Shown here: one piece after another, positions 1 through 64,000 of the stretch | Layout of the letters: each line of letters opens with the position of its first letter | Position numbering within the stretch: the first letter of the stretch is position 1 | DNA from: Streptomyces canus | Lineage (GTDB): Bacteria > Actinomycetota > Actinomycetes > Streptomycetales > Streptomycetaceae | DNA length: 64,000 nucleotides | Assembly (NCBI RefSeq): GCF_001514145.1 | Contig: NZ_KQ948656.1 | Coordinates: 434,001 to 498,000, forward strand | Direction: 5' to 3' | Notes under the pieces: model-generated | The model's input: the letters and a program-made list of their open reading frames with translations, nothing else | What the model was told of the DNA's origin: nothing | The model's database searches: none | Position numbers and translations under genes: made by a program

Positions 1-709
1 CGGCGTCGGAGTCGAGGCCGCAGACCTCGGCACTGCGTCGCGCGTTGTACTCGTAGTCGTCATGGGTGCGCGTGATGAGCTTCGGCAGTCCGGTCGTGCC
101 GCCGGAGAGCAGGAAGACGGCGATGTCCCCGCTGTCCGGGGCGATCCGGTCGAGCCGGGCCCGTGCCGCGACCAGATCGTCGGCCGGTTCGGCCAGGGCG
201 CACAGGTCCGTGGCGTCGGTGCCTGCCGTGCCGCCCGCGACGAGCAACAGCCGTACGCTCGGGGTGGCTTCGGCGACTTCCCGTCCCAGGGCCTGGTGGT
301 CGAAGTCGCCGAGTCGGTCCGGTACGGCGATCGAGGTGACCTCGGCATGCGCGGCCAGGTAGCGCAGTTCGTGACCGCGGTGCGCGGGCATCGCCATCAC
401 GGGGGCGATTCCGGCCCGCAGACAGGCAAGGGTGAGTGTGACGAACTCCCAGCCGTTGGGCAGCTGGACGAGCATCGCGTCCCCGGGGCTGAGACCACTG
501 TCCAGCAGGCGACATGCCAATCCGTCGGCTCTGTCGACGAGTTGACGGTATGTCAGGCGTGTGTCGCCGTCCACGACGGCCACCGCGTCGCCGTAGGTAT
601 CGGCCCATTCGTGGAGATACGAGCCGAGCGGCCGCCCACGCCAGTAACCCGCCTCGCGGTAGCGGTCGGCCGCCTCCTTGGGCCAGGGCACGAATCCCTC
701 ACGCGTCAT
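1..709 (-). CDS. Salicylyl-AMP ligase / 2,3-dihydroxybenzoate-AMP ligase family (partial, 3' end beyond window)
   Basis: This is the N-terminal 236 residues of an ANL-superfamily aryl-acid adenylating enzyme. It would activate an aryl carboxylate with ATP to an acyl-AMP. The adenylation P-loop LSGGTTGLPK lies at residues 201-210 and is followed by TRTHDDYEYN, as in EntE/DhbE enzymes. The ATG at 709 has AGGAGGATCCG directly upstream and overlaps the preceding gene by 11 bases, so translation is probably coupled. It is the last visible gene of a salicylate/gentisate operon. In Streptomyces sp. WA46 a salicylyl-AMP ligase works with a CoA ligase and a CoA-ester hydroxylase, and the same set is present here, so salicylate is the inferred substrate. 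A siderophore role is less likely because no siderophore genes are adjacent. The C-terminal lid domain lies outside the window. Confidence 0.85.
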   Translation of the reverse strand, partial: MTREGFVPWPKEAADRYREAGYWRGRPLGSYLHEWADTYGDAVAVVDGDTRLTYRQLVDRADGLACRLLDSGLSPGDAMLVQLPNGWEFVTLTLACLRAGIAPVMAMPAHRGHELRYLAAHAEVTSIAVPDRLGDFDHQALGREVAEATPSVRLLLVAGGTAGTDATDLCALAEPADDLVAARARLDRIAPDSGDIAVFLLSGGTTGLPKLITRTHDDYEYNARRSAEVCGLDSDA

Positions 710-2756
710 CGGATCCTCCTTGATCCCGGGGGGCACGCAGCAGCAGTACGGCATCGAGCGCGACGACGTCGCCGTCGGGCAGGACGCGCAAAGGGTTGAT
801 CTCGCACTCGGCCACGGCCTCGTCGGCGGCGAGGGAGGCCAGGGCGAGCAGCACGTGGGTGAGTCGCGCGCGGTCGACCGGGGTGGCGCCGCGCGCGCCG
901 AGGAACATCTGACGGGTGGCGAGCGCGTCGAGCATCGCGTGGGCCTCGTTCGCGGACAGGGGCGCGAGGCGCAGCGAGACGTCGCCGAGGATCTCGGCGG
1001 CTGTTCCGCCGGCGCCCAGCGCCAGCACAGGGCCGAAGACCGGGTCGCGGCGTACGCCGACGATGAGTTCGGGTCCCGCGGGGGCCATCTGTTCGACCAG
1101 CAGCGCGGGGCTTGCGGGCATACGGACGAGGGCTTCGTCGAGCTCGTCGTGCGTGCGGATGCCGACCTGGACCCCGCCTACTTCCGTCTTGTGCAGGATC
1201 TCCGCGTCGAGGATCTTCACGACGACCGGCCCGCCGAGCTCGTCGAGAGCCGCGTGCGCCGCGGCGGGGTCGGCGCAGACGCGGCGTACTGGTGTACGGA
1301 TGCCCAGGTCCGCGAGGACGCCTTTGGCGGTGTGCTCGTCGACCGGGCCCGGCGGGGGCAGGGTGGGGGCATCGGTGGCGGCGACGACGGCCGCCCGTCG
1401 GGTGCGGGCAGCCGCGTCCTCGACGAGCGCGCGCACCATCGCCGATCCGGAGGCCGGGGTGGCCGCGCAGGGAATGCCGGCTGCGCCCAGTGCACGGCGG
1501 GTCCGCCGCGCCTGCTCCACGGGTCCGCCGACGACGGCGACGAGCGGGGTGGCCGTACGGGCGGCGGTCAGCGCGGCCGGGAGGTCCACCGCCGTGGGTT
1601 CCAGCAGCCCGTACACGGCGGTGACGTCGATGCCGGGGTCCTCCGAGACCCGTTCCACCACCTGCGTGAGCGCGGGCGATGGGCGGCCGGTGTCGACGGG
1701 GTTGTTCAGATAGGTGAGGGCCGGGAGCAGCTCGCGCAGCTCCTTCACCGTCCGTTCGACCAAAGGCGGAACCTGGATGCCGTGGGAGCGCAGGTCGTCC
1801 GTGAGCAGCAGTCCGGGTCCGGCCTGTGCGGTGACCAGGCCGATGCCCGGGCGTGGGTTGGCCGGGAGGCGTACGCGGCTGAGCGCGGTGACGGCGTCGA
1901 CGAGGTCGCGTTCGTCGTCTACGAGGACGGCGCCGGCCTGGCGCAGGGCCGTCCTGGTCACGCGCCAGGAGGTAGCCAGGGCGCCGGTGTGGGAGCGGGC
2001 GAAGTCGCCGATGTCGCTGCGGCCCACGACCAGGGCCACCACGGGGACACGATCGGTCAGGCGGCGTACCGCCTCGGTGAGGCGCCGGCCCTCCGCGGCG
2101 GTCTCCACGTGCAGGGCGACGGCCCGTACGCCGCCGTCGTCGGCGAGGTGGTTCAGGACGTCGCCCTGGGTGACGTCCAGGCTGTTGCCGAGGCCGACCC
2201 CGAGGCGCAGGCCGACGCCGGCCTCGGCCAGGGCGAACGCCAGCGCGTGGTTCACGCCGCCGCTCGCGGCCACGACCGCCACCGGACCCGCTTCCAGGTC
2301 GGACACGCCGGGGACGAAACTGGCCGTGAGCCGTCGGTGGGGGGCGAGGAAGCCCGAGGTGTTCGGTCCGAGGACCCGGATACCGGTGTCCCGCACCACG
2401 TCGGTCAACGCCTGCTGGTGCAGCGCACCGTCACCCCCGGCTTCCGCGAACCCGCCGGCGCACACGAGTGCGGCGCGGGCACCGACGGCTGCCGCCTCGC
2501 GCAAGGCGTCGGCGGTCACGGCGGCCGGGATGCAGGAGACGACCAGGTCGGGTGTGATGCCGTGGGCCGCGGCGGCCTCGCCGACGGTGGGGAAGAAGCC
2601 CCGATCGGGGTCCGGGCGGCCGGAGTTGACCTTCATCACCGGCCCCGGGAAGGAAGCCAGGGAGTCGGCCATCGCCGCACCGAGCTTCCCGGGTGTGGCC
2701 GACGCGCCGAGCACGGCGATGGCTCGGGGTGCGAACAGCGCGTCCAGGGCGCTCAC
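699..2756 (-). CDS. NDP-forming acyl-CoA synthetase, probable salicylyl-CoA synthetase
   Basis: The 685-residue protein has the acetate--CoA ligase (ADP-forming) layout. An N-terminal CoA-binding Rossmann domain (AIAVLGAS near residue 15) is followed by succinyl-CoA-ligase-like domains with the phospho-histidine motif SHTGALA (His256), and a C-terminal ATP-grasp domain (GGPVVVKI, HKTEVGGVQVG). It should join CoA to an acyl group through a phospho-histidine intermediate. Its place between an AMP ligase and a CoA-ester hydroxylase suggests it passes the salicylyl group to CoA. The GTG start at 2756 overlaps the upstream stop as GTGA, so translation is coupled. The family is solid; the substrate is inferred from context. 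General acetate or propionate metabolism is the alternative. Confidence 0.8.
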   Translation of the reverse strand: MSALDALFAPRAIAVLGASATPGKLGAAMADSLASFPGPVMKVNSGRPDPDRGFFPTVGEAAAAHGITPDLVVSCIPAAVTADALREAAAVGARAALVCAGGFAEAGGDGALHQQALTDVVRDTGIRVLGPNTSGFLAPHRRLTASFVPGVSDLEAGPVAVVAASGGVNHALAFALAEAGVGLRLGVGLGNSLDVTQGDVLNHLADDGGVRAVALHVETAAEGRRLTEAVRRLTDRVPVVALVVGRSDIGDFARSHTGALATSWRVTRTALRQAGAVLVDDERDLVDAVTALSRVRLPANPRPGIGLVTAQAGPGLLLTDDLRSHGIQVPPLVERTVKELRELLPALTYLNNPVDTGRPSPALTQVVERVSEDPGIDVTAVYGLLEPTAVDLPAALTAARTATPLVAVVGGPVEQARRTRRALGAAGIPCAATPASGSAMVRALVEDAAARTRRAAVVAATDAPTLPPPGPVDEHTAKGVLADLGIRTPVRRVCADPAAAHAALDELGGPVVVKILDAEILHKTEVGGVQVGIRTHDELDEALVRMPASPALLVEQMAPAGPELIVGVRRDPVFGPVLALGAGGTAAEILGDVSLRLAPLSANEAHAMLDALATRQMFLGARGATPVDRARLTHVLLALASLAADEAVAECEINPLRVLPDGDVVALDAVLLLRAPRDQGGSDDA

Positions 2757-4306
2757 TTGCTGCCTCCGACGAGGTCGGCCCGGCCGGAGAGCACGAGCGT
2801 GGTCGCGGTGTCGTCGTCGTACGCGCCGGTGATCGCGGCGGGCAGGCTGTGCACGAGCCGGGCCTCCTCCGCGACCAGTACGCGGGTCAGTGCCGTACCG
2901 CCCCGTACGCCGACGAGCAGGACGCCCGCCTCTGCCGTCTCGCGCACCTGATCAAGGGCGAGCGGCAACCCCTCCTCGGTGTCCGGGGCATCGATCCACA
3001 CGCCCGCCCCGAACGGCTGACCACTGAAGGGGACCATCGGGATGCCGGTGCCGTCGGTCCCGGTCAGGCGGTCGTCGCCGATCGTCACCCGGCGGGAGGG
3101 AAGGCGGTACGGTCCGACCCGGAAAGGTGTCTTCAGGGGCCCCGCCTCGTGACGTCGCCGCCACCATTCGTCGACGCGGTCCACGTACGCCGCGTCGCGC
3201 ACGGCGAGTTTGCCGCGCGGGATGCTGCGGGTGAGGAAGTGGAAGGCGAACTGTGTCGGGTCGTCGAGGTCACGGACGTAGCGGCCGAAGTGCTCCCACC
3301 AGGACAGGCTGGGCCGCGCAGAGTTCTGGATCCTGTCGACCTTGGGGCGGCGGCGCTCCTCGTAGAGGTCGAGTGCGTCCGGCACGCTGTCCGGTGCCTC
3401 CCTCAGGGCCTCGGCCAGCGCGACCGCGTCCTCCATGGCCATCTTGGTGCCGGATCCGACGGAGAAGTGCGCGGTGTGCGCGGCGTCGCCCAGCAGCACC
3501 CACTTTCCCCGTCGCCACGAACTGGCCCTGCGGGTGGCGAAGTTGGCCCAGCGGGAGTTGTTGCCGACCAGCGTGTGCCCGTCGATCTGCTCACGGAACA
3601 GGTCTTCCAGGTATGCCTTGGTCTTCTCGTCGCTCGTGCCCGGCGGGGCCGACGGATCGAAGGCGTCGAGACCGGCCCCGGCCCAGGAGTCGGCGTCGGT
3701 CTCGACGATGAAGGTGCTCAGCGAGTCGCTGATCGGATAGGCGTGGGCGGCGAAGACACCGTGAGGGCCGTCCTGGTGGACGAAGGTGAGCCCGTCGAAC
3801 AGGTAAGTGGTGCCGAACCAGATGAACTTGGCGCTCGCCACCTCGGCGGTCGGTCCGAAGTCGTCCGCGAACAGGGCGCGGAAGCGGCTGTTGGCGCCGT
3901 CGCACACCACGACCAGGTCGAAGTCGTCCAGTTCGGCGGGATCGCAGACCTCGTGCTGGAAGCGCATCTGAACGCCCTCGGCACGGGCCCGTTCCTGCAG
4001 CAGGTTCAGCAGCGTCTTGCGTACGACAGCCGCCATGCCCATGCCGCCGACGCGCTCCCGTGTCCCGTGCACGCGGACCTCGATGTCGTCCCAGTGCCGG
4101 CCGTGCTTCTCCAGTGCCTCGCTGAGGACGGGGTCGGCGGCGTCGATGGCGTCGAGTGTGGCGTCCGAGAAGACCACTCCGAAGCCGAACGTGTCGTCGG
4201 GTCGGTTGCGTTCGAAGACCACGACCTCGGCGTCGGGCCGGCTGCGCTTGAGCAGGGTGGCGAAGAAGAGTCCTCCGGGACCTGCGCCGATGCAGGCAAC
4301 TTTCAT
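2753..4306 (-). CDS. FAD-dependent salicylyl-CoA 5-hydroxylase-type monooxygenase
   Basis: A 517-residue single-component flavin monooxygenase. The FAD Rossmann motif GAGPGG is at residues 8-12, a DG motif is near residue 137, and the second FAD motif GDAAHT is at 273-278. The segment after the N-terminus (FGFGVVFSD) is typical of the salicylyl-CoA/anthraniloyl-CoA monooxygenase branch, which works on CoA thioesters instead of free acids. It would hydroxylate salicylyl-CoA at C5 with NAD(P)H and O2, giving gentisyl-CoA and, after thioester hydrolysis, gentisate. The ATG at 4306 is chosen because AAGGAAAAG lies just upstream and the flavin motif starts at once; longer in-frame starts add no recognisable sequence. 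No separate thioesterase is visible in the operon. Confidence 0.85.
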   Translation of the reverse strand: MKVACIGAGPGGLFFATLLKRSRPDAEVVVFERNRPDDTFGFGVVFSDATLDAIDAADPVLSEALEKHGRHWDDIEVRVHGTRERVGGMGMAAVVRKTLLNLLQERARAEGVQMRFQHEVCDPAELDDFDLVVVCDGANSRFRALFADDFGPTAEVASAKFIWFGTTYLFDGLTFVHQDGPHGVFAAHAYPISDSLSTFIVETDADSWAGAGLDAFDPSAPPGTSDEKTKAYLEDLFREQIDGHTLVGNNSRWANFATRRASSWRRGKWVLLGDAAHTAHFSVGSGTKMAMEDAVALAEALREAPDSVPDALDLYEERRRPKVDRIQNSARPSLSWWEHFGRYVRDLDDPTQFAFHFLTRSIPRGKLAVRDAAYVDRVDEWWRRRHEAGPLKTPFRVGPYRLPSRRVTIGDDRLTGTDGTGIPMVPFSGQPFGAGVWIDAPDTEEGLPLALDQVRETAEAGVLLVGVRGGTALTRVLVAEEARLVHSLPAAITGAYDDDTATTLVLSGRADLVGGSK

Positions 4307-4322
4307 GGCTTTTCCTTCGCGC

Positions 4323-5048
4323 TCACAGCCACGCGGGCAGTGTCGGCAGGGTTCCCCCGCCGGTCGGGTACAGGGGGCCGGGCACGGGCCGCCCGGTCGC
4401 ATAGGCGGCCAGGCTGGGCAGGTCACCGCTCACCACGACCGGCTCGACGCCGGCCGAGTCGCCCAGAAGCCAGGTGTCGGCACCGTCCTCGGACCGCAGC
4501 CGGACGGAGGGACAGTCCGGGCGCCCCTGGAAGGACGCGGTCACGTCGTCGACGAGGGCCGCGCACATGTCGTGCGGCACGTCGTCGAAGCTGGTGTCGA
4601 TGTCGAGGTCGACGGCGTGGACCCATACCTCGCGCGCCCTCATCCAGGGCACCTGGGAGGCGGGCACCTCACGCCCTCGCGCGGTGCGGACGGTGGCCGC
4701 CCAGCAGTCGCCGGGCAGCGCGGCGAGTTCCTTGGCGAGGCGGCTGTCGGCCGCGAGAAGCTCCGTACGCAGCTCTTCGGCCGGATGTCGGGCGCCCTCC
4801 TCGATCTCGCGCGCCCGCTGGTCGCCACTTGCGTACATGGGCGTCTCGACACCTGTACGCGCCCACGTCAGCAGATTGACGAGAGCGTCGGCATTGCGGG
4901 CGACGTGGGCGACGAGGTGGGCTCGGTTCCAGTCCGGTAGGTACGAGGGCTTGGTGAATCCCGGATCGGTCAGCCGGTGCACAGCGGCTTCGAAGGCCGC
5001 CGTGCCCTTGGCCGCCCACTCCAGCATCGCCGCAGGGCGTGCGCTCAC
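4323..5048 (-). CDS. Maleylpyruvate isomerase, mycothiol-dependent (DinB/MDMPI family)
   Basis: A 241-residue protein of the DinB-like maleylpyruvate isomerase family. It converts maleylpyruvate, the ring-cleavage product of gentisate, to fumarylpyruvate using mycothiol, the actinobacterial thiol. The N-terminal helix has DWNRAHLVAHVARNADAL with the metal-binding histidines, and a third histidine is in VHAVDLDID, forming the expected triad. A C-terminal MDMPI domain follows. The GTG start at 5048 overlaps the stop of the preceding hydrolase as GTGA, indicating coupling. The location between the ring-cleavage dioxygenase, the hydrolase and the CoA hydroxylase fits gentisate breakdown exactly. 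Confidence 0.85.
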   Translation of the reverse strand: MSARPAAMLEWAAKGTAAFEAAVHRLTDPGFTKPSYLPDWNRAHLVAHVARNADALVNLLTWARTGVETPMYASGDQRAREIEEGARHPAEELRTELLAADSRLAKELAALPGDCWAATVRTARGREVPASQVPWMRAREVWVHAVDLDIDTSFDDVPHDMCAALVDDVTASFQGRPDCPSVRLRSEDGADTWLLGDSAGVEPVVVSGDLPSLAAYATGRPVPGPLYPTGGGTLPTLPAWL

Positions 5049-5875
5049 CGCGTCTCCCGGCGGCAGGTGTTGCGGGTCTCGCCGACCCCGTCGATCCGGG
5101 TGACGAGGAGTGATCCGTCCTGCAGATAGCGGGCGGGCTTGCGGGCGTGGCCGACCCCGCCCGGAGTGCCGGTGGCGATCACGTCGCCGGGCACTAGGGT
5201 GATGATCTCGGACAGGTAGGCGACCAGTGCGACCGGGTCGAAGACGAGGTCACCGGTGTCGGCCTTCTGGACCGTGTCGCCGTCGACCTCGCATGACAGG
5301 CTCAGGCCCTGGGCGGCGACCGCGGAGTCGTCGGCGGTCACCAGCCACGGACCGATGGGGGTGGTGGCCTCGAAGGTCTTGCCCTGGTCCCACTGGGTGG
5401 TGCGGTACTGCCAGTCGCGGGCGGTGACGTCGTTGAGCACGGTGTACCCGGCGATCGCGGCCCGCGCCTGCTCCGCGTCGGCGTGCCGGGCCTCGGCACC
5501 GATGACGACGCCGAGTTCGGCTTCCCAGTCCATCTGCGTGGAGGAGACGGGCAGGGTCACGTCGTCGTACGCACCGACCAATGCTCGCGCGAACTTGGAG
5601 AACAGCGTGGGGTGCGAGGGGAGTTCGCGGCCCATCTCCAGAATGTGGGTGCGGTAGTTGAGACCGACGCACACGACCTTCTCCGGCGCGACGACGACAG
5701 GGGCGTAGTCCAGGGCGCCTTCGTACGTCTCACCGTCGGCGTCCGCGGCACGCGTTGCCCAGTCGCCGTGACGCAGGAAGGCCACCAGGTCGCTCTCGCC
5801 CAGGTCCACCGCCTTGTCGTCGTCGATGCGGACGGCGCGAGTGGTGCCGTTGACCCGGATGGTGGCGAGCTTCAC
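5045..5875 (-). CDS. Fumarylpyruvate hydrolase (FAH family)
   Basis: A 276-residue fumarylacetoacetate-hydrolase-fold enzyme. KVVCVGLNYRTHILEMG is the typical FAH entry motif. The metal-ligand region DWEAELGVVIG, the lysine in WDQGKTFE, and the C-terminal PGDVIATGTPGGVG loop are all present. It would hydrolyse fumarylpyruvate to fumarate and pyruvate, ending the gentisate pathway. The GTG at 5875 is chosen because GAGGAGAACTCAA precedes it and it overlaps the dioxygenase stop as GTGA; earlier in-frame starts run into the neighbouring gene. The FAH family is certain, and the exact substrate comes from the neighbours. Confidence 0.88.
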   Translation of the reverse strand: MKLATIRVNGTTRAVRIDDDKAVDLGESDLVAFLRHGDWATRAADADGETYEGALDYAPVVVAPEKVVCVGLNYRTHILEMGRELPSHPTLFSKFARALVGAYDDVTLPVSSTQMDWEAELGVVIGAEARHADAEQARAAIAGYTVLNDVTARDWQYRTTQWDQGKTFEATTPIGPWLVTADDSAVAAQGLSLSCEVDGDTVQKADTGDLVFDPVALVAYLSEIITLVPGDVIATGTPGGVGHARKPARYLQDGSLLVTRIDGVGETRNTCRRETR

Positions 5876-6948
5876 TTGAGTTCTCCTCGAGAGGTACGGG
5901 CGAGGCCGAGGGCCTCGTAGACGGGCTCGTCGCTGAAACGGAACAGATCGACCTGGGTGCGGGCGGACAGCGAGACCTCGCACCAGGACGGGACGACGAA
6001 CAGGTCGCCCTTGGCGATCTCGAAGACCTTGTCACCGACGTGGGCGACCGCCTCGCCCTCGAACACCTGCCAGATCGCGGAGCCGACCGTGCGTACCGGG
6101 GCGGTCTGCGTGCCGGCCCGCAGTCGGCGCATCTCGGTGCGCATCGTGACCAGGGCGTCCCTGCCGGTGGTGGGGTTGGAGAAGCGGACTCCGGCGTGCC
6201 CGGGCTCGAGCACGCCGGGCACGCCCTCCTGCTCCAGCTCCAGCTGGGCGGTCAGGGCGGCGTCGGTGTGCTCCCAGCGGTACGCGTTCAGCGGGGAGTT
6301 GGGCTGGTCGGGCCGGCCGATGGGGCGCAGTCCGGGGTGGCCCCACAGTCGCTCGCCGCGTGAGCGCTCCGGAGTTTCGCGGGTGGAGAGCTCGTCGGGG
6401 CCGAACTCGAAGAAACCGGCGTCCAGCTTGGAGACGAGCGGGATGTCGAGGCCGTCGAGCCAGGCCATCGGCTCGTCGGTGACGTTCTGGTGCTCGTGAA
6501 AGGCCCAGCTCGGTGTGAGCAGCAGATCTCCCCGCCGCATCGCCACCGCGTCCCCGTCGACGTTGGTCCACACGCCTTCGCCTTCGACGACGAATCGGAA
6601 GGCTCCCTGGCTGTGCCGGTGCGAGGGGGCGACCTCGCGCGGACCCAGGTACTGGATCGCGGTCCACAGGGTGGGAGTGGCGTAAGGGAGGCCGGGGAAG
6701 CCGGGGTTGGACAGGGCCATGGCACGGCGCTCGCCGCCACGCCCCACCGGCACGAGCTCTCCGGAGCGCTGTGCGATGGGCAGCAGCTCCGCCCACCGCC
6801 ACAGGTGCGGAACCGCCGCGGGCTGCGGCGACATCGGCATGAGGCCGTCCACCTGGGTCCACAGCGGGATCAGGCCCGCGTCCTCGAAGTCCGCGTACAG
6901 CTCGTCGAGCAGCTTGCGCTCGGTCTGTTCGCTGGTGGTGTCGGTCAC
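5872..6948 (-). CDS. Gentisate 1,2-dioxygenase (bicupin)
   Basis: A 358-residue cupin dioxygenase that opens the gentisate ring to maleylpyruvate with Fe(II) and O2. The N-terminal cupin carries the iron-binding HRH of APSHRHSQGAFRF and a downstream histidine in WAFHEHQN; a second cupin follows (QVFEGEAVAHVGDKVFEI). The GTG at 6948 is preferred because GGAGGT sits five bases upstream; an in-frame GTG at 6960 lies on top of that ribosome site. It is the first gene of the salicylate/gentisate operon and diverges from the IclR regulator, so its promoter lies in 6949-7068. Confidence 0.9.
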   Translation of the reverse strand: MTDTTSEQTERKLLDELYADFEDAGLIPLWTQVDGLMPMSPQPAAVPHLWRWAELLPIAQRSGELVPVGRGGERRAMALSNPGFPGLPYATPTLWTAIQYLGPREVAPSHRHSQGAFRFVVEGEGVWTNVDGDAVAMRRGDLLLTPSWAFHEHQNVTDEPMAWLDGLDIPLVSKLDAGFFEFGPDELSTRETPERSRGERLWGHPGLRPIGRPDQPNSPLNAYRWEHTDAALTAQLELEQEGVPGVLEPGHAGVRFSNPTTGRDALVTMRTEMRRLRAGTQTAPVRTVGSAIWQVFEGEAVAHVGDKVFEIAKGDLFVVPSWCEVSLSARTQVDLFRFSDEPVYEALGLARTSRGELK

Positions 6949-7040
6949 GGAAACCTCCACGTCGTGTGTTCGGGGACCGCCGGAAGAAGCGCGCGTCTTT
7001 CGGCGCTGTTTCCTGACGCTACGCCGATGTTTCCTCTGAC

Positions 7041-7066
7041 CGGAATCCTTGAAGGGTAGGATTCCG
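7041..7066. promoter_or_regulatory. Putative IclR operator overlapping a leaderless promoter
   Basis: A perfect inverted repeat, CGGAATCC and GGATTCCG separated by ten bases, lies immediately before the IclR start codon in the divergent intergenic region. The sequence TAGGAT inside it could serve as the -10 box of a leaderless regulator transcript that begins at the ATG at 7069. A TGTTTCCT direct repeat occurs upstream near 7008 and 7029. Its position suggests the regulator binds here and controls itself and the divergent operon. Confidence 0.55.
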
Positions 7067-7068
7067 CT

Positions 7069-7845
7069 ATGGAGAATTCAGCGCCTCGTGCGGTCGGCCC
7101 CTCGTATCCGGTGAGTGCCGCAGGCAACGCCCTGCGCGTCGTCCGGCTGCTGCACGAGCTCGACGAGCTGCGGGTGATGGACGTCGCCGACCGGCTCGGC
7201 GTCGCGCGCTCGACCGCGCACCGGATCCTCGCGATGCTCGTCTTCGAGGGTTTCGCCGTGCAGGACCGCCACAAGGTGTACCGGCCGGGGCCGGCTCTGC
7301 AGGCGATCAGGGGAGGCCAGGCCGCCCCTCCCCCGGACCTGATCACCATCGCCCACCCGCACTTGCAACGACTGGCGGACGCGGTCCGGGAGACGACCCA
7401 CCTGATGGTGCTGGAGGGCAACGGCAGCCGCTTCCTCGACGGAGTCGAGGGCTCGCAGGCGCTGCGCGTCAGTTACCGCACCGGCACACTCCTGCCCGCG
7501 CATGTGACCTCGGGCGGCAAGGCCTTGCTCGCGGCACTGCCGGCGGACCGGCTCCGGGCTCTCTACCCCAACGGACTTCCCGAGGACCGGGCCAGGACTC
7601 CCAAGGACTTCGAGAGCCTGATGAACGAGTTGGTGTCCGTGCGCCGCCACGGCTACGCCATCAATCTCCAGGAGAGCGAGCGCGGAGTGCACGCCGTCGG
7701 CGCGTGTGTGCGCGACCGCACGGACGCCGCCGTAGCTGCCGTGGTCGTGGCGGCTCCCTCCGTTCGCTGCACCCGCGCAAGGCTCGCTGAGCTGTCAGAG
7801 CCTCTGCTCGCGACAGCGCGGGACATCGGTCAGGGTCGTCTGTGA
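7069..7845 (+). CDS. IclR-family transcriptional regulator of the gentisate operon
   Basis: A 258-residue IclR protein. An N-terminal winged helix (ALRVVRLLHELDELRVMDVA, then GVARSTAHRILAML) is followed by the effector-binding domain, with conserved stretches RVSYRTGTLLPAHVTSGGKALLA and a C-terminal GACVRDRT. IclR proteins commonly control aromatic catabolism, and this one is transcribed divergently from the operon it most likely regulates, with an aromatic acid or CoA ester as probable ligand. The ATG at 7069 has no Shine-Dalgarno sequence but sits six bases after a TAGGAT box, which suggests a leaderless mRNA. Activator or repressor mode cannot be told from sequence. Confidence 0.88.
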   Translation: MENSAPRAVGPSYPVSAAGNALRVVRLLHELDELRVMDVADRLGVARSTAHRILAMLVFEGFAVQDRHKVYRPGPALQAIRGGQAAPPPDLITIAHPHLQRLADAVRETTHLMVLEGNGSRFLDGVEGSQALRVSYRTGTLLPAHVTSGGKALLAALPADRLRALYPNGLPEDRARTPKDFESLMNELVSVRRHGYAINLQESERGVHAVGACVRDRTDAAVAAVVVAAPSVRCTRARLAELSEPLLATARDIGQGRL

Positions 7846-7853
7846 ACGGCGGC

Positions 7854-7891
7854 GGCGCACGCCACCGTCAAGCCGCGTGGTGGCGTGCGCC
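7854..7891. terminator. Hairpin terminator between convergent genes
   Basis: GGCGCACGCCACC and GGTGGCGTGCGCC form a perfect 13-bp stem with a 12-base loop. It lies in the 94-bp gap between the convergent IclR gene and the decarboxylase gene, so it can serve both strands. There is no long U tract, as is common for actinobacterial terminators. Confidence 0.75.
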
Positions 7892-7939
7892 GTGGTGTCT
7901 TCGAGGTACGACCTGCTTTGCGCACGTCGTCGAGGCTCC

Positions 7940-9130
7940 TCACAGCCCCAGAAGGCGGTCGGCGTTGCCGTGCGCGATGCGCGCGAGGTCGGCCGGCGCG
8001 TACGGTGCGGAGCGCAGGAACCCGACCGCCTCCGCGCTGGACTCGAACGGGTAGTCGATGGAGAACAGCACCCGGTCGACACCCACGGCGTGGACGGCGC
8101 CGAGCAGCGCGGCATGCGACATGACTCCGCTGGTGGTGACGTACACGTTGTTGCGCAGGTAGTACGAGGGCAGGTGCTGCACCCTCTGCGCAACGGGAAC
8201 CTGGGGGTAGCGGCTGTCGAGCCGAGCCATCTGGAACGGCAGCAGCTCACCCATGTGCCCCAGCGTCAGCGAGGCGCCCGGGAACTCGTCGAACACGCCG
8301 CTGTAGATCACCCGGAGCGCATGGGCACCCGTCGTCGCGGTCCAGCCCCAGGTCGGCCCGACCAGCACGGAGTACCCGTCGAAGACATGCCAGTTGTCGG
8401 CCGGAATGACGGCCGGATGCAGATACAGCGTCACGCCGAGGCGCTCCAACTCGGCCCACACCGGCCTGAACTGCGGCTCGTCCAGGTAGTGCCCCCGCAC
8501 ATGGTCGTTGTACAGCACGCCCTTGAGCCCGAGTTCCTCCACCGCCCGGCGCAACTCCACGACCGCGGCCCTGGGGTCCTGCAGCGGAAGAACCGCGAAG
8601 CCCGCGAACCGTTTCGGATGACCGGCGACCGCCTTGGCCAGATAGTCGTTGACCCGCCGCGCGACGGCCACCGCCTCTGCCGGATCCTCGATCACCTCCA
8701 GGCCCGGTGTGGAGTACGAGAGGACCTGGACGTCGACGCCGTTGGCGTCCATGTCCGCCAGGCGCAGGTCGGTCAGATCGTCCAGGCGCCGGAACCACTC
8801 CTGCTTGATCGCCTCCGGCACGTCCATGCGCTGACGGATCGCTGCCTCCTGGCGGATGGCTCCGGGAATGGAGAACGCCTCTTCCACGGCCACGATGCGC
8901 ATCTTCTTCTCCTTCTTGATGCTCCGATGGTCCTTCGATCCGCTAGCCGTCGTGGAGACAGGGTTGCCAGGCGCGGCCTCGGCTGCCAGCGCGGGCGACT
9001 TCGCGACCAGACCCCCGGCCAGGGCGGCACCTGCGGCAGCGGCGCTCGCGGCGATGAATCTTCGCCGGGTGGCCTCGGCGGCAGGCTGGGCGGGCGGAGT
9101 CACGGCTTGGAAGGGACGGTCGTCGGGCAT
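7940..9130 (-). CDS. Amidohydrolase-superfamily aromatic decarboxylase with N-terminal Tat signal
   Basis: The catalytic part resembles non-oxidative decarboxylases of the 2,3-dihydroxybenzoate/gamma-resorcylate type. The Glu metal ligand is in VAVEEAF, a histidine is in LYLHPAVIP, and the aspartate is in FSIDYPF. From the ATG at 9130 (GGAGAG upstream) there is a classic Tat leader: TRRRFIAASAAAAG and an Ala-rich hydrophobic core ending near LAAEAAP. A second in-frame ATG at 8902 starts exactly where family members normally start (MRIVAVEEAF) and has its own AAGGAG six bases upstream. Both a secreted and a cytoplasmic form are therefore possible. It sits next to the gentisate operon on the same strand. 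The physiological substrate is unknown. Confidence 0.75.
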   Translation of the reverse strand: MPDDRPFQAVTPPAQPAAEATRRRFIAASAAAAGAALAGGLVAKSPALAAEAAPGNPVSTTASGSKDHRSIKKEKKMRIVAVEEAFSIPGAIRQEAAIRQRMDVPEAIKQEWFRRLDDLTDLRLADMDANGVDVQVLSYSTPGLEVIEDPAEAVAVARRVNDYLAKAVAGHPKRFAGFAVLPLQDPRAAVVELRRAVEELGLKGVLYNDHVRGHYLDEPQFRPVWAELERLGVTLYLHPAVIPADNWHVFDGYSVLVGPTWGWTATTGAHALRVIYSGVFDEFPGASLTLGHMGELLPFQMARLDSRYPQVPVAQRVQHLPSYYLRNNVYVTTSGVMSHAALLGAVHAVGVDRVLFSIDYPFESSAEAVGFLRSAPYAPADLARIAHGNADRLLGL

Positions 9131-9306
9131 GTCCACTCTCCATCGAGGGCGCGGTTGATGGCCGGGGTCCTGCCAATGACTGGTGCGCTCCGCGAGGGTG
9201 CGCGTCGTTGGCGAGTGGTCCGACGGGATGGGCGTCGGTGCCTTGCCGAGAGCCGGCTGACGCCACGCCTTCAGCGGGCCGCGGCTCGAACGGCATGCCG
9301 CTCTTG

Positions 9307-9321
9307 AACTTGAGCCAAGTT
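9307..9321. promoter_or_regulatory. Short inverted repeat upstream of the decarboxylase
   Basis: AACTTG and CAAGTT flank a three-base spacer in the 363-bp stretch between the decarboxylase (9130) and the MarR gene (9494). The stretch has no convincing gene; this dyad is the only clear signal and may be an operator for the decarboxylase transcript. No regulator can be assigned. Confidence 0.3.
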
Positions 9322-9493
9322 AGTTTCCGGGATACTTCCCAGTCAATACGCGTGAAGAAGCCGCGCCGATGCGTTGCTCTCTCATGACTCACAGCCAAGA
9401 GAGTGGCCGGACCGGCGCCTTCCCCCTTCCCGCGCGAGGTCCCCTCCCCTCGCGGCACCACCGGCCCTCACCCCGGAGGCGGGCACGGCGCGC

Positions 9494-9967
9494 TCAGCCC
9501 GTGCCGCGCAGGTCCTTCGTCGGCAGAGCATCGGGATTGAGCTCGGCAAGCATCCGGAGCAGCAGGGTATGTACGACTGCCCGCTCGCCGGGGGCGAGGA
9601 CCGCGAGCGCTTCCTCGTCGAGACGTTCCACCACACCCCGCGCCCGCTCGGCGAGCTTCGTACCACTGTCGGTGATCGTCAGCTGTACGGTTCTGCGGCT
9701 CGAAGGGTGTTCGCGGCGAGCCAGAAGGCCGCGGTCGACCAGCGCGTTGACGGCGGCGCCCATGGACTGGGGAGTGAAGCCGGTCCGACGCGCGATCTCC
9801 GCCGCGGAAATTCCCGGGGTCCAGACGACGTGCTGCAGCGCGTTGTGCTGGGCGGCCGTGAGGTTGAGCGAGCGCAACACTCTCTCAAGACGCGTCCCCA
9901 TCACGTGCACCACCTGCCACGCCAGGTAGCCCATGCGCGTCGAGGGATGTGCGGCAAGGCGCCCCAT
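9494..9967 (-). CDS. MarR-family transcriptional regulator
   Basis: A 157-residue winged-helix MarR protein. The recognition region TPGISAAEIARRTGFTPQSMGAAVNALVDRGLL and the wing HPSSRRTVQLTITDSG are typical. The ATG at 9967 is chosen because GGGAG lies six bases upstream; an ATG at 10003 would overlap the probable operator. It diverges from a membrane protein gene across an intergenic region rich in AAGGTA/TACCTT elements, so local autoregulation and control of that gene are likely. It is closely similar to the MarR protein at 11211-11678. Confidence 0.88.
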   Translation of the reverse strand: MGRLAAHPSTRMGYLAWQVVHVMGTRLERVLRSLNLTAAQHNALQHVVWTPGISAAEIARRTGFTPQSMGAAVNALVDRGLLARREHPSSRRTVQLTITDSGTKLAERARGVVERLDEEALAVLAPGERAVVHTLLLRMLAELNPDALPTKDLRGTG

Positions 9968-9983
9968 CAGCAACTCCCAAAGT

Positions 9984-10036
9984 AAGGTGCCTGATATTTC
10001 CATGGTACAAATAGAAGGTACCTTAGAAGCTACCTT
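9984..10036. promoter_or_regulatory. Putative MarR operator cluster
   Basis: The AT-rich divergent region contains a perfect palindrome AAGGTACCTT at 10015-10024, another TACCTT half-site at 10031-10036, and a related AAGGTGCCT at 9984-9992. Repeated dyads of this size between a MarR gene and its divergent neighbour are the usual layout of a MarR-controlled promoter. Confidence 0.5.
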
Positions 10037-10064
10037 ATAAGCAGAGCTGGAGAGGGCCCCTCCC

Positions 10065-11117
10065 ATGTCCACGCCACCGACCACTTCCGCCGAGCCGCAC
10101 CAAGCGCACCACCACCACGCGATGGACACCGCTCCGACGCCGCAGGGCGCCACCGGGATGAAGGGAGTTCTGCTTCCCGTCGCGATCGTGCTGGCCATCG
10201 GCTCGATCTTCGTCAGCGTGTTCCTGGCCGCGTTTCACGCCCCGCGGCCTCACGACCTACCGGTCGCCGTGGTCGGGTCGACCCAACGGCTCGAACAGAT
10301 CACCGGAGGGCTGGAACTCGGACTGCCCGGCGGATTCGAGGTGAAGCGCTACTCCGACGCGGACGCGGCCCGCCACGCGCTGCAGGACCGAAAGGTGTAC
10401 GCCGCCTATGTCACCGGCCCCGGGAAGTCTGCCGAGCTGCTGTATGCCGGAGCCAACGGCCCTTCGGTGACCTCGACGGTCACCGGTGCCTTCTCCGGTG
10501 TCGCCAAGGCGAGCGGAGACCGGCTGACGGTGCAGGACGTCGTGCCGGCCTCGGCGGGCGACACCCGCGGCATGTCGGTGTTCTACGCCGGGTTCGGCGT
10601 CGTACTGGCCGGATTCCTGTTCGGCATGATGACGTACCAGATGGCTCCGCGGCTGGAGTACCGGTGGAGGTTGGTCAGCCTGGCCTCCTTCAGCATCCTC
10701 GCCGGCGTCCTCGTGGCGGCGATGGCCGGCAGCCTGGGCTTTTCGGCACTGCCGGGTCCCTTCCTGGGCATAGCGGGGCTCATCGCACTGATGGCCGCGG
10801 CGATCGGCGGCGCGACCATGATGTTCATGCGCCTCTTCGGCCGGGCCGGGATGTCACTGGCCGCCGTGGTCCTGCTGACCTTCGGCAACAGCACGAGCGG
10901 CGGCACGCTGCCCACCGCCTACCTGCCGGGCTGGCTGCATCCGCTCTCGGAGATCCTCCCGGTGGGAGTCGGCGTACGAGCCGTCCAAGGCCTGTCGCAC
11001 TTCAACAACGACGGTCTCACCGCGGGCGTCGTCGTCCTGGTGGCGTGGATCCTCGTCGCCGCCGTGGTGCTCTTCGTGCTCGATGCCCGCGGACCCCGTC
11101 GCGCAGCCGTCGACTGA
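10065..11117 (+). CDS. ABC-2/YhgE-like integral membrane protein
   Basis: A 350-residue protein with a His-rich cytoplasmic N-terminus (HQAHHHHAMD), one membrane segment near residues 33-53, an extracytoplasmic domain of about 150 residues, and five C-terminal membrane segments (from about residue 180). This resembles ABC-2-type permeases and the YhgE/Pip group of phage-infection or export proteins. No ATPase is adjacent. GGAGAGGG precedes the ATG. It is flanked on both sides by paralogous MarR regulators, which suggests a drug- or phenol-responsive efflux or envelope function. The substrate is unknown. Confidence 0.7.
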   Translation: MSTPPTTSAEPHQAHHHHAMDTAPTPQGATGMKGVLLPVAIVLAIGSIFVSVFLAAFHAPRPHDLPVAVVGSTQRLEQITGGLELGLPGGFEVKRYSDADAARHALQDRKVYAAYVTGPGKSAELLYAGANGPSVTSTVTGAFSGVAKASGDRLTVQDVVPASAGDTRGMSVFYAGFGVVLAGFLFGMMTYQMAPRLEYRWRLVSLASFSILAGVLVAAMAGSLGFSALPGPFLGIAGLIALMAAAIGGATMMFMRLFGRAGMSLAAVVLLTFGNSTSGGTLPTAYLPGWLHPLSEILPVGVGVRAVQGLSHFNNDGLTAGVVVLVAWILVAAVVLFVLDARGPRRAAVD

Positions 11118-11210
11118 CCCGTCAGCCTGCGCGCCACGCGGCGGAGTCACAGCTCCATTGACCGGTGACACGCTCGCAGGCAGCGCACCTCGCTCTCGTA
11201 GACTGCGCCC

Positions 11211-11678
11211 GTGACCGACGCCGCGTTTCCCACTACCGGATACCTAGCCTGGCAGTTCTCCCAGATCATCGCCGGACGACTGGAGCGGGCACTGCGCGCG
11301 GAGGACCTCACCTTGGCGCAGCACAACGCTCTGCAGCAGGTCCTCTGGACGCCGGGGGTGTCCGCCGCGGAGATCGCGCGCCGCTCCGGCATCACGGCTC
11401 AGTCCATGGGAGCCGCGGTGAGCCAGCTCGTCGAGCGAGGACTGCTGCGACGGGAGCCGCATCCGACCAGCCGTCGCAGCATGCGCCTGTTCGCGACCGC
11501 CGACGGCAGCGAGGCGGCCGCTCGTGCCACGACGATCGCGAAGCGGATCGAACGGGAGACGACCTCGCCGCTCTCCCCGGATGACAAAGACGCCATTCAC
11601 CGTCTGCTCTACCGTTTGGTCGAGGAACTGAACCCCGACGCCCTCGCCATCGACAAGCGATCGCTGAACCAACCCTGA
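11211..11678 (+). CDS. MarR-family transcriptional regulator (paralogue)
   Basis: A 155-residue MarR protein sharing most of its core with the protein at 9494-9967 (TGYLAWQ, AQHNALQQVLWTPGVSAAEIARR, QSMGAAVSQLVERGLL), so the two arose by duplication. The start is GTG at 11211. There is no ribosome site, but TAGACT seven bases upstream could be a -10 box of a leaderless transcript. It follows the membrane protein gene in the same direction and may sense the same ligand class. Confidence 0.85.
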   Translation: MTDAAFPTTGYLAWQFSQIIAGRLERALRAEDLTLAQHNALQQVLWTPGVSAAEIARRSGITAQSMGAAVSQLVERGLLRREPHPTSRRSMRLFATADGSEAAARATTIAKRIERETTSPLSPDDKDAIHRLLYRLVEELNPDALAIDKRSLNQP

Positions 11679-11722
11679 CCGTCCAGCGGCCGCCGCTTCC
11701 GGAGGCGAGAGGACGGAAAGCC

Positions 11723-12352
11723 ATGAGCCGTGCCGAGAGCCGTCCGCCGTCGTACGGTTCCACCCGCGGTCGTCCCCGCAGCAAAGCCGTGGAACAGGCC
11801 ATCCTGGAAGCGGTCCTGATGCTTCTCGAGGACGGCGTCCCCCTGGCCGATCTCTCCGTCGAGAGCATCGCCCGCACCGCCGGCGTCGGCAAGGCGGCCA
11901 TCTACCGCCGTTGGAGCGACAAGGAGGACCTCTTCGTCGACGTCATCCGCGCCGCCGAGCCGACCGAACGAGAACTCCCCGGTACGTCGATGCGGGACGA
12001 CCTGGTCGTTCTGCTGGAGTCACTGCGCCGACGCAGCCTGGCCGGCCGCTCGTCGGCGGTCCTGCACACCGCACACGCCCAGATGAGAAGCAGCCCGAAG
12101 ATATGGGCCGCCTATCACTCCGGCGTGATCGCTCCCCGGCGCGACCTCGGACTGGAGATCCTCCGGCGAGGCCAGCTGAACGGGGAACTCCGCAAGGGCA
12201 TCGACCTGGAGCTGACCATCGACATGTTCGTCGGACCCCTGCTCATCCGCACGTTCGTACGCCACGACCCCGACCTCCCGGATGGACTGCCCGAACAGAT
12301 CGTCGACACCGTCCTCCGCGGCCTACGACCTGTCAGCTCCCCAAGCAGCTGA
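11723..12352 (+). CDS. TetR-family transcriptional regulator
   Basis: A 209-residue protein with an N-terminal TetR HTH (LSVESIARTAGVGKAAIYRRWSD, residues about 43-67) and a C-terminal TetR_C-like domain ending in VDTVLRGLRP. The start ATG follows GGACGGAAAGCC. It lies 44 bases after the MarR gene and converges with the NmrA-like gene. The target is not evident; no clear dyad is seen in the short upstream gap. Confidence 0.85.
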   Translation: MSRAESRPPSYGSTRGRPRSKAVEQAILEAVLMLLEDGVPLADLSVESIARTAGVGKAAIYRRWSDKEDLFVDVIRAAEPTERELPGTSMRDDLVVLLESLRRRSLAGRSSAVLHTAHAQMRSSPKIWAAYHSGVIAPRRDLGLEILRRGQLNGELRKGIDLELTIDMFVGPLLIRTFVRHDPDLPDGLPEQIVDTVLRGLRPVSSPSS

Positions 12353-12371
12353 ACGCGTGGGCACGGGGCGC

Positions 12372-13259
12372 TCAGCGTCGCGCGGCGAACGCGGTGGCCG
12401 CTTCCTCGAAGGACGCGGGTGCACGGCCGAGCAGCATCCGCAGGACGTTGCTGTTGCCGCGCAGGCCGTGCCGGTCATAGTCCTGCCACATGGCGCGCAT
12501 GTCCGAGGCCCGGGACGCGGAGTCGGCCACTCCCGGCGGGAGCGGTGCGTCCGCCCAGTCCACCGTCCTCGCCTCCAGATCCACTCCTTGTGCCCGCCCG
12601 GCGAAGCGCACCGCTTCCGCCAACGTCAGGGCGGGCCCCGCGAGTTCGTAGGTCGCCGAGTCGTGCCCTTGCTCGGAGAGCACCTTGACGCCGGCTTCCC
12701 CGAGGTCACGCAAGTCGATGAACGAGAACTCGTTGTCGACGTCGAACGGCACCTGTACGGGACCGGCCGGAGCCCTCCCCCACGTCGACAGGACGATCTG
12801 CGCGAACATCGAGGGCTGGAGGATCGTCCAGTTCAGCCGCGAGGCCCGCACGGCGGCCTCGGCGTTCGCCTTGCGCAGGTGGTGGCGCAGCCCAGGGGTG
12901 TGCGGGTGCAGGACCGACAGGTACACGAACCGGCGCGCGCCCACGTGCTCAGCCGCCTCGAGCGCCCTGATCGCGAGCACGTCTTCCTCCGGGTGGAACG
13001 CCGGCGGAATCATGAACACGAAGTCGGCGTTCTCCAGCGCCTGACGGACGGTGTCCCGCTTCTCCAGGTCGGCCTCGACGATGTCGTCCACGCCCAGGGC
13101 GGCCACTCGGTCCCGCCCTGCCGGACCGTGCACCACGGCCCGGACCCGAAATGGCGCTCGCAGCGCGGCCTCCAGCACGTACGTACCGCAGAGCCCGGCC
13201 GCCCCGATCACCGCGATCAGAGGGGGCTCCTGGCTGCGTACGGCTTCTGACTCGGACAC
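12372..13259 (-). CDS. NmrA-like atypical SDR, NAD(P)-binding
   Basis: A 295-residue atypical short-chain dehydrogenase. The Rossmann start IAVIGAAGLCGTYVLEAAL has the GxxGxxG spacing of the NmrA/azoreductase group. The motif VFMIPPAF follows near residue 90 and DYDRHGL near the C-terminus. Such proteins are redox sensors or reductases of quinones and related molecules. The GTG at 13259 has AGAGGAAG at a good distance. It lies 64 bases downstream of the MDR gene and may be the tail of that operon. Confidence 0.78.
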   Translation of the reverse strand: MSESEAVRSQEPPLIAVIGAAGLCGTYVLEAALRAPFRVRAVVHGPAGRDRVAALGVDDIVEADLEKRDTVRQALENADFVFMIPPAFHPEEDVLAIRALEAAEHVGARRFVYLSVLHPHTPGLRHHLRKANAEAAVRASRLNWTILQPSMFAQIVLSTWGRAPAGPVQVPFDVDNEFSFIDLRDLGEAGVKVLSEQGHDSATYELAGPALTLAEAVRFAGRAQGVDLEARTVDWADAPLPPGVADSASRASDMRAMWQDYDRHGLRGNSNVLRMLLGRAPASFEEAATAFAARR

Positions 13260-13323
13260 TTTCCGGCTTCCTCTCGCTGTTCTGAGGTGACTCCGCGGAG
13301 CCGAGACACGCTCGTGCGTCGGA

Positions 13324-14427
13324 TCAGGGGTTGATCACGGTCATCCACATGGGGGCGTCGACGCGTTGCTGTATCGCGTCCATGGCCCTGAGCGCTTCGG
13401 TGAGCGGGAACCGATGGGTGATGAGCTCGTCGGCGGTGAGGGTGCCCGCCGCGAGCAGACGCAGGACATCCGTCGCGTCCTGGCGGGTGTAGGCGCGCGT
13501 GGCGACGAAGCGCCAGCAATGCATCATCAGGGCGATGGGGGGCAGCGCGAGCGGGGTGGTGTTGCCGCCCATGTGCACGAGTGTGCCGCCGGTGCCCAGG
13601 CCGGCCATGGTCTGGCCGAGGGCGGGTCCCTCCGGGATGAAGTCGATGACGGCATGGGCTCCCTCGGGTGCCAGCTCGCGCAGCCGACGGGTGAGAGAAC
13701 CGTCGGTCGACCAGTTCTCGGGAAGTTCGCCGAGTGCGACGACACTGGCCGGTATGCCGCCGGAGAGCCCGGCGACGCGGTGGAGACGGTCGGTGTCGCG
13801 GCCGACGAGGATCAGACGGGCGACTCCGAAGTGCTCCGCGAGTTTGACCGTCGCGGTTCCCATGGTGCCGGTCGCGGCGGTGACCACGAGGGTGGCCCGT
13901 TCCGGAAGGTCGGCGCACTTGAGTGCGCGCACGGCGTTGGCGAGGTCCTGGATCTTGGCCGCGACGTCGAAGCCGACGGAGTCCGGCAGGGAATCGATCA
14001 GCCAGTGCGGGACACGGACGTACTCCGCGAGTCCGCCGTCGTGGTACTGCTCGTACAAAGGCATCGGGGCATCGCCGAAGGCGGCGTGGCCGATCATGGC
14101 CTGCTGGGCGCACATCATGTCCCGGTCGGTACGGCAGTAGTCGCACTCCTGGCAGTTCAGCAGGGGGTGCACCCGCGCCCGGTCGCCGACCGCGTGGCCG
14201 GTGACGTCCCGGCCGACGGCGGAGATGACGCCTGCGGCCTCGTGGCCGAGTGTGGTGGGCAGGTGCTTGAGCGCCCCCATCCGCAGCAGACGCATGATGC
14301 CCGGCGCCAGGCCGGCGGCGGCGACCTTCACGACCACGTCGAGCGGACCCGGTTCGGGGACGGGCACCTCGTCCAGGACGAGTGCTTCGGCGCCCTGGTG
14401 CGCACGCAGGGCAAGCATCGTGGCCAT
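13324..14427 (-). CDS. MDR-family (alcohol dehydrogenase-like) oxidoreductase
   Basis: A 367-residue medium-chain dehydrogenase. A GroES-like domain with LGHEAAGVI is followed by a structural-zinc lobe (NCQECDYC and a fourth Cys in MMCAQ) and a Rossmann domain with ATGTMGTATVKLA. The catalytic zinc cysteine seen in classical alcohol dehydrogenases appears replaced (AAAGLAPGIMRLL), so the reaction may be zinc-independent at the active site. The ATG overlaps the upstream bicupin stop by one base (TGATG), showing coupling. It is the last gene of the second aromatic cluster and probably reduces a ring-cleavage or side-chain intermediate. Confidence 0.8.
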   Translation of the reverse strand: MATMLALRAHQGAEALVLDEVPVPEPGPLDVVVKVAAAGLAPGIMRLLRMGALKHLPTTLGHEAAGVISAVGRDVTGHAVGDRARVHPLLNCQECDYCRTDRDMMCAQQAMIGHAAFGDAPMPLYEQYHDGGLAEYVRVPHWLIDSLPDSVGFDVAAKIQDLANAVRALKCADLPERATLVVTAATGTMGTATVKLAEHFGVARLILVGRDTDRLHRVAGLSGGIPASVVALGELPENWSTDGSLTRRLRELAPEGAHAVIDFIPEGPALGQTMAGLGTGGTLVHMGGNTTPLALPPIALMMHCWRFVATRAYTRQDATDVLRLLAAGTLTADELITHRFPLTEALRAMDAIQQRVDAPMWMTVINP

Positions 14428-15416
14428 CAGCGGACCTCCAAAGTGAGGCTCGGGAGCCGTTCGGGCGTGTACGCATCCGCCGTACGCGCGGTCTCGGCGA
14501 CCTGGGGCAGTTCCTGGTGCGAGAGGAAGCTGACGTAGTCACCGGGCTCGGTCACGACGCTGGTGTGGGAGATGCCGAGCGGGATGCGCACGAAGTCGCC
14601 CGGCCCGAGGTCGACGATGCCCCGCTGGGTGATCAGCGTGCGGTGACCATGGGCCTGGTACTGGATCTCGTCGGCGTCGAGAGTGCGCCGGTAGCGGCGC
14701 TGTCCGCCAGGAATGGTGGTGACCATGCCGAGGCGGATGCGATCGGTGCTGTACAGCCAGGTGGCGTCCTGGCCGGCATCGGCCCGCAGCACCGCCATCC
14801 GCCGGTCCTCCTGGTGCACCTGCTCGAGCAGGAGCTGTTCGTCGACCCCGAAGACGGTGATGTCGTGGCCGGCCGCGGCCATGCACTGAGTGATCGCCTC
14901 GTTTGCCTCGCCGGGCCGCCAACCGGGGAACGGCGGGAACACAGCCCCGGACTCCCGCTGGGCCGGTGCCAGTTCGGTGACCGGTGCGGGGATGTAGAAC
15001 AGCAGGTGGCTGTCCTCACGGCCGTAGTTGTCGTGGGCGACGCCGCGCGGGATACGGGAGAACTCGCCGGACTGGAACTCGATCACGCCGAGTTCGGACA
15101 TCAGGGTCCGCTCGCCGCCGATCTGGTAGGAGATCTCGTCGACGTCGCAATTGCGGTGGTAGAACGGCTGCCGACCGTCGAGTTTCTGCCACTCGACGCG
15201 GATCTCGTCGTTCTCGTAGACGCCGCGCGGCGGGGCGAATGCCTCCGGCTCGTACTGCTGCGGGTAGTGCACCACGGTCAGCGGCGGGTGCTCCCCCCAC
15301 AGCTTGACGGGCACCTTCGGGGGATGCGGCGGCGAGAGCAGCAGGTGCTCGTCGCGGACGATGCTCCGCAACGGATGGTCGGAGCCCAGAACCATGACCT
15401 CTTCTACGACACTCAC
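14427..15416 (-). CDS. Homogentisate 1,2-dioxygenase-like bicupin
   Basis: A 329-residue two-cupin protein resembling the homogentisate dioxygenase group. The two halves repeat: HRNCDVDEISYQIGGERTL with GVAHDN, and RRTLDADEIQYQAHGHRTL with GISHTS. The first copy keeps His, Glu and His suitable for Fe(II), while the second lacks the first His, so only the N-terminal cupin looks metal-competent. In true homogentisate dioxygenase the iron sits in the C-terminal half, so the substrate may differ. The GTG at 15416 has AAGGAGGT five bases upstream. Homogentisate, a related hydroquinone, or a non-dioxygenase role are all possible. Confidence 0.6.
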   Translation of the reverse strand: MSVVEEVMVLGSDHPLRSIVRDEHLLLSPPHPPKVPVKLWGEHPPLTVVHYPQQYEPEAFAPPRGVYENDEIRVEWQKLDGRQPFYHRNCDVDEISYQIGGERTLMSELGVIEFQSGEFSRIPRGVAHDNYGREDSHLLFYIPAPVTELAPAQRESGAVFPPFPGWRPGEANEAITQCMAAAGHDITVFGVDEQLLLEQVHQEDRRMAVLRADAGQDATWLYSTDRIRLGMVTTIPGGQRRYRRTLDADEIQYQAHGHRTLITQRGIVDLGPGDFVRIPLGISHTSVVTEPGDYVSFLSHQELPQVAETARTADAYTPERLPSLTLEVR

Positions 15417-15454
15417 GGGGACCTCCTTGTCCTTGGGTACGTGTCCTTGGGCGG

Positions 15455-16198
15455 TCACCTCTTTCGGCCCCAGTACATCTCGATGCCCTTCCATTCCATC
15501 AGCTGAGGGCTGTCGACCTTGTCCCCGAACGCCTCGCGGATCTGTTCTCCGGAGTAATAGGGAATGTCGTCCACGGGTACGTGCGCGAAGAGTTTGTCGA
15601 ACCACTGCCGCAGGTGGACGTCGGAGTTGATACGGGAGGAGAACGTCGCTCCCTTCAAGACCGCTTCGGCCAGCACGATGCGCCGGCCGGACTTCATCAC
15701 CCGCAGCAGGTCCGCAGCCGTCTCGTCCCAGTCGTCACAGTGCTGTGTCGCCTGCAACACGGCCACGCAGTCGTACGCCTCGTCGTCCACGCCGTCCGTG
15801 TACGACCAGCGCCAGCAGCCGATCTGACCGTTCCGGCCCGGGACCTTGCCCAGGACGGCGTTCCGTCCGTCCTTGATGATCTCCACGGTGTCGATGACGC
15901 CGTCCGGCCCCACGATGGCCTGCATGTCCTCGACCCATCCGGCGGGCGCGATGCCCTCGCCGATGAGCAGAACCCGGTCGCCGGCACGGAGTTCGAGCAG
16001 ACCGTAGACGATCTCGGAGATCGGCCGCGCCAACTCCTGCCAGATGTACGGCAGGCCACCGGCGATGGCCATGGCCATTTCCCATTTCACCCGCTGGTTG
16101 ACATCGTTGATCTCCGGACCGAAACGCTCCTCGTCCCACGGCTGAATGTATTTCCAGGGGTCTCCGCCGCCGAAGTCTTCCTTGGCTTGTGTATTCAT
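15455..16198 (-). CDS. SAM-methyltransferase-like protein of unknown function in an aromatic operon
   Basis: A 247-residue protein with a methyltransferase-like Rossmann fold. [20 protein letters not shown] resembles motif I, DTVEII follows, and a late [17 protein letters not shown] matches the segment after motif IV. The N-terminal block ([12 protein letters not shown]) is not familiar. It sits within a degradative operon, where a methyltransferase is not obviously needed; it may modify a phenolic or have lost SAM chemistry. GGAGG lies ten bases before the ATG, and the gene starts four bases after the FAH-family gene. Confidence 0.5.
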
Positions 16199-16202
16199 GT
16201 CG

Positions 16203-17050
16203 TCATGTCCTCCGTAGCCACGCGCAGATGTTGACGAGGGCGCCGATGCCTTCGATCTCGATGCGCACCTCGGTGCCGGACCGCAGGAAGAGTCCCTGTT
16301 TGTGGCCGACGCCGGCCGGGGTTCCGGTGCTGATCACGTCGCCGGGTTCAAGGGTCGTCTGCCGGGACGGGTAGGAGACCAGCGCTGGAACAGGGTGGAT
16401 GAGCTGGGAGGTGCGCGCGTCCTGGCGCGGCTCGCCGTCGACCAGGTGCGCTGGCGCAGGTCGTCGGGGTCGGTGAATTCGTCGAGCGTGACCAGGGCGG
16501 GCCCCATGGGGGTGAAGGTGTCGAAGCTCTTGGCGGCGGTGACATCGGCCGCCCGGCCGGGGATACGGCCCTTCTGCACGTCACGGGCGCTGACGTCGTT
16601 GACGATCGTGAAGCCGGCGACGAAGGCGTATGCCTCCGCCTCGGACACGTCGGTAGCGCGTCGGCCGATGACGACCGCGAGCTCGCCTTCGTAGTCGACC
16701 TCGTCGGGGGCTGCCTTCGGGAAGCGGATCCGCTCGCCCGTGCCGATGACCGAGGACGGCGCCTTCAGGAAGACGACCGGCTCCTGCGCCACACCGTTGT
16801 CATCCACCTCGGTGCGGTGGTCGGCGTACGCGTAGCCCACCGCCCAGATCTTCGAGGGCCGGGGGACGGGAGCGAGGAGCTGGACCTGCGTCGTAGGCAT
16901 ACGGTCGCGGACCGCGGCCTTGGCCAGGGCGCCGAGGCCTCCTCGCAGAGCCATACCGAGGTCGGTCGGGTCGACGTCGAGGAAGACGATGGTTTCGCCA
17001 TCGTTTTCGAGCCCGCCGATGCCCTTGACGGTGCTGACGAGCCTGGTCAC
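16203..17050 (-). pseudogene. FAH-family hydrolase with internal frameshift
   Basis: Residues 1 to about 200 are a good fumarylacetoacetate-hydrolase-fold protein (VDYEGELAVVIGRRA, ARDVQKGRIPG, KSFDTFTPMGPAL). At about 16447 the frame is lost. The next frame carries the expected C-terminus ([46 protein letters not shown]) down to a stop at 16203. One base appears missing, not in a homopolymer. Without the repair the product ends at 16334 with a nonsense tail lacking the TGTPAGVG loop. The GTG at 17050 overlaps the VOC gene stop as GTGA. A ring-cleavage-product hydrolase is the likely original role. Confidence 0.75.
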
Positions 17051-17691
17051 ATGGCCACCGCCCGGTTGTCGAGACGTAGCAGCTCGCGCTCGGGGTCACC
17101 GGCACGACAGCGGGCGGCGAAGCGGTCGGGGTCCAGTTCCAGCCCCGAGGGATTCGCGGCGAAGACCGGCCCGGACATGAAGGCCACCTCCTCCTCGAAC
17201 GTGGCGAAGTTGGGGCAGGAGAACTCGACGATGTTCCGGTCCGGGTCGCGGTAGTAGAAGCTGGTGGCCTGTCCGTGGTTGGCCGCACGGTGCGGGCGCA
17301 CGCCGATCGAGGCCATGTGTTCGTGCTGGGAGATGAGGTCTCCCAGAGTGCTGACGCCGAACTGGAAGTGGTGCAGACCGGGTCCGGAGGACTCCGTCTC
17401 GCTCAGGTTTTCGACACCGAACAGGGCGAACACCTGGCTGTGCGGGGCGTCCGCGATGCGGAAGAAGCCCAGCCGGACGTCGACCGCCCGCTCGGGCATG
17501 CCGGCGGGGCGCGGCGGGGCCTCCGGGTCGGGGGTCCGCTCGTAGAACGGGCCGTGCCCGAGGACGTGGGTGTAGAAGACGGCCATGTCGTCGTAGCGCG
17601 CGGTCTTGAGCACGAGCTCGGAGAGCTGCAGCGCGACGGCTTGCGTCCCGGCGGCCCCTGTCCCGGCCTCGGTCTGGGGAGTCGTCGTCAT
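17047..17691 (-). CDS. VOC-family (glyoxalase/extradiol dioxygenase-like) protein
   Basis: A 214-residue vicinal-oxygen-chelate protein. LSELVLKTARYDDMAVFYTHVLG opens the fold, and later blocks GLHHFQFGV and RDPDRNIVEFSC carry the His and Glu expected as metal ligands. It could be an extradiol ring-cleavage enzyme or a glyoxalase-type isomerase. The ATG at 17691 has AAGGAGG eight bases upstream. An in-frame ATG at 17814, with GAGGCGGGG upstream, would add a 41-residue Pro/His-rich leader without domain character. It is the first gene of the second aromatic operon. Confidence 0.75.
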   Translation of the reverse strand: MTTTPQTEAGTGAAGTQAVALQLSELVLKTARYDDMAVFYTHVLGHGPFYERTPDPEAPPRPAGMPERAVDVRLGFFRIADAPHSQVFALFGVENLSETESSGPGLHHFQFGVSTLGDLISQHEHMASIGVRPHRAANHGQATSFYYRDPDRNIVEFSCPNFATFEEEVAFMSGPVFAANPSGLELDPDRFAARCRAGDPERELLRLDNRAVAM

Positions 17692-17825
17692 CGTGAGGGC
17701 CTCCTTGCCCGTCGAACGGTGAGGTGCAGCAGCCTTGAGGCGCGGCGCTCGATGTGCCACTTGCCGCCAGTACGGCGGAATGGGCGGGTGGTGATGCCTC
17801 GCGGGAGTCGCCATGACAATCCCCG

Positions 17826-17939
17826 CCTCTTGAACCGGAGACGAGCGTAGCACCGCACATGACCTGTCAAAAGCCTTGTGTTTTGGCAGGTCTTCCATGC
17901 AACGGCATGCGCGTGCGATTCTGACCCCGGTTCAAGAGG
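17826..17939. promoter_or_regulatory. Nested dyads in divergent promoter (putative TetR operator plus paired leader elements)
   Basis: Two symmetrical signals lie between the VOC operon and the monooxygenase gene. An inner near-perfect dyad pairs GACCTGTCAAAA (17861-17872) with TTTTGGCAGGTC (17881-17892), one mismatch in 12. An outer perfect 13-bp inverted repeat pairs CCTCTTGAACCGG (17826-17838) with CCGGTTCAAGAGG (17927-17939); each arm ends just before a possible start codon (17814 minus, 17947 plus). The inner dyad fits a TetR-type operator, probably for the regulator at 19697-20281. Confidence 0.6.
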
Positions 17940-17946
17940 TGGGGCC

Positions 17947-19686
17947 ATGAGCGGTCCGACCCTTGCTCAGGAAGGCAGATCTTCTATGTCTGACCAGCAC
18001 GAGAGAGTCGGATCTCGGCGCGTCCTGGTCGTGGGAGCAGGGCCTGTGGGCCTCGCACTCGCGACCGAGTTGGGGTGGCGAGGCGTACCGGTCACCGTGA
18101 TCGATCAGGGTGACGGTCGCGTGCCCTTTCCAGCAGGTGAGGCGATCTTTTCCCGCACCATGGAACACCTGCGCCGCTGGGGTTGCGCGGAAGAGGCACG
18201 CACGGAGTCGGCACCCGCTCCCGACTACCCGCACCGCACGGTGTTCGCCACCTCCGCCACGGGGCGCGTCCTGACCGACTTCGACTACGGGGTCACCAAC
18301 CGGTCCTCAGGTGTGTACACGCGGCTGACGCCGGAGGGTCCCGCGTTCCTGTCCAAGTTCTCCTTCGTGCCGTTGCTCGCCCGAACGGCCGGTGAACTGC
18401 CGGGAGTCGAGATCAGGTACGGCACCCGACTGGAGACGATGGAGCAGAACTCCGACGGTGTCCTGGCCGTGGTGCGCGACGTGGCGAGCGGTGCCACCGA
18501 GACGCTCGCCGGCACGTACCTGGTGGCCTGTGACGGCGGCCGCAGCGGCATACGTCGGGCTCTCGGCATCGAGTTCGAGGGCATGTTCGCCCAGGGGCAC
18601 AACTTCGCTGTGCACTTCCGTGCACCGCGGCTACTGGATCTGCTGCGGGAGCGGCTGGGCGGGCCCGCGGTGCAGATCCACACCCTGTCGTCGGCGCGCA
18701 GGCCGTACATCACGGTCGTCAACGGCGTGGACGAGTGGCGGCTCTCGGTCTACCTGGACGAGGAGCCCGACCCCGACGACGCGGTCGCCTGGATACGCGA
18801 GGCCGCCGGTGCGCCGATCGACGTGGAGATCCTCGCAGCGCAGCCCTGGAGCGGACACTGCGTCGTGGCCCGCAGCTACCGTGACGGTCGGGTGTTCCTC
18901 GCGGGCGACGCGGCGCATCTGCTGTGGCCCAAGGGCGGCTTCGGCGCCAACACCGGGATCGGGGATGCCGTGGACCTCGGCTGGAAGCTCGCCGCGACGC
19001 TCCAAGGGTGGGGAGGCCCGGCACTCCTGGACAGCTACGAGCAGGAGCGGCGGCCGATCGCCGTCCGCAACGTCACGGAAGCCTCCAGCAACTGGAGGGC
19101 CGACGCGCGGCTCGTCCCCGATCCCGTGCTCGACCGCATGGACGCGGAAGGCGAACGGCTCCGTCGTGAGATGGGCGAGGAGATCCGCCGGTCCCGGGCC
19201 AAGGAGTTCCGCTGCACGGGCGTTCAGCTCGGCTACCGCTACAGCGGCTCCCCGATCTGCGTGCCGGACGGCAGTCCGGAGCCGCCCGACGAGCCGGACG
19301 AGTACGTGCCGTCGACGTGGCCCGGCTGCCGCGCACCGCACGTCTGGCTGCCCGACGGCAGCTCGGTGCTCGACCACTTCGGGCGCGGGTTCACGCTCGT
19401 GGTCTCGGGTTTCGCGGACCCGACGCCTCTGGTGCAGGCCGCCCGCCGGTGTCGTGTGCCGTTGACCGTGCTGCGCCTGGCCGACCCGGCCGCCGCGGAG
19501 CTGTACGAGCGACCACTGGTGCTCGTCCGCCCGGACGGTCACGTCGGCTGGCGGGGTCGGCAGGCTCCCGCGGATCCCGTCGCCGTGCTCGACATGTTGC
19601 GCGGGGCGACGCTCCCGTCTCCGGACGGAAATGCGGCCGGTGCGGAGCGGGCGGTATCAGCGGGAGTCGGGACTCACCTCGTCTGA
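17947..19686 (+). CDS. FAD-dependent aromatic-ring monooxygenase (PheA/TfdB/MhpA type)
   Basis: A flavoprotein hydroxylase of about 579 residues. RRVLVVGAGPVGLALATELG is the FAD-binding fold, CDGGRSGIRRALGI is the DG motif, and GRVFLAGDAAHLLWPKGGFG is the second FAD motif, with the substrate domain between and a C-terminal thioredoxin-like domain ending before 19686. Such enzymes put a hydroxyl group on phenols or hydroxyphenyl acids before ring cleavage. The ATG at 17947 has GAGGTGG five bases upstream; an ATG at 17986 with GAAGG is the alternative. It is transcribed away from the ring-degradation operon under a shared regulatory region, so it likely performs the first step. Confidence 0.85.
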   Translation: MSGPTLAQEGRSSMSDQHERVGSRRVLVVGAGPVGLALATELGWRGVPVTVIDQGDGRVPFPAGEAIFSRTMEHLRRWGCAEEARTESAPAPDYPHRTVFATSATGRVLTDFDYGVTNRSSGVYTRLTPEGPAFLSKFSFVPLLARTAGELPGVEIRYGTRLETMEQNSDGVLAVVRDVASGATETLAGTYLVACDGGRSGIRRALGIEFEGMFAQGHNFAVHFRAPRLLDLLRERLGGPAVQIHTLSSARRPYITVVNGVDEWRLSVYLDEEPDPDDAVAWIREAAGAPIDVEILAAQPWSGHCVVARSYRDGRVFLAGDAAHLLWPKGGFGANTGIGDAVDLGWKLAATLQGWGGPALLDSYEQERRPIAVRNVTEASSNWRADARLVPDPVLDRMDAEGERLRREMGEEIRRSRAKEFRCTGVQLGYRYSGSPICVPDGSPEPPDEPDEYVPSTWPGCRAPHVWLPDGSSVLDHFGRGFTLVVSGFADPTPLVQAARRCRVPLTVLRLADPAAAELYERPLVLVRPDGHVGWRGRQAPADPVAVLDMLRGATLPSPDGNAAGAERAVSAGVGTHLV

Positions 19687-19696
19687 GGTACCGCTC

Positions 19697-20281
19697 TCAG
19701 CGCTTCCGCCCCTGGGGCCCCGAACACCTGGCCAGGACGGACTCCATCAGAAAACGGATCATCTCGTGGGCCGGTCTGTTCTGGTCGTTGGGCACGTTCG
19801 CCCCTTCGAACACGGCGATCGCGACATCGCGGACGAGCGCGGCATCGATGCCAGGCGCATGATCGAGGCCACGCTCGGCCATGAGCTCGTCGACCAGTCC
19901 CACGATCCAGTTCAGGAAGGTGTTGTGGGCCTCGCGGACTTCCTCCGAGTGAGGAAGCCGGTCGTGCATGGCCTGGTGCAGCGGTCGTGAATAGCGCATG
20001 TCGGACAGCCCGCGCACCAGGCGGCTCAGGGGGTCGGCACCGGCCTGCTCCTCGTTCAGGATGCGGATCTCGCGACTGAGCATGCGGTTCATGACGGCGG
20101 CGAAGATGTGGTCCTTGGAGTCGAAGTACCAATAGACGTTGCCCCGGGCCACGCCGGCGGCGGAACTGATGTCCGCCATCGTGGTCTTGGCGTAACCCTT
20201 CGCCAGAAAGAGCTCGGTGGCCGCGGCTAGCAGATCACCCGTGCGCTCCTCGCGGGGGATCTGTTGGCGGTTCCGCGGCAT
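19697..20281 (-). CDS. TetR-family regulator of the second aromatic cluster
   Basis: A 194-residue TetR protein. The HTH is TTMADISSAAGVARGNVYWYFDSKDHIF (about residues 33-60) and a longer ligand-binding part follows. The ATG at 20281 has AGGAGGAG upstream. It converges tail-to-tail with the monooxygenase gene with only ten bases between stops. Its own promoter has overlapping palindromes at 20310-20326, suggesting autoregulation, and the dyad at 17861-17892 is a likely second target. Confidence 0.85.
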   Translation of the reverse strand: MPRNRQQIPREERTGDLLAAATELFLAKGYAKTTMADISSAAGVARGNVYWYFDSKDHIFAAVMNRMLSREIRILNEEQAGADPLSRLVRGLSDMRYSRPLHQAMHDRLPHSEEVREAHNTFLNWIVGLVDELMAERGLDHAPGIDAALVRDVAIAVFEGANVPNDQNRPAHEMIRFLMESVLARCSGPQGRKR

Positions 20282-20309
20282 CCTGACTCCTCCTGTGAGT
20301 TCACCACAT

Positions 20310-20326
20310 CTCACGTGAGTCTAGAC
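20310..20326. promoter_or_regulatory. Overlapping palindromes upstream of TetR gene
   Basis: CTCACGTGAG (20310-20319) and GTCTAGAC (20319-20326) are perfect, overlapping palindromes about 30 bases before the TetR start codon. This is a plausible autoregulatory operator. It differs from the TGTCAAAA dyad near 17870, so the two sites may not bind the same protein. Confidence 0.4.
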
Positions 20327-20485
20327 ACCTGGCAGGCCGCGCCCTGCCCAGGAGGAAGGAGTGCCGTGACCACCGGCTCTCGGCGAGGAGTCCGTGGGGA
20401 TCCTTTGCCGAGGAGGCGGCGGCGATGGCGGAGCGCGGCAGCAGGTGTCGCCCAGCGGCACTGGATACGGCTGCCGCTCGTCCGC

Positions 20486-21154
20486 TCAGTCCACGGTGGG
20501 CCGGGCGAGGCCGTGGTCGTAGGCGAAGATCACGGCCTGGATGCGGTCGCGGGCTCCGATCTTGGTCAGGACACGGCCGACATGCGTCTTGACCGTGGAT
20601 TCGGACAGAACGAACCGCGCGGCGATCTCCCCGTTGGTCCAGCCCTTGCCGACGGCCACGAGGATCTCGCGCTCACGGTCGGTCAGGGAGGTGAGCCTCG
20701 AGTCCTCGGAAGGACCAGTTCTGTGGGAGGGGACGTACTGGGCGAACTCGTCGAGGAGGCGGCGGGTGAGCGCGGGCGCGATGACGGCGTCGCCGACGGC
20801 GACCGCGCGGATGCCCGCGAGAAGTTCTTCGGGGCGGGCGTCCTTGAGGAGGAAGCCGCTCGCGCCGGCGCGGATGGCGGCGTGGACGTACTCGTCGAGA
20901 TCGAAGGTGGTGAGCACAAGGACGCGCGAGCGGCCGCCGGCGGCGACGATGCGGCGGGTGGCCTCGATGCCGTCCATGCCGGGCATGCGGACGTCCATGA
21001 GGACGACGTCGGGGCGCAGTTCGGCCGTCCTGCGGACGGCTTCGGCGCCGTGAGCGGCCTCACCGACGACGTCGGTCTCGGGGACGGAGTCCAGGAGCAG
21101 GTGGAATCCGTAACGTTGCAGCGGCTGGTCGTCCACGATGAGCACGGAGGTCAT
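20486..21154 (-). CDS. Response regulator, NarL/LuxR type
   Basis: A 222-residue two-component response regulator. The receiver has the acidic pair in LIVDDQ and the phospho-acceptor Asp in DVVLMDVRMPGMDG (about residue 54). A LuxR-type HTH follows (LTDREREILVAVGKGWTNGEIAARFVLSESTVKTHVGRVLTKIG). The ATG overlaps the kinase stop as ATGA. It forms a pair with the kinase at 21151-22443 and most likely controls the ABC exporter genes immediately upstream on the same strand. Confidence 0.92.
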   Translation of the reverse strand: MTSVLIVDDQPLQRYGFHLLLDSVPETDVVGEAAHGAEAVRRTAELRPDVVLMDVRMPGMDGIEATRRIVAAGGRSRVLVLTTFDLDEYVHAAIRAGASGFLLKDARPEELLAGIRAVAVGDAVIAPALTRRLLDEFAQYVPSHRTGPSEDSRLTSLTDREREILVAVGKGWTNGEIAARFVLSESTVKTHVGRVLTKIGARDRIQAVIFAYDHGLARPTVD

Positions 21155-22443
21155 CGGTCACCGCCGCTTCCAGGTGTGAGGTCGAGGACGGCCTCGACGC
21201 TCCATCCTCCGCCGCCCACCGGTCCCGCGCTGACGGTGCCGCCGTACAAGGCCGCTCTCTCCCGCATGCCCACCAGGCCATGTCCTTCCTCGTTCGGCGG
21301 TTCGGATGATGTGGTCGGGCCGCTGTCCAGGACCCGAATGCCCAGCCGGCTGTCCTCGACGAGGATCGCCAGGTGTACCCGGGTGCCGGAGTCGGCGTGC
21401 TTCAGGGTGTTGGTGAGGGCTTCCTGGACGATGCGGTACACCGTCAGCTGCACCCCGCTGTCCAGGGTGTCCACGTCGCCGGAGGTCCGGTAGACGACCT
21501 CCAGTCCTGCGGCGCGCACCTTGGCGCACAACGCTTCGATGTCCGCGATGCCGGGCTGCGGGCTGAGTTCGGGCGTGTCCGGCGGACCGTCCGCGGTCGC
21601 GCGCAGCACGCCGAGCACGCGCCGCAGCTCGCCGAGTGCCTGTCGGCCGGTGTCGCCGATGAGCTGCAGGGCCTCCTTGCCTCGTGCGGGTGCGATGTCC
21701 GTGGCGTAGGCGCCCGCGTCGGCGAGCGTGATGATGACGGACAGGTTGTGGCCGACGATGTCGTGCATCTCGCGGGCGACACGGGTGCGTTCGGTGGCCG
21801 TGGCCAGCCTGCTGCGCTGGTCGCGCTCGACTTCCAGCCGGGCGGCCCGCTCCCGTAGTCCGGCGAGCTGGGCCCGGCGGATCCGGACCATCAGGCCGAG
21901 CGCGAGCGCTGCGGTCGCCGTGCTCAGCAGGAAGAACAGCGCGTCCCCGACGGACACCGCCGACGACACGCGGACCGCGACCAGCACCATGGCGCCCGCC
22001 ATGGCCGCGCAGGCCCACGGCAACTGCCGCAGCCTCCCGTGCAGGGCCAGGCTGTACAGGGCGACGAAGAGGGCGACATCCGCGCGCAGCGCCGCGCCCA
22101 GGGACCATTGGAGGACGAACACCGCGGTGATCGCGGCGAAGGCCGCCGCGGGCTTGCGCCGCCGCCACAGCAGGGGCAGTACCAGTCCGGCCTGCAGAGC
22201 CAGCATTCCGGCGACGGGCAGGTGGGTGAAGGCGAGCCGGAACCGGCGCGGGCTGTCGCCGTCGTCCGCACCACCGTGGATCAGGTCGGGCAGGCAGAAC
22301 ATCAGGAAGACCAGGACGACGACCGCGGTGTCCAGTACCCACGGATGTGTCCGGTCGGCATGCCGCAGCCGCTGGCCGCCCCGGGACAGTCGGGCGACCA
22401 GCGGTCCCATCCCGCTGATGTCATCGGTGGTCACGGACGTCAC
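21151..22443 (-). CDS. Sensor histidine kinase (HisKA_3, NarL partner)
   Basis: A 430-residue kinase with several membrane segments in the first 190 residues and no large extracytoplasmic domain, a form typical of intramembrane or transporter-linked sensing. The dimerisation motif TRVAREMHDIVGHNLSVIITLA contains the phospho-acceptor His, and an HATPase domain ends the protein (VQEALTNTLKHAD, GHGLVGMRERAALYGG). The GTG at 22443 is the longest start and has only a weak ribosome site, so the N-terminus is uncertain. It follows the ABC permease gene by 18 bases and is coupled to the regulator. Confidence 0.9.
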   Translation of the reverse strand: MTSVTTDDISGMGPLVARLSRGGQRLRHADRTHPWVLDTAVVVLVFLMFCLPDLIHGGADDGDSPRRFRLAFTHLPVAGMLALQAGLVLPLLWRRRKPAAAFAAITAVFVLQWSLGAALRADVALFVALYSLALHGRLRQLPWACAAMAGAMVLVAVRVSSAVSVGDALFFLLSTATAALALGLMVRIRRAQLAGLRERAARLEVERDQRSRLATATERTRVAREMHDIVGHNLSVIITLADAGAYATDIAPARGKEALQLIGDTGRQALGELRRVLGVLRATADGPPDTPELSPQPGIADIEALCAKVRAAGLEVVYRTSGDVDTLDSGVQLTVYRIVQEALTNTLKHADSGTRVHLAILVEDSRLGIRVLDSGPTTSSEPPNEEGHGLVGMRERAALYGGTVSAGPVGGGGWSVEAVLDLTPGSGGDR

Positions 22444-22461
22444 CTGTCCATGGTGCGGGCG

Positions 22462-23301
22462 TCAGACGTCACTGCGTACGAGCCGGTACGCCGCGCCGCC
22501 CAGCGCCAGCGCCGTCCAGCACAGGAAGACCAGCAGACCGGCGCCCGGTGACAGGGTGGTGGAGTCGTGGGTCAGGGCGAACATCGCCTGCCCTGCGTTG
22601 GACGGCAGGTAGGGGCTGATGTCGTCCTGCCAGGAGCTCGGCAGCAGGGAGATCAGTCCGGGGATCAGCATGAGGGCGGCCACCAGGACCGAGATCCCGC
22701 CGGCCACCGATCGCAGCAGTGCGCCCAGGGCGGCGCCGATCACCCCGACCAGGCCGAGGTAGAGCCCCGCGCCCAGCAGACTGCGCAGGACACCCGCGTG
22801 CGAGAGGCTCATGGCCGCGGGCGTACCCGAGACGATGCCGCTCCCGATCAGGAAGGTGACGAACGCACCCAGCGTCCCCACCACCAGCGCGACCAGCCCG
22901 AACACGGCCGCCTTGGACCACAGCACGGGCAGTCGGCGGGGCACCGCCGCCAGCGTCGAGCGGATCATGCCGGTCGAGTACTCCCCCGCCGTGACCAGCA
23001 CACCGAGCACGCCCAGGGCCAACTGGGCGAAGTTCGTACCGAAGAGGGACAGGCTCACGGTCGTCGAATCGGCGAAGTCCGAGTCGAGGTTGCCGGAGTC
23101 GATCCCCGACTTGTAGCGGCTCGCGGCGATCAGGCCGAAGGCCACCACGAACAGCAGACCCAGGCCCAAGGTGATCCAGGTCGAACGCAGGGACCACAGC
23201 TTGGCCCACTCGGAGGCCAGCACGCGCCGTCCAGTCACCCGGTAGGCGGGGCGGGCAGGGGTGGTCCGGGGTTCCTCGGCGGTTGCGGTGAGGGTGCTCA
23301 T
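22462..23301 (-). CDS. ABC-2 transporter permease
   Basis: A 279-residue permease with about six membrane segments. It starts in the cytoplasm (RVLASEWAKLWSLRSTWITLG), then has an extracytoplasmic loop with DSDFADSTTVSLSLFG and the signature region TAGEYSTGMIRSTLAAVPRR seen in actinobacterial ABC-2 exporters. The start overlaps the ATPase stop by four bases. With the adjacent ATPase it forms an exporter, probably for an antibiotic, peptide or lipid. Co-location with a two-component system is a common self-protection or stress arrangement. Confidence 0.88.
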   Translation of the reverse strand: MSTLTATAEEPRTTPARPAYRVTGRRVLASEWAKLWSLRSTWITLGLGLLFVVAFGLIAASRYKSGIDSGNLDSDFADSTTVSLSLFGTNFAQLALGVLGVLVTAGEYSTGMIRSTLAAVPRRLPVLWSKAAVFGLVALVVGTLGAFVTFLIGSGIVSGTPAAMSLSHAGVLRSLLGAGLYLGLVGVIGAALGALLRSVAGGISVLVAALMLIPGLISLLPSSWQDDISPYLPSNAGQAMFALTHDSTTLSPGAGLLVFLCWTALALGGAAYRLVRSDV

Positions 23302-24236
23302 GCGGGCTTCCCGAGGGTCTCGATGCCGGTCGTGGAGCCGTGGTACTCCACGGCATCCCTGGTCAGATCCATGAACGCCTCCTCCAGCGACACCGTCCGC
23401 GCGCTCAGCTCGAACAGGGCGATCCCGTGCTCGGCCGCTTTCAACCCGACCTCGCGGGCGCTCAGCCCGGTCACCTGCAGCTCCTCGGAGCCGATCCAGC
23501 CGGTGACGTCGACGTCCGGCCCGGCCAGGACGTCCCGCAGCCGCGCCGGGTCCTGCGTCACCACCTTCACCGTGTCCCCGCCCGCCTCGCGGATCAGGTC
23601 CGCGACGGTGGTGTCGGCCAGCAGCCGGCCCCGCCCCACGACGATCAGGTGGTCCGCCACCAGGGCCATCTCGCTCATCAGGTGCGACGACACGAACACA
23701 GTCCGCCCCTCGTCGGCGAGCCCCTTGAGCAGGTTCCGGATCCAGAGCACCCCCTCCGGGTCCAGCCCGTTGACCGGCTCGTCCAGCATCACCGTCTGCG
23801 GATCGCCCAGCAGCGCCGCGGCGATGCCCAGCCGCTGGCCCATGCCGAGGGAGAAGGCACCGGCCCGCTTCTTCGCCACGCTGCCCAGTCCGGCGAGGTC
23901 GATGACCTCGTCGACCCGGCGGCCTGGAATGCCATGCGTCAGCGCGAGGGCCCTGAGGTGGTTGTGCGCCGAGCGGCCGGGGTGGATCGACTTCGCCTCC
24001 AGGAGCGCGCCGACCTCCTGGAGCGGCGCCCGGTGCGAGGCGTAACGGTGGCCGTTCACGGTGACGGAGCCGCTCGTCGGGGCATCAAGGCCGACGATCA
24101 TGCGCATGGTCGTGGACTTGCCCGCGCCGTTGGGCCCCAGAAAACCCGTCACCGTGCCCGGCTTCACGACGAAGTCCAGTCCGTCGACGGCTGTCTTCTC
24201 GCCGTATTTCTTGGTCAACTGCCGTGCGTCGATCAT
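23298..24236 (-). CDS. ABC transporter ATP-binding protein
   Basis: A 312-residue ATPase of the DrrA/CcmA type. Walker A is GPNGAGKSTT (about residues 38-47), the signature is FSLGMGQRLGIAAALLG, and Walker B is TVMLDEPVNGLDPEG followed by the switch histidine in VFVSSHLMSE. A C-terminal extension of about 90 residues (ELQVTGLSAREVGLKAAEHGI) is typical of this group. The ATG at 24236 begins the standard family N-terminus (MIDARQLTKKYG), though its ribosome site is weak; in-frame starts up to 24308 are possible. It is the first gene of the exporter/two-component operon. Confidence 0.92.
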   Translation of the reverse strand: MIDARQLTKKYGEKTAVDGLDFVVKPGTVTGFLGPNGAGKSTTMRMIVGLDAPTSGSVTVNGHRYASHRAPLQEVGALLEAKSIHPGRSAHNHLRALALTHGIPGRRVDEVIDLAGLGSVAKKRAGAFSLGMGQRLGIAAALLGDPQTVMLDEPVNGLDPEGVLWIRNLLKGLADEGRTVFVSSHLMSEMALVADHLIVVGRGRLLADTTVADLIREAGGDTVKVVTQDPARLRDVLAGPDVDVTGWIGSEELQVTGLSAREVGLKAAEHGIALFELSARTVSLEEAFMDLTRDAVEYHGSTTGIETLGKPA

Positions 24237-24346
24237 CCGCGTACTTTCTGTCTGGCTCCGGCGTCCGTGACTTCGACGCCGCACCGGCAACGCTAGGTGC
24301 CGCATCACCCCGATCCGGTGGTACCGGGAGGCTGATCTGCACCGTA

Positions 24347-24370
24347 CGCGTGGTACCGCGGTACTACGCG
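24347..24370. promoter_or_regulatory. 24-bp dyad upstream of the ABC exporter operon
   Basis: CGCGTGGTACC and GGTACTACGCG face each other around a central GC, with a single mismatched pair. The dyad lies 110 bases before the ATPase start, in the 296-bp gap to the aldo/keto reductase gene, where no gene is seen. It is a good candidate for the response-regulator binding site controlling the exporter. Confidence 0.45.
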
Positions 24371-24532
24371 CCTACCTGCGGTGCTTTCCGAGCGCGTCGG
24401 CTCGGCCGTGGTCGCAGCAGGCATCCGACAAGAAGCTGTCCGCGGTCTGCCATGGCGAGTCGGCGAGGCTGTGCCAACAAGCAGCGGATGAAAGGGGTCA
24501 ACGACGACGGCCACCCTGTGGCCACCGGTACG

Positions 24533-25384
24533 TCAGGAGAGGTCGGCGAGGTCTTCTTCGCTGAGGGTGATCCCGGCGACGGCCATGTTGTCCTCCAGGT
24601 GTGACAGAGAGCCCGTGCCAGGAATGGCCAGGGTCACCGGCGAGGACGCCAGCAGCCAGGCCAGGCCGATCTGCGACACGGCGACGCCGTGCCGGGCCGC
24701 GACCTTGGCCAGCCGCTCGTCGTCGAGTTCGCGCCCGCCACCGAGCGGGAAGAAGGGCACGAACGCGATGTCGGCCTCCTCGCAGGCGGCCAGCAGCTCC
24801 GCGTCGTCGGGCTTGGCGGTGTGGAACCGGTTCTGCACCGCCACGACCGGAGCGATCGCGCGGGCTTCCACGAGATGGTCGGTCTCGACGTTGCTGAGGC
24901 CGAGGTGACGGATCAGGCCCTCCTCCCGCAGCGCGGCGAGCGCCTCGAAGCGCACGGCGATCGACTCGCCGTGCGGGGGTTCCATCCGACCGATGCGCAG
25001 GTAGACCAGATCGAGGCGGTCCACGCCCAGGCCCTCGATGTTGGCCTCCACCAGGCCGCGCAGGTCGGCCGGGGTGGCGGCCTGGCGGAAGCCGTCGGGG
25101 CGGCGGATGGGGCCCACCTTGGTGGCGATGACCAGGTCGGACGCGTAGGGATGGAGGGCCTCGCGGATCAGGGTGTTCGCGCGCACCGCACCACCGGCGC
25201 TGACGTAGAAGTCGGCGGTGTCGATGTGGTTGACACCCAGCTCGACGGCGCGGCGCAGTACGGCTCGGCCGGTCTCGGGGTCACGGGCCCGACCACCCAT
25301 GCCCTCCTTGGACGGCAGTCGCATGGCACCTAAGCCGAGCCGGTTGACGGCAAGGTCGCCGCCGATGCGGAATTCATTGCTCAT
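24533..25384 (-). CDS. Aldo/keto reductase
   Basis: A 283-residue NADPH-dependent aldo/keto reductase with a TIM-barrel fold. The catalytic Asp and Tyr are in NHIDTADFY, the Lys in LVIATKVGPI, and the His position appears replaced (LVYLRIGRMEPP, where a His is usual after the strand). The cofactor-binding end is IPGTGSLSHLEDNMA. The ATG at 25384 starts the normal family N-terminus; sequence upstream belongs to the divergent regulator. The missing His may reduce activity on typical substrates, as in ketosteroid-type variants. It pairs divergently with the HTH regulator at 25457. Confidence 0.85.
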   Translation of the reverse strand: MSNEFRIGGDLAVNRLGLGAMRLPSKEGMGGRARDPETGRAVLRRAVELGVNHIDTADFYVSAGGAVRANTLIREALHPYASDLVIATKVGPIRRPDGFRQAATPADLRGLVEANIEGLGVDRLDLVYLRIGRMEPPHGESIAVRFEALAALREEGLIRHLGLSNVETDHLVEARAIAPVVAVQNRFHTAKPDDAELLAACEEADIAFVPFFPLGGGRELDDERLAKVAARHGVAVSQIGLAWLLASSPVTLAIPGTGSLSHLEDNMAVAGITLSEEDLADLS

Positions 25385-25456
25385 GGGCCCAGCCTGCACG
25401 GCGCGCAACCTGCCGACGAGCCTGTGGCACCTTGCTGCCACAGGCACAATGAACGC

Positions 25457-26128
25457 ATGCCACAGCACATGGCCCTCAAGAGTGATCTTGAACTCCACGC
25501 GCGGATCACGCCCTTGGTGGAGTCGTACGACGCGGAATGGGTCAGCGCCGCCCGCGACCTCGACACCTGGCCCGGTGCCCGCGAATCCACACGTCTGCGG
25601 ATACGCCGTGACGGAGTACGCCAGGCCCGCAAGCTGTTCAGTCCCGCCGCGCTCGCCGACGAGCACGACCGGGAGGTCCTGCGCGAGACGGCCGCCCACG
25701 GCATGCAGGTGCGGATCACCACCACCCCGCTGCTTCAGGGAACGGTCTTCATCGACCGGCGAACCTTGTTCCTGACCGATCCCGCGTCCTCGGCCTCGTC
25801 CACTCACGGTCCTCGGCACCGTACGTACACGATGAGTGCCGAACCGGCCCTGGTCAGCGGGGCGTACGCGCTGTTCGAAGCCGCGTGGGAGACGGCCACC
25901 GATCTGGCGGCCTTCTTCGACGCCGACCGGCCCCGCATCGACGCGCAAGCCCGCGAGGTGCTGCACGCATTGGGCTCCGGAATGACCGACGTGACAGCCT
26001 CGCGCGAACTGGGCATGTCGCTGCGCACCTACCGCCGCAGGGTCGCCGGACTGCTCGTCGCCCTGGGCGCGGACTCACGCTTCCAGGCCGGGGTGCGCGC
26101 GGGCGAGTGGGGCCTGACCCGCGGGTGA
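25457..26128 (+). CDS. HTH transcriptional regulator (LuxR-like C-terminal HTH)
   Basis: A 223-residue protein. Residues 1 to about 150 form an effector-like domain (RITPLVESYDAEWVSAARDLDTWPG; ETAAHGMQVRITTTPLLQGTVFIDRRTLFL). The last 50 residues are a LuxR-like HTH (SGMTDVTASRELGMSLRTYRRRVAGLLVALGA). The group is common in Streptomyces and often sits beside a redox gene. The ATG at 25457 is the best start, though there is no strong ribosome site. It diverges from the aldo/keto reductase across 72 bases, so it probably controls that gene. Confidence 0.75.
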   Translation: MPQHMALKSDLELHARITPLVESYDAEWVSAARDLDTWPGARESTRLRIRRDGVRQARKLFSPAALADEHDREVLRETAAHGMQVRITTTPLLQGTVFIDRRTLFLTDPASSASSTHGPRHRTYTMSAEPALVSGAYALFEAAWETATDLAAFFDADRPRIDAQAREVLHALGSGMTDVTASRELGMSLRTYRRRVAGLLVALGADSRFQAGVRAGEWGLTRG

Positions 26129-26139
26129 GCAGACCCACG

Positions 26140-26176
26140 CCCGGGGTCGAAGACGGTGCAGCGTCTCGGACCCGGG
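26140..26176. terminator. Hairpin between convergent genes
   Basis: CCCGGGGTC pairs with GACCCGGG (one bulged base), and an inner AGACG/CGTCT adds to the stem. It lies just after the HTH gene and before the end of the convergent aldehyde dehydrogenase gene, so it may serve both. Confidence 0.5.
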
Positions 26177-26264
26177 TGCCAGGCCGGTCGATGGCCTGCC
26201 TCGTGAGGGTACATATGGCGGACTGCGCTCGGCCCGGAACGTCCGTCGCAGCCCGTGAGTTGAA

Positions 26265-27800
26265 TCAGTCCGACTTCTCGCCGCTCTCGGCCAGGATCCT
26301 GTCACGGACGCCGGCGAGGGCTCCCGCCATGGCCCCCTGCGGCCTGCCGAAGGTCGAGGCGGAGAACCGGGCGGGGCCGGTCTTGGCGGTGAAGGAGTGC
26401 GCGTAGGCGAATTCCCGCAGCCCCTCCTCCCCCTGCTTGCGCCCGTAGCCGCTGTCGCCGCGACCGCCGAAAGGCACCGCGGGGTTCATGGAGAACACCA
26501 GGGCATCGTTGATGCTGGTCATTCCCACGCGGAGGCGACGGGCGATGGCCTCGCCGCGGTCGCGGCTGAAGACGGCGCTGCCCAGTCCGTACCGGCCGGC
26601 GTTGATGTGAGTGACGGCCTCATCGGCGTCGGCGACCTTGATGACCGCCAGCGTCGGCCCGAACGTCTCCTCCGTCGCCGCGAGGGCGTGGGGGGCCACT
26701 CCAACCAGGATGGTGGGCGCGACATAGCGGTCACCCACCGCGTCGAGGCCGCCGACGGTGGCTGTCGCGCCGCGCTCCAGAGCGTCCTGGATGTGTTCCC
26801 GGATGATCGAGGTCTGGCTCGGCAGCGGAACCGGCCCGATCTCCGCGTCCTCGTCGCTGCCGACGCGTACCTGCCCGGCAAGCTCGCTGATCTTCCGGAC
26901 GAACTCGTCGTACACCGACTCGACGACGTACGCCACTTCGAGACTGATGCAGCCGTGCCCGGTGTTCTGCATGGCGCCCCACACGACGTGAGCGGCGGCT
27001 TCGTCCAGGTCGGCGTCCTCGGCGATGATGACGCCGTCCTTGCCGCCGAGTTCCAGCAGAACGGGGGTCAAGGTCTGCGCGCATTGGGCGGCCACCGCCT
27101 TACCCGTGGCGACGCTGCCCGTGAACGCGAGCTTGTCGAGGCCCGCCTCGATGAGCGCCTGACCTGTGGCCCCGTATCCGTTCAGGCTCTGCAGGACGGC
27201 CGGCAGCTCCGGAACCGCACGCTGCCAGGTTCGGACGAGCCATTCAGCGACGCCCGGCGTGATCTGGCTGGGCTTGAGGACCACGGCGTTCCCGGCCGCG
27301 AGCGCGTCGACGAGGATGGCCGCGGGAGTGAGCAGGGGGAAGTTCCACGGGCCGATGACGCCGACCACGCCGTAGGGCTGGTATTCGACCCACGCACGCT
27401 GGTTGGGCGTGGTGGGGCTGCCCGGCACCTCCCGGCGCTCCAGGACGCGCGCGGCGTTGTCAGCTGCGTACTGCACGTGCTCGAGCGTGCCGAGCACCTC
27501 CACGCGAGCGTCGTCGAGGGGCTTGCCGTTCTCGGCGTGAATGAGTGCGGCGCCCTCCTCACCACTCAAAGCTATCTGCCGCCGCCACGCGCGCAGTCGC
27601 TCCGCGCGGCCCTCGAAGCCGAGGTCCCACCAGGCCCCGGTGACCGAGCGCGCGGCGGCGACAGCTGCGGCTGCCTCTTCCTTGCCGGCCACGGGGTAGC
27701 GCGCGAACTCGGCTCCGGTGGCCTGGTCGATGGTGACGATCTCGGTCGCGTCGTATCCGATGACGCCGTCACGGGTGATCGTCGGGATGTTGTCGGTCAT
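26265..27800 (-). CDS. NAD(P)-dependent aldehyde dehydrogenase (succinate-semialdehyde type)
   Basis: A 511-residue aldehyde dehydrogenase. PWNFPLLTPAAILVDALAAGNAVVLKPSQ is the cofactor region, LAFTGSVATGKAVA the Rossmann turn, LLELGGKDGVI holds the general-base Glu, and NTGHGCISLEVAYV shows a serine two residues after the catalytic Cys. In the C-terminal part NEETFGP-like TEETFGP and VPFGGRGDSGYGRKQGEEG are present. The ATG at 27800 has GGGGAAG upstream. It is monocistronic, converging with the HTH gene. The 225-bp gap upstream (27801-28025) holds no recognisable gene or dyad. The true aldehyde is unknown. Confidence 0.88.
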   Translation of the reverse strand: MTDNIPTITRDGVIGYDATEIVTIDQATGAEFARYPVAGKEEAAAAVAAARSVTGAWWDLGFEGRAERLRAWRRQIALSGEEGAALIHAENGKPLDDARVEVLGTLEHVQYAADNAARVLERREVPGSPTTPNQRAWVEYQPYGVVGVIGPWNFPLLTPAAILVDALAAGNAVVLKPSQITPGVAEWLVRTWQRAVPELPAVLQSLNGYGATGQALIEAGLDKLAFTGSVATGKAVAAQCAQTLTPVLLELGGKDGVIIAEDADLDEAAAHVVWGAMQNTGHGCISLEVAYVVESVYDEFVRKISELAGQVRVGSDEDAEIGPVPLPSQTSIIREHIQDALERGATATVGGLDAVGDRYVAPTILVGVAPHALAATEETFGPTLAVIKVADADEAVTHINAGRYGLGSAVFSRDRGEAIARRLRVGMTSINDALVFSMNPAVPFGGRGDSGYGRKQGEEGLREFAYAHSFTAKTGPARFSASTFGRPQGAMAGALAGVRDRILAESGEKSD

Positions 27801-28025
27801 GGGTCTTCCCCTGTCTTTTTTACGTCCGCGCGCGTGAGGCGCATCCATGGCTGAGAGACGTGGCCTTCGGCACGAGTGGCCGTTGGACTGCAGTCGGCGC
27901 GGGCCGACGGCAGTGGGGCATAGGTGGCCGCATATCCGGATGCGCTCTCGGCGGGCGGATGTTGCGCAGCCGTCGGAGGGCGACCCGCGGCCGGGTCGGG
28001 GGCAGCGCCGAGGAGGCGCCCGCTT

Positions 28026-28817
28026 CTACGCCTGCGCGTTGCGGTAGCGAGCCGCGGGGGTGGGCTGGTTGCCGCCGGTGAGCAGAGCGGACTCCGCGGC
28101 CAGCAGGGCGTCAAGGGCTGCGGCCTGGTCCTCCAGACCAGGGGCGCACACGGTCTCCCCCAGGCGCAGGCCGGCCAGGCTGGCCGAGGCGACGTCCTGC
28201 GGGGTCATCGCCCAGGGGATGTCGCGGCCGACGCCTTCGTTCCACTCCGTGGCCACGACGCCGGGCAGCAGCACTTGGGTACGGATGGGTGTGTCGGCCA
28301 GCTCACCAGCGAGGGTCCGGGTGAAGGCGACGGTGGCGGCCTTCGCCGCCGCGTAGAGAGTGCGTCGGGGTGCGCGTGGGTCGTTGAGGCCCCCGCTGAA
28401 GGCCAGCAGCGAGGCCACCGTGATGATCGCGCCTTCTCCGGCGGCGAGCATCCCGGGAAGCGCGGCGCGCACCAGCTGAACGGGGGCCACGGCGTTGAGG
28501 GTGAGCAGTCGGTCGACGTCGGCGGGGTCGACATGGACGAGCGGGGCGTAGCCGCCGGCGCCTGCGTTGCTGACCAGCAGGCGCACGTCCCCCGCGGCGA
28601 GGCGACCCACGACAGCGGAGATGCCCTCGTGGGTGCCGAGATCAGCGGGCAGCACCTCCACGGCGGCACCCCGGGCGCGGAGCTTTTCCGCGAAGCCGTC
28701 GAGCCGGTCCGCGCGGCGCGCCACCAGGACTAGGTCGTGGTCATCCGCCAGCAGACGGGCGTATTCGGCGCCGATGCCGGAGGAAGCGCCGGTGATGAGA
28801 GCGATCGTACGAGTCAT
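28026..28817 (-). CDS. SDR-family oxidoreductase
   Basis: A 263-residue classical short-chain dehydrogenase. The cofactor motif is TGASSGIGAEYARLLA, NAG is in LLVSNAGAGGYAPL, and the active-site Ser and YxxxK are in TVASLLAFSGG and LYAAAKAATVAFTRTLAGEL. After the active site PGVVATEWNEG is typical. The ATG at 28817 begins the normal N-terminus; no strong ribosome site is seen. It is divergent from the MarR gene over paired TCAAGC dyads, so it is probably the MarR target. Confidence 0.88.
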   Translation of the reverse strand: MTRTIALITGASSGIGAEYARLLADDHDLVLVARRADRLDGFAEKLRARGAAVEVLPADLGTHEGISAVVGRLAAGDVRLLVSNAGAGGYAPLVHVDPADVDRLLTLNAVAPVQLVRAALPGMLAAGEGAIITVASLLAFSGGLNDPRAPRRTLYAAAKAATVAFTRTLAGELADTPIRTQVLLPGVVATEWNEGVGRDIPWAMTPQDVASASLAGLRLGETVCAPGLEDQAAALDALLAAESALLTGGNQPTPAARYRNAQA

Positions 28818-28831
28818 ACGTCGAGCATGCC

Positions 28832-28861
28832 TCAAGCGTTAGCTTGACGTCAAACGCTTGA
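28832..28861. promoter_or_regulatory. Tandem MarR operators
   Basis: The 54-bp gap between the SDR and MarR genes is almost entirely symmetrical. TCAAGCGTT (28832-28840) and AACGCTTGA (28853-28861) form a perfect 9-bp inverted repeat, TCAAGC-GTTA-GCTTGA lies at 28832-28847, and TTGACGTCAA at 28844-28853 is a perfect palindrome in the centre. This suits side-by-side MarR dimers closing both promoters. Confidence 0.65.
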
Positions 28862-28871
28862 TAGTCATGAA

Positions 28872-29345
28872 GTGTCGTACCCTTGGCAGGTGATACGTGA
28901 TGACGAGGAGCCTGTGGGGCTCGGCGCGCTCGACCGGGTGACCTGGGCATTGCGCCGCGCGGAACTGGCGGTGCAGACACTCAAGGAACAGCGGCTACGC
29001 CCGCTGGGCATGGCCGCCGCGCACTACACCCTGCTGATATCGGTGCACAGCGAACCAGGGCTGGCCGGCGCCGAGTTGGCCCGCCGCCTCAACGTGACCC
29101 CCCAGGCCGTCGCCTCCCTCGTGACACGCCTGGAGGGCCGCGGACAGCTGGAGAGGCGCGAGCACCCGCGCCACCGGCACGTGCAGGAACTGCACCTCAC
29201 CGACGCCGGACGAGAAGCGCTGCGCGCGGCCGACCAGGTGATCGCCGACATCGAGCGCCACATCACCGAGGGGCTGGGGCCGGAAGAGAGCGCGCAGCTG
29301 CTGACGCTGCTCGACCATGTGAGCAAGACGGTACGCAACGCCTGA
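28872..29345 (+). CDS. MarR-family transcriptional regulator
   Basis: A MarR protein of about 157 residues. PGLAGAELARRLNVTPQAVASLVTRLEGRGQLERREHP is the winged helix, and ELHLTDAGREALRAAD continues into the dimer helix. Start choice is uncertain: GTG at 28872 gives the longest form, and a GTG 18 bases later is possible; neither has a good ribosome site. It diverges from the SDR gene and very likely represses it through the operators at 28832-28861. The 150-bp gap after it (29346-29495) shows no gene. Confidence 0.85.
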   Translation: MSYPWQVIRDDEEPVGLGALDRVTWALRRAELAVQTLKEQRLRPLGMAAAHYTLLISVHSEPGLAGAELARRLNVTPQAVASLVTRLEGRGQLERREHPRHRHVQELHLTDAGREALRAADQVIADIERHITEGLGPEESAQLLTLLDHVSKTVRNA

Positions 29346-29495
29346 GCCCGTCGGTCGACAGTCCGCGCGCCCCTCCCGCATGCCGAAGATCCCAGGGCTC
29401 CCCACCACCACGGGCAAGGGGGCAGAGCTTCTCTGCCCACCCCTTCACTTCCCCAGTCTCTTCTCACAGCGCCACCGGTGCAGCCGGGGGTCGGG

Positions 29496-30443
29496 TCACG
29501 GGACGAGGACGATCTTCCCCGTCGTATGCCCGGTCATGATCCGCCGATGCGCCGCGGCGGCTTCGCGCAGCGGATGGCTGGCGGCGATCAGGACCCGCAG
29601 CCGCCCGGCCCCCGCGGCTTCGGTGAGCTGCAGTCGCGCGGCGGCACGGACTTCTGTGCCAGGGTCCGCGCCGGGCCCGCCGCCCAGGAGCTTGATGCCG
29701 GCTCGGGCCCCGCGTTCGAAGCCCGCAACGCTCGCGATGCGGGACCGGTCCGCCACCAGCTCCACCGAGACGTCCACCGCCTCGTCGGTGCCCACCAGAT
29801 CGGCAGCCGCGTGGACGCCTTGCGGCGCTGCCGCACGCACCCGGTCGGCCAGACCCGGCCCGTACGCGATCGGAACCGCCCCCAGCTCGCGCAGGACGTC
29901 GTGCTTGGCAGGGCTCGCCGTCCCCAGCACCCTCGCGCCGCGTTCGACAGCCAGCTGCACGGCCAACAGGCCGACGCCACCCGCGGCGCCGTGGATCAGC
30001 ACCGAATCGTTCTCCCGCAAGCCGATCGCTTCGAGGACGTGCACAGCGGTGACGCCCGTGACCATCAGTCCTCCCGCCTGCTCCCAGGAGAGAGTGGCGG
30101 GCTTGGGCACCACCGAGGACGCCGGGACGATGAGCTCGGCGGCGTAGGCGCCGGGCGCGCGGTACGCGATCACCTCGTCGCCGATCCGGATCGGGCCCGC
30201 GGGGCCGGCCGCGTCGGCACCGACAGCGGTCACCACACCGGCCGCTTCGGCGCCGAGCCGCATCGGCAGCTTGGCCGGATCGGTTCCGAAGGCGCCGCTG
30301 TACATCTTGTGGTCGAAGGGGTTGACGCCGGCGGCGCGGACCTCGATGCGCACCTGACCCGGCCCTGGCTCCGCTACGGCCACATCGATCACCGACAGCA
30401 CCTCAGGACCACCGTAGGCACGCGCTACTACTGCTTCGCTCAT
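29496..30443 (-). CDS. NADP-dependent MDR oxidoreductase (quinone oxidoreductase-like)
   Basis: A 315-residue zinc-free medium-chain reductase. GroES-like start AYGGPEVLSVIDVAVAEPG, then RLGAEAAGVV without the zinc-binding residues, and a Rossmann motif HGAAGGVGLLAVQLA. It probably reduces quinones or enones with NADPH. The ATG at 30443 is the family start; the upstream region lacks a clear ribosome site. It is divergent from the SDR/TetR pair across an 18-bp perfect palindrome and is probably under the same TetR. Confidence 0.85.
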   Translation of the reverse strand: MSEAVVARAYGGPEVLSVIDVAVAEPGPGQVRIEVRAAGVNPFDHKMYSGAFGTDPAKLPMRLGAEAAGVVTAVGADAAGPAGPIRIGDEVIAYRAPGAYAAELIVPASSVVPKPATLSWEQAGGLMVTGVTAVHVLEAIGLRENDSVLIHGAAGGVGLLAVQLAVERGARVLGTASPAKHDVLRELGAVPIAYGPGLADRVRAAAPQGVHAAADLVGTDEAVDVSVELVADRSRIASVAGFERGARAGIKLLGGGPGADPGTEVRAAARLQLTEAAGAGRLRVLIAASHPLREAAAAHRRIMTGHTTGKIVLVP

Positions 30444-30498
30444 GTCACAGGACAACGCGGCACCGGAGAGGTCGATTCCTCTTCTCGGGTAATTTTTT

Positions 30499-30516
30499 GA
30501 GCGGAGCGCTCCGCTC
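30499..30516. promoter_or_regulatory. 18-bp perfect palindrome, putative TetR operator
   Basis: GAGCGGAGCGCTCCGCTC is a perfect palindrome in the 113-bp gap between the divergent MDR and SDR genes, preceded by a run of T. GGAGCGCTCC-type cores are common TetR operators, and a TetR gene lies at the end of the SDR transcript. Confidence 0.6.
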
Positions 30517-30556
30517 CGATAGTTGGGCGACAGATCACCCGAACGCGGAAGGACAC

Positions 30557-31314
30557 ATGAACGCCACGACCAAGCCCACGGCCCTGGTGACCGGCGGCAG
30601 CAGGGGAATCGGCGCTGCCACCTCGCGTGCATTGGCAGCTCGCGGCTACCGCGTAGCCGTCAACTACTTCTCTCACCGCGAGGCGGCCGACCAGGTGGTC
30701 AAGCTCATCGAGGCCGACGGCGGCGAAGCCTTCGCCGTGCAGGCCGACGTGTACGACCCCATCCAGGCGGCCGAACTGCTGGAGCGCTCCGCGGTCGACG
30801 GGCGCCTGGACGTCCTTGTCTGCAACGCCGGCGCTCGCTTCACGCCCACTTCTGTGCAGACCCTCGCCTGGGACGACTTCAGGACGAAGGTGACGAGCGA
30901 ACTCGCATCCGTCTACACGCTCACCCAGCGGGCACTGGAGCTCATGGGCGCCCGAGGGCAGGGCCGGATCGTGTATGTCTCCAGCGCCGTGGCCCATGGT
31001 CCGCCGGCCCCGGGCATGACCGCCCACGGCACTGCGAAGGCCGCCCTGAACACCTTCGCCCGCTTCGTCGCCCACGAGGCCGGTCCACTCGGCGTCAACG
31101 TCAATGTCGTGGCACCTGGTTACGTCCGTACGGAGAGCAGCGCGCACATGCCGCAGGAGTTCCAGCGGCTGCTGGCGAAGAACACCCCCTGGGGCGGGTC
31201 GCGGAGCCGGAGGACGTGGCCCGGGCGATCGTGGTGCTCGTCGGTGAGGAGGCAGCCTTCGTGACCGGCGGGGTGCTCGCCGTCGACGGTGGGTACGGCC
31301 TGGCACGCCGGTAG
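30557..31314 (+). pseudogene. SDR-family oxidoreductase with frameshift in a C run
   Basis: The first 210 residues are a normal short-chain dehydrogenase (TGGSRGIGAATSRALA, VCNAGARFTP, YVSSAVAH, and APGYVRTESSAH); the usual YxxxK tyrosine is replaced by His (MTAHGTAKAALNTFARF). At about 31190, inside a run of five C, the frame is lost. The next frame gives the expected ending (GRVAEPEDVARAIVVLVGE, VTGGVLAVDGGYG) to a stop at 31314. One added C restores a full 253-residue enzyme. AAGGA precedes the ATG at 30557. A read error in the C run is as likely as a true mutation. Confidence 0.8.
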
Positions 31315-31330
31315 AGGAAAATACCTGTCC

Positions 31331-31996
31331 ATGGGTGACACGCAGACCGGCAGACCGCGCGGCCGCCGACGGGAGGCGGACCGCAACGACGAGCGCCTCA
31401 TGCAGGCTGCGCGCGAAGTCTTCGCCGAGCTCGGCTGGGACGCGCCCGTCTCGGAGATCGCCCGCCGGGCAGGCATCGGCATGGGCAGCCTCTACCGCCG
31501 CTACCCCAGCAAGGAGATGCTGGCTCAACGGATGCGCATCGTGGGGATGGAACAGCTCGTCACCCAGGCCCGCACCGCCCTCGCCGAGGAGCCCGATCCT
31601 TGGGCGGCCTTCGCCCGCTTCCTGCGGGACGCGCTCTCGGACCAGGGGGCGGGCGGCCCGCTCCTCCCGCTGGTCGGTGGCCGGCTGCCGGCCACCGACG
31701 AGATCGTGGCGGCCGCCGCCCGACTCCGGGCCGCCCTCGACGACCTGGTGGACGGCGCCCACCGCGCAGGCGTGCTGCGCGCCGACTTCGCCTCCGCCGA
31801 CGTTCCCTTGCTGCTCGAACACCTCACCGCACGGATCCCCGTCACCGACGAACGCGCCACCGCGCTCCACCTGCGGTACCTGGATCTGATCCTCGCGGGA
31901 CTGCGCACGTCGACCACCGACGGGCCCACCGCGTTGCAGAGCCCGGCTCCGGACTGGGCGGAACTCAGCGAGCTCTGGAACGCGCCCAAGAAGTGA
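31331..31996 (+). CDS. TetR-family transcriptional regulator
   Basis: A 221-residue TetR protein. An RGRRREADRND basic start leads to the HTH (APVSEIARRAGIGMGSLYRRYPSKEML, about residues 37-63). The C-terminal domain has the SDQGAGGPLLPLVGGRLP region of the SbtR-type group. It begins 17 bases after the SDR stop with AGAGGAAAA upstream, so the two are co-transcribed. The palindrome at 30499-30516 is its likely operator. Confidence 0.85.
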   Translation: MGDTQTGRPRGRRREADRNDERLMQAAREVFAELGWDAPVSEIARRAGIGMGSLYRRYPSKEMLAQRMRIVGMEQLVTQARTALAEEPDPWAAFARFLRDALSDQGAGGPLLPLVGGRLPATDEIVAAAARLRAALDDLVDGAHRAGVLRADFASADVPLLLEHLTARIPVTDERATALHLRYLDLILAGLRTSTTDGPTALQSPAPDWAELSELWNAPKK

Positions 31997-32028
31997 AGGC
32001 GCCGCTCGCTCCGGACCGGCGCCCCAGG

Positions 32029-32898
32029 TCATGCTGTCGTATCCCGCGCCCGCTGATACGGCGCAGCGGTCCACGACGCAAGGAAGCGCAGTCCGTCATG
32101 GGACGGGGTCCCGGGCTCAGGGGTCATGATCACGAGCTGCTGTGCCGGGTCGGCTGTCGAGGTCAGGCTGTCCCAGTCGAGAGTGAGGTCACCGGCGACC
32201 GGATGGCTCAGCCTCTTCGAGCCGACTCGCAGATAGGGCACCTGGTGGCCTGCCCACCACTGCCGGAAGTGGGCATCGGCCACCGACAGCTCGCCCACGA
32301 GTGCGGTCAACTCGGGGTCGCCAGGGCACTGGGCGGCCTCCACGCGCAGTTGGGCGACGCAGCTCCGGGCGATCGTCCTCCAGTCGGGGTAGAGCACCCG
32401 GAAGCCGGGGTGGGTGAAGAGCAGCCGGGCGTAGTTGCGCCTCTTCTCAGGTATTCGCTCGAAGTCCGTGAGCAGAGCGGCTGCCAGGGCGTTCCAGGCC
32501 AGGATGTCCATGTGCCGGCCCAGGACGAGCGCGGGGGTCCCGGTCAGTTCGTCCAGGAGACGCTTGAGTTGCGGCTGGACCTTCTGCGCCGGTCGGCGGC
32601 GCGGCGCGCACTCAACTTGCGCGGCCAGGGCGAACAGGTGGTCACGCTGGTCATCGTCGAGATGCAGGACACGAACGAGGGTGGCGAGCACCGAGGTCGG
32701 CACGAGCGCGCGCCCCTGTTCCAACCGCGCGTAGCGGTCGGTGCTGATCCCCACGAGCTGGGCGACCTCCTCCCTGCGAAGGCCTGCCACTCGCCGGGGC
32801 GCCCGGGACTCGGGCAGACCCACGGTGCGCGGGCTGAGTTGCGCCCGGCGCACCTTGAGGAATTCCCCCAGTTCGGGCAGACGCGCCTTGCTGTACAT
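32029..32898 (-). CDS. XRE-family regulator with MmyB-like ligand-binding domain
   Basis: A 289-residue regulator. Residues 1-80 are an XRE HTH (LPELGEFLKVRRAQLSP; VAGLRREEVAQLVGISTDRYARLEQGR). From about residue 100 is the MmyB-like ligand-binding domain (MDILAWNALAAALLTDF, RNYARLLFTHPGFRVLYPDW, ending PSHDGLRFLASW), which binds small hydrophobic molecules or fatty acids in this family. The ATG at 32898 begins the conserved N-terminus. Upstream at 32930-32990 is a sequence related to the elements near 33435, 37495 and 38590. It is paralogous to 36524-37393 and to the dead copy at 33010-33398. Confidence 0.88.
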   Translation of the reverse strand: MYSKARLPELGEFLKVRRAQLSPRTVGLPESRAPRRVAGLRREEVAQLVGISTDRYARLEQGRALVPTSVLATLVRVLHLDDDQRDHLFALAAQVECAPRRRPAQKVQPQLKRLLDELTGTPALVLGRHMDILAWNALAAALLTDFERIPEKRRNYARLLFTHPGFRVLYPDWRTIARSCVAQLRVEAAQCPGDPELTALVGELSVADAHFRQWWAGHQVPYLRVGSKRLSHPVAGDLTLDWDSLTSTADPAQQLVIMTPEPGTPSHDGLRFLASWTAAPYQRARDTTA

Positions 32899-33009
32899 AG
32901 CAGCTAGTGTCGCAGCGCTCAACCGGAAAGAGAGGGGGAGAGTTTTCTCCCAGGTTCTGGACAGCCGCCTTTGCTTTTCTTGAGTGCGCGAGGTCATGAA
33001 TGGCCGGTG

Positions 33010-33398
33010 ATCAGACGGTCGGGTCAGGTGACGCGAACGCCTACGGACGACGAGTTCCTGATCGGGATCCGCGCTGCAGGTGAGGGTGGCCACGAGGTGG
33101 CCTCCCCACCGCTGGCCGAAGTCCCTTTCCTGCGCGGAGAGTTCGCCCGCGAGTCACCGATTTCGCGCAGGTGGAGGAAGACAAGCGGCTGCGTGTCCCA
33201 TCTGCGTATGAGGGAGCCGGGCGGCGGCGTCTCGTCCCCTGCCGCCCGGCCGGCTCGAACAGATGGTCATGCTGGTGATCATCCGGATGCAGGACATATG
33301 CGAGAGCGGCCGGCACCGGCGGGGAGTGCGCCGGCTCAACTCGCCCCTCCGCACCTTGAGGAGTCTCCCCTCTCCGTCAGATGCGCGTCGCTGCTCAT
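33010..33398 (-). pseudogene. Decayed MmyB-like XRE regulator
   Basis: Fragments of the same family are visible in shifting frames. From the ATG at 33398: MSSDAHLTERG, LKVRRGELSRR, then LAYVLHPDDHQHDHLFEPAGRQ (matching the VRVLHLDDDQRDHLF block), and near 33040 TLTCSADPDQELVV (matching the C-terminal TLTSTADPAQQLVI). Most of the ligand domain is missing and the reading frame is broken several times. The promoter-proximal sequence is still alignable with the intact paralogue, so this was a tandem duplicate that died after copying. Confidence 0.7.
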
Positions 33399-33434
33399 TA
33401 CGGCCAGTCTCGCACCGCTCGGTCTGCGCGAGGA

Positions 33435-33548
33435 GGGTAAGGATTCCTCCCCTGGATAAGCCATTCTCAGGATGGAATTCTCCCCTTTGCGGGCTCGCAC
33501 GAGGAGGGCAGGGTCGACCCGCGACGAGCAACCGGTACCAGCCCACGG
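33435..33548. repeat. 114-bp upstream repeat, copy A
   Basis: This stretch, starting GGGTAAGGATTCCTCCCC, is about 90 percent identical over 114 bases to 38590-38703 and shows weaker similarity to 37495-37570 and 32930-32990. It lies between the dead XRE gene and the hydrolase gene at 33628. Its position upstream of small redox/hydrolase genes suggests a shared promoter or regulator-binding region. Confidence 0.75.
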
Positions 33549-33627
33549 GGTAGCAATTACTTTCTGGACGTCACCGGGCGAAATCAGGGGACAATTTCTT
33601 ACCCAGCGCCACTAAAGGGCAGGTACC

Positions 33628-34539
33628 ATGGTCGAAACTGTTTCGTTCAGGAACAAGGAAGTAGAGATTGCGGGACATCTCCATCTGCCAGAGAACTTCA
33701 GCGAAGAAAAGAAATATCCGGCACTCGTCGGAATTCATCCGGCCGGCGGCGTAAAAGAACAGACCATCGGCCACTACGCCAAAAGGCTCGCTGAGCACGG
33801 ATTCGTCACCGTCGTCTACGACTCCTCCTACCAAGGAGCGAGTGGTGGTGAACCCCGTCTCCTGGAAGACCCGACGACCCGGGTGGAAGACGCTCGCTGT
33901 GCAGCCGACTTCCTCACCACTCTTCCGTTCGTCGACTCCGAGCGCATGGGAGTCATCGGCATGTGCGCCGGCGGCGGATACGCGATCAGCGTGGCCCAGA
34001 CCGAACGTCGCTTCAAGGCAGTCGCTACGGTCAGCGCAGCTCCGATGGGTGAGGGTTCCAGGGGCTTCCTGGGGCATCTGTCCCCGGTGGCCGAGCAGAT
34101 CGGCACGCTGGAAATGGTCGCCCAGCAGCGCACGGCGGAAGCAGGAGGAGCACAGCCTCTCTACGCCCCGTTCGTCCCGGAAACGCTGGAGGAGATCAAC
34201 GAAAGCACGCCGGACCTCCTGCGCGAAGGGTACGACTACTACAGGACACCGCGAGGCCAGCACCCCAATTCGAAGGGCCGTTTCCTGCTGACCAGCATGG
34301 ACAAGATGTTCGCCTTCTCGGCGTTCGACCAGATCCCGGAACTGCTCACCCAGCCGCTGCTCCTCATCGCAGGGAGCAAGGCGGACACAAAGGTGTTCAG
34401 CGACCAGGCCTACGAGCTTTCCAAGGGACCGAAGGAGTTGTTCGTCGTCGACGGCGCGACTCATATCGCACTGTACGACGTGCCTGAGTACGTGGATCAG
34501 GCGATCCCCAAGATGGCGGAGTTCTTCGCCGTCCTTTAG
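33628..34539 (+). CDS. Alpha/beta hydrolase, dienelactone-hydrolase-like with Cys nucleophile
   Basis: A 303-residue alpha/beta hydrolase (YcjY/DLH-like). The nucleophile elbow is IGMCAGGGYAI, placing a Cys where Ser is usual, as in dienelactone hydrolases. The acid is probably Asp in AGSKADTKVF, and the His is in DGATHIALYD. The oxyanion region is VGIHPAGGVKEQT. The start of the gene is noticeably more AT-rich than its neighbours (about 33640-33730), hinting at foreign origin. It follows copy A of the upstream repeat by 79 bases. Confidence 0.75.
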   Translation: MVETVSFRNKEVEIAGHLHLPENFSEEKKYPALVGIHPAGGVKEQTIGHYAKRLAEHGFVTVVYDSSYQGASGGEPRLLEDPTTRVEDARCAADFLTTLPFVDSERMGVIGMCAGGGYAISVAQTERRFKAVATVSAAPMGEGSRGFLGHLSPVAEQIGTLEMVAQQRTAEAGGAQPLYAPFVPETLEEINESTPDLLREGYDYYRTPRGQHPNSKGRFLLTSMDKMFAFSAFDQIPELLTQPLLLIAGSKADTKVFSDQAYELSKGPKELFVVDGATHIALYDVPEYVDQAIPKMAEFFAVL

Positions 34540-34572
34540 TGGTCCACAGATTTTTCGAGGAGCCCGATCGAC

Positions 34573-35172
34573 ATGTCCCATCCGGACCGCACCACCATCG
34601 CCATTGCCTTTCATTCGGGCTACGGCCACACAGCTGTCGTCGCCGAAGCCGTGGCGCGTGGCGCGGCGGGAGCCGGCGCCGAGGTGGTCTCGATCTCCGT
34701 GGACACCATCACCGACGAGCAGTGGCCGTAACTGGATGCCGCGGACGCCATCATCTTCGGTGCCACCACATACAGGGGGACCGCCTCCGCGGCCTTCCAC
34801 GAGTTCGCCGAGGCCAGCAGCAAGCGCTGGTTCTCGCATGCCTGGGCGGACAAGCTTGCCGCGGGCTTCACCAATTCCGGTGCCAGGAGCGGCGACAAGT
34901 CGTCCACCCTGGGCTACTTCGCCACCTTGGCCGCCCAGCACGGCATGCACTGGATCAGCCTGGGCCTGATGCCGGGCTGGGATTCCACCACGGGCAGCGA
35001 GGACGACATCAACCGGCTGGGGTTCTTCATGAGTGCCGGCGCCCAGAGCCCGACCGACGCCGGTCCGGAAGCGGTCCACAAGTCGGACATCGCCACCGCC
35101 GAGCATCTGGGTGCGCGCGTCGCGCGCCAGGCCGCGGTCTTCCGCGCCGGACGGGCCGCTCTCGCCGCCTGA
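34573..35172 (+). pseudogene. NAD(P)H:quinone oxidoreductase / flavodoxin-like, in-frame stop
   Basis: A flavodoxin-fold protein of the WrbA/NQO type. The FMN loop is IAFHSGYGHTAVVAEAVA, and the second half has AIIFGATTYRGTASAAFHEFAE, FTNSGARSGDKSSTLGYF and HWISLGLMPGW. A TAA at 34729-34731 (codon 53) interrupts DEQWP/LDAADA, and the frame is open on both sides to the stop at 35172. TAA is rare in this GC-rich genome, and a C-to-T change from CAA would explain it. As read, the gene is dead unless translation restarts downstream. It lies in a run with NTF2-like and DJ-1-like genes. Confidence 0.8.
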
Positions 35173-35222
35173 TCCCCAGGTCTTCTTTCCGTATCCGAAC
35201 CAGCCCCCCGCAAGGAGCAACC

Positions 35223-35615
35223 ATGTCCGACTCCCCGAGCCTCGCCCTCATCCGCCGACTGTACGAGTCCGGAATGGCCCCGGAGGTCACCAGCGAGGTC
35301 ATGGCCTCCGACCTCGTGTGGGACATCACCCCCGGCTTCCCGAACAGCGGCGTCTACCACGGTTGGGCCAGCGCGGCGCAGGACTTCTTCGGCAGGACGA
35401 TGCCGAACTACGAGTCGTTCGCAGCGGTGCCCGAGGAGTTCTACGCGGACGACGAAGGCCACGTCTTCGTGTTCGGGCACTACCACGCCGAGACCAAGAC
35501 CGGGAACAAGGCCGACGTTCGCTTCATCCACCTGTGGACCGTCCGCGACGGCAAGGCCGTGAGCATGCGGCAGGCCGCCGACAGCCACGTCCTCCAGGAA
35601 GCCCTCAAGGGCTGA
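35223..35615 (+). CDS. SnoaL/NTF2-like protein
   Basis: A 130-residue single-domain NTF2-fold protein (LALIRRLYESGMAPEVTSEVMASDLVWDITPGFPNSGVYHG; FVFGHYHAETKTGNKADVRFIHLWTVRDGKAV). The fold includes hydrolases, isomerases and small-molecule binders, and no catalytic signature is clear. AAGGAGCAACC precedes the ATG. It probably shares a transcript with the flavodoxin-like and DJ-1-like genes. Confidence 0.8.
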   Translation: MSDSPSLALIRRLYESGMAPEVTSEVMASDLVWDITPGFPNSGVYHGWASAAQDFFGRTMPNYESFAAVPEEFYADDEGHVFVFGHYHAETKTGNKADVRFIHLWTVRDGKAVSMRQAADSHVLQEALKG

Positions 35616-35639
35616 GCCCCCACCCGTTAGGAGTCACCC

Positions 35640-36338
35640 ATGGCGAAGATCCTCTTCGTGATCACCGCGTCCGACCACTGGACGCTGGCCGACGGAACCC
35701 GGCAGCCGGCCGGCTTCTGGGCCGAAGAAGCAATCGGCCCGTACCAGGTCTTCAAGGAGGCCGGATACGAGATCGCGGCCGCGACCCCCGGCGGCGTGCC
35801 TCCCACCGCTGATGCACTCAGCCTCACCGCCGAATTCAACGGCGGCGAGGAAGGCGCCCAGCGCATGCGGACCGCCCTGAGCGAGGCGACCGAGCTGGCC
35901 GAGCCGATGCGCATCGAGGACGTGACCATCGACGACTACGTCGCCGTGTTCTACCCCGGCGGCTGGGGCCCGATGGAGGACCTTCCGGACAACGCCGCCT
36001 CCGGCAAGCTGCTCACCGAGTGGCTCGCCTCGGGCAAGTTGGTGTCACTGGTGTGCCACGGCCCCGCGGCACTGCTGGCCACCGTCGGCCCGGACGGGAC
36101 GTCGCCGTTCGCCGGCTACCGCCTGACCGGCCTCTCCAACGCCGAGGAGAAGCTCAACGGTCTCGCGGACCGCGCGAAGTGGCTGTTGCAGGACCGCCTC
36201 GTGGGCGAACTCGGCGCGGACTACCGCGAGACCGAGCCGTTCGCCCCGCACGTGGAGGTGGACCGCACCCTGTACACCGGCCAGAACCAGGGCTCGGCCG
36301 TCCCCCTGGCTCAGGAACTGGTCAAGGCACTGGGCTGA
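35640..36338 (+). CDS. DJ-1/PfpI-family protein (type 1 glutamine amidotransferase-like)
   Basis: A 232-residue DJ-1/PfpI-superfamily protein. The nucleophile elbow LVCHGPAALLAT has Cys-His-Gly, and the acidic partner is probably Glu in GFWAEEAIGPYQVF. This resembles the Hsp31-type glyoxalase/chaperone group, which detoxifies methylglyoxal or repairs glycated molecules. It begins 25 bases after the NTF2-like gene with GTTAGGAG upstream, and a strong hairpin terminator ends the run. Confidence 0.85.
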   Translation: MAKILFVITASDHWTLADGTRQPAGFWAEEAIGPYQVFKEAGYEIAAATPGGVPPTADALSLTAEFNGGEEGAQRMRTALSEATELAEPMRIEDVTIDDYVAVFYPGGWGPMEDLPDNAASGKLLTEWLASGKLVSLVCHGPAALLATVGPDGTSPFAGYRLTGLSNAEEKLNGLADRAKWLLQDRLVGELGADYRETEPFAPHVEVDRTLYTGQNQGSAVPLAQELVKALG

Positions 36339-36358
36339 CAACTCAGTTGCACGCGGAA

Positions 36359-36404
36359 GAGGGCTCGGCGGCCCCCGGAACGCATTCCGGACCGCCGAGC
36401 CCTC
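36359..36404. terminator. Strong hairpin terminator
   Basis: GAGGGCTCGGCGG pairs perfectly with CCGCCGAGCCCTC, and a further CCGGAA/TTCCGG stem with a CGCA loop sits on top, separated by a small asymmetric bulge. It lies 21 bases after the DJ-1-like gene and closes the 33628-36338 run. Confidence 0.85.
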
Positions 36405-36523
36405 GTCGCTCGGCCGCCACGAGGGCTGGAACTAATACAAATCTTGATACATATCGGTAAAGCCCAACGTAGGCACGATCACTCCCCCTCACAACGCCGG
36501 GCTTCTGTGCGAGGCTGCACATC

Positions 36524-37393
36524 ATGAACCGCAACCCCCATCTGAACGAGCTGGGTGAGTTCCTCAAGGCCCGCCGTGCCGAGCTCAGCCCCTCGGAGGT
36601 CGGACTTCGCGCAGGGCAACGGCGGCGTGTGAGCGGTCTACGTCGTGAGGAAGTGGCGCTTCTCGCCGCGATCAGCACCGAGTACTACACACGCATCGAG
36701 CAGGGCCGCCTCCAGGCATCGGCCCCGCTGCTCGACGAGATCGCCCAGGTGCTCCGCCTGAACGACGACCAGCGCACCTACCTCTTCGACCTCGCGGCGA
36801 AAGAGCGGGGGCGCCCATCCGCATCGGACGAGCGCCAACAGGTGGACACACAGTTGCAGCGCATGCTGGACGATCTCACCGCCTCCCCGGCCTTTGTCAT
36901 CGGTCGGCGGACCGACATCCTGGGGTGGAACCAGCTCGCCGCCGCCCTGTGGACCGATTTCGGACACTATCCGAAACAGGAGCGCGTGTTCGTCCGGCTG
37001 CTGTTCACCGAACCCTGGATGCGCGAGCTGTACGCGGACTGGGAAGAGGTCACCCGGCTGGCCATCGCTCAGTTGCGCATGGAGAGCGCACGCTACCCCG
37101 ACGACGAGCGCCTTGCCGCACTGGTGGAGGAACTCTCCGCGCGCGACGCACAGTTCCGGCAATGGTGGACCGAACACGACGTCGCGGCGCGGGGCAAGGG
37201 CACCAAGAAGCTCCATCACCCGGTGGTGGGCGAGCTGACCCTCGACTGGAACACGCTCACCTGCGGCACGGACCCCGATCAGCACATCATCGTGTGGAAC
37301 GCCGAACCCGGATCCCCGTCCCACGACGGACTGCGCCTCCTGGCCTCCTGGGCCGCGGACCAGAAACGGACGGCGTCCGACACGGTCACCTGA
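36524..37393 (+). CDS. XRE-family regulator with MmyB-like ligand-binding domain (paralogue)
   Basis: A 289-residue protein, the same length and layout as 32029-32898. HTH: LNELGEFLKARRAELSPSEVGL and VSGLRREEVALLAAISTEYYTRIEQGR. Ligand domain: TDILGWNQLAAALWTDF, RLLFTEPWMRELYADW, and the end PSHDGLRLLASWAADQ. The upstream 60 bases can be aligned with those of the other paralogue (CTCCCCCTC block about 40 bases before the start). It lies just before the MDR gene at 37619, which carries a related upstream element, and probably controls it. Confidence 0.9.
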   Translation: MNRNPHLNELGEFLKARRAELSPSEVGLRAGQRRRVSGLRREEVALLAAISTEYYTRIEQGRLQASAPLLDEIAQVLRLNDDQRTYLFDLAAKERGRPSASDERQQVDTQLQRMLDDLTASPAFVIGRRTDILGWNQLAAALWTDFGHYPKQERVFVRLLFTEPWMRELYADWEEVTRLAIAQLRMESARYPDDERLAALVEELSARDAQFRQWWTEHDVAARGKGTKKLHHPVVGELTLDWNTLTCGTDPDQHIIVWNAEPGSPSHDGLRLLASWAADQKRTASDTVT

Positions 37394-37494
37394 GCCCTCT
37401 CCCACGTGCGCCTAATGCGGCCTCTGTCACGAGCAAATTCACCCTCGGGATGAGCCTGCCTTTGGCTGCCCTCTTGCTCTCAACGGCATGCCGG

Positions 37495-37570
37495 GGAGGG
37501 AGGGATTCATCCCCCCTATCACCGCATCCCAGCCAAGAACCTTCCCCTTTTCCTGGCGCGCGCGGGGCGG
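37495..37570. repeat. Diverged copy C of the upstream element
   Basis: GGGAGGGATTCATCCCCCC and a following TTCCCCTTTTCCTGGCG can be aligned with the 114-bp repeats at 33435 and 38590 at roughly 60 percent identity. It sits about 50-120 bases before the MDR gene at 37619, the same placement as the other copies. Confidence 0.5.
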
Positions 37571-37618
37571 AAATGTCGGACACCTCAACGACCGCATGCC
37601 GAGCAATGAGGTAATTCG

Positions 37619-38551
37619 ATGAAGGCTGTAGGTTTCACTGAATTCGGCGGGCCGGAGGTGCTTCAGATCCTGGAGCTGCCCACGCCCGAGGCCGGTCCGG
37701 GCGAGGTGCGCATCCAAGTGCACGCCGCGACCGTCAACGCGGTCGACGCCCTCCAGCGCAGCGGACCCGCCCGGTCGCCGGACGCCCAGCCGCCGTTCGT
37801 TCCCGGCATGGATGCCGCAGGGGTCGTGGATCAGATCGGCCCGGGTACGAGCACGGATCTGAGCGTCGGCGACCGCGTGATGGCGATCGTGCTCCCCGAC
37901 GGCGTGCACGGCGCCTACGCCGAGCAGGTCGTGGTCCCGGTGGAGTCGGTCGTCCGCGCCCCCCATGGCGCGACCGACGCGCAGGCCGCGTCGCTGCCGA
38001 TGAACGGCCTTACCGCACGCCTGGCCCTGGACACACTCGGCCTGGAACCCGGCCAGACCCTCGCGATCACCGGAGCGGCCGGCGCGGTCGGCGGCTACGC
38101 CGTGCAGCTGGCCAAGGCGGACGGGCTGCGCGTGGTGGCCGACGCCTCGGACCAGGACGAGACCCTGATCAAGGAACTCGGTGCCGACGTCGTGCTTCGT
38201 CGCGGCGCCGAGTACCCGGACCGGGTACGCCTGGAAGTCCCGGAGGGTGTCGACGGACTCGTCGACGCCGCGTCGCTCGGCGCCCTCTGCGCTCGAGCGG
38301 TCCGCGACGGCGGCCGGGTGGTGACACTGCGCGGCTACGACGGCCCAGGCGAGCGAGACGTCGTGTTCGAGCCGGTCGTCGTGTTCAGCTACGTCAAGGA
38401 GCACGCCAAGCTCGACCAGCTCCGGCAGCAAGCGGAGCAAGGCGGCATCACCCTCCGGATCGCGAAGACCTTCCCAGCGGAACAGGCCGCCGAAGCGCAC
38501 CGGCTCCTCGCCGCGGGCGGTGTGCGGGGTCGGCTGATCCTGACGTTCTGA
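37619..38551 (+). CDS. NADP-dependent MDR oxidoreductase
   Basis: A 310-residue zinc-free MDR enzyme. EFGGPEVLQILELPTPEAGPGE, NAVDALQRSGPA, and a Rossmann motif GAAGAVGGYAVQLAK are present, with the ending EAHRLLAAGGVRGRLILTF. It is the quinone oxidoreductase type, reducing enones or quinones. GAGGTAATTCG precedes the ATG. It follows the XRE regulator in the same direction and carries copy C upstream. Confidence 0.87.
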   Translation: MKAVGFTEFGGPEVLQILELPTPEAGPGEVRIQVHAATVNAVDALQRSGPARSPDAQPPFVPGMDAAGVVDQIGPGTSTDLSVGDRVMAIVLPDGVHGAYAEQVVVPVESVVRAPHGATDAQAASLPMNGLTARLALDTLGLEPGQTLAITGAAGAVGGYAVQLAKADGLRVVADASDQDETLIKELGADVVLRRGAEYPDRVRLEVPEGVDGLVDAASLGALCARAVRDGGRVVTLRGYDGPGERDVVFEPVVVFSYVKEHAKLDQLRQQAEQGGITLRIAKTFPAEQAAEAHRLLAAGGVRGRLILTF

Positions 38552-38589
38552 TCCGAGGGGCGTGCGGGCACAGGGGCAGCGGACGAGGG

Positions 38590-38703
38590 GGGTAAGGATT
38601 CCTCCCCTGGATAAGCCAATCCCAGGATGGAATTCTCCCCTTTGCGGGCTCGCACGAGGATGGCAGGATCGATGCGCGACCGGCAACTGGTACCGGTCCA
38701 CGG
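38590..38703. repeat. 114-bp upstream repeat, copy B
   Basis: About 90 percent identical to 33435-33548 over the full 114 bases, with the differences concentrated in the second half. It lies between the MDR gene (ends 38551) and the carboxymuconolactone decarboxylase-family gene (38873), in the same orientation as copy A relative to its downstream gene. Confidence 0.75.
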
Positions 38704-38872
38704 AGAAACATTCACCCAAAACAGGCTGGGATCGCCAACCCCAGGAAGTAATTACGACGTCTTCACCGCCTTCGCCTTCGACGCGGCCCACAGGGTGACC
38801 ACATCTCCTGGAGAACCCTCTGGCCAAGGGCCCGGCCTGAATCCCTGAAACACACGCTAGGAGCATCACCCC

Positions 38873-39205
38873 ATGTCCGAACGGAAGAAGTTCGCGCCGC
38901 CGGCGATCCAGGAATTCGCCCCCAAGCTCGCGGGGGTGACCGACACGGTCCTGTTCGGCGACATCTGGGAGCGCCCGGGTCTGTCCCCGCGCGATCGCAG
39001 CCTGGTCACGGTCACCGCTCTCGCCGCCCTGTACCGGAACGACCAGCTCGGCTTCCACCTCGGCAAGGCGCTGGAGAACGGCGTGACCAAGGACGAGCTG
39101 ATCGAGGCCATCACCCATCTGGCCTTCTACGCCGGATGGCCCAACGCCATGACCGCGATGAACCAGCTCAAGGAGATCGTGGACAAGGCCGACCAGTCCG
39201 GCTGA
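38873..39205 (+). CDS. Carboxymuconolactone decarboxylase-family protein
   Basis: A 110-residue protein of the CMD/AhpD fold (FGDIWERPGLSPRDRSLVTVTALAALY; LGKALENGVTKDELIEAITHLAFYAGWPNAMTA). It lacks the CxxC pair of peroxidase-type AhpD, so an antioxidant disulfide role is unlikely; a lactone decarboxylase or oxygenase-free redox role is possible. Copy B of the repeat lies 170 bases upstream. A remnant of a cupin gene, a frequent partner of this family, follows it. Confidence 0.85.
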   Translation: MSERKKFAPPAIQEFAPKLAGVTDTVLFGDIWERPGLSPRDRSLVTVTALAALYRNDQLGFHLGKALENGVTKDELIEAITHLAFYAGWPNAMTAMNQLKEIVDKADQSG

Positions 39206-39251
39206 GGATCCTCCGCCCGCCTGCCCCCGCGCGGCGCGGGCTCGCCCCCCC

Positions 39252-39371
39252 TACAGGCACCGGTTCGTGATCCACCTCGCTCTCTGGGAGACGGACGACA
39301 CCTCCTGGCTCGAACACGTCGCGGACGACGACCACAACGGCCCGCGCTTCAGCCCCCGTACGCGTCCCTGA
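39252..39371 (+). pseudogene. C-terminal remnant of a cupin gene
   Basis: The frame from 39252 reads YRHRFVIHLALWETDDTSW and then LEHVADDDHNG before a stop. This resembles the last 35-40 residues of small cupins (HLALWE, EHVTDEEY) that are often encoded next to carboxymuconolactone decarboxylase-family genes. No upstream start, ribosome site or cupin core is present, so only the tail survives. Confidence 0.45.
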
Positions 39372-39404
39372 CACCACGACAGACACACGAGTTGGGAAGG
39401 CATC

Positions 39405-40421
39405 ATGCGAGCGACCATCATTCACGCGCCGGGGGACATCCGGGTGGAGAACGCCCCGGAACCGAAGATCACGGCATCGACGGACGCGGTGATCCGGACA
39501 GTCGCCACCTGTGTGTGCGGCTCCGACCTGTGGAGTTACCGCGGTGTCCTGCCGGTCGCCGAGGCGCAGCCGATCGGCCACGAGTACGTCGGTGTCGTCG
39601 AGGAGGTCGGCAACGACGTCTCGAGCGTCAGGCCGGGCCAGTTCGTCATCGGTTCCTTCGTCGCCTCCGACAACACCTGTCCGATCTGCCAGGCCGGCTA
39701 CCACACCTCCTGCCGGCACGCGCAGTGGGTGAACGGCGCCCAGGCCGAGTACGTTCGCGTCCCTCTCGCCGACGGCACCCTGGTCACCGTTCCGGAGCAG
39801 CCGACCGAGGCGCTGCTCCCGAGTCTGCTGGCCCTGTCCGACGTCATGGGCACCGGCTGGTACGCCGCCAAGGCAGCCGAGGTCAAGCCCGGTTCGACGG
39901 CCGTAGTCGTCGGTGACGGCGCCGTGGGCCTGTCCGGCGTCATCGCCGCGAAGGAACTGGGCGCCGAACGCATCATCGCCATGAGCCGACACGAGTCCCG
40001 ACAGAAGCCGGCCCTGGAGTTCGGCGCCACCGACATCGTCACCGAGCGGGGCGAGGAAGGCGTCGCCCGCGTCAAGGAACTGACGAACGGCATCGGCGCC
40101 GACTCGGTCCTCGAGTGCGTCGGCACCCAGGAGTCGCTGCACCAGGCCCTGCAGTCCACCCGCCCCGGCGGCAACGTCGGCTTCGTCGGCTTCCCGCACG
40201 GCTCGCGGATCGACGGCCAGGAGCTCTTCTTCTCCCACGTCGGCCTGCGCGGTGGCCCCGCCCCCGTGCGCGCCTACCTTCCCGACCTGATCGACCGCGT
40301 CCTCAGCGGCCGTATCAACCCGGGCAGGGTCTTCGACCTCACCCTGTCGCTGGACGAGGTCGCCGAAGGCTACAAGGCCATGGACGAACGCCGCGCCATC
40401 AAGACACTGCTGCGTCCGTGA
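39405..40421 (+). CDS. Zinc-dependent alcohol dehydrogenase (MDR)
   Basis: A 338-residue zinc MDR enzyme. The catalytic zinc Cys and His-Glu are in ATCVCGSDLWSYRG and PIGHEYVG, the structural lobe is NTCPICQAGYHTSC, and the Rossmann motif is VGDGAVGLSGVIAAKELGA. It probably oxidises an alcohol or reduces an aldehyde with NAD(P)H. The ATG follows GGGAAGGCATC. It leads a short plus-strand run with the DUF2255 and antiporter genes. Confidence 0.88.
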   Translation: MRATIIHAPGDIRVENAPEPKITASTDAVIRTVATCVCGSDLWSYRGVLPVAEAQPIGHEYVGVVEEVGNDVSSVRPGQFVIGSFVASDNTCPICQAGYHTSCRHAQWVNGAQAEYVRVPLADGTLVTVPEQPTEALLPSLLALSDVMGTGWYAAKAAEVKPGSTAVVVGDGAVGLSGVIAAKELGAERIIAMSRHESRQKPALEFGATDIVTERGEEGVARVKELTNGIGADSVLECVGTQESLHQALQSTRPGGNVGFVGFPHGSRIDGQELFFSHVGLRGGPAPVRAYLPDLIDRVLSGRINPGRVFDLTLSLDEVAEGYKAMDERRAIKTLLRP

Positions 40422-40460
40422 CCTGAAGCCACCGGATCCAGGGAGATTGGAGAATCGCCG

Positions 40461-40832
40461 ATGACGCCATGGACGAGCGAGGAACTCAACCTCATCGCGA
40501 AGGCCGACGAGTTGGAGATCGCACCACTCCGGCGTAACGGCACCCCGCGCAGGCCGGTGCCGATCTGGGTCGTCCGCGACGGTGACGACCTGTACGTCCG
40601 CTCGTTCCGAGGAACGGACGGCGGCTGGTGGCGCACGGCCCGCGCGAGCCACGAAGGGCACATCCGCTCCGGCGGCGTCGACAAGAACGTCACCTTCGTC
40701 GAGGTGACGGACTCCGAGATCAACGACCGTATCGACACCGCGTACCGCACCAAGTACGGCCGCTTCGGCGACGCGTACGTCAACCCCCTGGTGACCGCGC
40801 GCTCGACAACCCTGCGGCTGACCCCCCGATGA
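40461..40832 (+). CDS. DUF2255 family protein
   Basis: A 123-residue protein recognised as DUF2255 by WTSEELNLIAKADELEIAPLR, RPVPIWVVRDGDDLYVRSFRG, and GRFGDAYVNPLVTARSTTLRL. The fold is related to flavin-reductase-like split barrels, but function is unknown. GGGAGATTGGAGAATCGCCG lies before the ATG. It follows the alcohol dehydrogenase by 39 bases and probably shares its transcript. Confidence 0.82.
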   Translation: MTPWTSEELNLIAKADELEIAPLRRNGTPRRPVPIWVVRDGDDLYVRSFRGTDGGWWRTARASHEGHIRSGGVDKNVTFVEVTDSEINDRIDTAYRTKYGRFGDAYVNPLVTARSTTLRLTPR

Positions 40833-40899
40833 ACACGACGATCCCGGTGGAAGCAGCTTCGCCTCCATCGGCATCCGTCCCCTCCCAGGAGTAGGCGCC

Positions 40900-42486
40900 A
40901 TGCTCGGTCTCGAACTCGTCGTCGCCCTGGGCGCGGCCGTGCTGCTGGGCAACGTCCTGGGCCGGCGCTTCCACGTCGCTCCGCCCGTCGTGCTGCTCGT
41001 CGTAGGCGCGCTGCTCGGTTTCGTCCCGGCCGTCCGCCAGACCCAACTCCCGCCCGAAGTCGTGTTGTTGCTCTTCCTGCCCGTGCTGTTGTACTGGGAG
41101 AGCCTGACCACGTCCATGCGGGAGATCCGGACGAACCTGCGCGGCATCGTCCTGCTCAGCACGGTCCTGGTGATCCTCACCGCGGGGGCCGTGGCAGTCG
41201 CCGGGCACAGGCTCGGACTGGCCTGGGGACCGGCGTGGGCGCTGGGCGCGGCCGTGGCTCCCACCGACGCCACAGCGGTCGGCGCCCTGGCCGGCTCCCT
41301 GCCGCGCCGTCAGATCACCGTGCTCCGAGCGGAAAGCCTCGTCAACGACGGCACGGCACTGGTCATCTTCGGCCTGGCGGTCGGCATCACCGTCGGCGAG
41401 GAGCACCTCACCCTGCCGCACGTCGGAGCGCTGTTCCTGCTGGCATACGGGGGCGGGGCAGCGGTCGGCGTGGCGGTCGCCCGGGTCAACATGAACCTGC
41501 GGCGCCGCCTGGACGATCCCCTCCTGGGCAACCTCGTCATGATCCTGGCGCCGTTCACGGCGTATCTGCTCGCGGAACTGATCCACGCCTCCGGTGTCCT
41601 CGCGGTCGTCGTGAGCGGGCTGATCATGGCCCAGGTGGCTCCCAGCCTCATCCGCGCCGAACATCGCCGACAGGCACTGGCCTTCTGGCCGCTGGCCACC
41701 TTCATCATCAACAGCGCGCTGTTCGTCCTCGTCGGCGTGGAACTCCAGTACGCACTGCACCACTTGAGCCGGTCCGACCTCCAGGACGCCCTGATCGCGG
41801 TCGGCGTGGTCAGCGTGGTCCTGGTCGCGGTCCGGATCGCGTTCCTGTTCTCCTCCGCCTACCTGATCCGCGCCATCGACCGGCGTCCCCAGCAGCGACA
41901 GCGGAGAATGACTCACCGGGCCCGTGTCGTCAGCGGTTTCGCGGGCTTCCGCGGCGCGGTGTCGCTCGCCGTGGCCCTCTCGGTGCCGGAGACGCTCGAC
42001 TCGGGCGCGCCGTTCCCCGACCGCAACTTCATCGTCTTCGTCACCTCCGGCGTCATCGTGGTGACCCTCGTGGTGCAGGGACTGCTGCTGCCCGGCGTGG
42101 TGCGCTGGGCCCGGCTGCCGCGCGACACGTCCGTCGACGCGGAAGAGGTGCTCGCCGAGACGAAGGCGACCGAGGAAGCCATCGAGGCACTGCCCCGACT
42201 CGCTGCCGAACAGGGCACCACCCCGAAAGTCGTGGAGTGGCTGCGCCAGGAGTACGAAGCACACCTCGCGACCGTACGGGCCAAAGGCACGGGCACCGAC
42301 GGCGATCCCGCCCTGCTCCACAACCGCCACTACACCGACCTCCGCCTCGCCCTGATCGCCCACAGACGCGCAACCGTCGTACGCCTGCGCGACGAGCGAA
42401 AGATCGACGACACCGTGCTGCGCCGGCTCCAGGCCACCCTGGACAACGAAGAGGTACGCCTGGCCGGACGCGAGCAGGTGGAGTGA
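40900..42486 (+). CDS. Na+/H+ antiporter (CPA1/NhaP type)
   Basis: A 528-residue antiporter. About 12 membrane segments run from residue 3 to about 410. The core motif AVAPTDATAVGALAG and ESLVNDGTALVIFGLAVG carry the ion-binding residues of the CPA1 family, and a second conserved block is FAGFRGAVSLAVALSVP. A cytoplasmic tail of about 110 charged residues follows. It would exchange Na+ for H+ for pH and salt tolerance. AGGAGTAGGCGCC precedes the ATG. Confidence 0.92.
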   Translation: MLGLELVVALGAAVLLGNVLGRRFHVAPPVVLLVVGALLGFVPAVRQTQLPPEVVLLLFLPVLLYWESLTTSMREIRTNLRGIVLLSTVLVILTAGAVAVAGHRLGLAWGPAWALGAAVAPTDATAVGALAGSLPRRQITVLRAESLVNDGTALVIFGLAVGITVGEEHLTLPHVGALFLLAYGGGAAVGVAVARVNMNLRRRLDDPLLGNLVMILAPFTAYLLAELIHASGVLAVVVSGLIMAQVAPSLIRAEHRRQALAFWPLATFIINSALFVLVGVELQYALHHLSRSDLQDALIAVGVVSVVLVAVRIAFLFSSAYLIRAIDRRPQQRQRRMTHRARVVSGFAGFRGAVSLAVALSVPETLDSGAPFPDRNFIVFVTSGVIVVTLVVQGLLLPGVVRWARLPRDTSVDAEEVLAETKATEEAIEALPRLAAEQGTTPKVVEWLRQEYEAHLATVRAKGTGTDGDPALLHNRHYTDLRLALIAHRRATVVRLRDERKIDDTVLRRLQATLDNEEVRLAGREQVE

Positions 42487-42545
42487 ACGGGAGTCCGACA
42501 CCCGGCCTTGCCCCAAGTCCCCCAGGAGAAGGGATCCCTCCTGCC

Positions 42546-43505
42546 ATGTCCTCCGGCCTCATCGACGTCCACGCCCACCTCCTGCCCGACTTCTACGTCC
42601 AGCAGGCGGCAGCGGCGGGCCACGCGCACCCCGATGGCATGGGCGGCTGGCCGTCGTGGTCCGTGAAAGCACACCTGGACCTGATGGATCGCAACGGCAT
42701 AGAGACCGCGATGCTGTCCATGTCCTCCCCCGGCGTGCACTTCGGCGACGACAAGGCGGCACGGCTCCTCGCCCGGCGCGTCAACGAGTACACCGCCGAA
42801 CTGATCCGAGACCACCCCGGCCGCTTCGGCAACTTCGTGTCGCTTCCCCTGCCGGACGTGGACGCCTCGTTGGAGGAGATCGCCTTCGCCTACGACGAAC
42901 TCGACGCCGACGGCGTGGCCCTGCTGACCCACACGCACGGTGTCTACCTGGGCGACCAGCGCCTCGAACCGGTCTTCGCGGAACTCGACCGCCGCCGGGC
43001 CGTGGTCTTCCTGCACCCCACCTCACCGGTGGGTTGGGAACAGTCCGCACTCGGTCGACCACGGCCGATGGTCGAGTACATCTTCGACACGGCCCGCACC
43101 GTCACGGACCTGGTGATGGCGGGCGTCGTGACGCGCTATCCCCGCATCCAGGTGATCGTTCCGCACTGCGGTGGCGCGGTACCCGTCCTGGCCGACCGCA
43201 TCAACGAGTTCATGAGACTGTTCGTGCCCTCGGAGAACACGCCCGCCAAGGACGCGGTGCAGCAACTACGAGGCCTGTACTACGACATGGCGGGCACAGC
43301 CTTCCCACGCCAGGTCCCAGCGCTGCTGAAGCTCGTCGATCCGGACCGCGTGCTGTTCGGCAGCGACTACTGCTGGACCCCTCCCCCACTGGCCGACGCC
43401 CACATCGCGGCGATCGACGCGGCCGAGTCACCGGTGGAGGGAACCACCTGGCGGTCTCTGACGACGGCCAACGCCCAGCGCCTGTTCCCGGGGACGGCGC
43501 GGTAA
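42546..43505 (+). CDS. Amidohydrolase 2-family protein (ACMSD-like)
   Basis: A 319-residue metal-dependent TIM-barrel enzyme. IDVHAHLLPDFY carries the HxH metal pair, VFLHPTSPVGW a further His, VIVPHCGGAVPVL another, and LFGSDYCWTPP the Asp. This matches aminocarboxymuconate-semialdehyde decarboxylase and related aromatic decarboxylases or hydrolases. The reaction is unknown. AGGAG is 17 bases before the ATG, and the sequence between contains a CTCCT complement, so the ribosome site may be masked. Confidence 0.82.
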   Translation: MSSGLIDVHAHLLPDFYVQQAAAAGHAHPDGMGGWPSWSVKAHLDLMDRNGIETAMLSMSSPGVHFGDDKAARLLARRVNEYTAELIRDHPGRFGNFVSLPLPDVDASLEEIAFAYDELDADGVALLTHTHGVYLGDQRLEPVFAELDRRRAVVFLHPTSPVGWEQSALGRPRPMVEYIFDTARTVTDLVMAGVVTRYPRIQVIVPHCGGAVPVLADRINEFMRLFVPSENTPAKDAVQQLRGLYYDMAGTAFPRQVPALLKLVDPDRVLFGSDYCWTPPPLADAHIAAIDAAESPVEGTTWRSLTTANAQRLFPGTAR

Positions 43506-44534
<1,029 letters not shown>

Positions 44535-44576
44535 CCTTGAACGCGTACCACCCCACAGCGTCCAGCCCTCCTCCAG

Positions 44577-45512
44577 TCAGGGCCGGAAGGTGCGGCGGTA
44601 GGTGTCGGGTGGGACGCCGACGCTGCGGTGGAAGTGGCGGCGCAGAGTGGTTGCGGTGCCCATGCCAGTGGCCGCTGCGATGGTGTCCACGGTGGCGTCG
44701 GTGGTCTCCAGCAGTTCCTGGGCGTGGCGAATGCGCTGGGAGTGGAGCCATTGCAGTGGCGTGGTGCCGGTGAGGTGCTTGAAGTGGCGGCCGAGGTGGC
44801 GTGAACTCATGCGGGCCTGGCGGGCCAGGTCCTCCACGGTCAGCGGTTGGTCCAGTCGCTCCAGCGCCCAGGGGAAGAGCTCACCCAGGGGGTGGTTGCC
44901 TTCGGCAGGGAGGGGCGTGGCGATGAACTGGGCCTGGCCGCCGTCCCGGTGGGGTGGGACGACCAGGCGTCGGGCGATCTTGTTGGCGCTCGCCGAGCCG
45001 TGGTCGAGGCGGACCAGGTGCAGGCACAGGTCCATGGCGGCGGCCTTGCCCGCCGAGGTGAGGACGTCGCCGTTGTCGACGTACAGGACGTCCGGATCGA
45101 CGGTGGCCGCCGGGTGGCGCCGGGCCAGTTCCCGCGTGTGGCCCCAGTGTGTGGTGGCGCGCCTGCCGTCGAGCAGTCCTGCCGCGCCCAGGACGAAGGC
45201 GCCTGTGCACAGTGAGGCCACGCGGGCACCGGCCGCGTGGGCCGCACGCACCGCTTCGACCAGCTCGGCGGGCGGGTCGCGGTCGGTGTCGGCCCAGCCA
45301 GGGACGATCACTGTGTCCGCGTGTGCGAGGTGCTCGAGCCCGTGGTCGGGTTCCAGGCGGAAGCGGCCGACGTGCACCGGACCGCTCCCGCAGAGGGAGA
45401 AGTCGTACCAGGGATCCACGATGTGGGTCAGGTCGGTTCCGAAGACCTCGACGGCCACGGACAGTTCGTAGTGGAGCATGCCGTCGGTGATGGCCAGTGC
45501 AACAGCGGTCAT
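44577..45512 (-). CDS. GlxA-type AraC regulator (DJ-1 domain plus AraC HTH)
   Basis: About 311 residues. The N-terminal DJ-1/PfpI-like half (AVALAITDGMLHYELSVAVEVFG; VASLCTGAFVLGAAGLLDGRRATTHW) keeps the Cys of the elbow. The C-terminal AraC HTH pair is LTVEDLARQARMSSRHLGRHFKHLTGTTPLQWL and VDTIAAATGMGTATTLRRHFHRSVG. An ATG at 45512 or 45533 is possible. It is divergent from the saccharopine-dehydrogenase-like gene, a likely target. Confidence 0.88.
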   Translation of the reverse strand: MTAVALAITDGMLHYELSVAVEVFGTDLTHIVDPWYDFSLCGSGPVHVGRFRLEPDHGLEHLAHADTVIVPGWADTDRDPPAELVEAVRAAHAAGARVASLCTGAFVLGAAGLLDGRRATTHWGHTRELARRHPAATVDPDVLYVDNGDVLTSAGKAAAMDLCLHLVRLDHGSASANKIARRLVVPPHRDGGQAQFIATPLPAEGNHPLGELFPWALERLDQPLTVEDLARQARMSSRHLGRHFKHLTGTTPLQWLHSQRIRHAQELLETTDATVDTIAAATGMGTATTLRRHFHRSVGVPPDTYRRTFRP

Positions 45513-45546
45513 GTCCGAAACTGTACGCGGCATGTCGTTTCCGACA
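45512..45546. promoter_or_regulatory. Dyad in the GlxA regulator promoter
   Basis: TGTCCGAAAC (45512-45521) and GTTTCCGACA (45537-45546) form a 10-bp inverted repeat with one mismatch and a 15-base spacer. The second arm is itself part of TGTCG-TTTC-CGACA. It overlaps the alternative start codons of the regulator and is a likely autoregulatory site shared with the divergent gene. Confidence 0.45.
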
Positions 45547-45641
45547 CTCGTGCGGGGTGCTGCCGGAAGGACAGGATGGGCGTGTCAGGCCGCAGCGGAT
45601 GGACCTCGCAGCGGGCGTTCGAGTGCACGGGGAGCAGTCTC

Positions 45642-46673
45642 ATGGGGTCAGGTCAGCTGGTGACGGTGTTCGGCGCGTACGGTCACACCGGGCGGTTCGT
45701 GGTCGCGGAGCTGGCCGCGCGTGGGTTCGTCCCGGTGCTGTCCGGGCGCAATGCGCAGACCTTGGAGGAGTTGGCCGACGAGCACGGGTTGGAGGCCCGG
45801 CCGGCGTCGGTCGACGACCCGGCCTCGCTGGACCGGGCCCTGGCGGGAACGGCGGCGGTCATCAACTGCGCCGGCCCCTTCGCCTCGACCGTCGGCCCCG
45901 TGATCGAGGCCGCGCTCCGCGCGAGGATCCCCTACCTGGACGTGGCCGCCGAACTCGAGGCCAACCTCGACACCTTCGCCCATTACCGCGAGCGGGCCCG
46001 GGAGGCGGGAGCGGTGATCGTCCCGGCCATGGCCTTCTTCGGCGGCCTCGGCGACCTCCTGACCACCGCTGCGATGGGTGACTGGACCGAGGCCGACGAG
46101 GCGCACATCGCCTATGCGCTCAGCAACTGGCACCCCACCGCCGGTACCCGGCTCTCAGGCGCGGTCTCCCGCGAGAGACGTGGCGCCCACCGCCTGCGCT
46201 ACAGCGGCGGACAGTGGGAACACCGCACCGACGCCGCGCCCCTCCTGGAATGGACCTTCCCGGAACCGATGGGACCCCGGCCGGTGATCGGGGAGTTCAC
46301 GATGGCGGACGTGGTCACCGTCCCCCAGCACCTCTCCATCCCCGACGTGACCACCTACATGACGGCCGAGGCGGCCCGAGACGTCACCGCCCCCCACACG
46401 CCGGCCCCGACCGCCACCGACGGGAGCGGGCGCTCGAACCAGACCTTCCTCGTCGACGTCGTCGTCCGCTCCGGCGGAGCCGAACGCCGGGCCACGGCCG
46501 GCGGCCAGGACATCTACGCCGTCACCGCGCCCCTCGTCACCGAAGCCCTCGAGCGCGTCCTGACCGGCCGCACCAGGACCGTCGGCGTCGTCTCCGCCGG
46601 CGAGATCTTCGACGCCCCCGACTTCCTGCACGCGCTCGCCCCGCACATCACACTCGACCTGGTTTCGGTCTGA
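45642..46673 (+). CDS. Saccharopine dehydrogenase-like NAD(P)-binding protein
   Basis: A 343-residue protein with an N-terminal Rossmann domain (VTVFGAYGHTGRFVVAELAARG) and the saccharopine-dehydrogenase/trans-acting enoyl reductase layout (INCAGPFASTVGPVIEAALRARIPYLDVAAE). The enzymes of this group act on lysine or lipid intermediates; this one is unassigned. The ATG at 45642 has GGGGAG seven bases upstream, and longer in-frame sequence upstream is low in family likeness. It is divergent from the GlxA-type regulator and converges with the F420-reductase-like gene, 16 bases apart. Confidence 0.8.
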   Translation: MGSGQLVTVFGAYGHTGRFVVAELAARGFVPVLSGRNAQTLEELADEHGLEARPASVDDPASLDRALAGTAAVINCAGPFASTVGPVIEAALRARIPYLDVAAELEANLDTFAHYRERAREAGAVIVPAMAFFGGLGDLLTTAAMGDWTEADEAHIAYALSNWHPTAGTRLSGAVSRERRGAHRLRYSGGQWEHRTDAAPLLEWTFPEPMGPRPVIGEFTMADVVTVPQHLSIPDVTTYMTAEAARDVTAPHTPAPTATDGSGRSNQTFLVDVVVRSGGAERRATAGGQDIYAVTAPLVTEALERVLTGRTRTVGVVSAGEIFDAPDFLHALAPHITLDLVSV

Positions 46674-46689
46674 ACCCTGTCTTGATGGG

Positions 46690-47334
46690 TCAGCGGGCGA
46701 GGGATACGGCGAAGGGCTTGAAGCCGTGTCGGCGCAGAATGTGGGGCACGACCAGGATCATGGCCTCGGTGGCGCGGGCCGTGGTGATGCCGCCGAGGTC
46801 CTCGATCCGTTCGGGCTGCCAGCCCAGGTCGCCGAGCAGGCCGGTGACGGTCCTCTTCGCGTCTTCGTCGTCGCCCGAGAGATAGGCGGTCGGTGGGGCG
46901 GCCAGGGTTTCGGGAGCGGTCATGACCATGAAAAGCATGGTGTTGAGGGTCTTGACCACATGGGTCTCGGGGAGCGCGGCCTGGAGCTTCTCGGCGAGGC
47001 TGCTGCCGGGATAGCACAGGTCGCCGGGCAGGCCGTCAGCGTCGCCACGGGTGGCGTTGGAGACGTCCATGAGGATCTTGCCGGCGAGTTCGGCGCGCAG
47101 GTCGGTGAGGCGCTCCAGGGAGCTGTCACCGGGTGTCGCGTTGATCACGACGTCCGCGGTGCGGGCAGTGGTGCGCTGGTCGGCGAAGGCGATCCGCGGG
47201 GCGAGCCCGGCGGTGCGGGCGGCGGTGTCTTCGGGTCTCCGGCCACCGAGGGTGACATGGTGTCCGGCTGCGGAGAGCTTGCCCGCGAGGTTGGTGCCGA
47301 CGCGGCCGGCGCCCAGGATGCCGATGCTGGTCAT
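46690..47334 (-). CDS. F420-dependent NADP reductase-like / NAD(P)-binding protein
   Basis: A 214-residue protein of the NADPH-dependent F420 reductase (Fno) type. IGILGAGRVGTNLAGKLSAAGHHVTLGGRRPED is the dinucleotide fold, DVVINATPG follows near residue 60, and the remainder (VKTLNTMLFMVM, YLSGDDEDAKRTV) fits the group. AAGGAG lies nine bases before the ATG. It is upstream-adjacent to the IMPase-like gene but runs separately, with a 48-bp gap. Confidence 0.82.
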   Translation of the reverse strand: MTSIGILGAGRVGTNLAGKLSAAGHHVTLGGRRPEDTAARTAGLAPRIAFADQRTTARTADVVINATPGDSSLERLTDLRAELAGKILMDVSNATRGDADGLPGDLCYPGSSLAEKLQAALPETHVVKTLNTMLFMVMTAPETLAAPPTAYLSGDDEDAKRTVTGLLGDLGWQPERIEDLGGITTARATEAMILVVPHILRRHGFKPFAVSLAR

Positions 47335-47381
47335 ACGGTGATGCTCCTTGCGGTATCGGGGTGAGGAGAAGGGACTTCCCG

Positions 47382-48194
47382 TCAGGCGGTCGACGCGAGG
47401 ACCTTGAGGGCGGCGCCGTGGAGGCCGGGGGCTGCGGCGAGGAAGTCTTGGCTGCCGGTGTTCCAGGGGTCGCCCGTCAGGTCGGTGACGGTGCCTCCGG
47501 CCTCGGAGACCAGAAGGGCGCCGGCGACCAGGCCGGAGCGGACGTCGGAGAACTGCCAGAACGCGTCCATGCGTCCGGCGGCGACGTGGATGAGCTGCAT
47601 CGTGGCGGGAACGGACACCCGCACGACCAGTCCGTTGATGAGCATCGCGGTGACGGAGTCACCGATCCGCCGGAAGGTGCGCTCGTCCTCGCCGGGCTTG
47701 GCCTGGCCGGTGCCGATGAGCGCCGCGCCCAGGTCGGTCTTGGCGGACACCTTCAGGGGCCGGTCGTTGAGGTGGGCACCGCCGCCGGCGACCGCGGTGT
47801 AGGTGTCGCCGGTCAGCGGCAGGTGGACGACGGTGAGCACCGGCTGGTTGTCGCGGACCAGGGTCGCGGTGACGGCCCAGTCGTCCATGCCGTGGACGTG
47901 GTTGATGTTGCCCTCGGCGGGGTCGACGACCCACCACTCCCCGGACGGGAGCGCGCCGCCGGCCAGCTCGTCCTCGGCCCACTGCGACCCCGGCCGGGCC
48001 CGCAGCAGCGGCTCCCGCAGCACGTCGAGCACCGCGTCGTCGTTGGCGTGGATCTCGCCCACGACCTCGCCCAGACTCACCCCCCGGGCATGCGAGGTGT
48101 GGCGGTCGAGCAGCGTGACGCCGGCGGTCTGCACCGCGGCTGTCACGTCGGACAGGAGCGTCGTACCGGCGTCGAAAGGCATGGCTGTGCTCAT
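47382..48194 (-). CDS. Inositol monophosphatase-family protein with altered active site
   Basis: A 270-residue IMPase/FIG-fold protein. The first metal-site Glu is in WAEDELAGG. The usual DP(I/L)DGT motif is instead DPAEGNINH, with Glu in place of the second Asp, and the final WDxAAG is replaced by SDVRSGLVAG. The fold is clear, but phosphatase chemistry may be changed or lost. AGGGAG precedes the ATG at 48194. It is divergent from the LysR gene over a 7-bp inverted repeat and is probably its target. Confidence 0.78.
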   Translation of the reverse strand: MSTAMPFDAGTTLLSDVTAAVQTAGVTLLDRHTSHARGVSLGEVVGEIHANDDAVLDVLREPLLRARPGSQWAEDELAGGALPSGEWWVVDPAEGNINHVHGMDDWAVTATLVRDNQPVLTVVHLPLTGDTYTAVAGGGAHLNDRPLKVSAKTDLGAALIGTGQAKPGEDERTFRRIGDSVTAMLINGLVVRVSVPATMQLIHVAAGRMDAFWQFSDVRSGLVAGALLVSEAGGTVTDLTGDPWNTGSQDFLAAAPGLHGAALKVLASTA

Positions 48195-48274
48195 GGTGGA
48201 CTCCCTGGTTTCGGTGGAATCGGGGCGGTTGTCTCGCCCCCGCACGTCGAAGGTAGGCCGCCCAGTCATTAACA

Positions 48275-48297
48275 ACAAGTGCATGCTTGTCACTTGT
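48275..48297. promoter_or_regulatory. LysR-type operator
   Basis: ACAAGTG (48275-48281) and CACTTGT (48291-48297) form a perfect inverted repeat with a nine-base spacer, and ACAAG...CTTGT is nested within it. It lies 13 bases before the LysR start in the divergent gap, the usual place for a LysR recognition site controlling both genes. Confidence 0.6.
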
Positions 48298-48309
48298 AGA
48301 GTTACTGGC

Positions 48310-49251
48310 ATGCAACTGGATCTGAACCTGCTCACAGCCCTGGATGCCCTGCTGGAAGAGGGCAGCGTCGCCGGTGCGGCAGCACGCCTCCACGTCACCG
48401 CACCGGCGATGAGCCGCTCCCTGGGCCGCATCCGCAAGGTCACCGGTGACCAGATCCTGGTCCGCACCGGCCGCAGCATGGTCCCCACCACCCGCGCGCT
48501 GGCCATGCGCGCCGAGGTCCACGCCCTCGTGCAGCAGGCCCACCACCTTCTGTCCGCGCAGCAGGAACTCGACCTGGCGGCTTTGGACCGGGTGTTCACC
48601 GTGCGCTGGCACGACGCCCTGACCGCCGCATGCGGCACCGCCCTGACCACGGCCGTTCACCATCAGGCCCCAGGCGTACGGCTGCGCCTGTCCGCCGAAC
48701 CAGGGTCGGACGACGCCGAGTTGCGCCGGGGTGAGGTCGACCTCGAATCAGGCTCCAGCGTGCCGACGCTCCCCGACATCCGCCACCGCCTCGTCGGCAA
48801 GGACCGCCTGGTCGTCGCCGCCCGCCCAGGCCACCCGCTCACCGCAGGCCCGCTGAGCCTCGAGCGTTACGCGGCCGCCGAACACCTCACCGTTTCGCGG
48901 CGCGGAAGCCTGCGCGACCCGATCGATGACGCCCTGACCACACGCGGCCTCGAACGACGCGTCGTCGCCGTCGGGCCCACCGCCGCCTTCGCACTGCAAC
49001 TCGCCCTCGACACCGACCTGATCGTCACCCTGCCCGACGCGGTCACCCGCACGGCCCGGGAACAACTCGGCCTGGCCACACTACCGCCGCCACTCCCGCT
49101 GCCCGACGTGCCCCTGTACCTGCTGTGGCACCAGCGCTACGACAACGACCGCGCCCACACCTGGCTACGAGACCTGGCCACCGAAACCGTCCGGGCACTG
49201 TTCACACCGACCGCCTCTCAACCGCCTCTCACCAACCGGACGGGGAAGTGA
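48310..49251 (+). CDS. LysR-family transcriptional regulator
   Basis: A 313-residue LysR protein. The HTH is LDLNLLTALDALLEEGSVAGAAARLHVTAPAMSRSLGRIRKVTGDQILVRTG (residues 3-54), followed by a substrate-binding domain (VRLRLSAEPG, FALQLALDTDLIVTLPD). The ATG at 48310 is the family start; a short AT-rich leader precedes it. It is divergent from the IMPase-like gene and likely controls it. Confidence 0.9.
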   Translation: MQLDLNLLTALDALLEEGSVAGAAARLHVTAPAMSRSLGRIRKVTGDQILVRTGRSMVPTTRALAMRAEVHALVQQAHHLLSAQQELDLAALDRVFTVRWHDALTAACGTALTTAVHHQAPGVRLRLSAEPGSDDAELRRGEVDLESGSSVPTLPDIRHRLVGKDRLVVAARPGHPLTAGPLSLERYAAAEHLTVSRRGSLRDPIDDALTTRGLERRVVAVGPTAAFALQLALDTDLIVTLPDAVTRTAREQLGLATLPPPLPLPDVPLYLLWHQRYDNDRAHTWLRDLATETVRALFTPTASQPPLTNRTGK

Positions 49252-49354
49252 CCGATACGCCTGGGGAATGCCATCCCCTCGCGGCCGTCCGCCCTGCGCC
49301 GGCCGCTGCGACCTCCCCGAGGGCCTCGGTCGTGGGGCCTCCTCCCGGACGCGA

Positions 49355-49535
49355 TCAGCGGGACTCCCGGCCGGAGCCGGCCGCGGGCAGGACCAGGCGG
49401 AAGGTGCAGCCGCGGCCGGGGGCCGTGTCGAGTTCGAGGCGGCCACCATGGCCCTCGGCGATGGTCGCGGCGATGGCGAGGCCGAGGCCGCTGCCACCGT
49501 GGAGGCGAGAGCGGGCCGGGTCGGCGCGGTAGAAG
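49355..49535 (-). pseudogene. C-terminal fragment of a sensor histidine kinase
   Basis: About 60 residues of a HATPase end: [50 protein letters not shown]. The F-R-x-D-x-S-R and GLGLAI blocks are typical of OmpR-partner kinases. Immediately upstream the sequence switches to a different gene (GT39 glycosyltransferase), with no kinase start, so this piece was joined by deletion. Confidence 0.7.
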
Positions 49536-50990
49536 CGCGCATGTTCGTCGGCATCCCGGACGGCATGCCCGACGGAAGGCCTCCGCCGTTGCCGCTCTGC
49601 CGGGGCATGCCGCCGCCTCCGCCGAAGCCGAGGGTCTGCGGACCGGCCGTCGGGTTGGAGCCGCCCATGCCGGTGGAGCCGGGCACGCTCACCGCCCAGG
49701 CTCCCGGGGCCACCAGAACCGACGTCACCGCCGCGCCCACGGCGACCGTCAGCAACCGGCCGTGCCGTCGGGACAGCACCAGCAGGACCACGGCGGCGCA
49801 GCCCACGAGCAGCACCGGCCACACCAGCCGGCCGTTCCAGTCGGGTTCACGGCGGATCAGCGCCACCGCCCAGATCACGCTCACCGCGACCCCGGCCACG
49901 CCGGCCAGGGGCGCCCAGCTCAGGCCTGCACGGTGCGCGCGGACCAGGGCGGCCGTCATTCCGCCGCACAGAGCGGCGACGGCGGGCGCGAGTTGGGTGG
50001 TGTAGTAGGGGTGGAGGATGCCCTTCTGCGACGAGTACACGGCGGCGCAGACCACCAGCCAGGTACCCCACAACAGCCAACCGGAGGACGGCAGCAGGGC
50101 GGAGGCGGGCAGCTTCCCGCGTCGGTGCAGTACCGCCACGACGACGGCGACGACCATGGCCACGGCGCACAGCGGCAGCAGCCAGCTGATCTGACCGCCC
50201 GCCTGTGTGTCGAACATCCGGGTCAGGCCGTACTCACCGCCGAACCCGCCGGCGAACCCGCCTCCGCCTCCCATGCCCTGGGGTGCTCCGTCACCGGAGC
50301 CGAACACCCGCCCCAGACCGTTGTAGCCGATCACCAGGTCCCAGGCCGAACCGTCCTCGCTGCCGCCGATGTTAGGGACGGTCGCCCGGCCACAGGGCGA
50401 CCATGGCGACCATGGCGACCCACCACAAGGAGGACGCCGCCAGGATGGCTCCCGCGCCCAGCAGACGCCGCACTCGCGGTATCCAGGGGCCGCTTCCTCC
50501 CACGAGCCAGGCGACGGCGAACGCGGGGATGACCATCCAGGCGGCGAGCATTTTGGTGAGGAATCCGCACCCGATCAGGAAGCCGCTCGCGCACAGCCAC
50601 CAGGTCGCGGCCCGGCCCTCGGCCTGCAGTGCGCGGGTGAGCGCGTACGCCGCGGACACCAGCAGCAGGACCAGCAGGGTGTCGGGGTTGTTGTCCCGGT
50701 TGATGGCCACGGTGATGGGCGTGAGGGTGAGGACCAGGGCGGCGACCAACGCCGCGCCCTCTCCCGCCCAGCGGCGCACGATGCGGTGCAGCACCAGCAC
50801 CGCGGCCACTCCTTCGAGCACCTGCGGCAGGATCAGCGCCCATCCGTGCAGCCCGAAGATCTCGCTGCTGATCACCTGTGGCCACAGGGCGGCCGGCGGT
50901 TTGTCGACCGTGACCACGCCGGCCGGGTCGAAGGCGCCGAAGAGGAAGTTCGTCCAGCTCTGCCCCATCGACTTCACGGCGCCGAGTAGT
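49536..50990 (-). pseudogene. GT39-type membrane glycosyltransferase, truncated and frameshifted
   Basis: Two blocks of one ArnT/PMT-like protein are present. The N-terminal block (to 50376) has AVKSMGQSWTNFLFGAFDP, VTVDKPPAALWPQ, NRDNNPDTLLVLLL and several membrane helices. The second block has IGGSEDGSAWDLV, IGYNGLGRVFG and PYYTTQLAPAVAAL. Between them, at about 50375, CCCTAACATC in place of CCCTACATC shifts the frame. The first about 60 residues and the C-terminal end are missing; the latter is replaced by a kinase fragment. It was probably a lipid-linked sugar transferase to envelope targets. Confidence 0.75.
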
Positions 50991-51460
50991 AGCTTCGCGG
51001 ATTGCGTACGTAGGTATCGACGATGCGGGCGTCTCCCGCGAAGTCGTAGTGCCATACCTCGGACAGGATCTCCTTCTTGCCCACCACGCGCTCCGGCCGC
51101 GCCAGCAGACAGACCAGCAGCCGGAACCCGGTGGGCGACAGCTGGATCGGCAGGCCCGCCCGCGACACCTCGTGCGTCTGCTCGTCCAGCACCAGATCGG
51201 CGTACCGCAGGGGCGGCCGCCTGGCCCCGCCGCCCGGTGGCATGTCACTGCGCCGAAGGATGGCACGGACGCGCAGCAGTACCCCTTGTACATGGAAGGG
51301 CTTGGTGACGTAGTCGTCCCCGCCGGAGCTGAGGCCGATGATGCGGTCCTCGACGTCTCGCGGGCCGTCAGGAACAGCACGGGGGTGTAGAGGCCCTCCG
51401 CGCGCAGATGCCGGGTCACCGCGAAGCCGTCGATGTCCGGGAGACGCAGAGCAACGGAGC
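50991..51460 (-). pseudogene. OmpR-type response regulator fragment
   Basis: The receiver part starts midway (VALRLPDIDGFAVTRHLRAEG, TPVLFLTAR), then a one-base frameshift at about 51360 moves to DVEDRIIGLSSGGDDYVTKPF. The winged helix is QLSPTGFRLLVCLLARPERVVGKKEIL and HYDFAGDARIVDTYV, and the frame ends at a join with GT39 sequence (SYYSA) near 50990. The N-terminal half of the receiver, with the phospho-acceptor Asp, is missing. Confidence 0.75.
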
Positions 51461-51548
51461 TTGTGTCCACCCGTCCGGCACTGACGGCGTGCGGGTACGC
51501 GGCGTCCGCGCAGCAGGCAGGCCGACGAGCCCGCGACCGCATGCCCGG

Positions 51549-52571
51549 TCAGCCGACGGGCCTCCCAGTCAGCGTGTCGATCAGCTGCCGGGCGCGGGTC
51601 TGCTCCCGCAGGAGGGTTTCGACCAGGGGGCCGGTGCTCGCCGCGCTCATCAGGTTCTGGCCCGTGGCCTCGTGGAGGTATTCCTCGGCGGGCCGGACGT
51701 CCGCCGTCAGGGCGATGCAGTCACCGGCCGTCAGTACGCGGTGGACCGAGACGTAGTCGACACCCAGACGGGCTAGTTGCTCACCGCCCGCGTACCGATC
51801 GTCCTGGCCGGTGCCGCGCTCCCCCACCAAGTGCGGGTGGCTGAGGGCGACCTCGTGGGTGGCCAGGACCGCGAGCAGTATGTGTTCGGTGCCCACCGCC
51901 CGGTCGCCCAGACGGCGGGCCTGCTCGTAAGTTTCCAGCCCAACCCAACCAGCCGGTGAAGCAGCCCAGTTGACGCCGCTCAGCTTGGTCAGCCACCGCA
52001 TCCACCAGGACATCCGGCGGTAGTGGCTACGGCCGAGGAGTACGTCGCGGGTGGCGCGCAGCAGCGGGTCGAGGCCGTCCTGGTTGCCGCCCGAGCCGCC
52101 GTCGAGGCGGTCGAGCACGGCCCGGGGCGAGATGCCGCACGCCTCCAGCAGTTCCGCGGCCCGGTTGTCCTCGGCCAGCAGTCCCCTGAGCAGATGCGTG
52201 GCCCCGAACTTTCCCGCGTCCTCCTGCCGCGCGTGCTCCATCGCCGCGCTCAGCGCTCTGGCCGCGGCGCCCGTGAACGAGGTGCGGCGATCCCCGTCCT
52301 CCCCCAGGACGTCCTGCGAGACGACGCTGTGCTCCGCCTCGTCGTCGGCGCTCCACGCGCCGTCCTTGTCCGTCCGGTCCCTCAACACCGCCAGCAGCGT
52401 TGTCCTGGTCGCCCCTTCGGCCGCGAGCACTTCGCGTGCAGGTCCCTTGGACGTGGTGATGGCGGCCAGCAGGTGCTCGGTCCCCATCGCTCCCCCGGCG
52501 TCCGCACGCGCGCCACGAGCGGCTCCCAGGATGCCCACGATGTTCCAGTCGGGGGACTTGATCGCTTCCAT
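51549..52571 (-). CDS. Double Clp-N (Clp R-repeat) domain protein without ATPase
   Basis: A 340-residue protein made of two Clp N-terminal type repeats, each about 140 residues. The first has MGTEHLLAAITTSKGPAREVLAAEG and FGATHLLRGLLAEDNRAAELLEACGISP; the second has VGTEHILLAVLATHEVAL and RLGVDYVSVHRVL. No AAA+ module, Walker motif or membrane segment follows. Such proteins bind substrates or adaptors of the ClpC/ClpP system in Actinobacteria. The ATG at 52571 has GAGGAAGG upstream. It lies beside a two-component system but on a separate transcript. Confidence 0.82.
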   Translation of the reverse strand: MEAIKSPDWNIVGILGAARGARADAGGAMGTEHLLAAITTSKGPAREVLAAEGATRTTLLAVLRDRTDKDGAWSADDEAEHSVVSQDVLGEDGDRRTSFTGAAARALSAAMEHARQEDAGKFGATHLLRGLLAEDNRAAELLEACGISPRAVLDRLDGGSGGNQDGLDPLLRATRDVLLGRSHYRRMSWWMRWLTKLSGVNWAASPAGWVGLETYEQARRLGDRAVGTEHILLAVLATHEVALSHPHLVGERGTGQDDRYAGGEQLARLGVDYVSVHRVLTAGDCIALTADVRPAEEYLHEATGQNLMSAASTGPLVETLLREQTRARQLIDTLTGRPVG

Positions 52572-52707
52572 ATGGCCTTCCTCTTCCCGCCGTTCCTGCT
52601 GAGCAGCCTCTCGGACAGGGGCGGGCGGGCGCGTCGGCACAAAGACGGATCTGCTTCTGCACCTTTGGATAGAGGTGGCTGGACAGAACCGGCTCGGCAC
52701 ACGGGGT

Positions 52708-53391
52708 TCAGCCGCGCTGTGGCTTCGGCCGTACCAGGCCGGTGTCGTACGCGAAGATCGTCGCCTGCACCCGGTCCCGTAGATCCAGCTTGTTCAGGAG
52801 AGCGTTGACATGGGTCTTCACCGTGCCCGTGGCGACGCCGAGGCGTTCGGCGATCTCGGCGTTGGCGAGCCCGGTGGCGATCAAGGAGAGGACCTCGCGT
52901 TCACGGGGAGTGAGGGCGGCGAGGGGCTCGGCCCGCGGGGCGGGGGCCGTCGCGGTGAACGTATCGATCAGGCGGCGGGTGATGGCAGGGGCCAGCATGG
53001 CCTCGCCGGCGACCACCACCCTGAGCGCCGCGAGGAGTTCGGCCGGTTCGGCGTCCTTGAGGAGGAACCCTGAGGCCCCGGCGCGCAGGGCCTCGTAAAC
53101 GTACGAGTCGAGGTCGAAGGTGGTCAGGACGAGCACCTTGGGCAGGTGGCCCGACGTCGGTCCGGTCAGCAGTCCCGTCGCCGTGAGACCGTCCATCTCG
53201 GGCATGCGGATGTCCATCAGGACCACGTCCGGGGTCAGCCGGCCGGCCTGCGCGACCGCTTCGGCGCCGTCACCCGCCTCACCGACGACCACGAAGTCGG
53301 GTTCCGCGTCGACGATGGCCGCGAACCCGGCGCGGACCACGGCCTGGTCGTCGACGACCAGGACCCGGGCGGGAGTGGAGGGCGAGGTCAT
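52708..53391 (-). CDS. Response regulator, NarL/LuxR type
   Basis: A 227-residue regulator. The receiver has VLVVDDQAVVRAGFAAIVDAEPD and the phospho-acceptor Asp in DVVLMDIRMPEMDG. The LuxR HTH is LTPREREVLSLIATGLANAEIAERLGVATGTVKTHVNALLNKLDL. The ATG at 53391 has no strong ribosome site but lies 11 bases after the kinase stop. It is the partner of the tandem kinase at 53403-55406. Confidence 0.92.
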   Translation of the reverse strand: MTSPSTPARVLVVDDQAVVRAGFAAIVDAEPDFVVVGEAGDGAEAVAQAGRLTPDVVLMDIRMPEMDGLTATGLLTGPTSGHLPKVLVLTTFDLDSYVYEALRAGASGFLLKDAEPAELLAALRVVVAGEAMLAPAITRRLIDTFTATAPAPRAEPLAALTPREREVLSLIATGLANAEIAERLGVATGTVKTHVNALLNKLDLRDRVQATIFAYDTGLVRPKPQRG

Positions 53392-53402
53392 GAGGGGTGA
53401 TT

Positions 53403-55406
53403 TTATCGATCCTCCAGTGAAGACTTTGCCGCGCCCTCGACAGGGGGCGTGAGCGGACCGTCAGCTGGGGTGCCGTCCCGCAGACTGCCCAGGAGTTCGC
53501 GCATCGCCGCCAGCGCCTCACGCGCCGCCGGCGCCACGTCGTCCAGGCGGCCCGCCTCCGCGGCGGCGACCATGCCGGCGGTCCGGTCGAGCACGGCGGC
53601 ACGCAGCCCGGCGGCGATCCGCTGCCGTTCCCGATGCGCCGCGCCGAGCGCTTCGTGGACGACCGCGCCCAGTTCAGCGTCCTCGCGGCCAACGATCCGC
53701 CCGCGCCTGGACCGCAGGAGAAAGCCCGCAAGCCACGCGCAGCCGAACACCGGCAGCAGCAGGACCGTCAGAGCGAACACGCCGATCCCCACCGCAAGCG
53801 CACCGGCCGGCTCGCCGTCGATGATGCCGTCGCGCGCCGCCGTCATCGACACCGCTGTGGCCAGTACGGGCGCGGCCAGGGGCACTGACGCCCAGGTCGC
53901 CCACGGATCACGGCCGTAGGCGGCCACCGCGTACACCCCGCCCACCAGCGCGCAGACGCCCGCGGCCAGGGCCGGCCAGGGGTCCGCGGCGGAGCCGGGC
54001 ACCCACGGCCACAGCCAGGACGCCGTGAGCAGGGCGGCCAGCACCGGCCAGGGCGCCACCCGCCGCCACAGCAATGGCAGCAGCTGCACCACCGACAACG
54101 CGCCCAGCAGCGCCAAATCCAGTCCGTGCCGGTCCCCGGTGAACAAGAACACCGCGGCAAGAACTGCGGCGGCCGGCAGCAGAGCGTGCGAGGCGAGGCG
54201 CCCGTCCAGTACCCGCACCCGCCCGGCCGAGAGGCGGGCGGGCCGCCCCGCGTGGACCGGCAGTTCCGCCCGTACGGACCAACCGGCGGCCGGGCCCGCT
54301 CCCGGCCCGGCGGTCACCGTGCCGCCGACCGCCTCGGCCCGTTCACGCATGCCGGCCATGCCCCGCCCCGACCCGAGGCCCCGGCGGCCTGCGCCCGCCT
54401 CCGCATCCGTACGAGATCCTCCGTCGTCGTCGACGGTGAGGGCGAGCCATCCGTCGCCCAGGTCCCGCACGCCGACGCGTACGACCGCGCCCGGGGCGTA
54501 GCGCAGCGTGTTCGTGAGGGCCTCCCTGGCGATGCCGAACACCGCCTCCGCGACCTGGGCGCCGGCTCCCGTGCCGCCCTCGACGCTTGTGATCTCCACA
54601 CGCTGCCCGAGACGGACGAAACCACCGGCGAGTTCTTCGATACGGGCGCCCAGCGGCACGTCGTCGCTCTCCTCGGCCGTCCCCAGCGAAGTGACCAGAC
54701 GCTGCACAGTGGCCAGGGTCTCGCGGCCCGTGCGGGCCGAGAAGTCGAGCGCCTCGGCGGCGAGTTCGGGACGGCGCGCCGCCAAGTGCCGGGCGGCTTC
54801 GGCGGTGACGACCACGGAAGTGAGCTGGTGGGCGCTGACGTCGTGCAACTCCCGTGCCAGCCTGCGCCGTTCCCTCACCCCCGCCGTCCTCGCCTCGACC
54901 CGGGCCCCGGCCAGGTGCGCGGCCGCCCGGGCGCGCGCGGCCCTCTGGTGGGCACGGCCCCGGCCGGCCCCGACGGCACCGAGGTACAACACGACGGTGA
55001 CCGCAACACCGGCGCCGGCAGACAGACCCCCGCCATCGACGGCGAAGTCGATCAGCGCCTCATAACAGACGAGCACCCCGACGGCCCGCAGCGTCACGGG
55101 CAGGGTGGTACGGACGGCGACGCCGTACACGGCGACCACCTCACCCAAGAACACGAACACCTGGACCGCGTCCGAAGCCGCCACGGCCAGAGCCACTCCG
55201 TAGCAGACGGCGACCCCGGCCAACGCCACCAACGGCATCCGCCGCCGCAGCCCCAGCGCGACACTCACCCCACCCGCGACGCCCAGCACGACTCCGGGTT
55301 CCTGCCGAAAGCCGCCGTACCCGCCGTCCAGCACCTGCGGCCCCGGCCACACCAGAAGAAAAGCCGCGACAGTCAACGGCAGCAGCCAGTTCCGCAACGA
55401 TTCCAT
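53403..55406 (-). CDS. Sensor histidine kinase with a second, degenerate transmitter half
   Basis: A 667-residue protein. The first half is complete: membrane segments to about residue 145, phospho-acceptor His188 in RERRRLARELHDVSAHQ, and an HATPase (REALTNTLRYAPG, GRGMAGMRERAEAVGG). Then comes a second membrane region (about residues 415-570) and a second HisKA_3-like helix (RERQRIAAGLRAAVLDRT, residues 592-609), in which the phospho-acceptor His is replaced by Arg602 and no ATPase follows. The second half may sense or tune dimerisation. TAA is the stop codon. Confidence 0.85.
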   Translation of the reverse strand: MESLRNWLLPLTVAAFLLVWPGPQVLDGGYGGFRQEPGVVLGVAGGVSVALGLRRRMPLVALAGVAVCYGVALAVAASDAVQVFVFLGEVVAVYGVAVRTTLPVTLRAVGVLVCYEALIDFAVDGGGLSAGAGVAVTVVLYLGAVGAGRGRAHQRAARARAAAHLAGARVEARTAGVRERRRLARELHDVSAHQLTSVVVTAEAARHLAARRPELAAEALDFSARTGRETLATVQRLVTSLGTAEESDDVPLGARIEELAGGFVRLGQRVEITSVEGGTGAGAQVAEAVFGIAREALTNTLRYAPGAVVRVGVRDLGDGWLALTVDDDGGSRTDAEAGAGRRGLGSGRGMAGMRERAEAVGGTVTAGPGAGPAAGWSVRAELPVHAGRPARLSAGRVRVLDGRLASHALLPAAAVLAAVFLFTGDRHGLDLALLGALSVVQLLPLLWRRVAPWPVLAALLTASWLWPWVPGSAADPWPALAAGVCALVGGVYAVAAYGRDPWATWASVPLAAPVLATAVSMTAARDGIIDGEPAGALAVGIGVFALTVLLLPVFGCAWLAGFLLRSRRGRIVGREDAELGAVVHEALGAAHRERQRIAAGLRAAVLDRTAGMVAAAEAGRLDDVAPAAREALAAMRELLGSLRDGTPADGPLTPPVEGAAKSSLEDR

Positions 55407-55603
55407 CAGGACACGAGCCTACGACGCACCCTCCCTCCGCCACGCCCTGCACCGGGCCGCCCGTCGTCCCCGTCCTGCTTCGTGGCACCGCACCGAACTT
55501 GGGACAGGCTTTGCGCGACGCACGCAACTGCGGACCACGCCATCTCTGTCTGACAGGGGGACGGGCCCGTCAGGGCCGAACAGCGAGAAGACCGGGGCAG
55601 TTC

Positions 55604-56590
55604 GTGAGACGGCGCAAGGGCAGCATATGGATCGCATTCGTCACGGGTGTGATGCTGGTGGGCGCGAGCGCATGCGGCGCAGGCGGAAGTGACAAGACGA
55701 GCGGGGACGACGCAAAGGCGTCGGGAAAGCCGAGCACGAGCACCTCTCCGTCACCGACGACACCCGCGGGCCCGCCCATGCTGCTGGAGACGATCACCCC
55801 ACAGACGGGAACCACGGTGGGCGTGGCCATGCCGATCTCGGTGATCTTCACGAACCCGGTGGCAGCCAAGGCTCGGGCCACAGTGGAAAAGCACATGAAG
55901 GTGAGCGCCTCCCAGGCCGTGGTCGGCGCCTGGCACTGGATGGGCGACAAGCGCGCCGACTGGCGCCCGAAGTCGTATTGGCCCTCCGATACGACGGTGA
56001 AGATCGACGCCGATATGAAGGGTGTCAGCAACGGCAACGGACGCTACGGCGTACACAGCTACACGCACACCTTCAAGATCGGTGACGACGTGCGCGCGGA
56101 TGTCTCGGTGACCGGCCACACCATGAAGGTGACCCGGAACGGCGCGCCGGTGCGCACCCTGTCGATCAACGCGGGCAGCGCCGAGTATCCGACGTGGGAC
56201 GGCACGATGGCGGTCATCGACAAGCAGGAGAAGGTCCACATGACTTCCTGCAGCGTCGGTATCAGCTGCGACAAGGGCAGCCCCAACTACTACGACCTGA
56301 CACTTCCCTGGGACATCCACCTCACCCAGTCCGGCACCTACGTCCACTACTCGACCGGCGACCCGAACCCGGGCAGCGGCAGCGCCCGCGGCTCCCACGG
56401 TTGTGTCCACCTGTCCCTGGCGGACGCCAAGTGGTTCTACGGTCAGGTCAAGCAGGGCGACCCCATCACCATCACCGGCTCACCCCGTGGCAAGGCCCCG
56501 GCCGACAACGGCTACGCCGACTTCAACCTGGGCTGGGACCAGTGGCTCGCGGGCAGCGCCTCCGGAGAGGGTACGACCGCCGCCCTGTGA
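55604..56590 (+). CDS. Lipoprotein L,D-transpeptidase (YkuD, Ig-like domain)
   Basis: A 328-residue secreted enzyme. RRRKGSIWIAFVTGVMLVG and a lipobox-like ASAC at residue 24 mark it as a lipoprotein, followed by a Thr/Ser/Pro linker. An Ig-like domain (TTVGVAMPISVIFTNPVAAKARATVEKHM) precedes the YkuD domain with the catalytic SHGCVHLSLADAKW (Cys near residue 267). It makes 3-3 cross-links in peptidoglycan or anchors proteins. The GTG at 55604 is the start; sequence upstream lacks a signal peptide. The 446-bp gap after it holds only the LacI promoter region. Confidence 0.9.
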   Translation: MRRRKGSIWIAFVTGVMLVGASACGAGGSDKTSGDDAKASGKPSTSTSPSPTTPAGPPMLLETITPQTGTTVGVAMPISVIFTNPVAAKARATVEKHMKVSASQAVVGAWHWMGDKRADWRPKSYWPSDTTVKIDADMKGVSNGNGRYGVHSYTHTFKIGDDVRADVSVTGHTMKVTRNGAPVRTLSINAGSAEYPTWDGTMAVIDKQEKVHMTSCSVGISCDKGSPNYYDLTLPWDIHLTQSGTYVHYSTGDPNPGSGSARGSHGCVHLSLADAKWFYGQVKQGDPITITGSPRGKAPADNGYADFNLGWDQWLAGSASGEGTTAAL

Positions 56591-56817
56591 CGCGCCGCCG
56601 TCGTACCCCTTCACCTCACCGAAGCGCCGGCCTTCCATCCAGTCCTGCCGCGCCTGAACATGACGAGTTCCTCCTCGGACGGCTCGCCACCCAGGAGCAT
56701 CAAGCCGCGTCCGACTCGGCGGACAGCACGAGTTCGGGCGCGGGGGACGGCTGCGGGATCGGCTGGACATGCCTGGGATGTTCAGTGTGAAGCGGCATCC
56801 GACGTGCGCTAAGTGGA

Positions 56818-56831
56818 TTGATGCGCTTCAA
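56818..56831. promoter_or_regulatory. LacI-family operator 1
   Basis: TTGATGCGCTTCAA, with one mismatch to the palindrome TTGAAGCGYTTCAA, lies 206 bases before the LacI gene. It repeats at 56948 and, as the perfect dyad, before the rhamnosidase transcript at 58367. Confidence 0.7.
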
Positions 56832-56947
56832 TCGGTCGGCCCTGGGACTCGCCCGATTGCCCACATCAGTGGACCGCCGTTCCGGCACCCGCAAGCACTC
56901 CTCTGCCGCTGGCAGGCGTTGCCGGGGGGTGCGTCTGAAGGCACATA

Positions 56948-56961
56948 TTGGAGCGCTTCAA
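56948..56961. promoter_or_regulatory. LacI-family operator 2
   Basis: TTGGAGCGCTTCAA matches the operator palindrome with one mismatch. TATTCT at 56973-56978 could be the -10 box of the LacI gene, so the site lies across the promoter. Two sites about 130 bases apart permit looping. Confidence 0.7.
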
Positions 56962-57036
56962 CGCGTTTCGTGTATTCTGCGGCTTGTCCGCGACTGGCGG
57001 TCGCGGCCTGAACGAGACCAGAGGTCGAGGAGCACT

Positions 57037-58134
57037 GTGGCAACGGCCCGTCCGCGAGCAGTACAGGGGCATGCCGGTCCGAGCATGCAGGACGTCGCCG
57101 ACGCCGCAGGCGTCTCGGTCGGCACCGTCTCCAACGTCCTGAACCATCCGGCGAAGGTGAGCCCCGCGACGGCCGAGCGCGTCCGCGAAGCCATCAGCCG
57201 TCTGGGTTTCGTCCGCAACGACGCCGCCCGGTCGCTGGTGTCGGGCTCGACCAACAGCATCGGCATGGTGCTCGCCGACATCGAGAACTCCCTGTTCATC
57301 GACATGGCGCACGGCGCCCAGGACGCCGCCCGCGCGGTCGGCCAGAACCTGCTGCTCGCGAACACGGCGTGCGACATGACGCTTCAGGACAACTATCTGG
57401 ACCTGTTCGACGAGTCCCGGGTGACCGGGGTGCTGCTGGCTCCGATGGAGGACTCCTCCGCCGGTATCGCACGCATCCGTTCGCACGGGCGCCAGGTCGT
57501 GCTCCTCAACTACTCCCCCAAGCCGGGCACATGCTGTTCGGTGCTGGTCAACAACGAGCACGTCGGATATCTGGCGGCCCGCCATCTCATCGACTCGGGT
57601 CGCACACGACTGGCCTATGTGGCCGCACACGACGACTACCAGCCGGTGCGCGACAGACGCAGGGGCGTGCGCGCGGCGGTCGAGGAGGCGGGCCCCGGCG
57701 TCACCCTGGAGGAGATCGACAGCGGTGGCCTGACCACGCCCTACGGCCATGCGGTCGGGCAGGATCTCGCGCGGAGAGCACCCGCCGATCTACCGGACGG
57801 CCTCATGGTCGTCACCGATGAACTGGCCAATGCCATCATCCACGAACTGCACGCCGTGGCAGGAATCCGGGTGCCCGACCAGGTCGCCGTCGTGGGGTGC
57901 GAGAACAACCGCGCGGCGGGCGCCGCGGCCGTTCCGCTGACCGCGGTGGACATGCCGGGGCGGATGATGGGCCGGGAAGCGATCCGTCTGCTGATGGACG
58001 AGGTGGCCTCGGGCGAGCAGCACCGTCACGCCACCGTCGTACTGGAACCCGAGCTGATCGTCCGCGCCAGCGCGCCGCGCTCAGGGGTCGGCGTCGGCAC
58101 GTCGAGTGATCGTTCGCGCGGCGCGCAGAGCTGA
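57037..58134 (+). CDS. LacI-family transcriptional regulator of the rhamnoside module
   Basis: A 365-residue LacI protein. The HTH and hinge are MQDVADAAGVSVGTVSNVLNHPAKVSPATAERVREAISRLGF (from residue 17), and the periplasmic-binding-protein-like domain follows (NSIGMVLADIENSLFIDMAHGA, RVTGVLLAP, LAYVAAHDDYQPVRDRRRGVRAAV, DQVAVVGCENN). The GTG at 57037 has GAGGAG four bases upstream. Operators TTGAAGCGYTTCAA before itself and before the rhamnosidase point to autoregulation and local control, with a rhamnose-derived sugar as the inferred inducer. Confidence 0.9.
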   Translation: MATARPRAVQGHAGPSMQDVADAAGVSVGTVSNVLNHPAKVSPATAERVREAISRLGFVRNDAARSLVSGSTNSIGMVLADIENSLFIDMAHGAQDAARAVGQNLLLANTACDMTLQDNYLDLFDESRVTGVLLAPMEDSSAGIARIRSHGRQVVLLNYSPKPGTCCSVLVNNEHVGYLAARHLIDSGRTRLAYVAAHDDYQPVRDRRRGVRAAVEEAGPGVTLEEIDSGGLTTPYGHAVGQDLARRAPADLPDGLMVVTDELANAIIHELHAVAGIRVPDQVAVVGCENNRAAGAAAVPLTAVDMPGRMMGREAIRLLMDEVASGEQHRHATVVLEPELIVRASAPRSGVGVGTSSDRSRGAQS

Positions 58135-58322
58135 TCGTCCGGGCCTGCGCGCGCTCACGCCGTCCGTCCCGACGCCCGTGTCGTCAGCCCGCGCCGAGGT
58201 CCGGGCCGACCGTCCAACTCTCCTCTCCTCTCCAGCTGTTCGTCACTTCACGCTGACGGCAGCCCCTCCAGACGACCGCCCCGCAGCCCTCAGCGCGGTT
58301 CGGAAACATCCATGACGGCTCC

Positions 58323-58380
58323 TTGACACACGCCGAGACGGGCCATAGGTTCCCGTCGTCCCTCTATTGAAGCGTTTCAA
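58323..58380 (+). promoter_or_regulatory. Rhamnosidase promoter with overlapping LacI operator
   Basis: TTGACA (58323-58328) and TAGGTT (58346-58351) are spaced 17 bases apart, close to the main sigma-factor consensus. The perfect palindrome TTGAAGCGTTTCAA lies at 58367-58380, about at the expected transcription start, so a bound LacI dimer would block initiation. Confidence 0.75.
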
Positions 58381-58404
58381 TGAGTCGCGCGCCGAGGAGC
58401 ACCT

Positions 58405-58784
58405 GTGCACAAGACCCTCAGAACCGCCGTGTCGCCCCCTGGCGCGATGACAACCACGTCGTGCAGCAGGAGCTCACCGCCCTGGACAAGCGCTCGTGCG
58501 CGTCGCAGAACAAGGCCCTGCCACTGAAGACCCAGACGCTGCCGATCGGCGACGTCGACCAGAAGGTGCAGCTCCGCGCCGGCCAGAAGACGCTCAAGGG
58601 CCTCGGCGCCTGGAACGTCACCCAGCCGTTGGCCGTCAAGGCCGTCGAGAACCGGTGGGGCCCCTTCCTGCACCTGCCGGCCCGCCGGCTGCCCACCCTG
58701 CTGAAAAGGGTCCTGTTCGAAGACGACGGCGCCTACGCCGCTGCCGAACTCGAGGCGGCCCAGCCGAGTGGGACAGCGGACTGA
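58405..58784 (+). other. Unrecognised small gene or gene remnant before the rhamnosidase
   Basis: A GTG at 58405 follows AGGAGCACCT and starts VHKTLRTAV, which looks like a real start, but the strongly coding frame (GC-rich third positions) is a different one, open from 58380 to the stop at 58784. That frame reads APWRDDNHVVQQELTALDK, LPIGDVDQKVQLRAGQKTLKG and ENRWGPFLHLPARRLPTLLK. I do not recognise the family. Either the start is the ATG at 58380, inside the operator, or a one-base frameshift lies near 58425. It is the first reading frame of the LacI-controlled transcript and precedes GH78 by 78 bases. Confidence 0.4.
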
Positions 58785-58861
58785 TCTCTACAACGCACAT
58801 CACTTCGCGGCGTCTCAGCCGAGAACACGCACCCCTCCACAACGGATCAGCGGGAGATGCC

Positions 58862-61800
58862 ATGCTCCGTAAACGCCCCCTGTTGCTCGTACTCCTGAGA
58901 GGCCTTGTCATGTGTGCCGTGGTCGCAGGCGCGGTGATCCTGCCGGCGCCCGTGTCCCCCGCGGCGTCGGTTTCGGAGGCTCCGTTCTCCGTGACGGCTC
59001 TGACTGCCAACGGCCGGGTCGACCCGCTGGGCATCGGTGGTGAAGACATGGTCCTAGGCTGGCAGTTGACGTCGGCCCGGCGGGCGACATCGCAGACGGC
59101 CTACGAGATCCAGGTCGGACGCAAGCCGGGCTCGACCGACGTGTGGTCGTCCGGAAAGGTGGCGTCCGACCACCAGGTCGGCGTGCGGTACGGCGGGCCT
59201 GCCCTGGAGGCGGGCGCCCGTTACCACTGGCGCGTTCGGGCCTGGGACGACAAGGGAGTCGCGAGTCCGTGGAGCGCGACCGCGTACTTCGAGACCGGCC
59301 TGCTGGACTCCGAAGACTGGAACGGCGCCCAGTGGATCACTCGCCCCGCGGCTCCGAGCGAGCTGGACAAGTGGACCGACTACACCGCCACGGTCGAGTT
59401 CAAGCTCGACAGCAACGCCTTCGGCATGTTCCTGCGTGCCCCGGATGTGAGCAACGGATACATGGTGCAGTTCAACGTCACGGGCCCAACCCCGATGTTG
59501 AGACTGCACAAGCAGGTCAAGGGCACCTACACCGTGGCTCAGGAGGTGGATCTCGCGCCTTACGGGTTCACCGACGCGAGTCTCCTCGCCGACCGGCACA
59601 CCGTCCGCTATGACGTGGCGGGGACCATCATCAAGACGACGCTCGACGGCAAGCTGGTCAGCACCTTCACCGACTCCACGTTCCCGAAGGGCTACATGGG
59701 TTTCCGCACCCACGCATGCTGCGGCGAACGCGGAACCGTCTACGACGCCGTCGTGACCGGCGCCGACGGAAGTACGCTGCTGGACACCGACTTCGCGTCC
59801 GGCCGCAACCCGTTCACCGGCGGTGAGACAGCCGACTCCGCCCTCGTCGTGTCCGGCACCACGGACGCCCTCTACGCACCCCCGTCCCGTCCGCTGCCAC
59901 TGCTGCGCAAGGACTTCGCGACGAAGGCCCGCAAAAAGATCGCCTCCGCCCGCGTCTACGCGTCGGCACTCGGCCTCTACGAGCTGGAGCTCAACGGCAA
60001 GCCGGTCGGCGACCAGATGCTCGCCCCGGGCTGGACGAACTACGACAAGCGCATCCAGTCCCAGACCTACGACGTCACGAAGCTGCTCGACAGCGGCGAC
60101 AACGCCATCGGCGCTTCTCTGGCGGACGGTTGGTGGGCCGGCAAGGTCGGGCTCGGCTGGACCCATCAGTACGGGGACGCCCCCGCTCTCGTGGCGAAGT
60201 TGCGCATCACCTACACCGACGGCTCCATCCAGTGGATCGCCACGGACGGTTCATGGAAGGCGTCGGAGGGCCCCTATGTGAAGGCCGACCTGCAGGACGG
60301 CGAGACATATGATGCTCGTCTGGAGCCGTCGGGCTGGAGCCGACCTGGCTTCGACGACGCGAAGTGGGAGCCCGCCGCGAGCCTGGACTCACGGAACGCA
60401 CTCCTGGTCCCGCAGAGCGACGAGCCGGTGCGTCGGACCCAGCTGCTCCAGGCCCGGAAGATGACCGAGCCCACCCCCGGGACGTACGTCTACGACCTCG
60501 GTCAGAACATGGTCGGCGTGTCACGGCTCAAGCTGACCGGTTCCGTCGGCCAAGCAGTCAAGATCCGCTACGCGGAAGTGCTCAACAAGAACGGCACCCT
60601 CTACACCGACAACTTCCGCAGTGCCAAGGTCACCGACCGCTACACCTTCGCCGAGACCGGAACGGTCTCCTACGAACCGACCTTCACCCAGCACGGGTTC
60701 CGCTACATCGAGATCACCGGGGTGAACAAACCTCCCGCTCTGTCAGACGTCAAGGGCGTCGTATGGGGATCCGACCTCCCCACCACCGGCACACTGAAGA
60801 CCTCGGACACCATGCTCAACCAACTGGTGAGCAACATCTCCTGGAGCCAGCGCGGCAACTTCCTCTCCCTCCCCACCGACACCCCGGCCCGCGACGAACG
60901 TCTGGGATGGACGGGAGACATCAGCCTGTTCGCGCCGACGGCCAACTACCTGGTCGACACCCGCGCGTTCCTGTCCCACTGGATGGCGGACGTACGCAAC
61001 TCCCAGTACGCCAACGGCGATCTGCCGGCGGTCGTACCGACCCCTCAGGGCCAGTTCGGTGACAGCGGTGTCGGGTGGTCCGATGTGATGATCACGGTGC
61101 CGTACCACGTATGGCTCTCCTACGACGACACCCGCATCCTGCGGGAGAACTACCCGGCCATGCAGAAGTTCTTCCAATTCGTGCGCACCAGCGCCGGACC
61201 GGACCTGCTCGAGCCCGGCCGCACCACCTTCTTCACCAACGACTGGCTGAACCTCGACGACCCGACCGAGCAGGGCATACTGGGCACGGCCTACTACGCC
61301 GAGAACGCCCGCATGATGGCGGAGACGGCCAAGGCCCTGGGCGATGACGCGGCGGCGTCCGACTACGGCAAGCTCTCCGCGGACATCCGCGACGCCTTCA
61401 CCAAGGCCTATGTCGCAGCCGACGGCACCGTCAAGGGCAACTCCCAGACCGGGTACGCGATGGCCCTCGCCATGAACCTGGTCTCGGATCCGGCACTGGT
61501 CGACAAGGTCGGTGAGAAGTTCGTGGCCAAACTGGCGGTCACCGACTACCACCTGCGGACCGGGTTCATCGGCACGCCATTGCTGCTGCCCGCGCTGAGC
61601 AGGATCGGCCGGGACGACCTGGCCTACAAGATGCTGCTGCACAAGGACTACCCGTCCTGGGGCTACGAGGTCGCCAACGGTGCCACCACCATGTGGGAAC
61701 GCTGGAACTCCATCATGCCCAACGGCGACTTCGGCCCGGTCGACATGAACTCCTTCAACCACTATGCCTACGGCGCCGTGGGTGACTGGATGTTCCAGAA

Positions 61801-62155
61801 CATCGGCGGCATCTCCGCGCTCGAGCCCGGCTACAAGCTCACCCGGATCGCGCCGGTGCCCGGCGGGAACCTGACGGAAGGCACCGGAAGCCTCACCACC
61901 GTCTACGGCCGCCTGTCGTCGAAGTGGAGCACGCGCAACGGCGCCATCAACCTGAAGGTGACGGTCCCGGTCAACACCGTCGCGGAGGTCCACGTACCGA
62001 CGAAGACCCGTTGGGCGGTCACGGAGGGCGGCAGGCCGGCCGACGCCGCCAAGGGAGTCCGCTTCCTGCGCATGGAGAAGGGTGCCGCCGTGTTCGAGGT
62101 CGGCTCGGGGTCCTACGACTTCGGCGTCGACACCGTCCGCGGGGTGGCTGAGTAG
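58862..62155 (+). CDS. Secreted alpha-L-rhamnosidase (GH78)
   Basis: A 1097-residue secreted glycosidase. A signal peptide (RKRPLLLVLLRGLVMCAVVAG) ends near PVSPAASVSE. An N-terminal Fn3-like domain (VTALTANGRVDPLGIGGEDMVLGWQL) and a laminin-G/concanavalin-like insert around residues 165-310 precede the main rhamnosidase domains. The catalytic acid region is DERLGWTGD at about residue 678, and a second acidic residue is in TTMWERWNSI with the following FNHYAYGAVGDWMF. It releases rhamnose from plant or microbial polysaccharides and flavonoid glycosides. GGGAG precedes the ATG. It is controlled by the LacI operator and closed by a terminator. Confidence 0.93.
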   Translation: MLRKRPLLLVLLRGLVMCAVVAGAVILPAPVSPAASVSEAPFSVTALTANGRVDPLGIGGEDMVLGWQLTSARRATSQTAYEIQVGRKPGSTDVWSSGKVASDHQVGVRYGGPALEAGARYHWRVRAWDDKGVASPWSATAYFETGLLDSEDWNGAQWITRPAAPSELDKWTDYTATVEFKLDSNAFGMFLRAPDVSNGYMVQFNVTGPTPMLRLHKQVKGTYTVAQEVDLAPYGFTDASLLADRHTVRYDVAGTIIKTTLDGKLVSTFTDSTFPKGYMGFRTHACCGERGTVYDAVVTGADGSTLLDTDFASGRNPFTGGETADSALVVSGTTDALYAPPSRPLPLLRKDFATKARKKIASARVYASALGLYELELNGKPVGDQMLAPGWTNYDKRIQSQTYDVTKLLDSGDNAIGASLADGWWAGKVGLGWTHQYGDAPALVAKLRITYTDGSIQWIATDGSWKASEGPYVKADLQDGETYDARLEPSGWSRPGFDDAKWEPAASLDSRNALLVPQSDEPVRRTQLLQARKMTEPTPGTYVYDLGQNMVGVSRLKLTGSVGQAVKIRYAEVLNKNGTLYTDNFRSAKVTDRYTFAETGTVSYEPTFTQHGFRYIEITGVNKPPALSDVKGVVWGSDLPTTGTLKTSDTMLNQLVSNISWSQRGNFLSLPTDTPARDERLGWTGDISLFAPTANYLVDTRAFLSHWMADVRNSQYANGDLPAVVPTPQGQFGDSGVGWSDVMITVPYHVWLSYDDTRILRENYPAMQKFFQFVRTSAGPDLLEPGRTTFFTNDWLNLDDPTEQGILGTAYYAENARMMAETAKALGDDAAASDYGKLSADIRDAFTKAYVAADGTVKGNSQTGYAMALAMNLVSDPALVDKVGEKFVAKLAVTDYHLRTGFIGTPLLLPALSRIGRDDLAYKMLLHKDYPSWGYEVANGATTMWERWNSIMPNGDFGPVDMNSFNHYAYGAVGDWMFQNIGGISALEPGYKLTRIAPVPGGNLTEGTGSLTTVYGRLSSKWSTRNGAINLKVTVPVNTVAEVHVPTKTRWAVTEGGRPADAAKGVRFLRMEKGAAVFEVGSGSYDFGVDTVRGVAE

Positions 62156-62179
62156 GCCCGGAGAGCCGCGTGCCATGCC

Positions 62180-62206
62180 GGCGGGCCCGGACGCTCCGGG
62201 CCCGCC
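62180..62206 (+). terminator. Terminator of the rhamnosidase transcript
   Basis: GGCGGGCCCGGA and TCCGGGCCCGCC form a perfect 12-bp stem around the loop CGC, 24 bases after the GH78 stop. It is GC-rich without a long U tract. Confidence 0.85.
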
Positions 62207-62284
62207 AACGACAGTCGAGACGCCCGGCAGGCCCAGACCTCCATCGAGGCCGCGACACCGACAGCCCACGGGCCCGCCGGTTCA

Positions 62285-62450
62285 GCAGCGCGAGCGTCGC
62301 TATGTGCCGATCACCGAGGCGCGGCATCGTGACGGGATTCAAGACCGTTTCCTTGCCGAGGACGAGCGGCTCGCCATTGCCGACTTGCTCCGGTCCGGGA
62401 ACCCGCCGCGCGCGATCGCCCGGGGAGCTCGGCCGGAGGGGCGGGAGGCC
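62285..62450 (+). mobile_element. Fragment of an IS30-family transposase
   Basis: The frame reads QRERRYVPI and then RFLAEDERLAIADLLRSGNPPRAIAR, matching the HTH region of IS30 transposases (SEDER.AIA, PPRAIAREL). The match stops after about 55 residues. There is no start, catalytic core or terminal repeat that I can identify, so it is a scrap. Confidence 0.55.
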
Positions 62451-62455
62451 CAACG

Positions 62456-62851
62456 TCACAAGGCGATCAGACCTGCCGTCGTCTCTCCAAAGCCACAGAC
62501 GTCGAAGTAGAAGGATCGCAAGTGCTCTTCGAAGTCGACGTGCAGCCACTCACACCCCGCAGCACGGCATTCCTCAGCAGCTGCCTTGACCAGCGCGGCT
62601 CCCACCCCGTTCGAACGATTGCGCAGTGCGACCACCGTGTCCAGAACAAACGCATGGACGCCGCCGTCCCAGACGACGTTGACGAAACCGACCAAACGGT
62701 GATCTTCCCAGGCGCAGACCCAGCCGAGGCTGTGACGTTGAAGCCGTGCACGCCAATCCGTCTGCCCGACCGGGTGATCGAATCCTTCGGCATGCAGCTT
62801 GTTGAGAGCTGAGTTGTCGACGTCGCCCCGCCACTCATACGTGATCGTCAT
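62456..62851 (-). CDS. GNAT-family N-acetyltransferase
   Basis: A 131-residue GNAT protein. AWEDHRLVGFVNVVWDGGVHAFVLDTVVALRNRSNGVGAALVKAAAEECRAAGCEWLHVDFEEHL carries the acetyl-CoA loop (RNRSNGVGAAL), and the C-terminal FYFDVCGFGETTAGLIAL is the usual GF end. The substrate is unknown. The ATG at 62851 begins the normal fold. It lies between the IS30 scrap and small hypothetical genes. Confidence 0.82.
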   Translation of the reverse strand: MTITYEWRGDVDNSALNKLHAEGFDHPVGQTDWRARLQRHSLGWVCAWEDHRLVGFVNVVWDGGVHAFVLDTVVALRNRSNGVGAALVKAAAEECRAAGCEWLHVDFEEHLRSFYFDVCGFGETTAGLIAL

Positions 62852-62937
62852 GATCCGAACCTAGTGACCACCAGAGCCGGACTACAGGGCGGGCGACTCA
62901 CTCACCCTCTGCACGCGGTGCAGTCCTGGACTGGTGA

Positions 62938-63168
62938 TCACTCGATGTGTCCAGTGCTGGGATCCACCTGCGAGAGGAAGTCCCGGATGGCCTCCTCGAG
63001 TTCGGCCCTGGCGACTTGCACCGGAGGATGGCTGCGGAACCCGAACCCGTAGTGAGGGTCGGGACCGGTCAGCCAGGTGACGTCGTAAGTACCGGGGCTG
63101 TCGTCCGACTGGCTGACCTCGAACTCCTCACCGTCGACGGACATCCGCAACGGCCCGTCCGTCGACAT
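62938..63168 (-). CDS. Hypothetical protein
   Basis: A 76-residue protein from the ATG at 63168 (MSTDGPLRMSVDGEEFEV). It has a beta-rich sequence (SVDGEEFEVSQSDDSPGTYDVTWLTGPDPHYGFGFRS) and a C-terminal helix (ARAELEEAIRDFLSQVDP). No family is recognised. A longer in-frame start near 63234 gives about 98 residues. It is monocistronic with a short upstream gap. Confidence 0.55.
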   Translation of the reverse strand: MSTDGPLRMSVDGEEFEVSQSDDSPGTYDVTWLTGPDPHYGFGFRSHPPVQVARAELEEAIRDFLSQVDPSTGHIE

Positions 63169-63247
63169 CACGACCTGCTTTCTGCTCCGGTATGAGGGCG
63201 CGCGTGGTCTCAACTGCCTATGTGCCGCGATCATATGGGCATCTGCA

Positions 63248-63700
63248 TCACGCAACGGTGAAGTCGGCCGCCTTGGTGTCCAGCGTCGTCTCGCCGTCCT
63301 TGGCGGTGGCGAGGACGGCGACGTGCCACAGACCGTGCGGGGACGCCTCGGCGTCGGCGCGGGTGACGATGGCGGTGTAGGTGCAGCGCACGGTGTCCTC
63401 ACCGGACGGCTTGCATACGGCCGATTCCGCGGCGGCCATGTCCTTGGCAGTCAGCGCCTTCTTCGCGAAGGAAGAGTTCGCCGGCCAGGCCAGGACCTTC
63501 ACGTTCTTGATGCCAGAGGACACCGTGACGTCGGTGGTGAAGGTCAATGAGCCACTGCGGTCGCCGTCGGGGGCAGCGTAGTGGGCCGCGCTGTGCGCCA
63601 CGGAGGGAGGCTGCTCCCCGGCGTGGGCGAGGGCGAAGGCTCCGGCGCCACCGAGGACGACGACACCGGCGGTCACGGACAGGACGACACGTCGCGGCAT
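63248..63700 (-). CDS. Secreted protein, DUF5707-like
   Basis: A 150-residue exported protein. A signal peptide (RRVVLSVTAGVVVLGGAGAFALAHA) is followed by a small beta-sandwich-like domain (GSLTFTTDVTVSSGIKNVKVLAWP; AAESAVCKPSGEDTVRCTYTAIVTRADAEASPHGLWHVAVLATAKDG) with two Cys that may bond. It resembles the Streptomyces DUF5707 group, of unknown function. AGGGAA precedes the ATG. Confidence 0.65.
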   Translation of the reverse strand: MPRRVVLSVTAGVVVLGGAGAFALAHAGEQPPSVAHSAAHYAAPDGDRSGSLTFTTDVTVSSGIKNVKVLAWPANSSFAKKALTAKDMAAAESAVCKPSGEDTVRCTYTAIVTRADAEASPHGLWHVAVLATAKDGETTLDTKAADFTVA

Positions 63701-63886
63701 GAGAAGTTTCCCTACTGGAATAAGCTGGATCGGACCGGCGCTCCAGGGCTGCGCCGTTGCACCAATGCTGGCCGAGCGGCGGGCAACGGGTATGAGCGCA
63801 CATACTCAACCAAGGCCTGAGTAGCTGGCTCCAACAAAAGCGGTTTGATCATGTGCCTGTCGGCTTGATCGCTCGTTGATGAGGGC

Positions 63887-64000
63887 ATGGGGAAGCGTCA
63901 GTCGCGGACGTGGGTCGTGTCGGACGAACTGTGGGCGCTCATCGAGCCGTTGCTGCCCGAACCACTGCCGAAGCAGGTCGAGGGCAGACCTTGAGTGCCC
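63887..64000 (+). mobile_element. Start of an IS5-family transposase with a premature stop (runs off window)
   Basis: The ATG at 63887 reads GKRQSRTWVVSDELWALIEPLLPEP, the typical IS5-group N-terminus. It ends at a TGA at 63992-63994 where the family has Arg in GRPRVP; a CGA-to-TGA change explains it, and the frame stays open to the window end. The sequence 63785-63886 upstream probably contains the left terminal repeat, which I cannot define. Confidence 0.65.

Follow-up and report, generated by a model that had tools for sequence, protein, structure and literature searches.

Our analyses of a 64,000-nucleotide stretch of Streptomyces canus DNA (the window) identified an 18-bp dyad, GGGGA-N8-TCCCC, as the core of an operator shared by regulator and enzyme genes of a redox-gene cluster. 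Judging from the sequence, we think it probable that MmyB-like regulators (MLTRs) govern the cluster as a local regulon: dimers of one clade would bind the dyad and, most likely, switch on both the regulators' own genes and the enzyme genes next to them. The site, its tie to MLTRs related to the two intact regulators of the cluster (R1 and R2), its positions, its spacing and its conservation were read directly from the DNA.

R1 (32029–32898, minus strand) and R2 (36524–37393, plus strand) each encode an intact XRE-type MLTR of 289 aa, and the two proteins are 53% identical. Both matched the Pfam MLTR_LBD model (PF17765; 204.8 and 198.9 bits, respectively, cut-off 26.3) and the N-terminal XRE-type helix-turn-helix model HTH_31 (51.3 and 30.4 bits, cut-off 27). 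A third MLTR gene, R0 (33046–33398, minus strand), is a frameshifted and partly deleted remnant, recognized by blocks matching the R0 genes of relatives. Its pieces are scattered in changed frames between 33398 and 33046 on the minus strand, and block by block they are 79–93% identical at the nucleotide level to R0 genes that are still intact in two relatives (L048 and L052). The preliminary description had reported two intact paralogs and one dead copy, which is what we found. The best Foldseek match of a structure model of R2 (pLDDT 84.6) was MltR (PDB 3PXP; E 1.2e-11, TM 0.50). A profile search with R2 also matched 3PXP (E 1.1e-9), and a single-sequence search of the PDB with R2 returned no match at E 0.001.

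The other genes considered here all lie on the plus strand. They encode an alpha/beta hydrolase resembling dienelactone hydrolases (33628–34539), whose nearest NCBIfam model, UilS lactonase, matched far below its cut-off; a flavodoxin-like protein (34573–35172) with an in-frame stop at 34729–34731; a SnoaL-like protein (35223–35615); a DJ-1/PfpI-like protein (35640–36338); an MDR, which is a zinc-type dehydrogenase related to quinone oxidoreductases (37619–38551); a carboxymuconolactone decarboxylase-family protein (CMD; 38873–39205); and a zinc-dependent dehydrogenase (zADH2; 39405–40421), whose family matches were all below cut-off.

When the window was scored with a matrix built from other genomes alone, the seven best dyad sites (14.4–23.1) all fell within the cluster, ahead of the next site at 9.5. 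The best is the R1 operator (TGGGAGAAAACTCTCCCC; 32935–32952, minus strand, score 23.1), 54 nt before the start codon, with a -10-like GACACT 23 nt away at 32906–32911. The MDR operator region (37497–37547, plus strand) has a site O1 at 37497–37514 (19.5), a weak O2 at 37530–37547 (4.0) and a -10-like AAATGT at 37571–37576. These R1 and MDR sites account for the diverged relatives of a repeat that had been noted earlier before an MDR gene and a regulator. The dyad also precedes the hydrolase and CMD genes, and one operator remaining upstream of the hydrolase (33587–33604, plus strand, score 20.0) had not been listed before. The R2 operator (36470–36487, plus strand, with a -10-like GAGGCT at 36511–36516) is degraded, scoring 3.1 in this strain versus 6.8–23.9 in its orthologs. 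The matrix scan found no operator upstream of zADH2, which is possibly read together with CMD. Among 600 background sequences the highest score was 15.5; five of the seven best sites exceeded it, and the other two, the O2 sites of a 120-bp element (both 14.4), did not. The core proposed in the preliminary description, GGGGnnAGGATTCnTCCCC, is real and is the left site (O1) of that element, but the general form is GGGGA-N8-TCCCC.

Copy A of the element (33429–33548, plus strand) contains O1 (33435–33452), O2 (33468–33485), a -35-like TTGCGG and a -10-like CAGGGT (33509–33514). Copy B (38584–38703, plus strand) contains O1 (38590–38607), O2 (38623–38640) and a -10-like CAGGAT (38664–38669), and has no regulator next to it. 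The copies are 90% identical over 120 bp, or 87% over 132 bp ungapped, in good agreement with the 114-bp, approximately 90% conserved repeat first described before the hydrolase and CMD genes. They were the only strong copies in the 11.57-Mb genome, in which three further matches had E values of 0.38–0.71. In the places examined there were one or two copies per genome. Among 25 copies, which include two near-identical loci (L045 and L046) from G254, 18 begin 29–44 nt from an MLTR frame or MLTR remnant and for 16 there is a CMD gene no more than 1.6 kb away on the opposite side. Conservation within the element falls mainly on the dyads and hexamers, and Rfam models at the gathering threshold matched no structured RNA in 32000–39500. 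We conclude that copies A and B are one divergent regulator/enzyme promoter region that was duplicated locally. A mobile repeat found beside unrelated genes, the contrary possibility named in the preliminary description, was contradicted by the genome search, with its two strong copies, and by the neighborhood that most of the examined copies share.

Five promoter classes have a -10-like hexamer 23 nt beyond the end of the promoter-proximal dyad. This distance was noticed by eye first and counted afterwards, and counts over orthologs are non-independent. The hexamer was at exactly 23 nt in 9 of 9 R1, 10 of 10 R0 and 7 of 9 R2 promoters, in all seven MDR promoters from which it was extracted (of nine loci), and in 20 of 23 CMD promoters, the misses being L055, L058 and L060 (in the latter two O1 was picked instead of O2). 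Among 51 regulators with sites scoring at least 10, NANNNT occurred at offset 23 in 30 and at any other offset in at most 11. The rule does not hold for the Curtobacterium, Rathayibacter, Amycolatopsis and Saccharopolyspora loci, and in relatives the hydrolase dyad sits approximately one turn further upstream than it specifies. Further sites recur 16–17 or 32–34 bp from the promoter-proximal dyad. Secondary sites at 15–17 or 31–34 bp numbered 57 of 66, versus 0.34 after shuffling, in a count that took adjacent offsets of one site separately and orthologous promoters repeatedly.

In a tree of 58 rows, R0, R1, R2 and two other regulators (L063 and L068) formed one 100/100 clade. L068 and L063 stand in divergent orientation to homologs of zADH2 and the hydrolase, as the R0 frames of relatives do to CMD; within the window, R2 has no such divergent partner, and the only back-to-back neighbors of R1 are the R0 remnant and copy A. 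The dyad was found approximately 54 bp upstream of most MLTRs related to R1 and R2. This genome has 35 MLTR matches, of which 34 were scored with start codons assigned by script (for C13:105747 no alignment was obtained, and no start codon was present in the broken C17 copy): three of four clade members had the dyad, R2's being the degraded one, and none of the 30 other MLTRs scored above 7.1. A further 73 regulators were picked by similarity and not by tree placement, nine of them (L183–L191) only 36–45% like the queries; 51 scored at least 10, with 40 of those sites at -58 to -50, and 22 scored lower. Some of the 73 came from matrix-training genomes, and R2 promoters were outside the training set. 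No site was found for two clade members (X in L044 and L054).

The dyad also occurs at unlinked loci, beside other partner genes, and in Curtobacterium and Rathayibacter. Similar dyads upstream of MLTRs in these two genera, Amycolatopsis and Saccharopolyspora suggest that the site extends beyond Streptomyces, whereas the 23-nt rule does not. As dyads were found upstream of distant MLTRs too (36–39%), the restriction to the clade is not clean. A site common to all MLTRs was considered and rejected, since other MLTRs of the same genome do not have it. At 22 of 30 loci of L068 relatives there was a homolog (at least 40%) of the hydrolase, zADH2, CMD, flavodoxin-like or DJ-1-like gene of the window. 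The preliminary description of a small regulon built by duplication holds in part: there is a local regulon-like set with one operator, R1 is among its targets and the element is duplicated (in an order shared with G140), but the sharing did not arise mainly from copying of the element, since the dyad precedes most related MLTRs, those at unlinked loci and in other genera included. On a genome-wide scale, a sequence-only model of the 18-mer gave no significant match (best E 2.06); ranks 1 and 3 were the R1 and MDR promoters, and rank 2 was C26:98732, with no MLTR nearby. The pattern AGGATTCNTCCCC had three matches in the genome, two of which were the element, and GGGGANNNNNNNNTCCCC had 20 sites where its reversed control had 13, which shows the dyad by itself to be unspecific.

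Comparison with eight relatives showed that the promoter-proximal dyad and the -35/-10 of the hydrolase promoter region are missing here. In this strain the hydrolase gene has lost its own core promoter and is preceded by one of the two copies of the duplicated R0/CMD element; R0 has decayed, and R2's own site has weakened. That this promoter had been stripped of all operators was rejected, as the matrix showed the upstream one to be kept.

We propose that dimers of one MLTR clade would recognize the dyad, whose sites stand in small arrays just upstream of the -35 region. With 23 nt between its end and the -10, the promoter-proximal site is centered near -44.5, and a dimer bound there could contact the sigma subunit and compensate for poor -35 sequences. 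It is because of this geometry that we consider activation most likely. Upon ligand binding by their PAS-like domain, the regulators would turn on the hydrolase, MDR and CMD genes along with their own. The ligand may be a small molecule, perhaps of carbonyl, lactone or quinone type; this class of ligand, like MLTR binding and activation, is what we infer. More tentatively, the dyad may represent an old operator code of this clade, with arrays that repeat approximately every 16.5 bp and stand 23 nt from the -10 serving phase-locked activators. Several paralogous sensors with diverging ligand domains could then converge on one set of detoxification promoters and integrate several chemical signals there.

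The same regulators and operator could instead serve repression, with dimers blocking RNA polymerase near -35 and leaving upon ligand binding, so that enzymes and regulators are derepressed jointly. The dyad does adjoin the -35 region, and MsrR, an XRE regulator of Corynebacterium, is reported to repress itself and a divergent gene. However, a repressor has no need of an exact distance, yet the 23-nt distance is kept in several promoter classes whose -35 sequences differ; the extra sites lie upstream and not over the start; and MmyB is described as a positive regulator. We therefore view repression as possible but rather unlikely.

We consider it improbable that some other regulator binds the dyad and controls MLTR genes and enzymes alike. 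MLTR binding to the dyad is a prediction, and the similar dyad at C26:98732 would suit such a regulator, but the dyad accompanies MLTRs related to R1 and R2 across unlinked loci, partner genes and genera, and is absent from other MLTRs of the same genome. Least credible, to the point of being very improbable, is that the 120-bp repeat is mobile or merely duplicated and has no regulatory role. Two 90% copies lie only 5.2 kb apart and the derived gene order is common to G140; against this stand the one or two copies per genome, mostly beside an MLTR frame or remnant (18/25) and CMD (16/25), the conservation concentrated in dyads and hexamers, and the dyad shared by promoters of other genes.

MLTRs are a large, little-studied sensor family, and with a site, a spacing rule and a set of targets defined, direct tests of how the proposed activators bind, how they act and what ligand they sense become possible. 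The operator definition could also aid target prediction for related regulators. The recurrence of a small set of enzymes (hydrolase, zinc dehydrogenase and CMD) next to related regulators at other loci hints at a common substrate class. The proposed geometry resembles that of lambda repressor at PRM, where a dimer on a dyad just upstream of -35 activates through sigma. Lambda repressor has the same broad helix-turn-helix type as MLTRs, but its sensor domain and site spacing differ, and the likeness is an analogy only.

MltR (Caur_2278, PDB 3PXP), crystallized with myristic acid (Xu et al. 2012, PMC3406030), shares a helix-turn-helix and a PAS-like domain with R2, of which it is the best structural and profile match, at 21% identity. 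Its myristic acid is the one observation in favor of the lipid- or quinone-like signal that the preliminary description proposed for the MmyB domain, which makes such a ligand no more than a candidate for R1 and R2. According to that paper, S. coelicolor MLTR-family genes are mostly divergent from SDR/MDR or antibiotic-related genes. In the pairs SCO4944/SCO4945 and SGR_6891/SGR_6892, described there, an MLTR gene is divergent from that of a zinc dehydrogenase, a gene arrangement also seen in L068 and its zADH2 homolog; both S. griseus genes are reported to be induced by A-factor. In the open-licence literature we found no MLTR sequence motif beyond the mention of MmyB B-boxes, and a 2025 survey of XRE motifs (PMC12565409) may hold the same motif. 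MmyB, of the methylenomycin cluster, is described as a positive regulator acting on pseudo-palindromic B-boxes (PMC3406030). It belongs to the same domain family as R1 and R2, but its setting is an antibiotic cluster and theirs a redox-gene cluster. Whereas PMC3406030 treats operators only through that mention of B-boxes, one clade is associated here with a defined dyad, a spacing and a cluster of three regulator genes that share the dyad.

The source genome is 11.57 Mb in size, and its closest named relatives by R2 identity (at most 94%) are Streptomyces, e.g., S. europaeiscabiei and S. phaeochromogenes. The two intact MmyB-like (MLTR) paralogues and one dead copy of the preliminary description were all recovered: R1 (32029-32898, minus strand) and R2 (36524-37393, plus strand) are intact and 53% identical, and R0 survives on the minus strand from 33398 to 33046 as scattered blocks of the relatives' R0 genes with changed frames. 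The other cluster genes encode an alpha/beta hydrolase, flavodoxin-like, SnoaL-like and DJ-1-like proteins, an MDR dehydrogenase, a CMD-family protein and a zinc dehydrogenase (zADH2). The NCBIfam matches of these enzymes were all below the curated cut-offs, so that we are sure of their broad family only. An in-frame TAA interrupts the flavodoxin-like gene at codon 53 (34729-34731); the alignment of relatives' genes, e.g., at L042 and L052, spans nearly the full length. An SDR gene (30560-31314) looks frameshifted near 31195, with its conserved C-terminal end in another frame. An amidohydrolase-like frame (~42534-43505), 3' of an antiporter gene, looks similar, on visual comparison, to the gene divergent from MLTRs in Amycolatopsis and Saccharopolyspora (L186 and L187).

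The conserved sequence reported before the hydrolase and CMD genes corresponds to an element with copies A (33429-33548) and B (38584-38703), which are 90% identical across 120 bp, and the suggested search for further copies showed these to be the sole strong ones in the genome. Two dyads with a spacing of 33 bp, O1 and O2, are kept in the aligned copies, followed by TTGCGG and then CAGGGT. The same kind of dyad is present upstream of R1, R2, MDR and hydrolase genes in relatives. An 18-position matrix of this dyad (GGGGA-N8-TCCCC) was trained on 20 R1, MDR and hydrolase sites from other genomes, with element and R2 sites excluded. Its top seven sites in the window were all inside the cluster: the R1 promoter (23.1), O1 of A and of B (20.1 each), a site before the hydrolase (33587-33604; 20.0), the MDR site (19.5), and O2 of A and of B (14.4 each). 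The next best site scored 9.5, and 1% of the 600 background sequences scored 8.4 or more, the highest 15.5. The diverged element relatives described before the MDR gene and a regulator are represented by the MDR and R1 sites. A separate genome-wide model search was not significant alone (best E 2.06); it ranked the R1 and MDR promoters first and third, with an unrelated site second. That second site (G000:C26:98732, ~2733 of L109; GGGGAGAAGTCTCTCCCC) has similar stretches close by, and an MLTR is absent there.

Matches to the element at E ≤0.001 were identified in 33 of 392 genomes of the genus, 17 of which, including the source genome, had matches at E <1e-7; the remaining 16 had mostly short partial matches and were left out of the comparison except G104. 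Twenty-four element stretches were fetched, 22 of them from other genomes. The element starts 29-44 nt from an opposite-strand MLTR frame or remnant in 18 of 25 copies (16 cases, plus the R0 remnants beside window copy A and in L042). No MLTR frame or remnant was found at that distance in the other seven (window B, L042 B, L038, L039, L047, L050 and L058). On its other side, a CMD gene lies at most 1.6 kb away in 16 of 25 copies. Based on this setting, the element is the divergent promoter region of R0 and CMD. Before the hydrolase in the window, the upstream dyad (33587-33604) alone is left, the promoter-proximal dyad and the -35/-10 of relatives being absent. Since this core promoter is missing, element A, which has a -10-like hexamer at 33509-33514, is the likely hydrolase promoter in this strain.

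The usual gene order in relatives is hydrolase, flavodoxin-like, SnoaL-like, DJ-1-like, R2, MDR, R1 and R0 (reversed), element, sometimes a second hydrolase, CMD and zADH2. The window and genome G140 (L042) have in common a derived order with two element copies. Window copy B is 95.8% identical to its G140 counterpart versus 90.0% to window copy A, and window copy A is 85.8% identical to G140 A, no closer than A is to B. A tandem duplication followed by losses, and perhaps also gene conversion, would account for this pattern. Genome G254 carries the entire cluster twice (L045 and L046), near-identical and in opposite orientation, at ~1.0 and ~10.5 of 11.5 Mb, as terminal inverted repeats would be on a linear chromosome.

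In a tree of 58 MLTR rows, R0, R1, R2, two unlinked regulators of the source genome (L063 and L068) and two further genes formed one clade with 100/100 support. The source genome has 35 MLTR matches, of which 34 were scored for an upstream site: R1 scored 23.1, L068 18.7, L063 14.7 and R2 3.1, and the remaining 30 reached 7.1 at most. With R0 dead and R2 preceded by a weak site, control of the gene set in this strain may fall mainly to R1. At further loci, 51 of 73 regulators scored at least 10 and 22 scored lower; the site was at -58 to -50 from the start codon in 40 of the 51. No site was found at the two further clade genes. Four loci with clade-like regulators (L123, L124, L125 and L127), all adjoining a hydrolase gene, have GGGACA...GGCCC at -53/-54, which may be a specificity variant. 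In Curtobacterium (three loci) and Rathayibacter (one), R2-like regulators (57-60%) are preceded at -40 to -46 by GGGCAGNGNTCTCTSCCC dyads, and each of them adjoins an opposite-strand MDR homologue. Distant MLTRs (36-39%) at five Amycolatopsis and Saccharopolyspora loci have dyads at -39 to -50 with scores of 12.4-13.7; the dyad association, strongest in the R1/R2 clade, may therefore extend beyond it.

The same partner genes recur beside related regulators elsewhere. The gene divergent to L068 is a zADH2 homologue (75%), and that divergent to L063 a hydrolase homologue (40%). Among 30 loci of L068 relatives, 22 have a homologue (at least 40%) of the window's hydrolase (11), zADH2 (6), CMD (3) or flavodoxin-like/DJ-1-like gene (2); one has weak matches only, and seven have no homologue of these genes. 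The other MLTR loci of the source genome had no more than generic SDR, MDR and TetR matches (26-46%).

The spacing of the dyad bears on its mode of action. A hexamer NANNNT lies exactly 23 nt past the dyad end at 9/9 R1, 10/10 R0, 7/9 R2 and 20/23 CMD promoters, and at all seven MDR promoters extracted from nine loci. Among the 51 scoring regulators it occupied this offset in 30 and each of the other offsets in no more than 11; the rule fails at loci of other genera. If the hexamer spans -12 to -7, the dyad would be centred at about -44.5 and the R1 and R2 mRNAs would be almost leaderless. The -35 sequences vary among promoter classes. For the hydrolase, inspection by eye of eight relatives puts the end of the promoter-proximal dyad about one helical turn (~11 nt) farther upstream relative to a plausible -35. 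Secondary sites 15-17 or 31-34 bp from the best site numbered 57 of 66, versus 0.34 expected after shuffling, in a count that drew on 43 of 52 promoters. The MLTRs predicted to bind the dyad could possibly be repressors; the fixed distance, weak -35 and site arrays together fit activators. The proposal of a small regulon is supported at the sequence level, and the analysis sharpens its motif, widens its distribution and suggests a likely mode of action. Duplication would account for the two element copies, but mainly not for the sharing of the dyad, which also occurs at the unlinked L063 and L068 and in other genera.

No operator for the R1/R2 clade was found in the searched main-text passages of open-licence papers, among them PMC7532634, PMC10717218 and PMC12565409. 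The predicted structure of R2 (pLDDT 84.6, pTM 0.75) had MltR (3PXP) as its best match. Xu et al. 2012 (PMC3406030) described the MLTR family, reporting that its genes are placed divergently from SDR/MDR genes and that MltR contained myristic acid.
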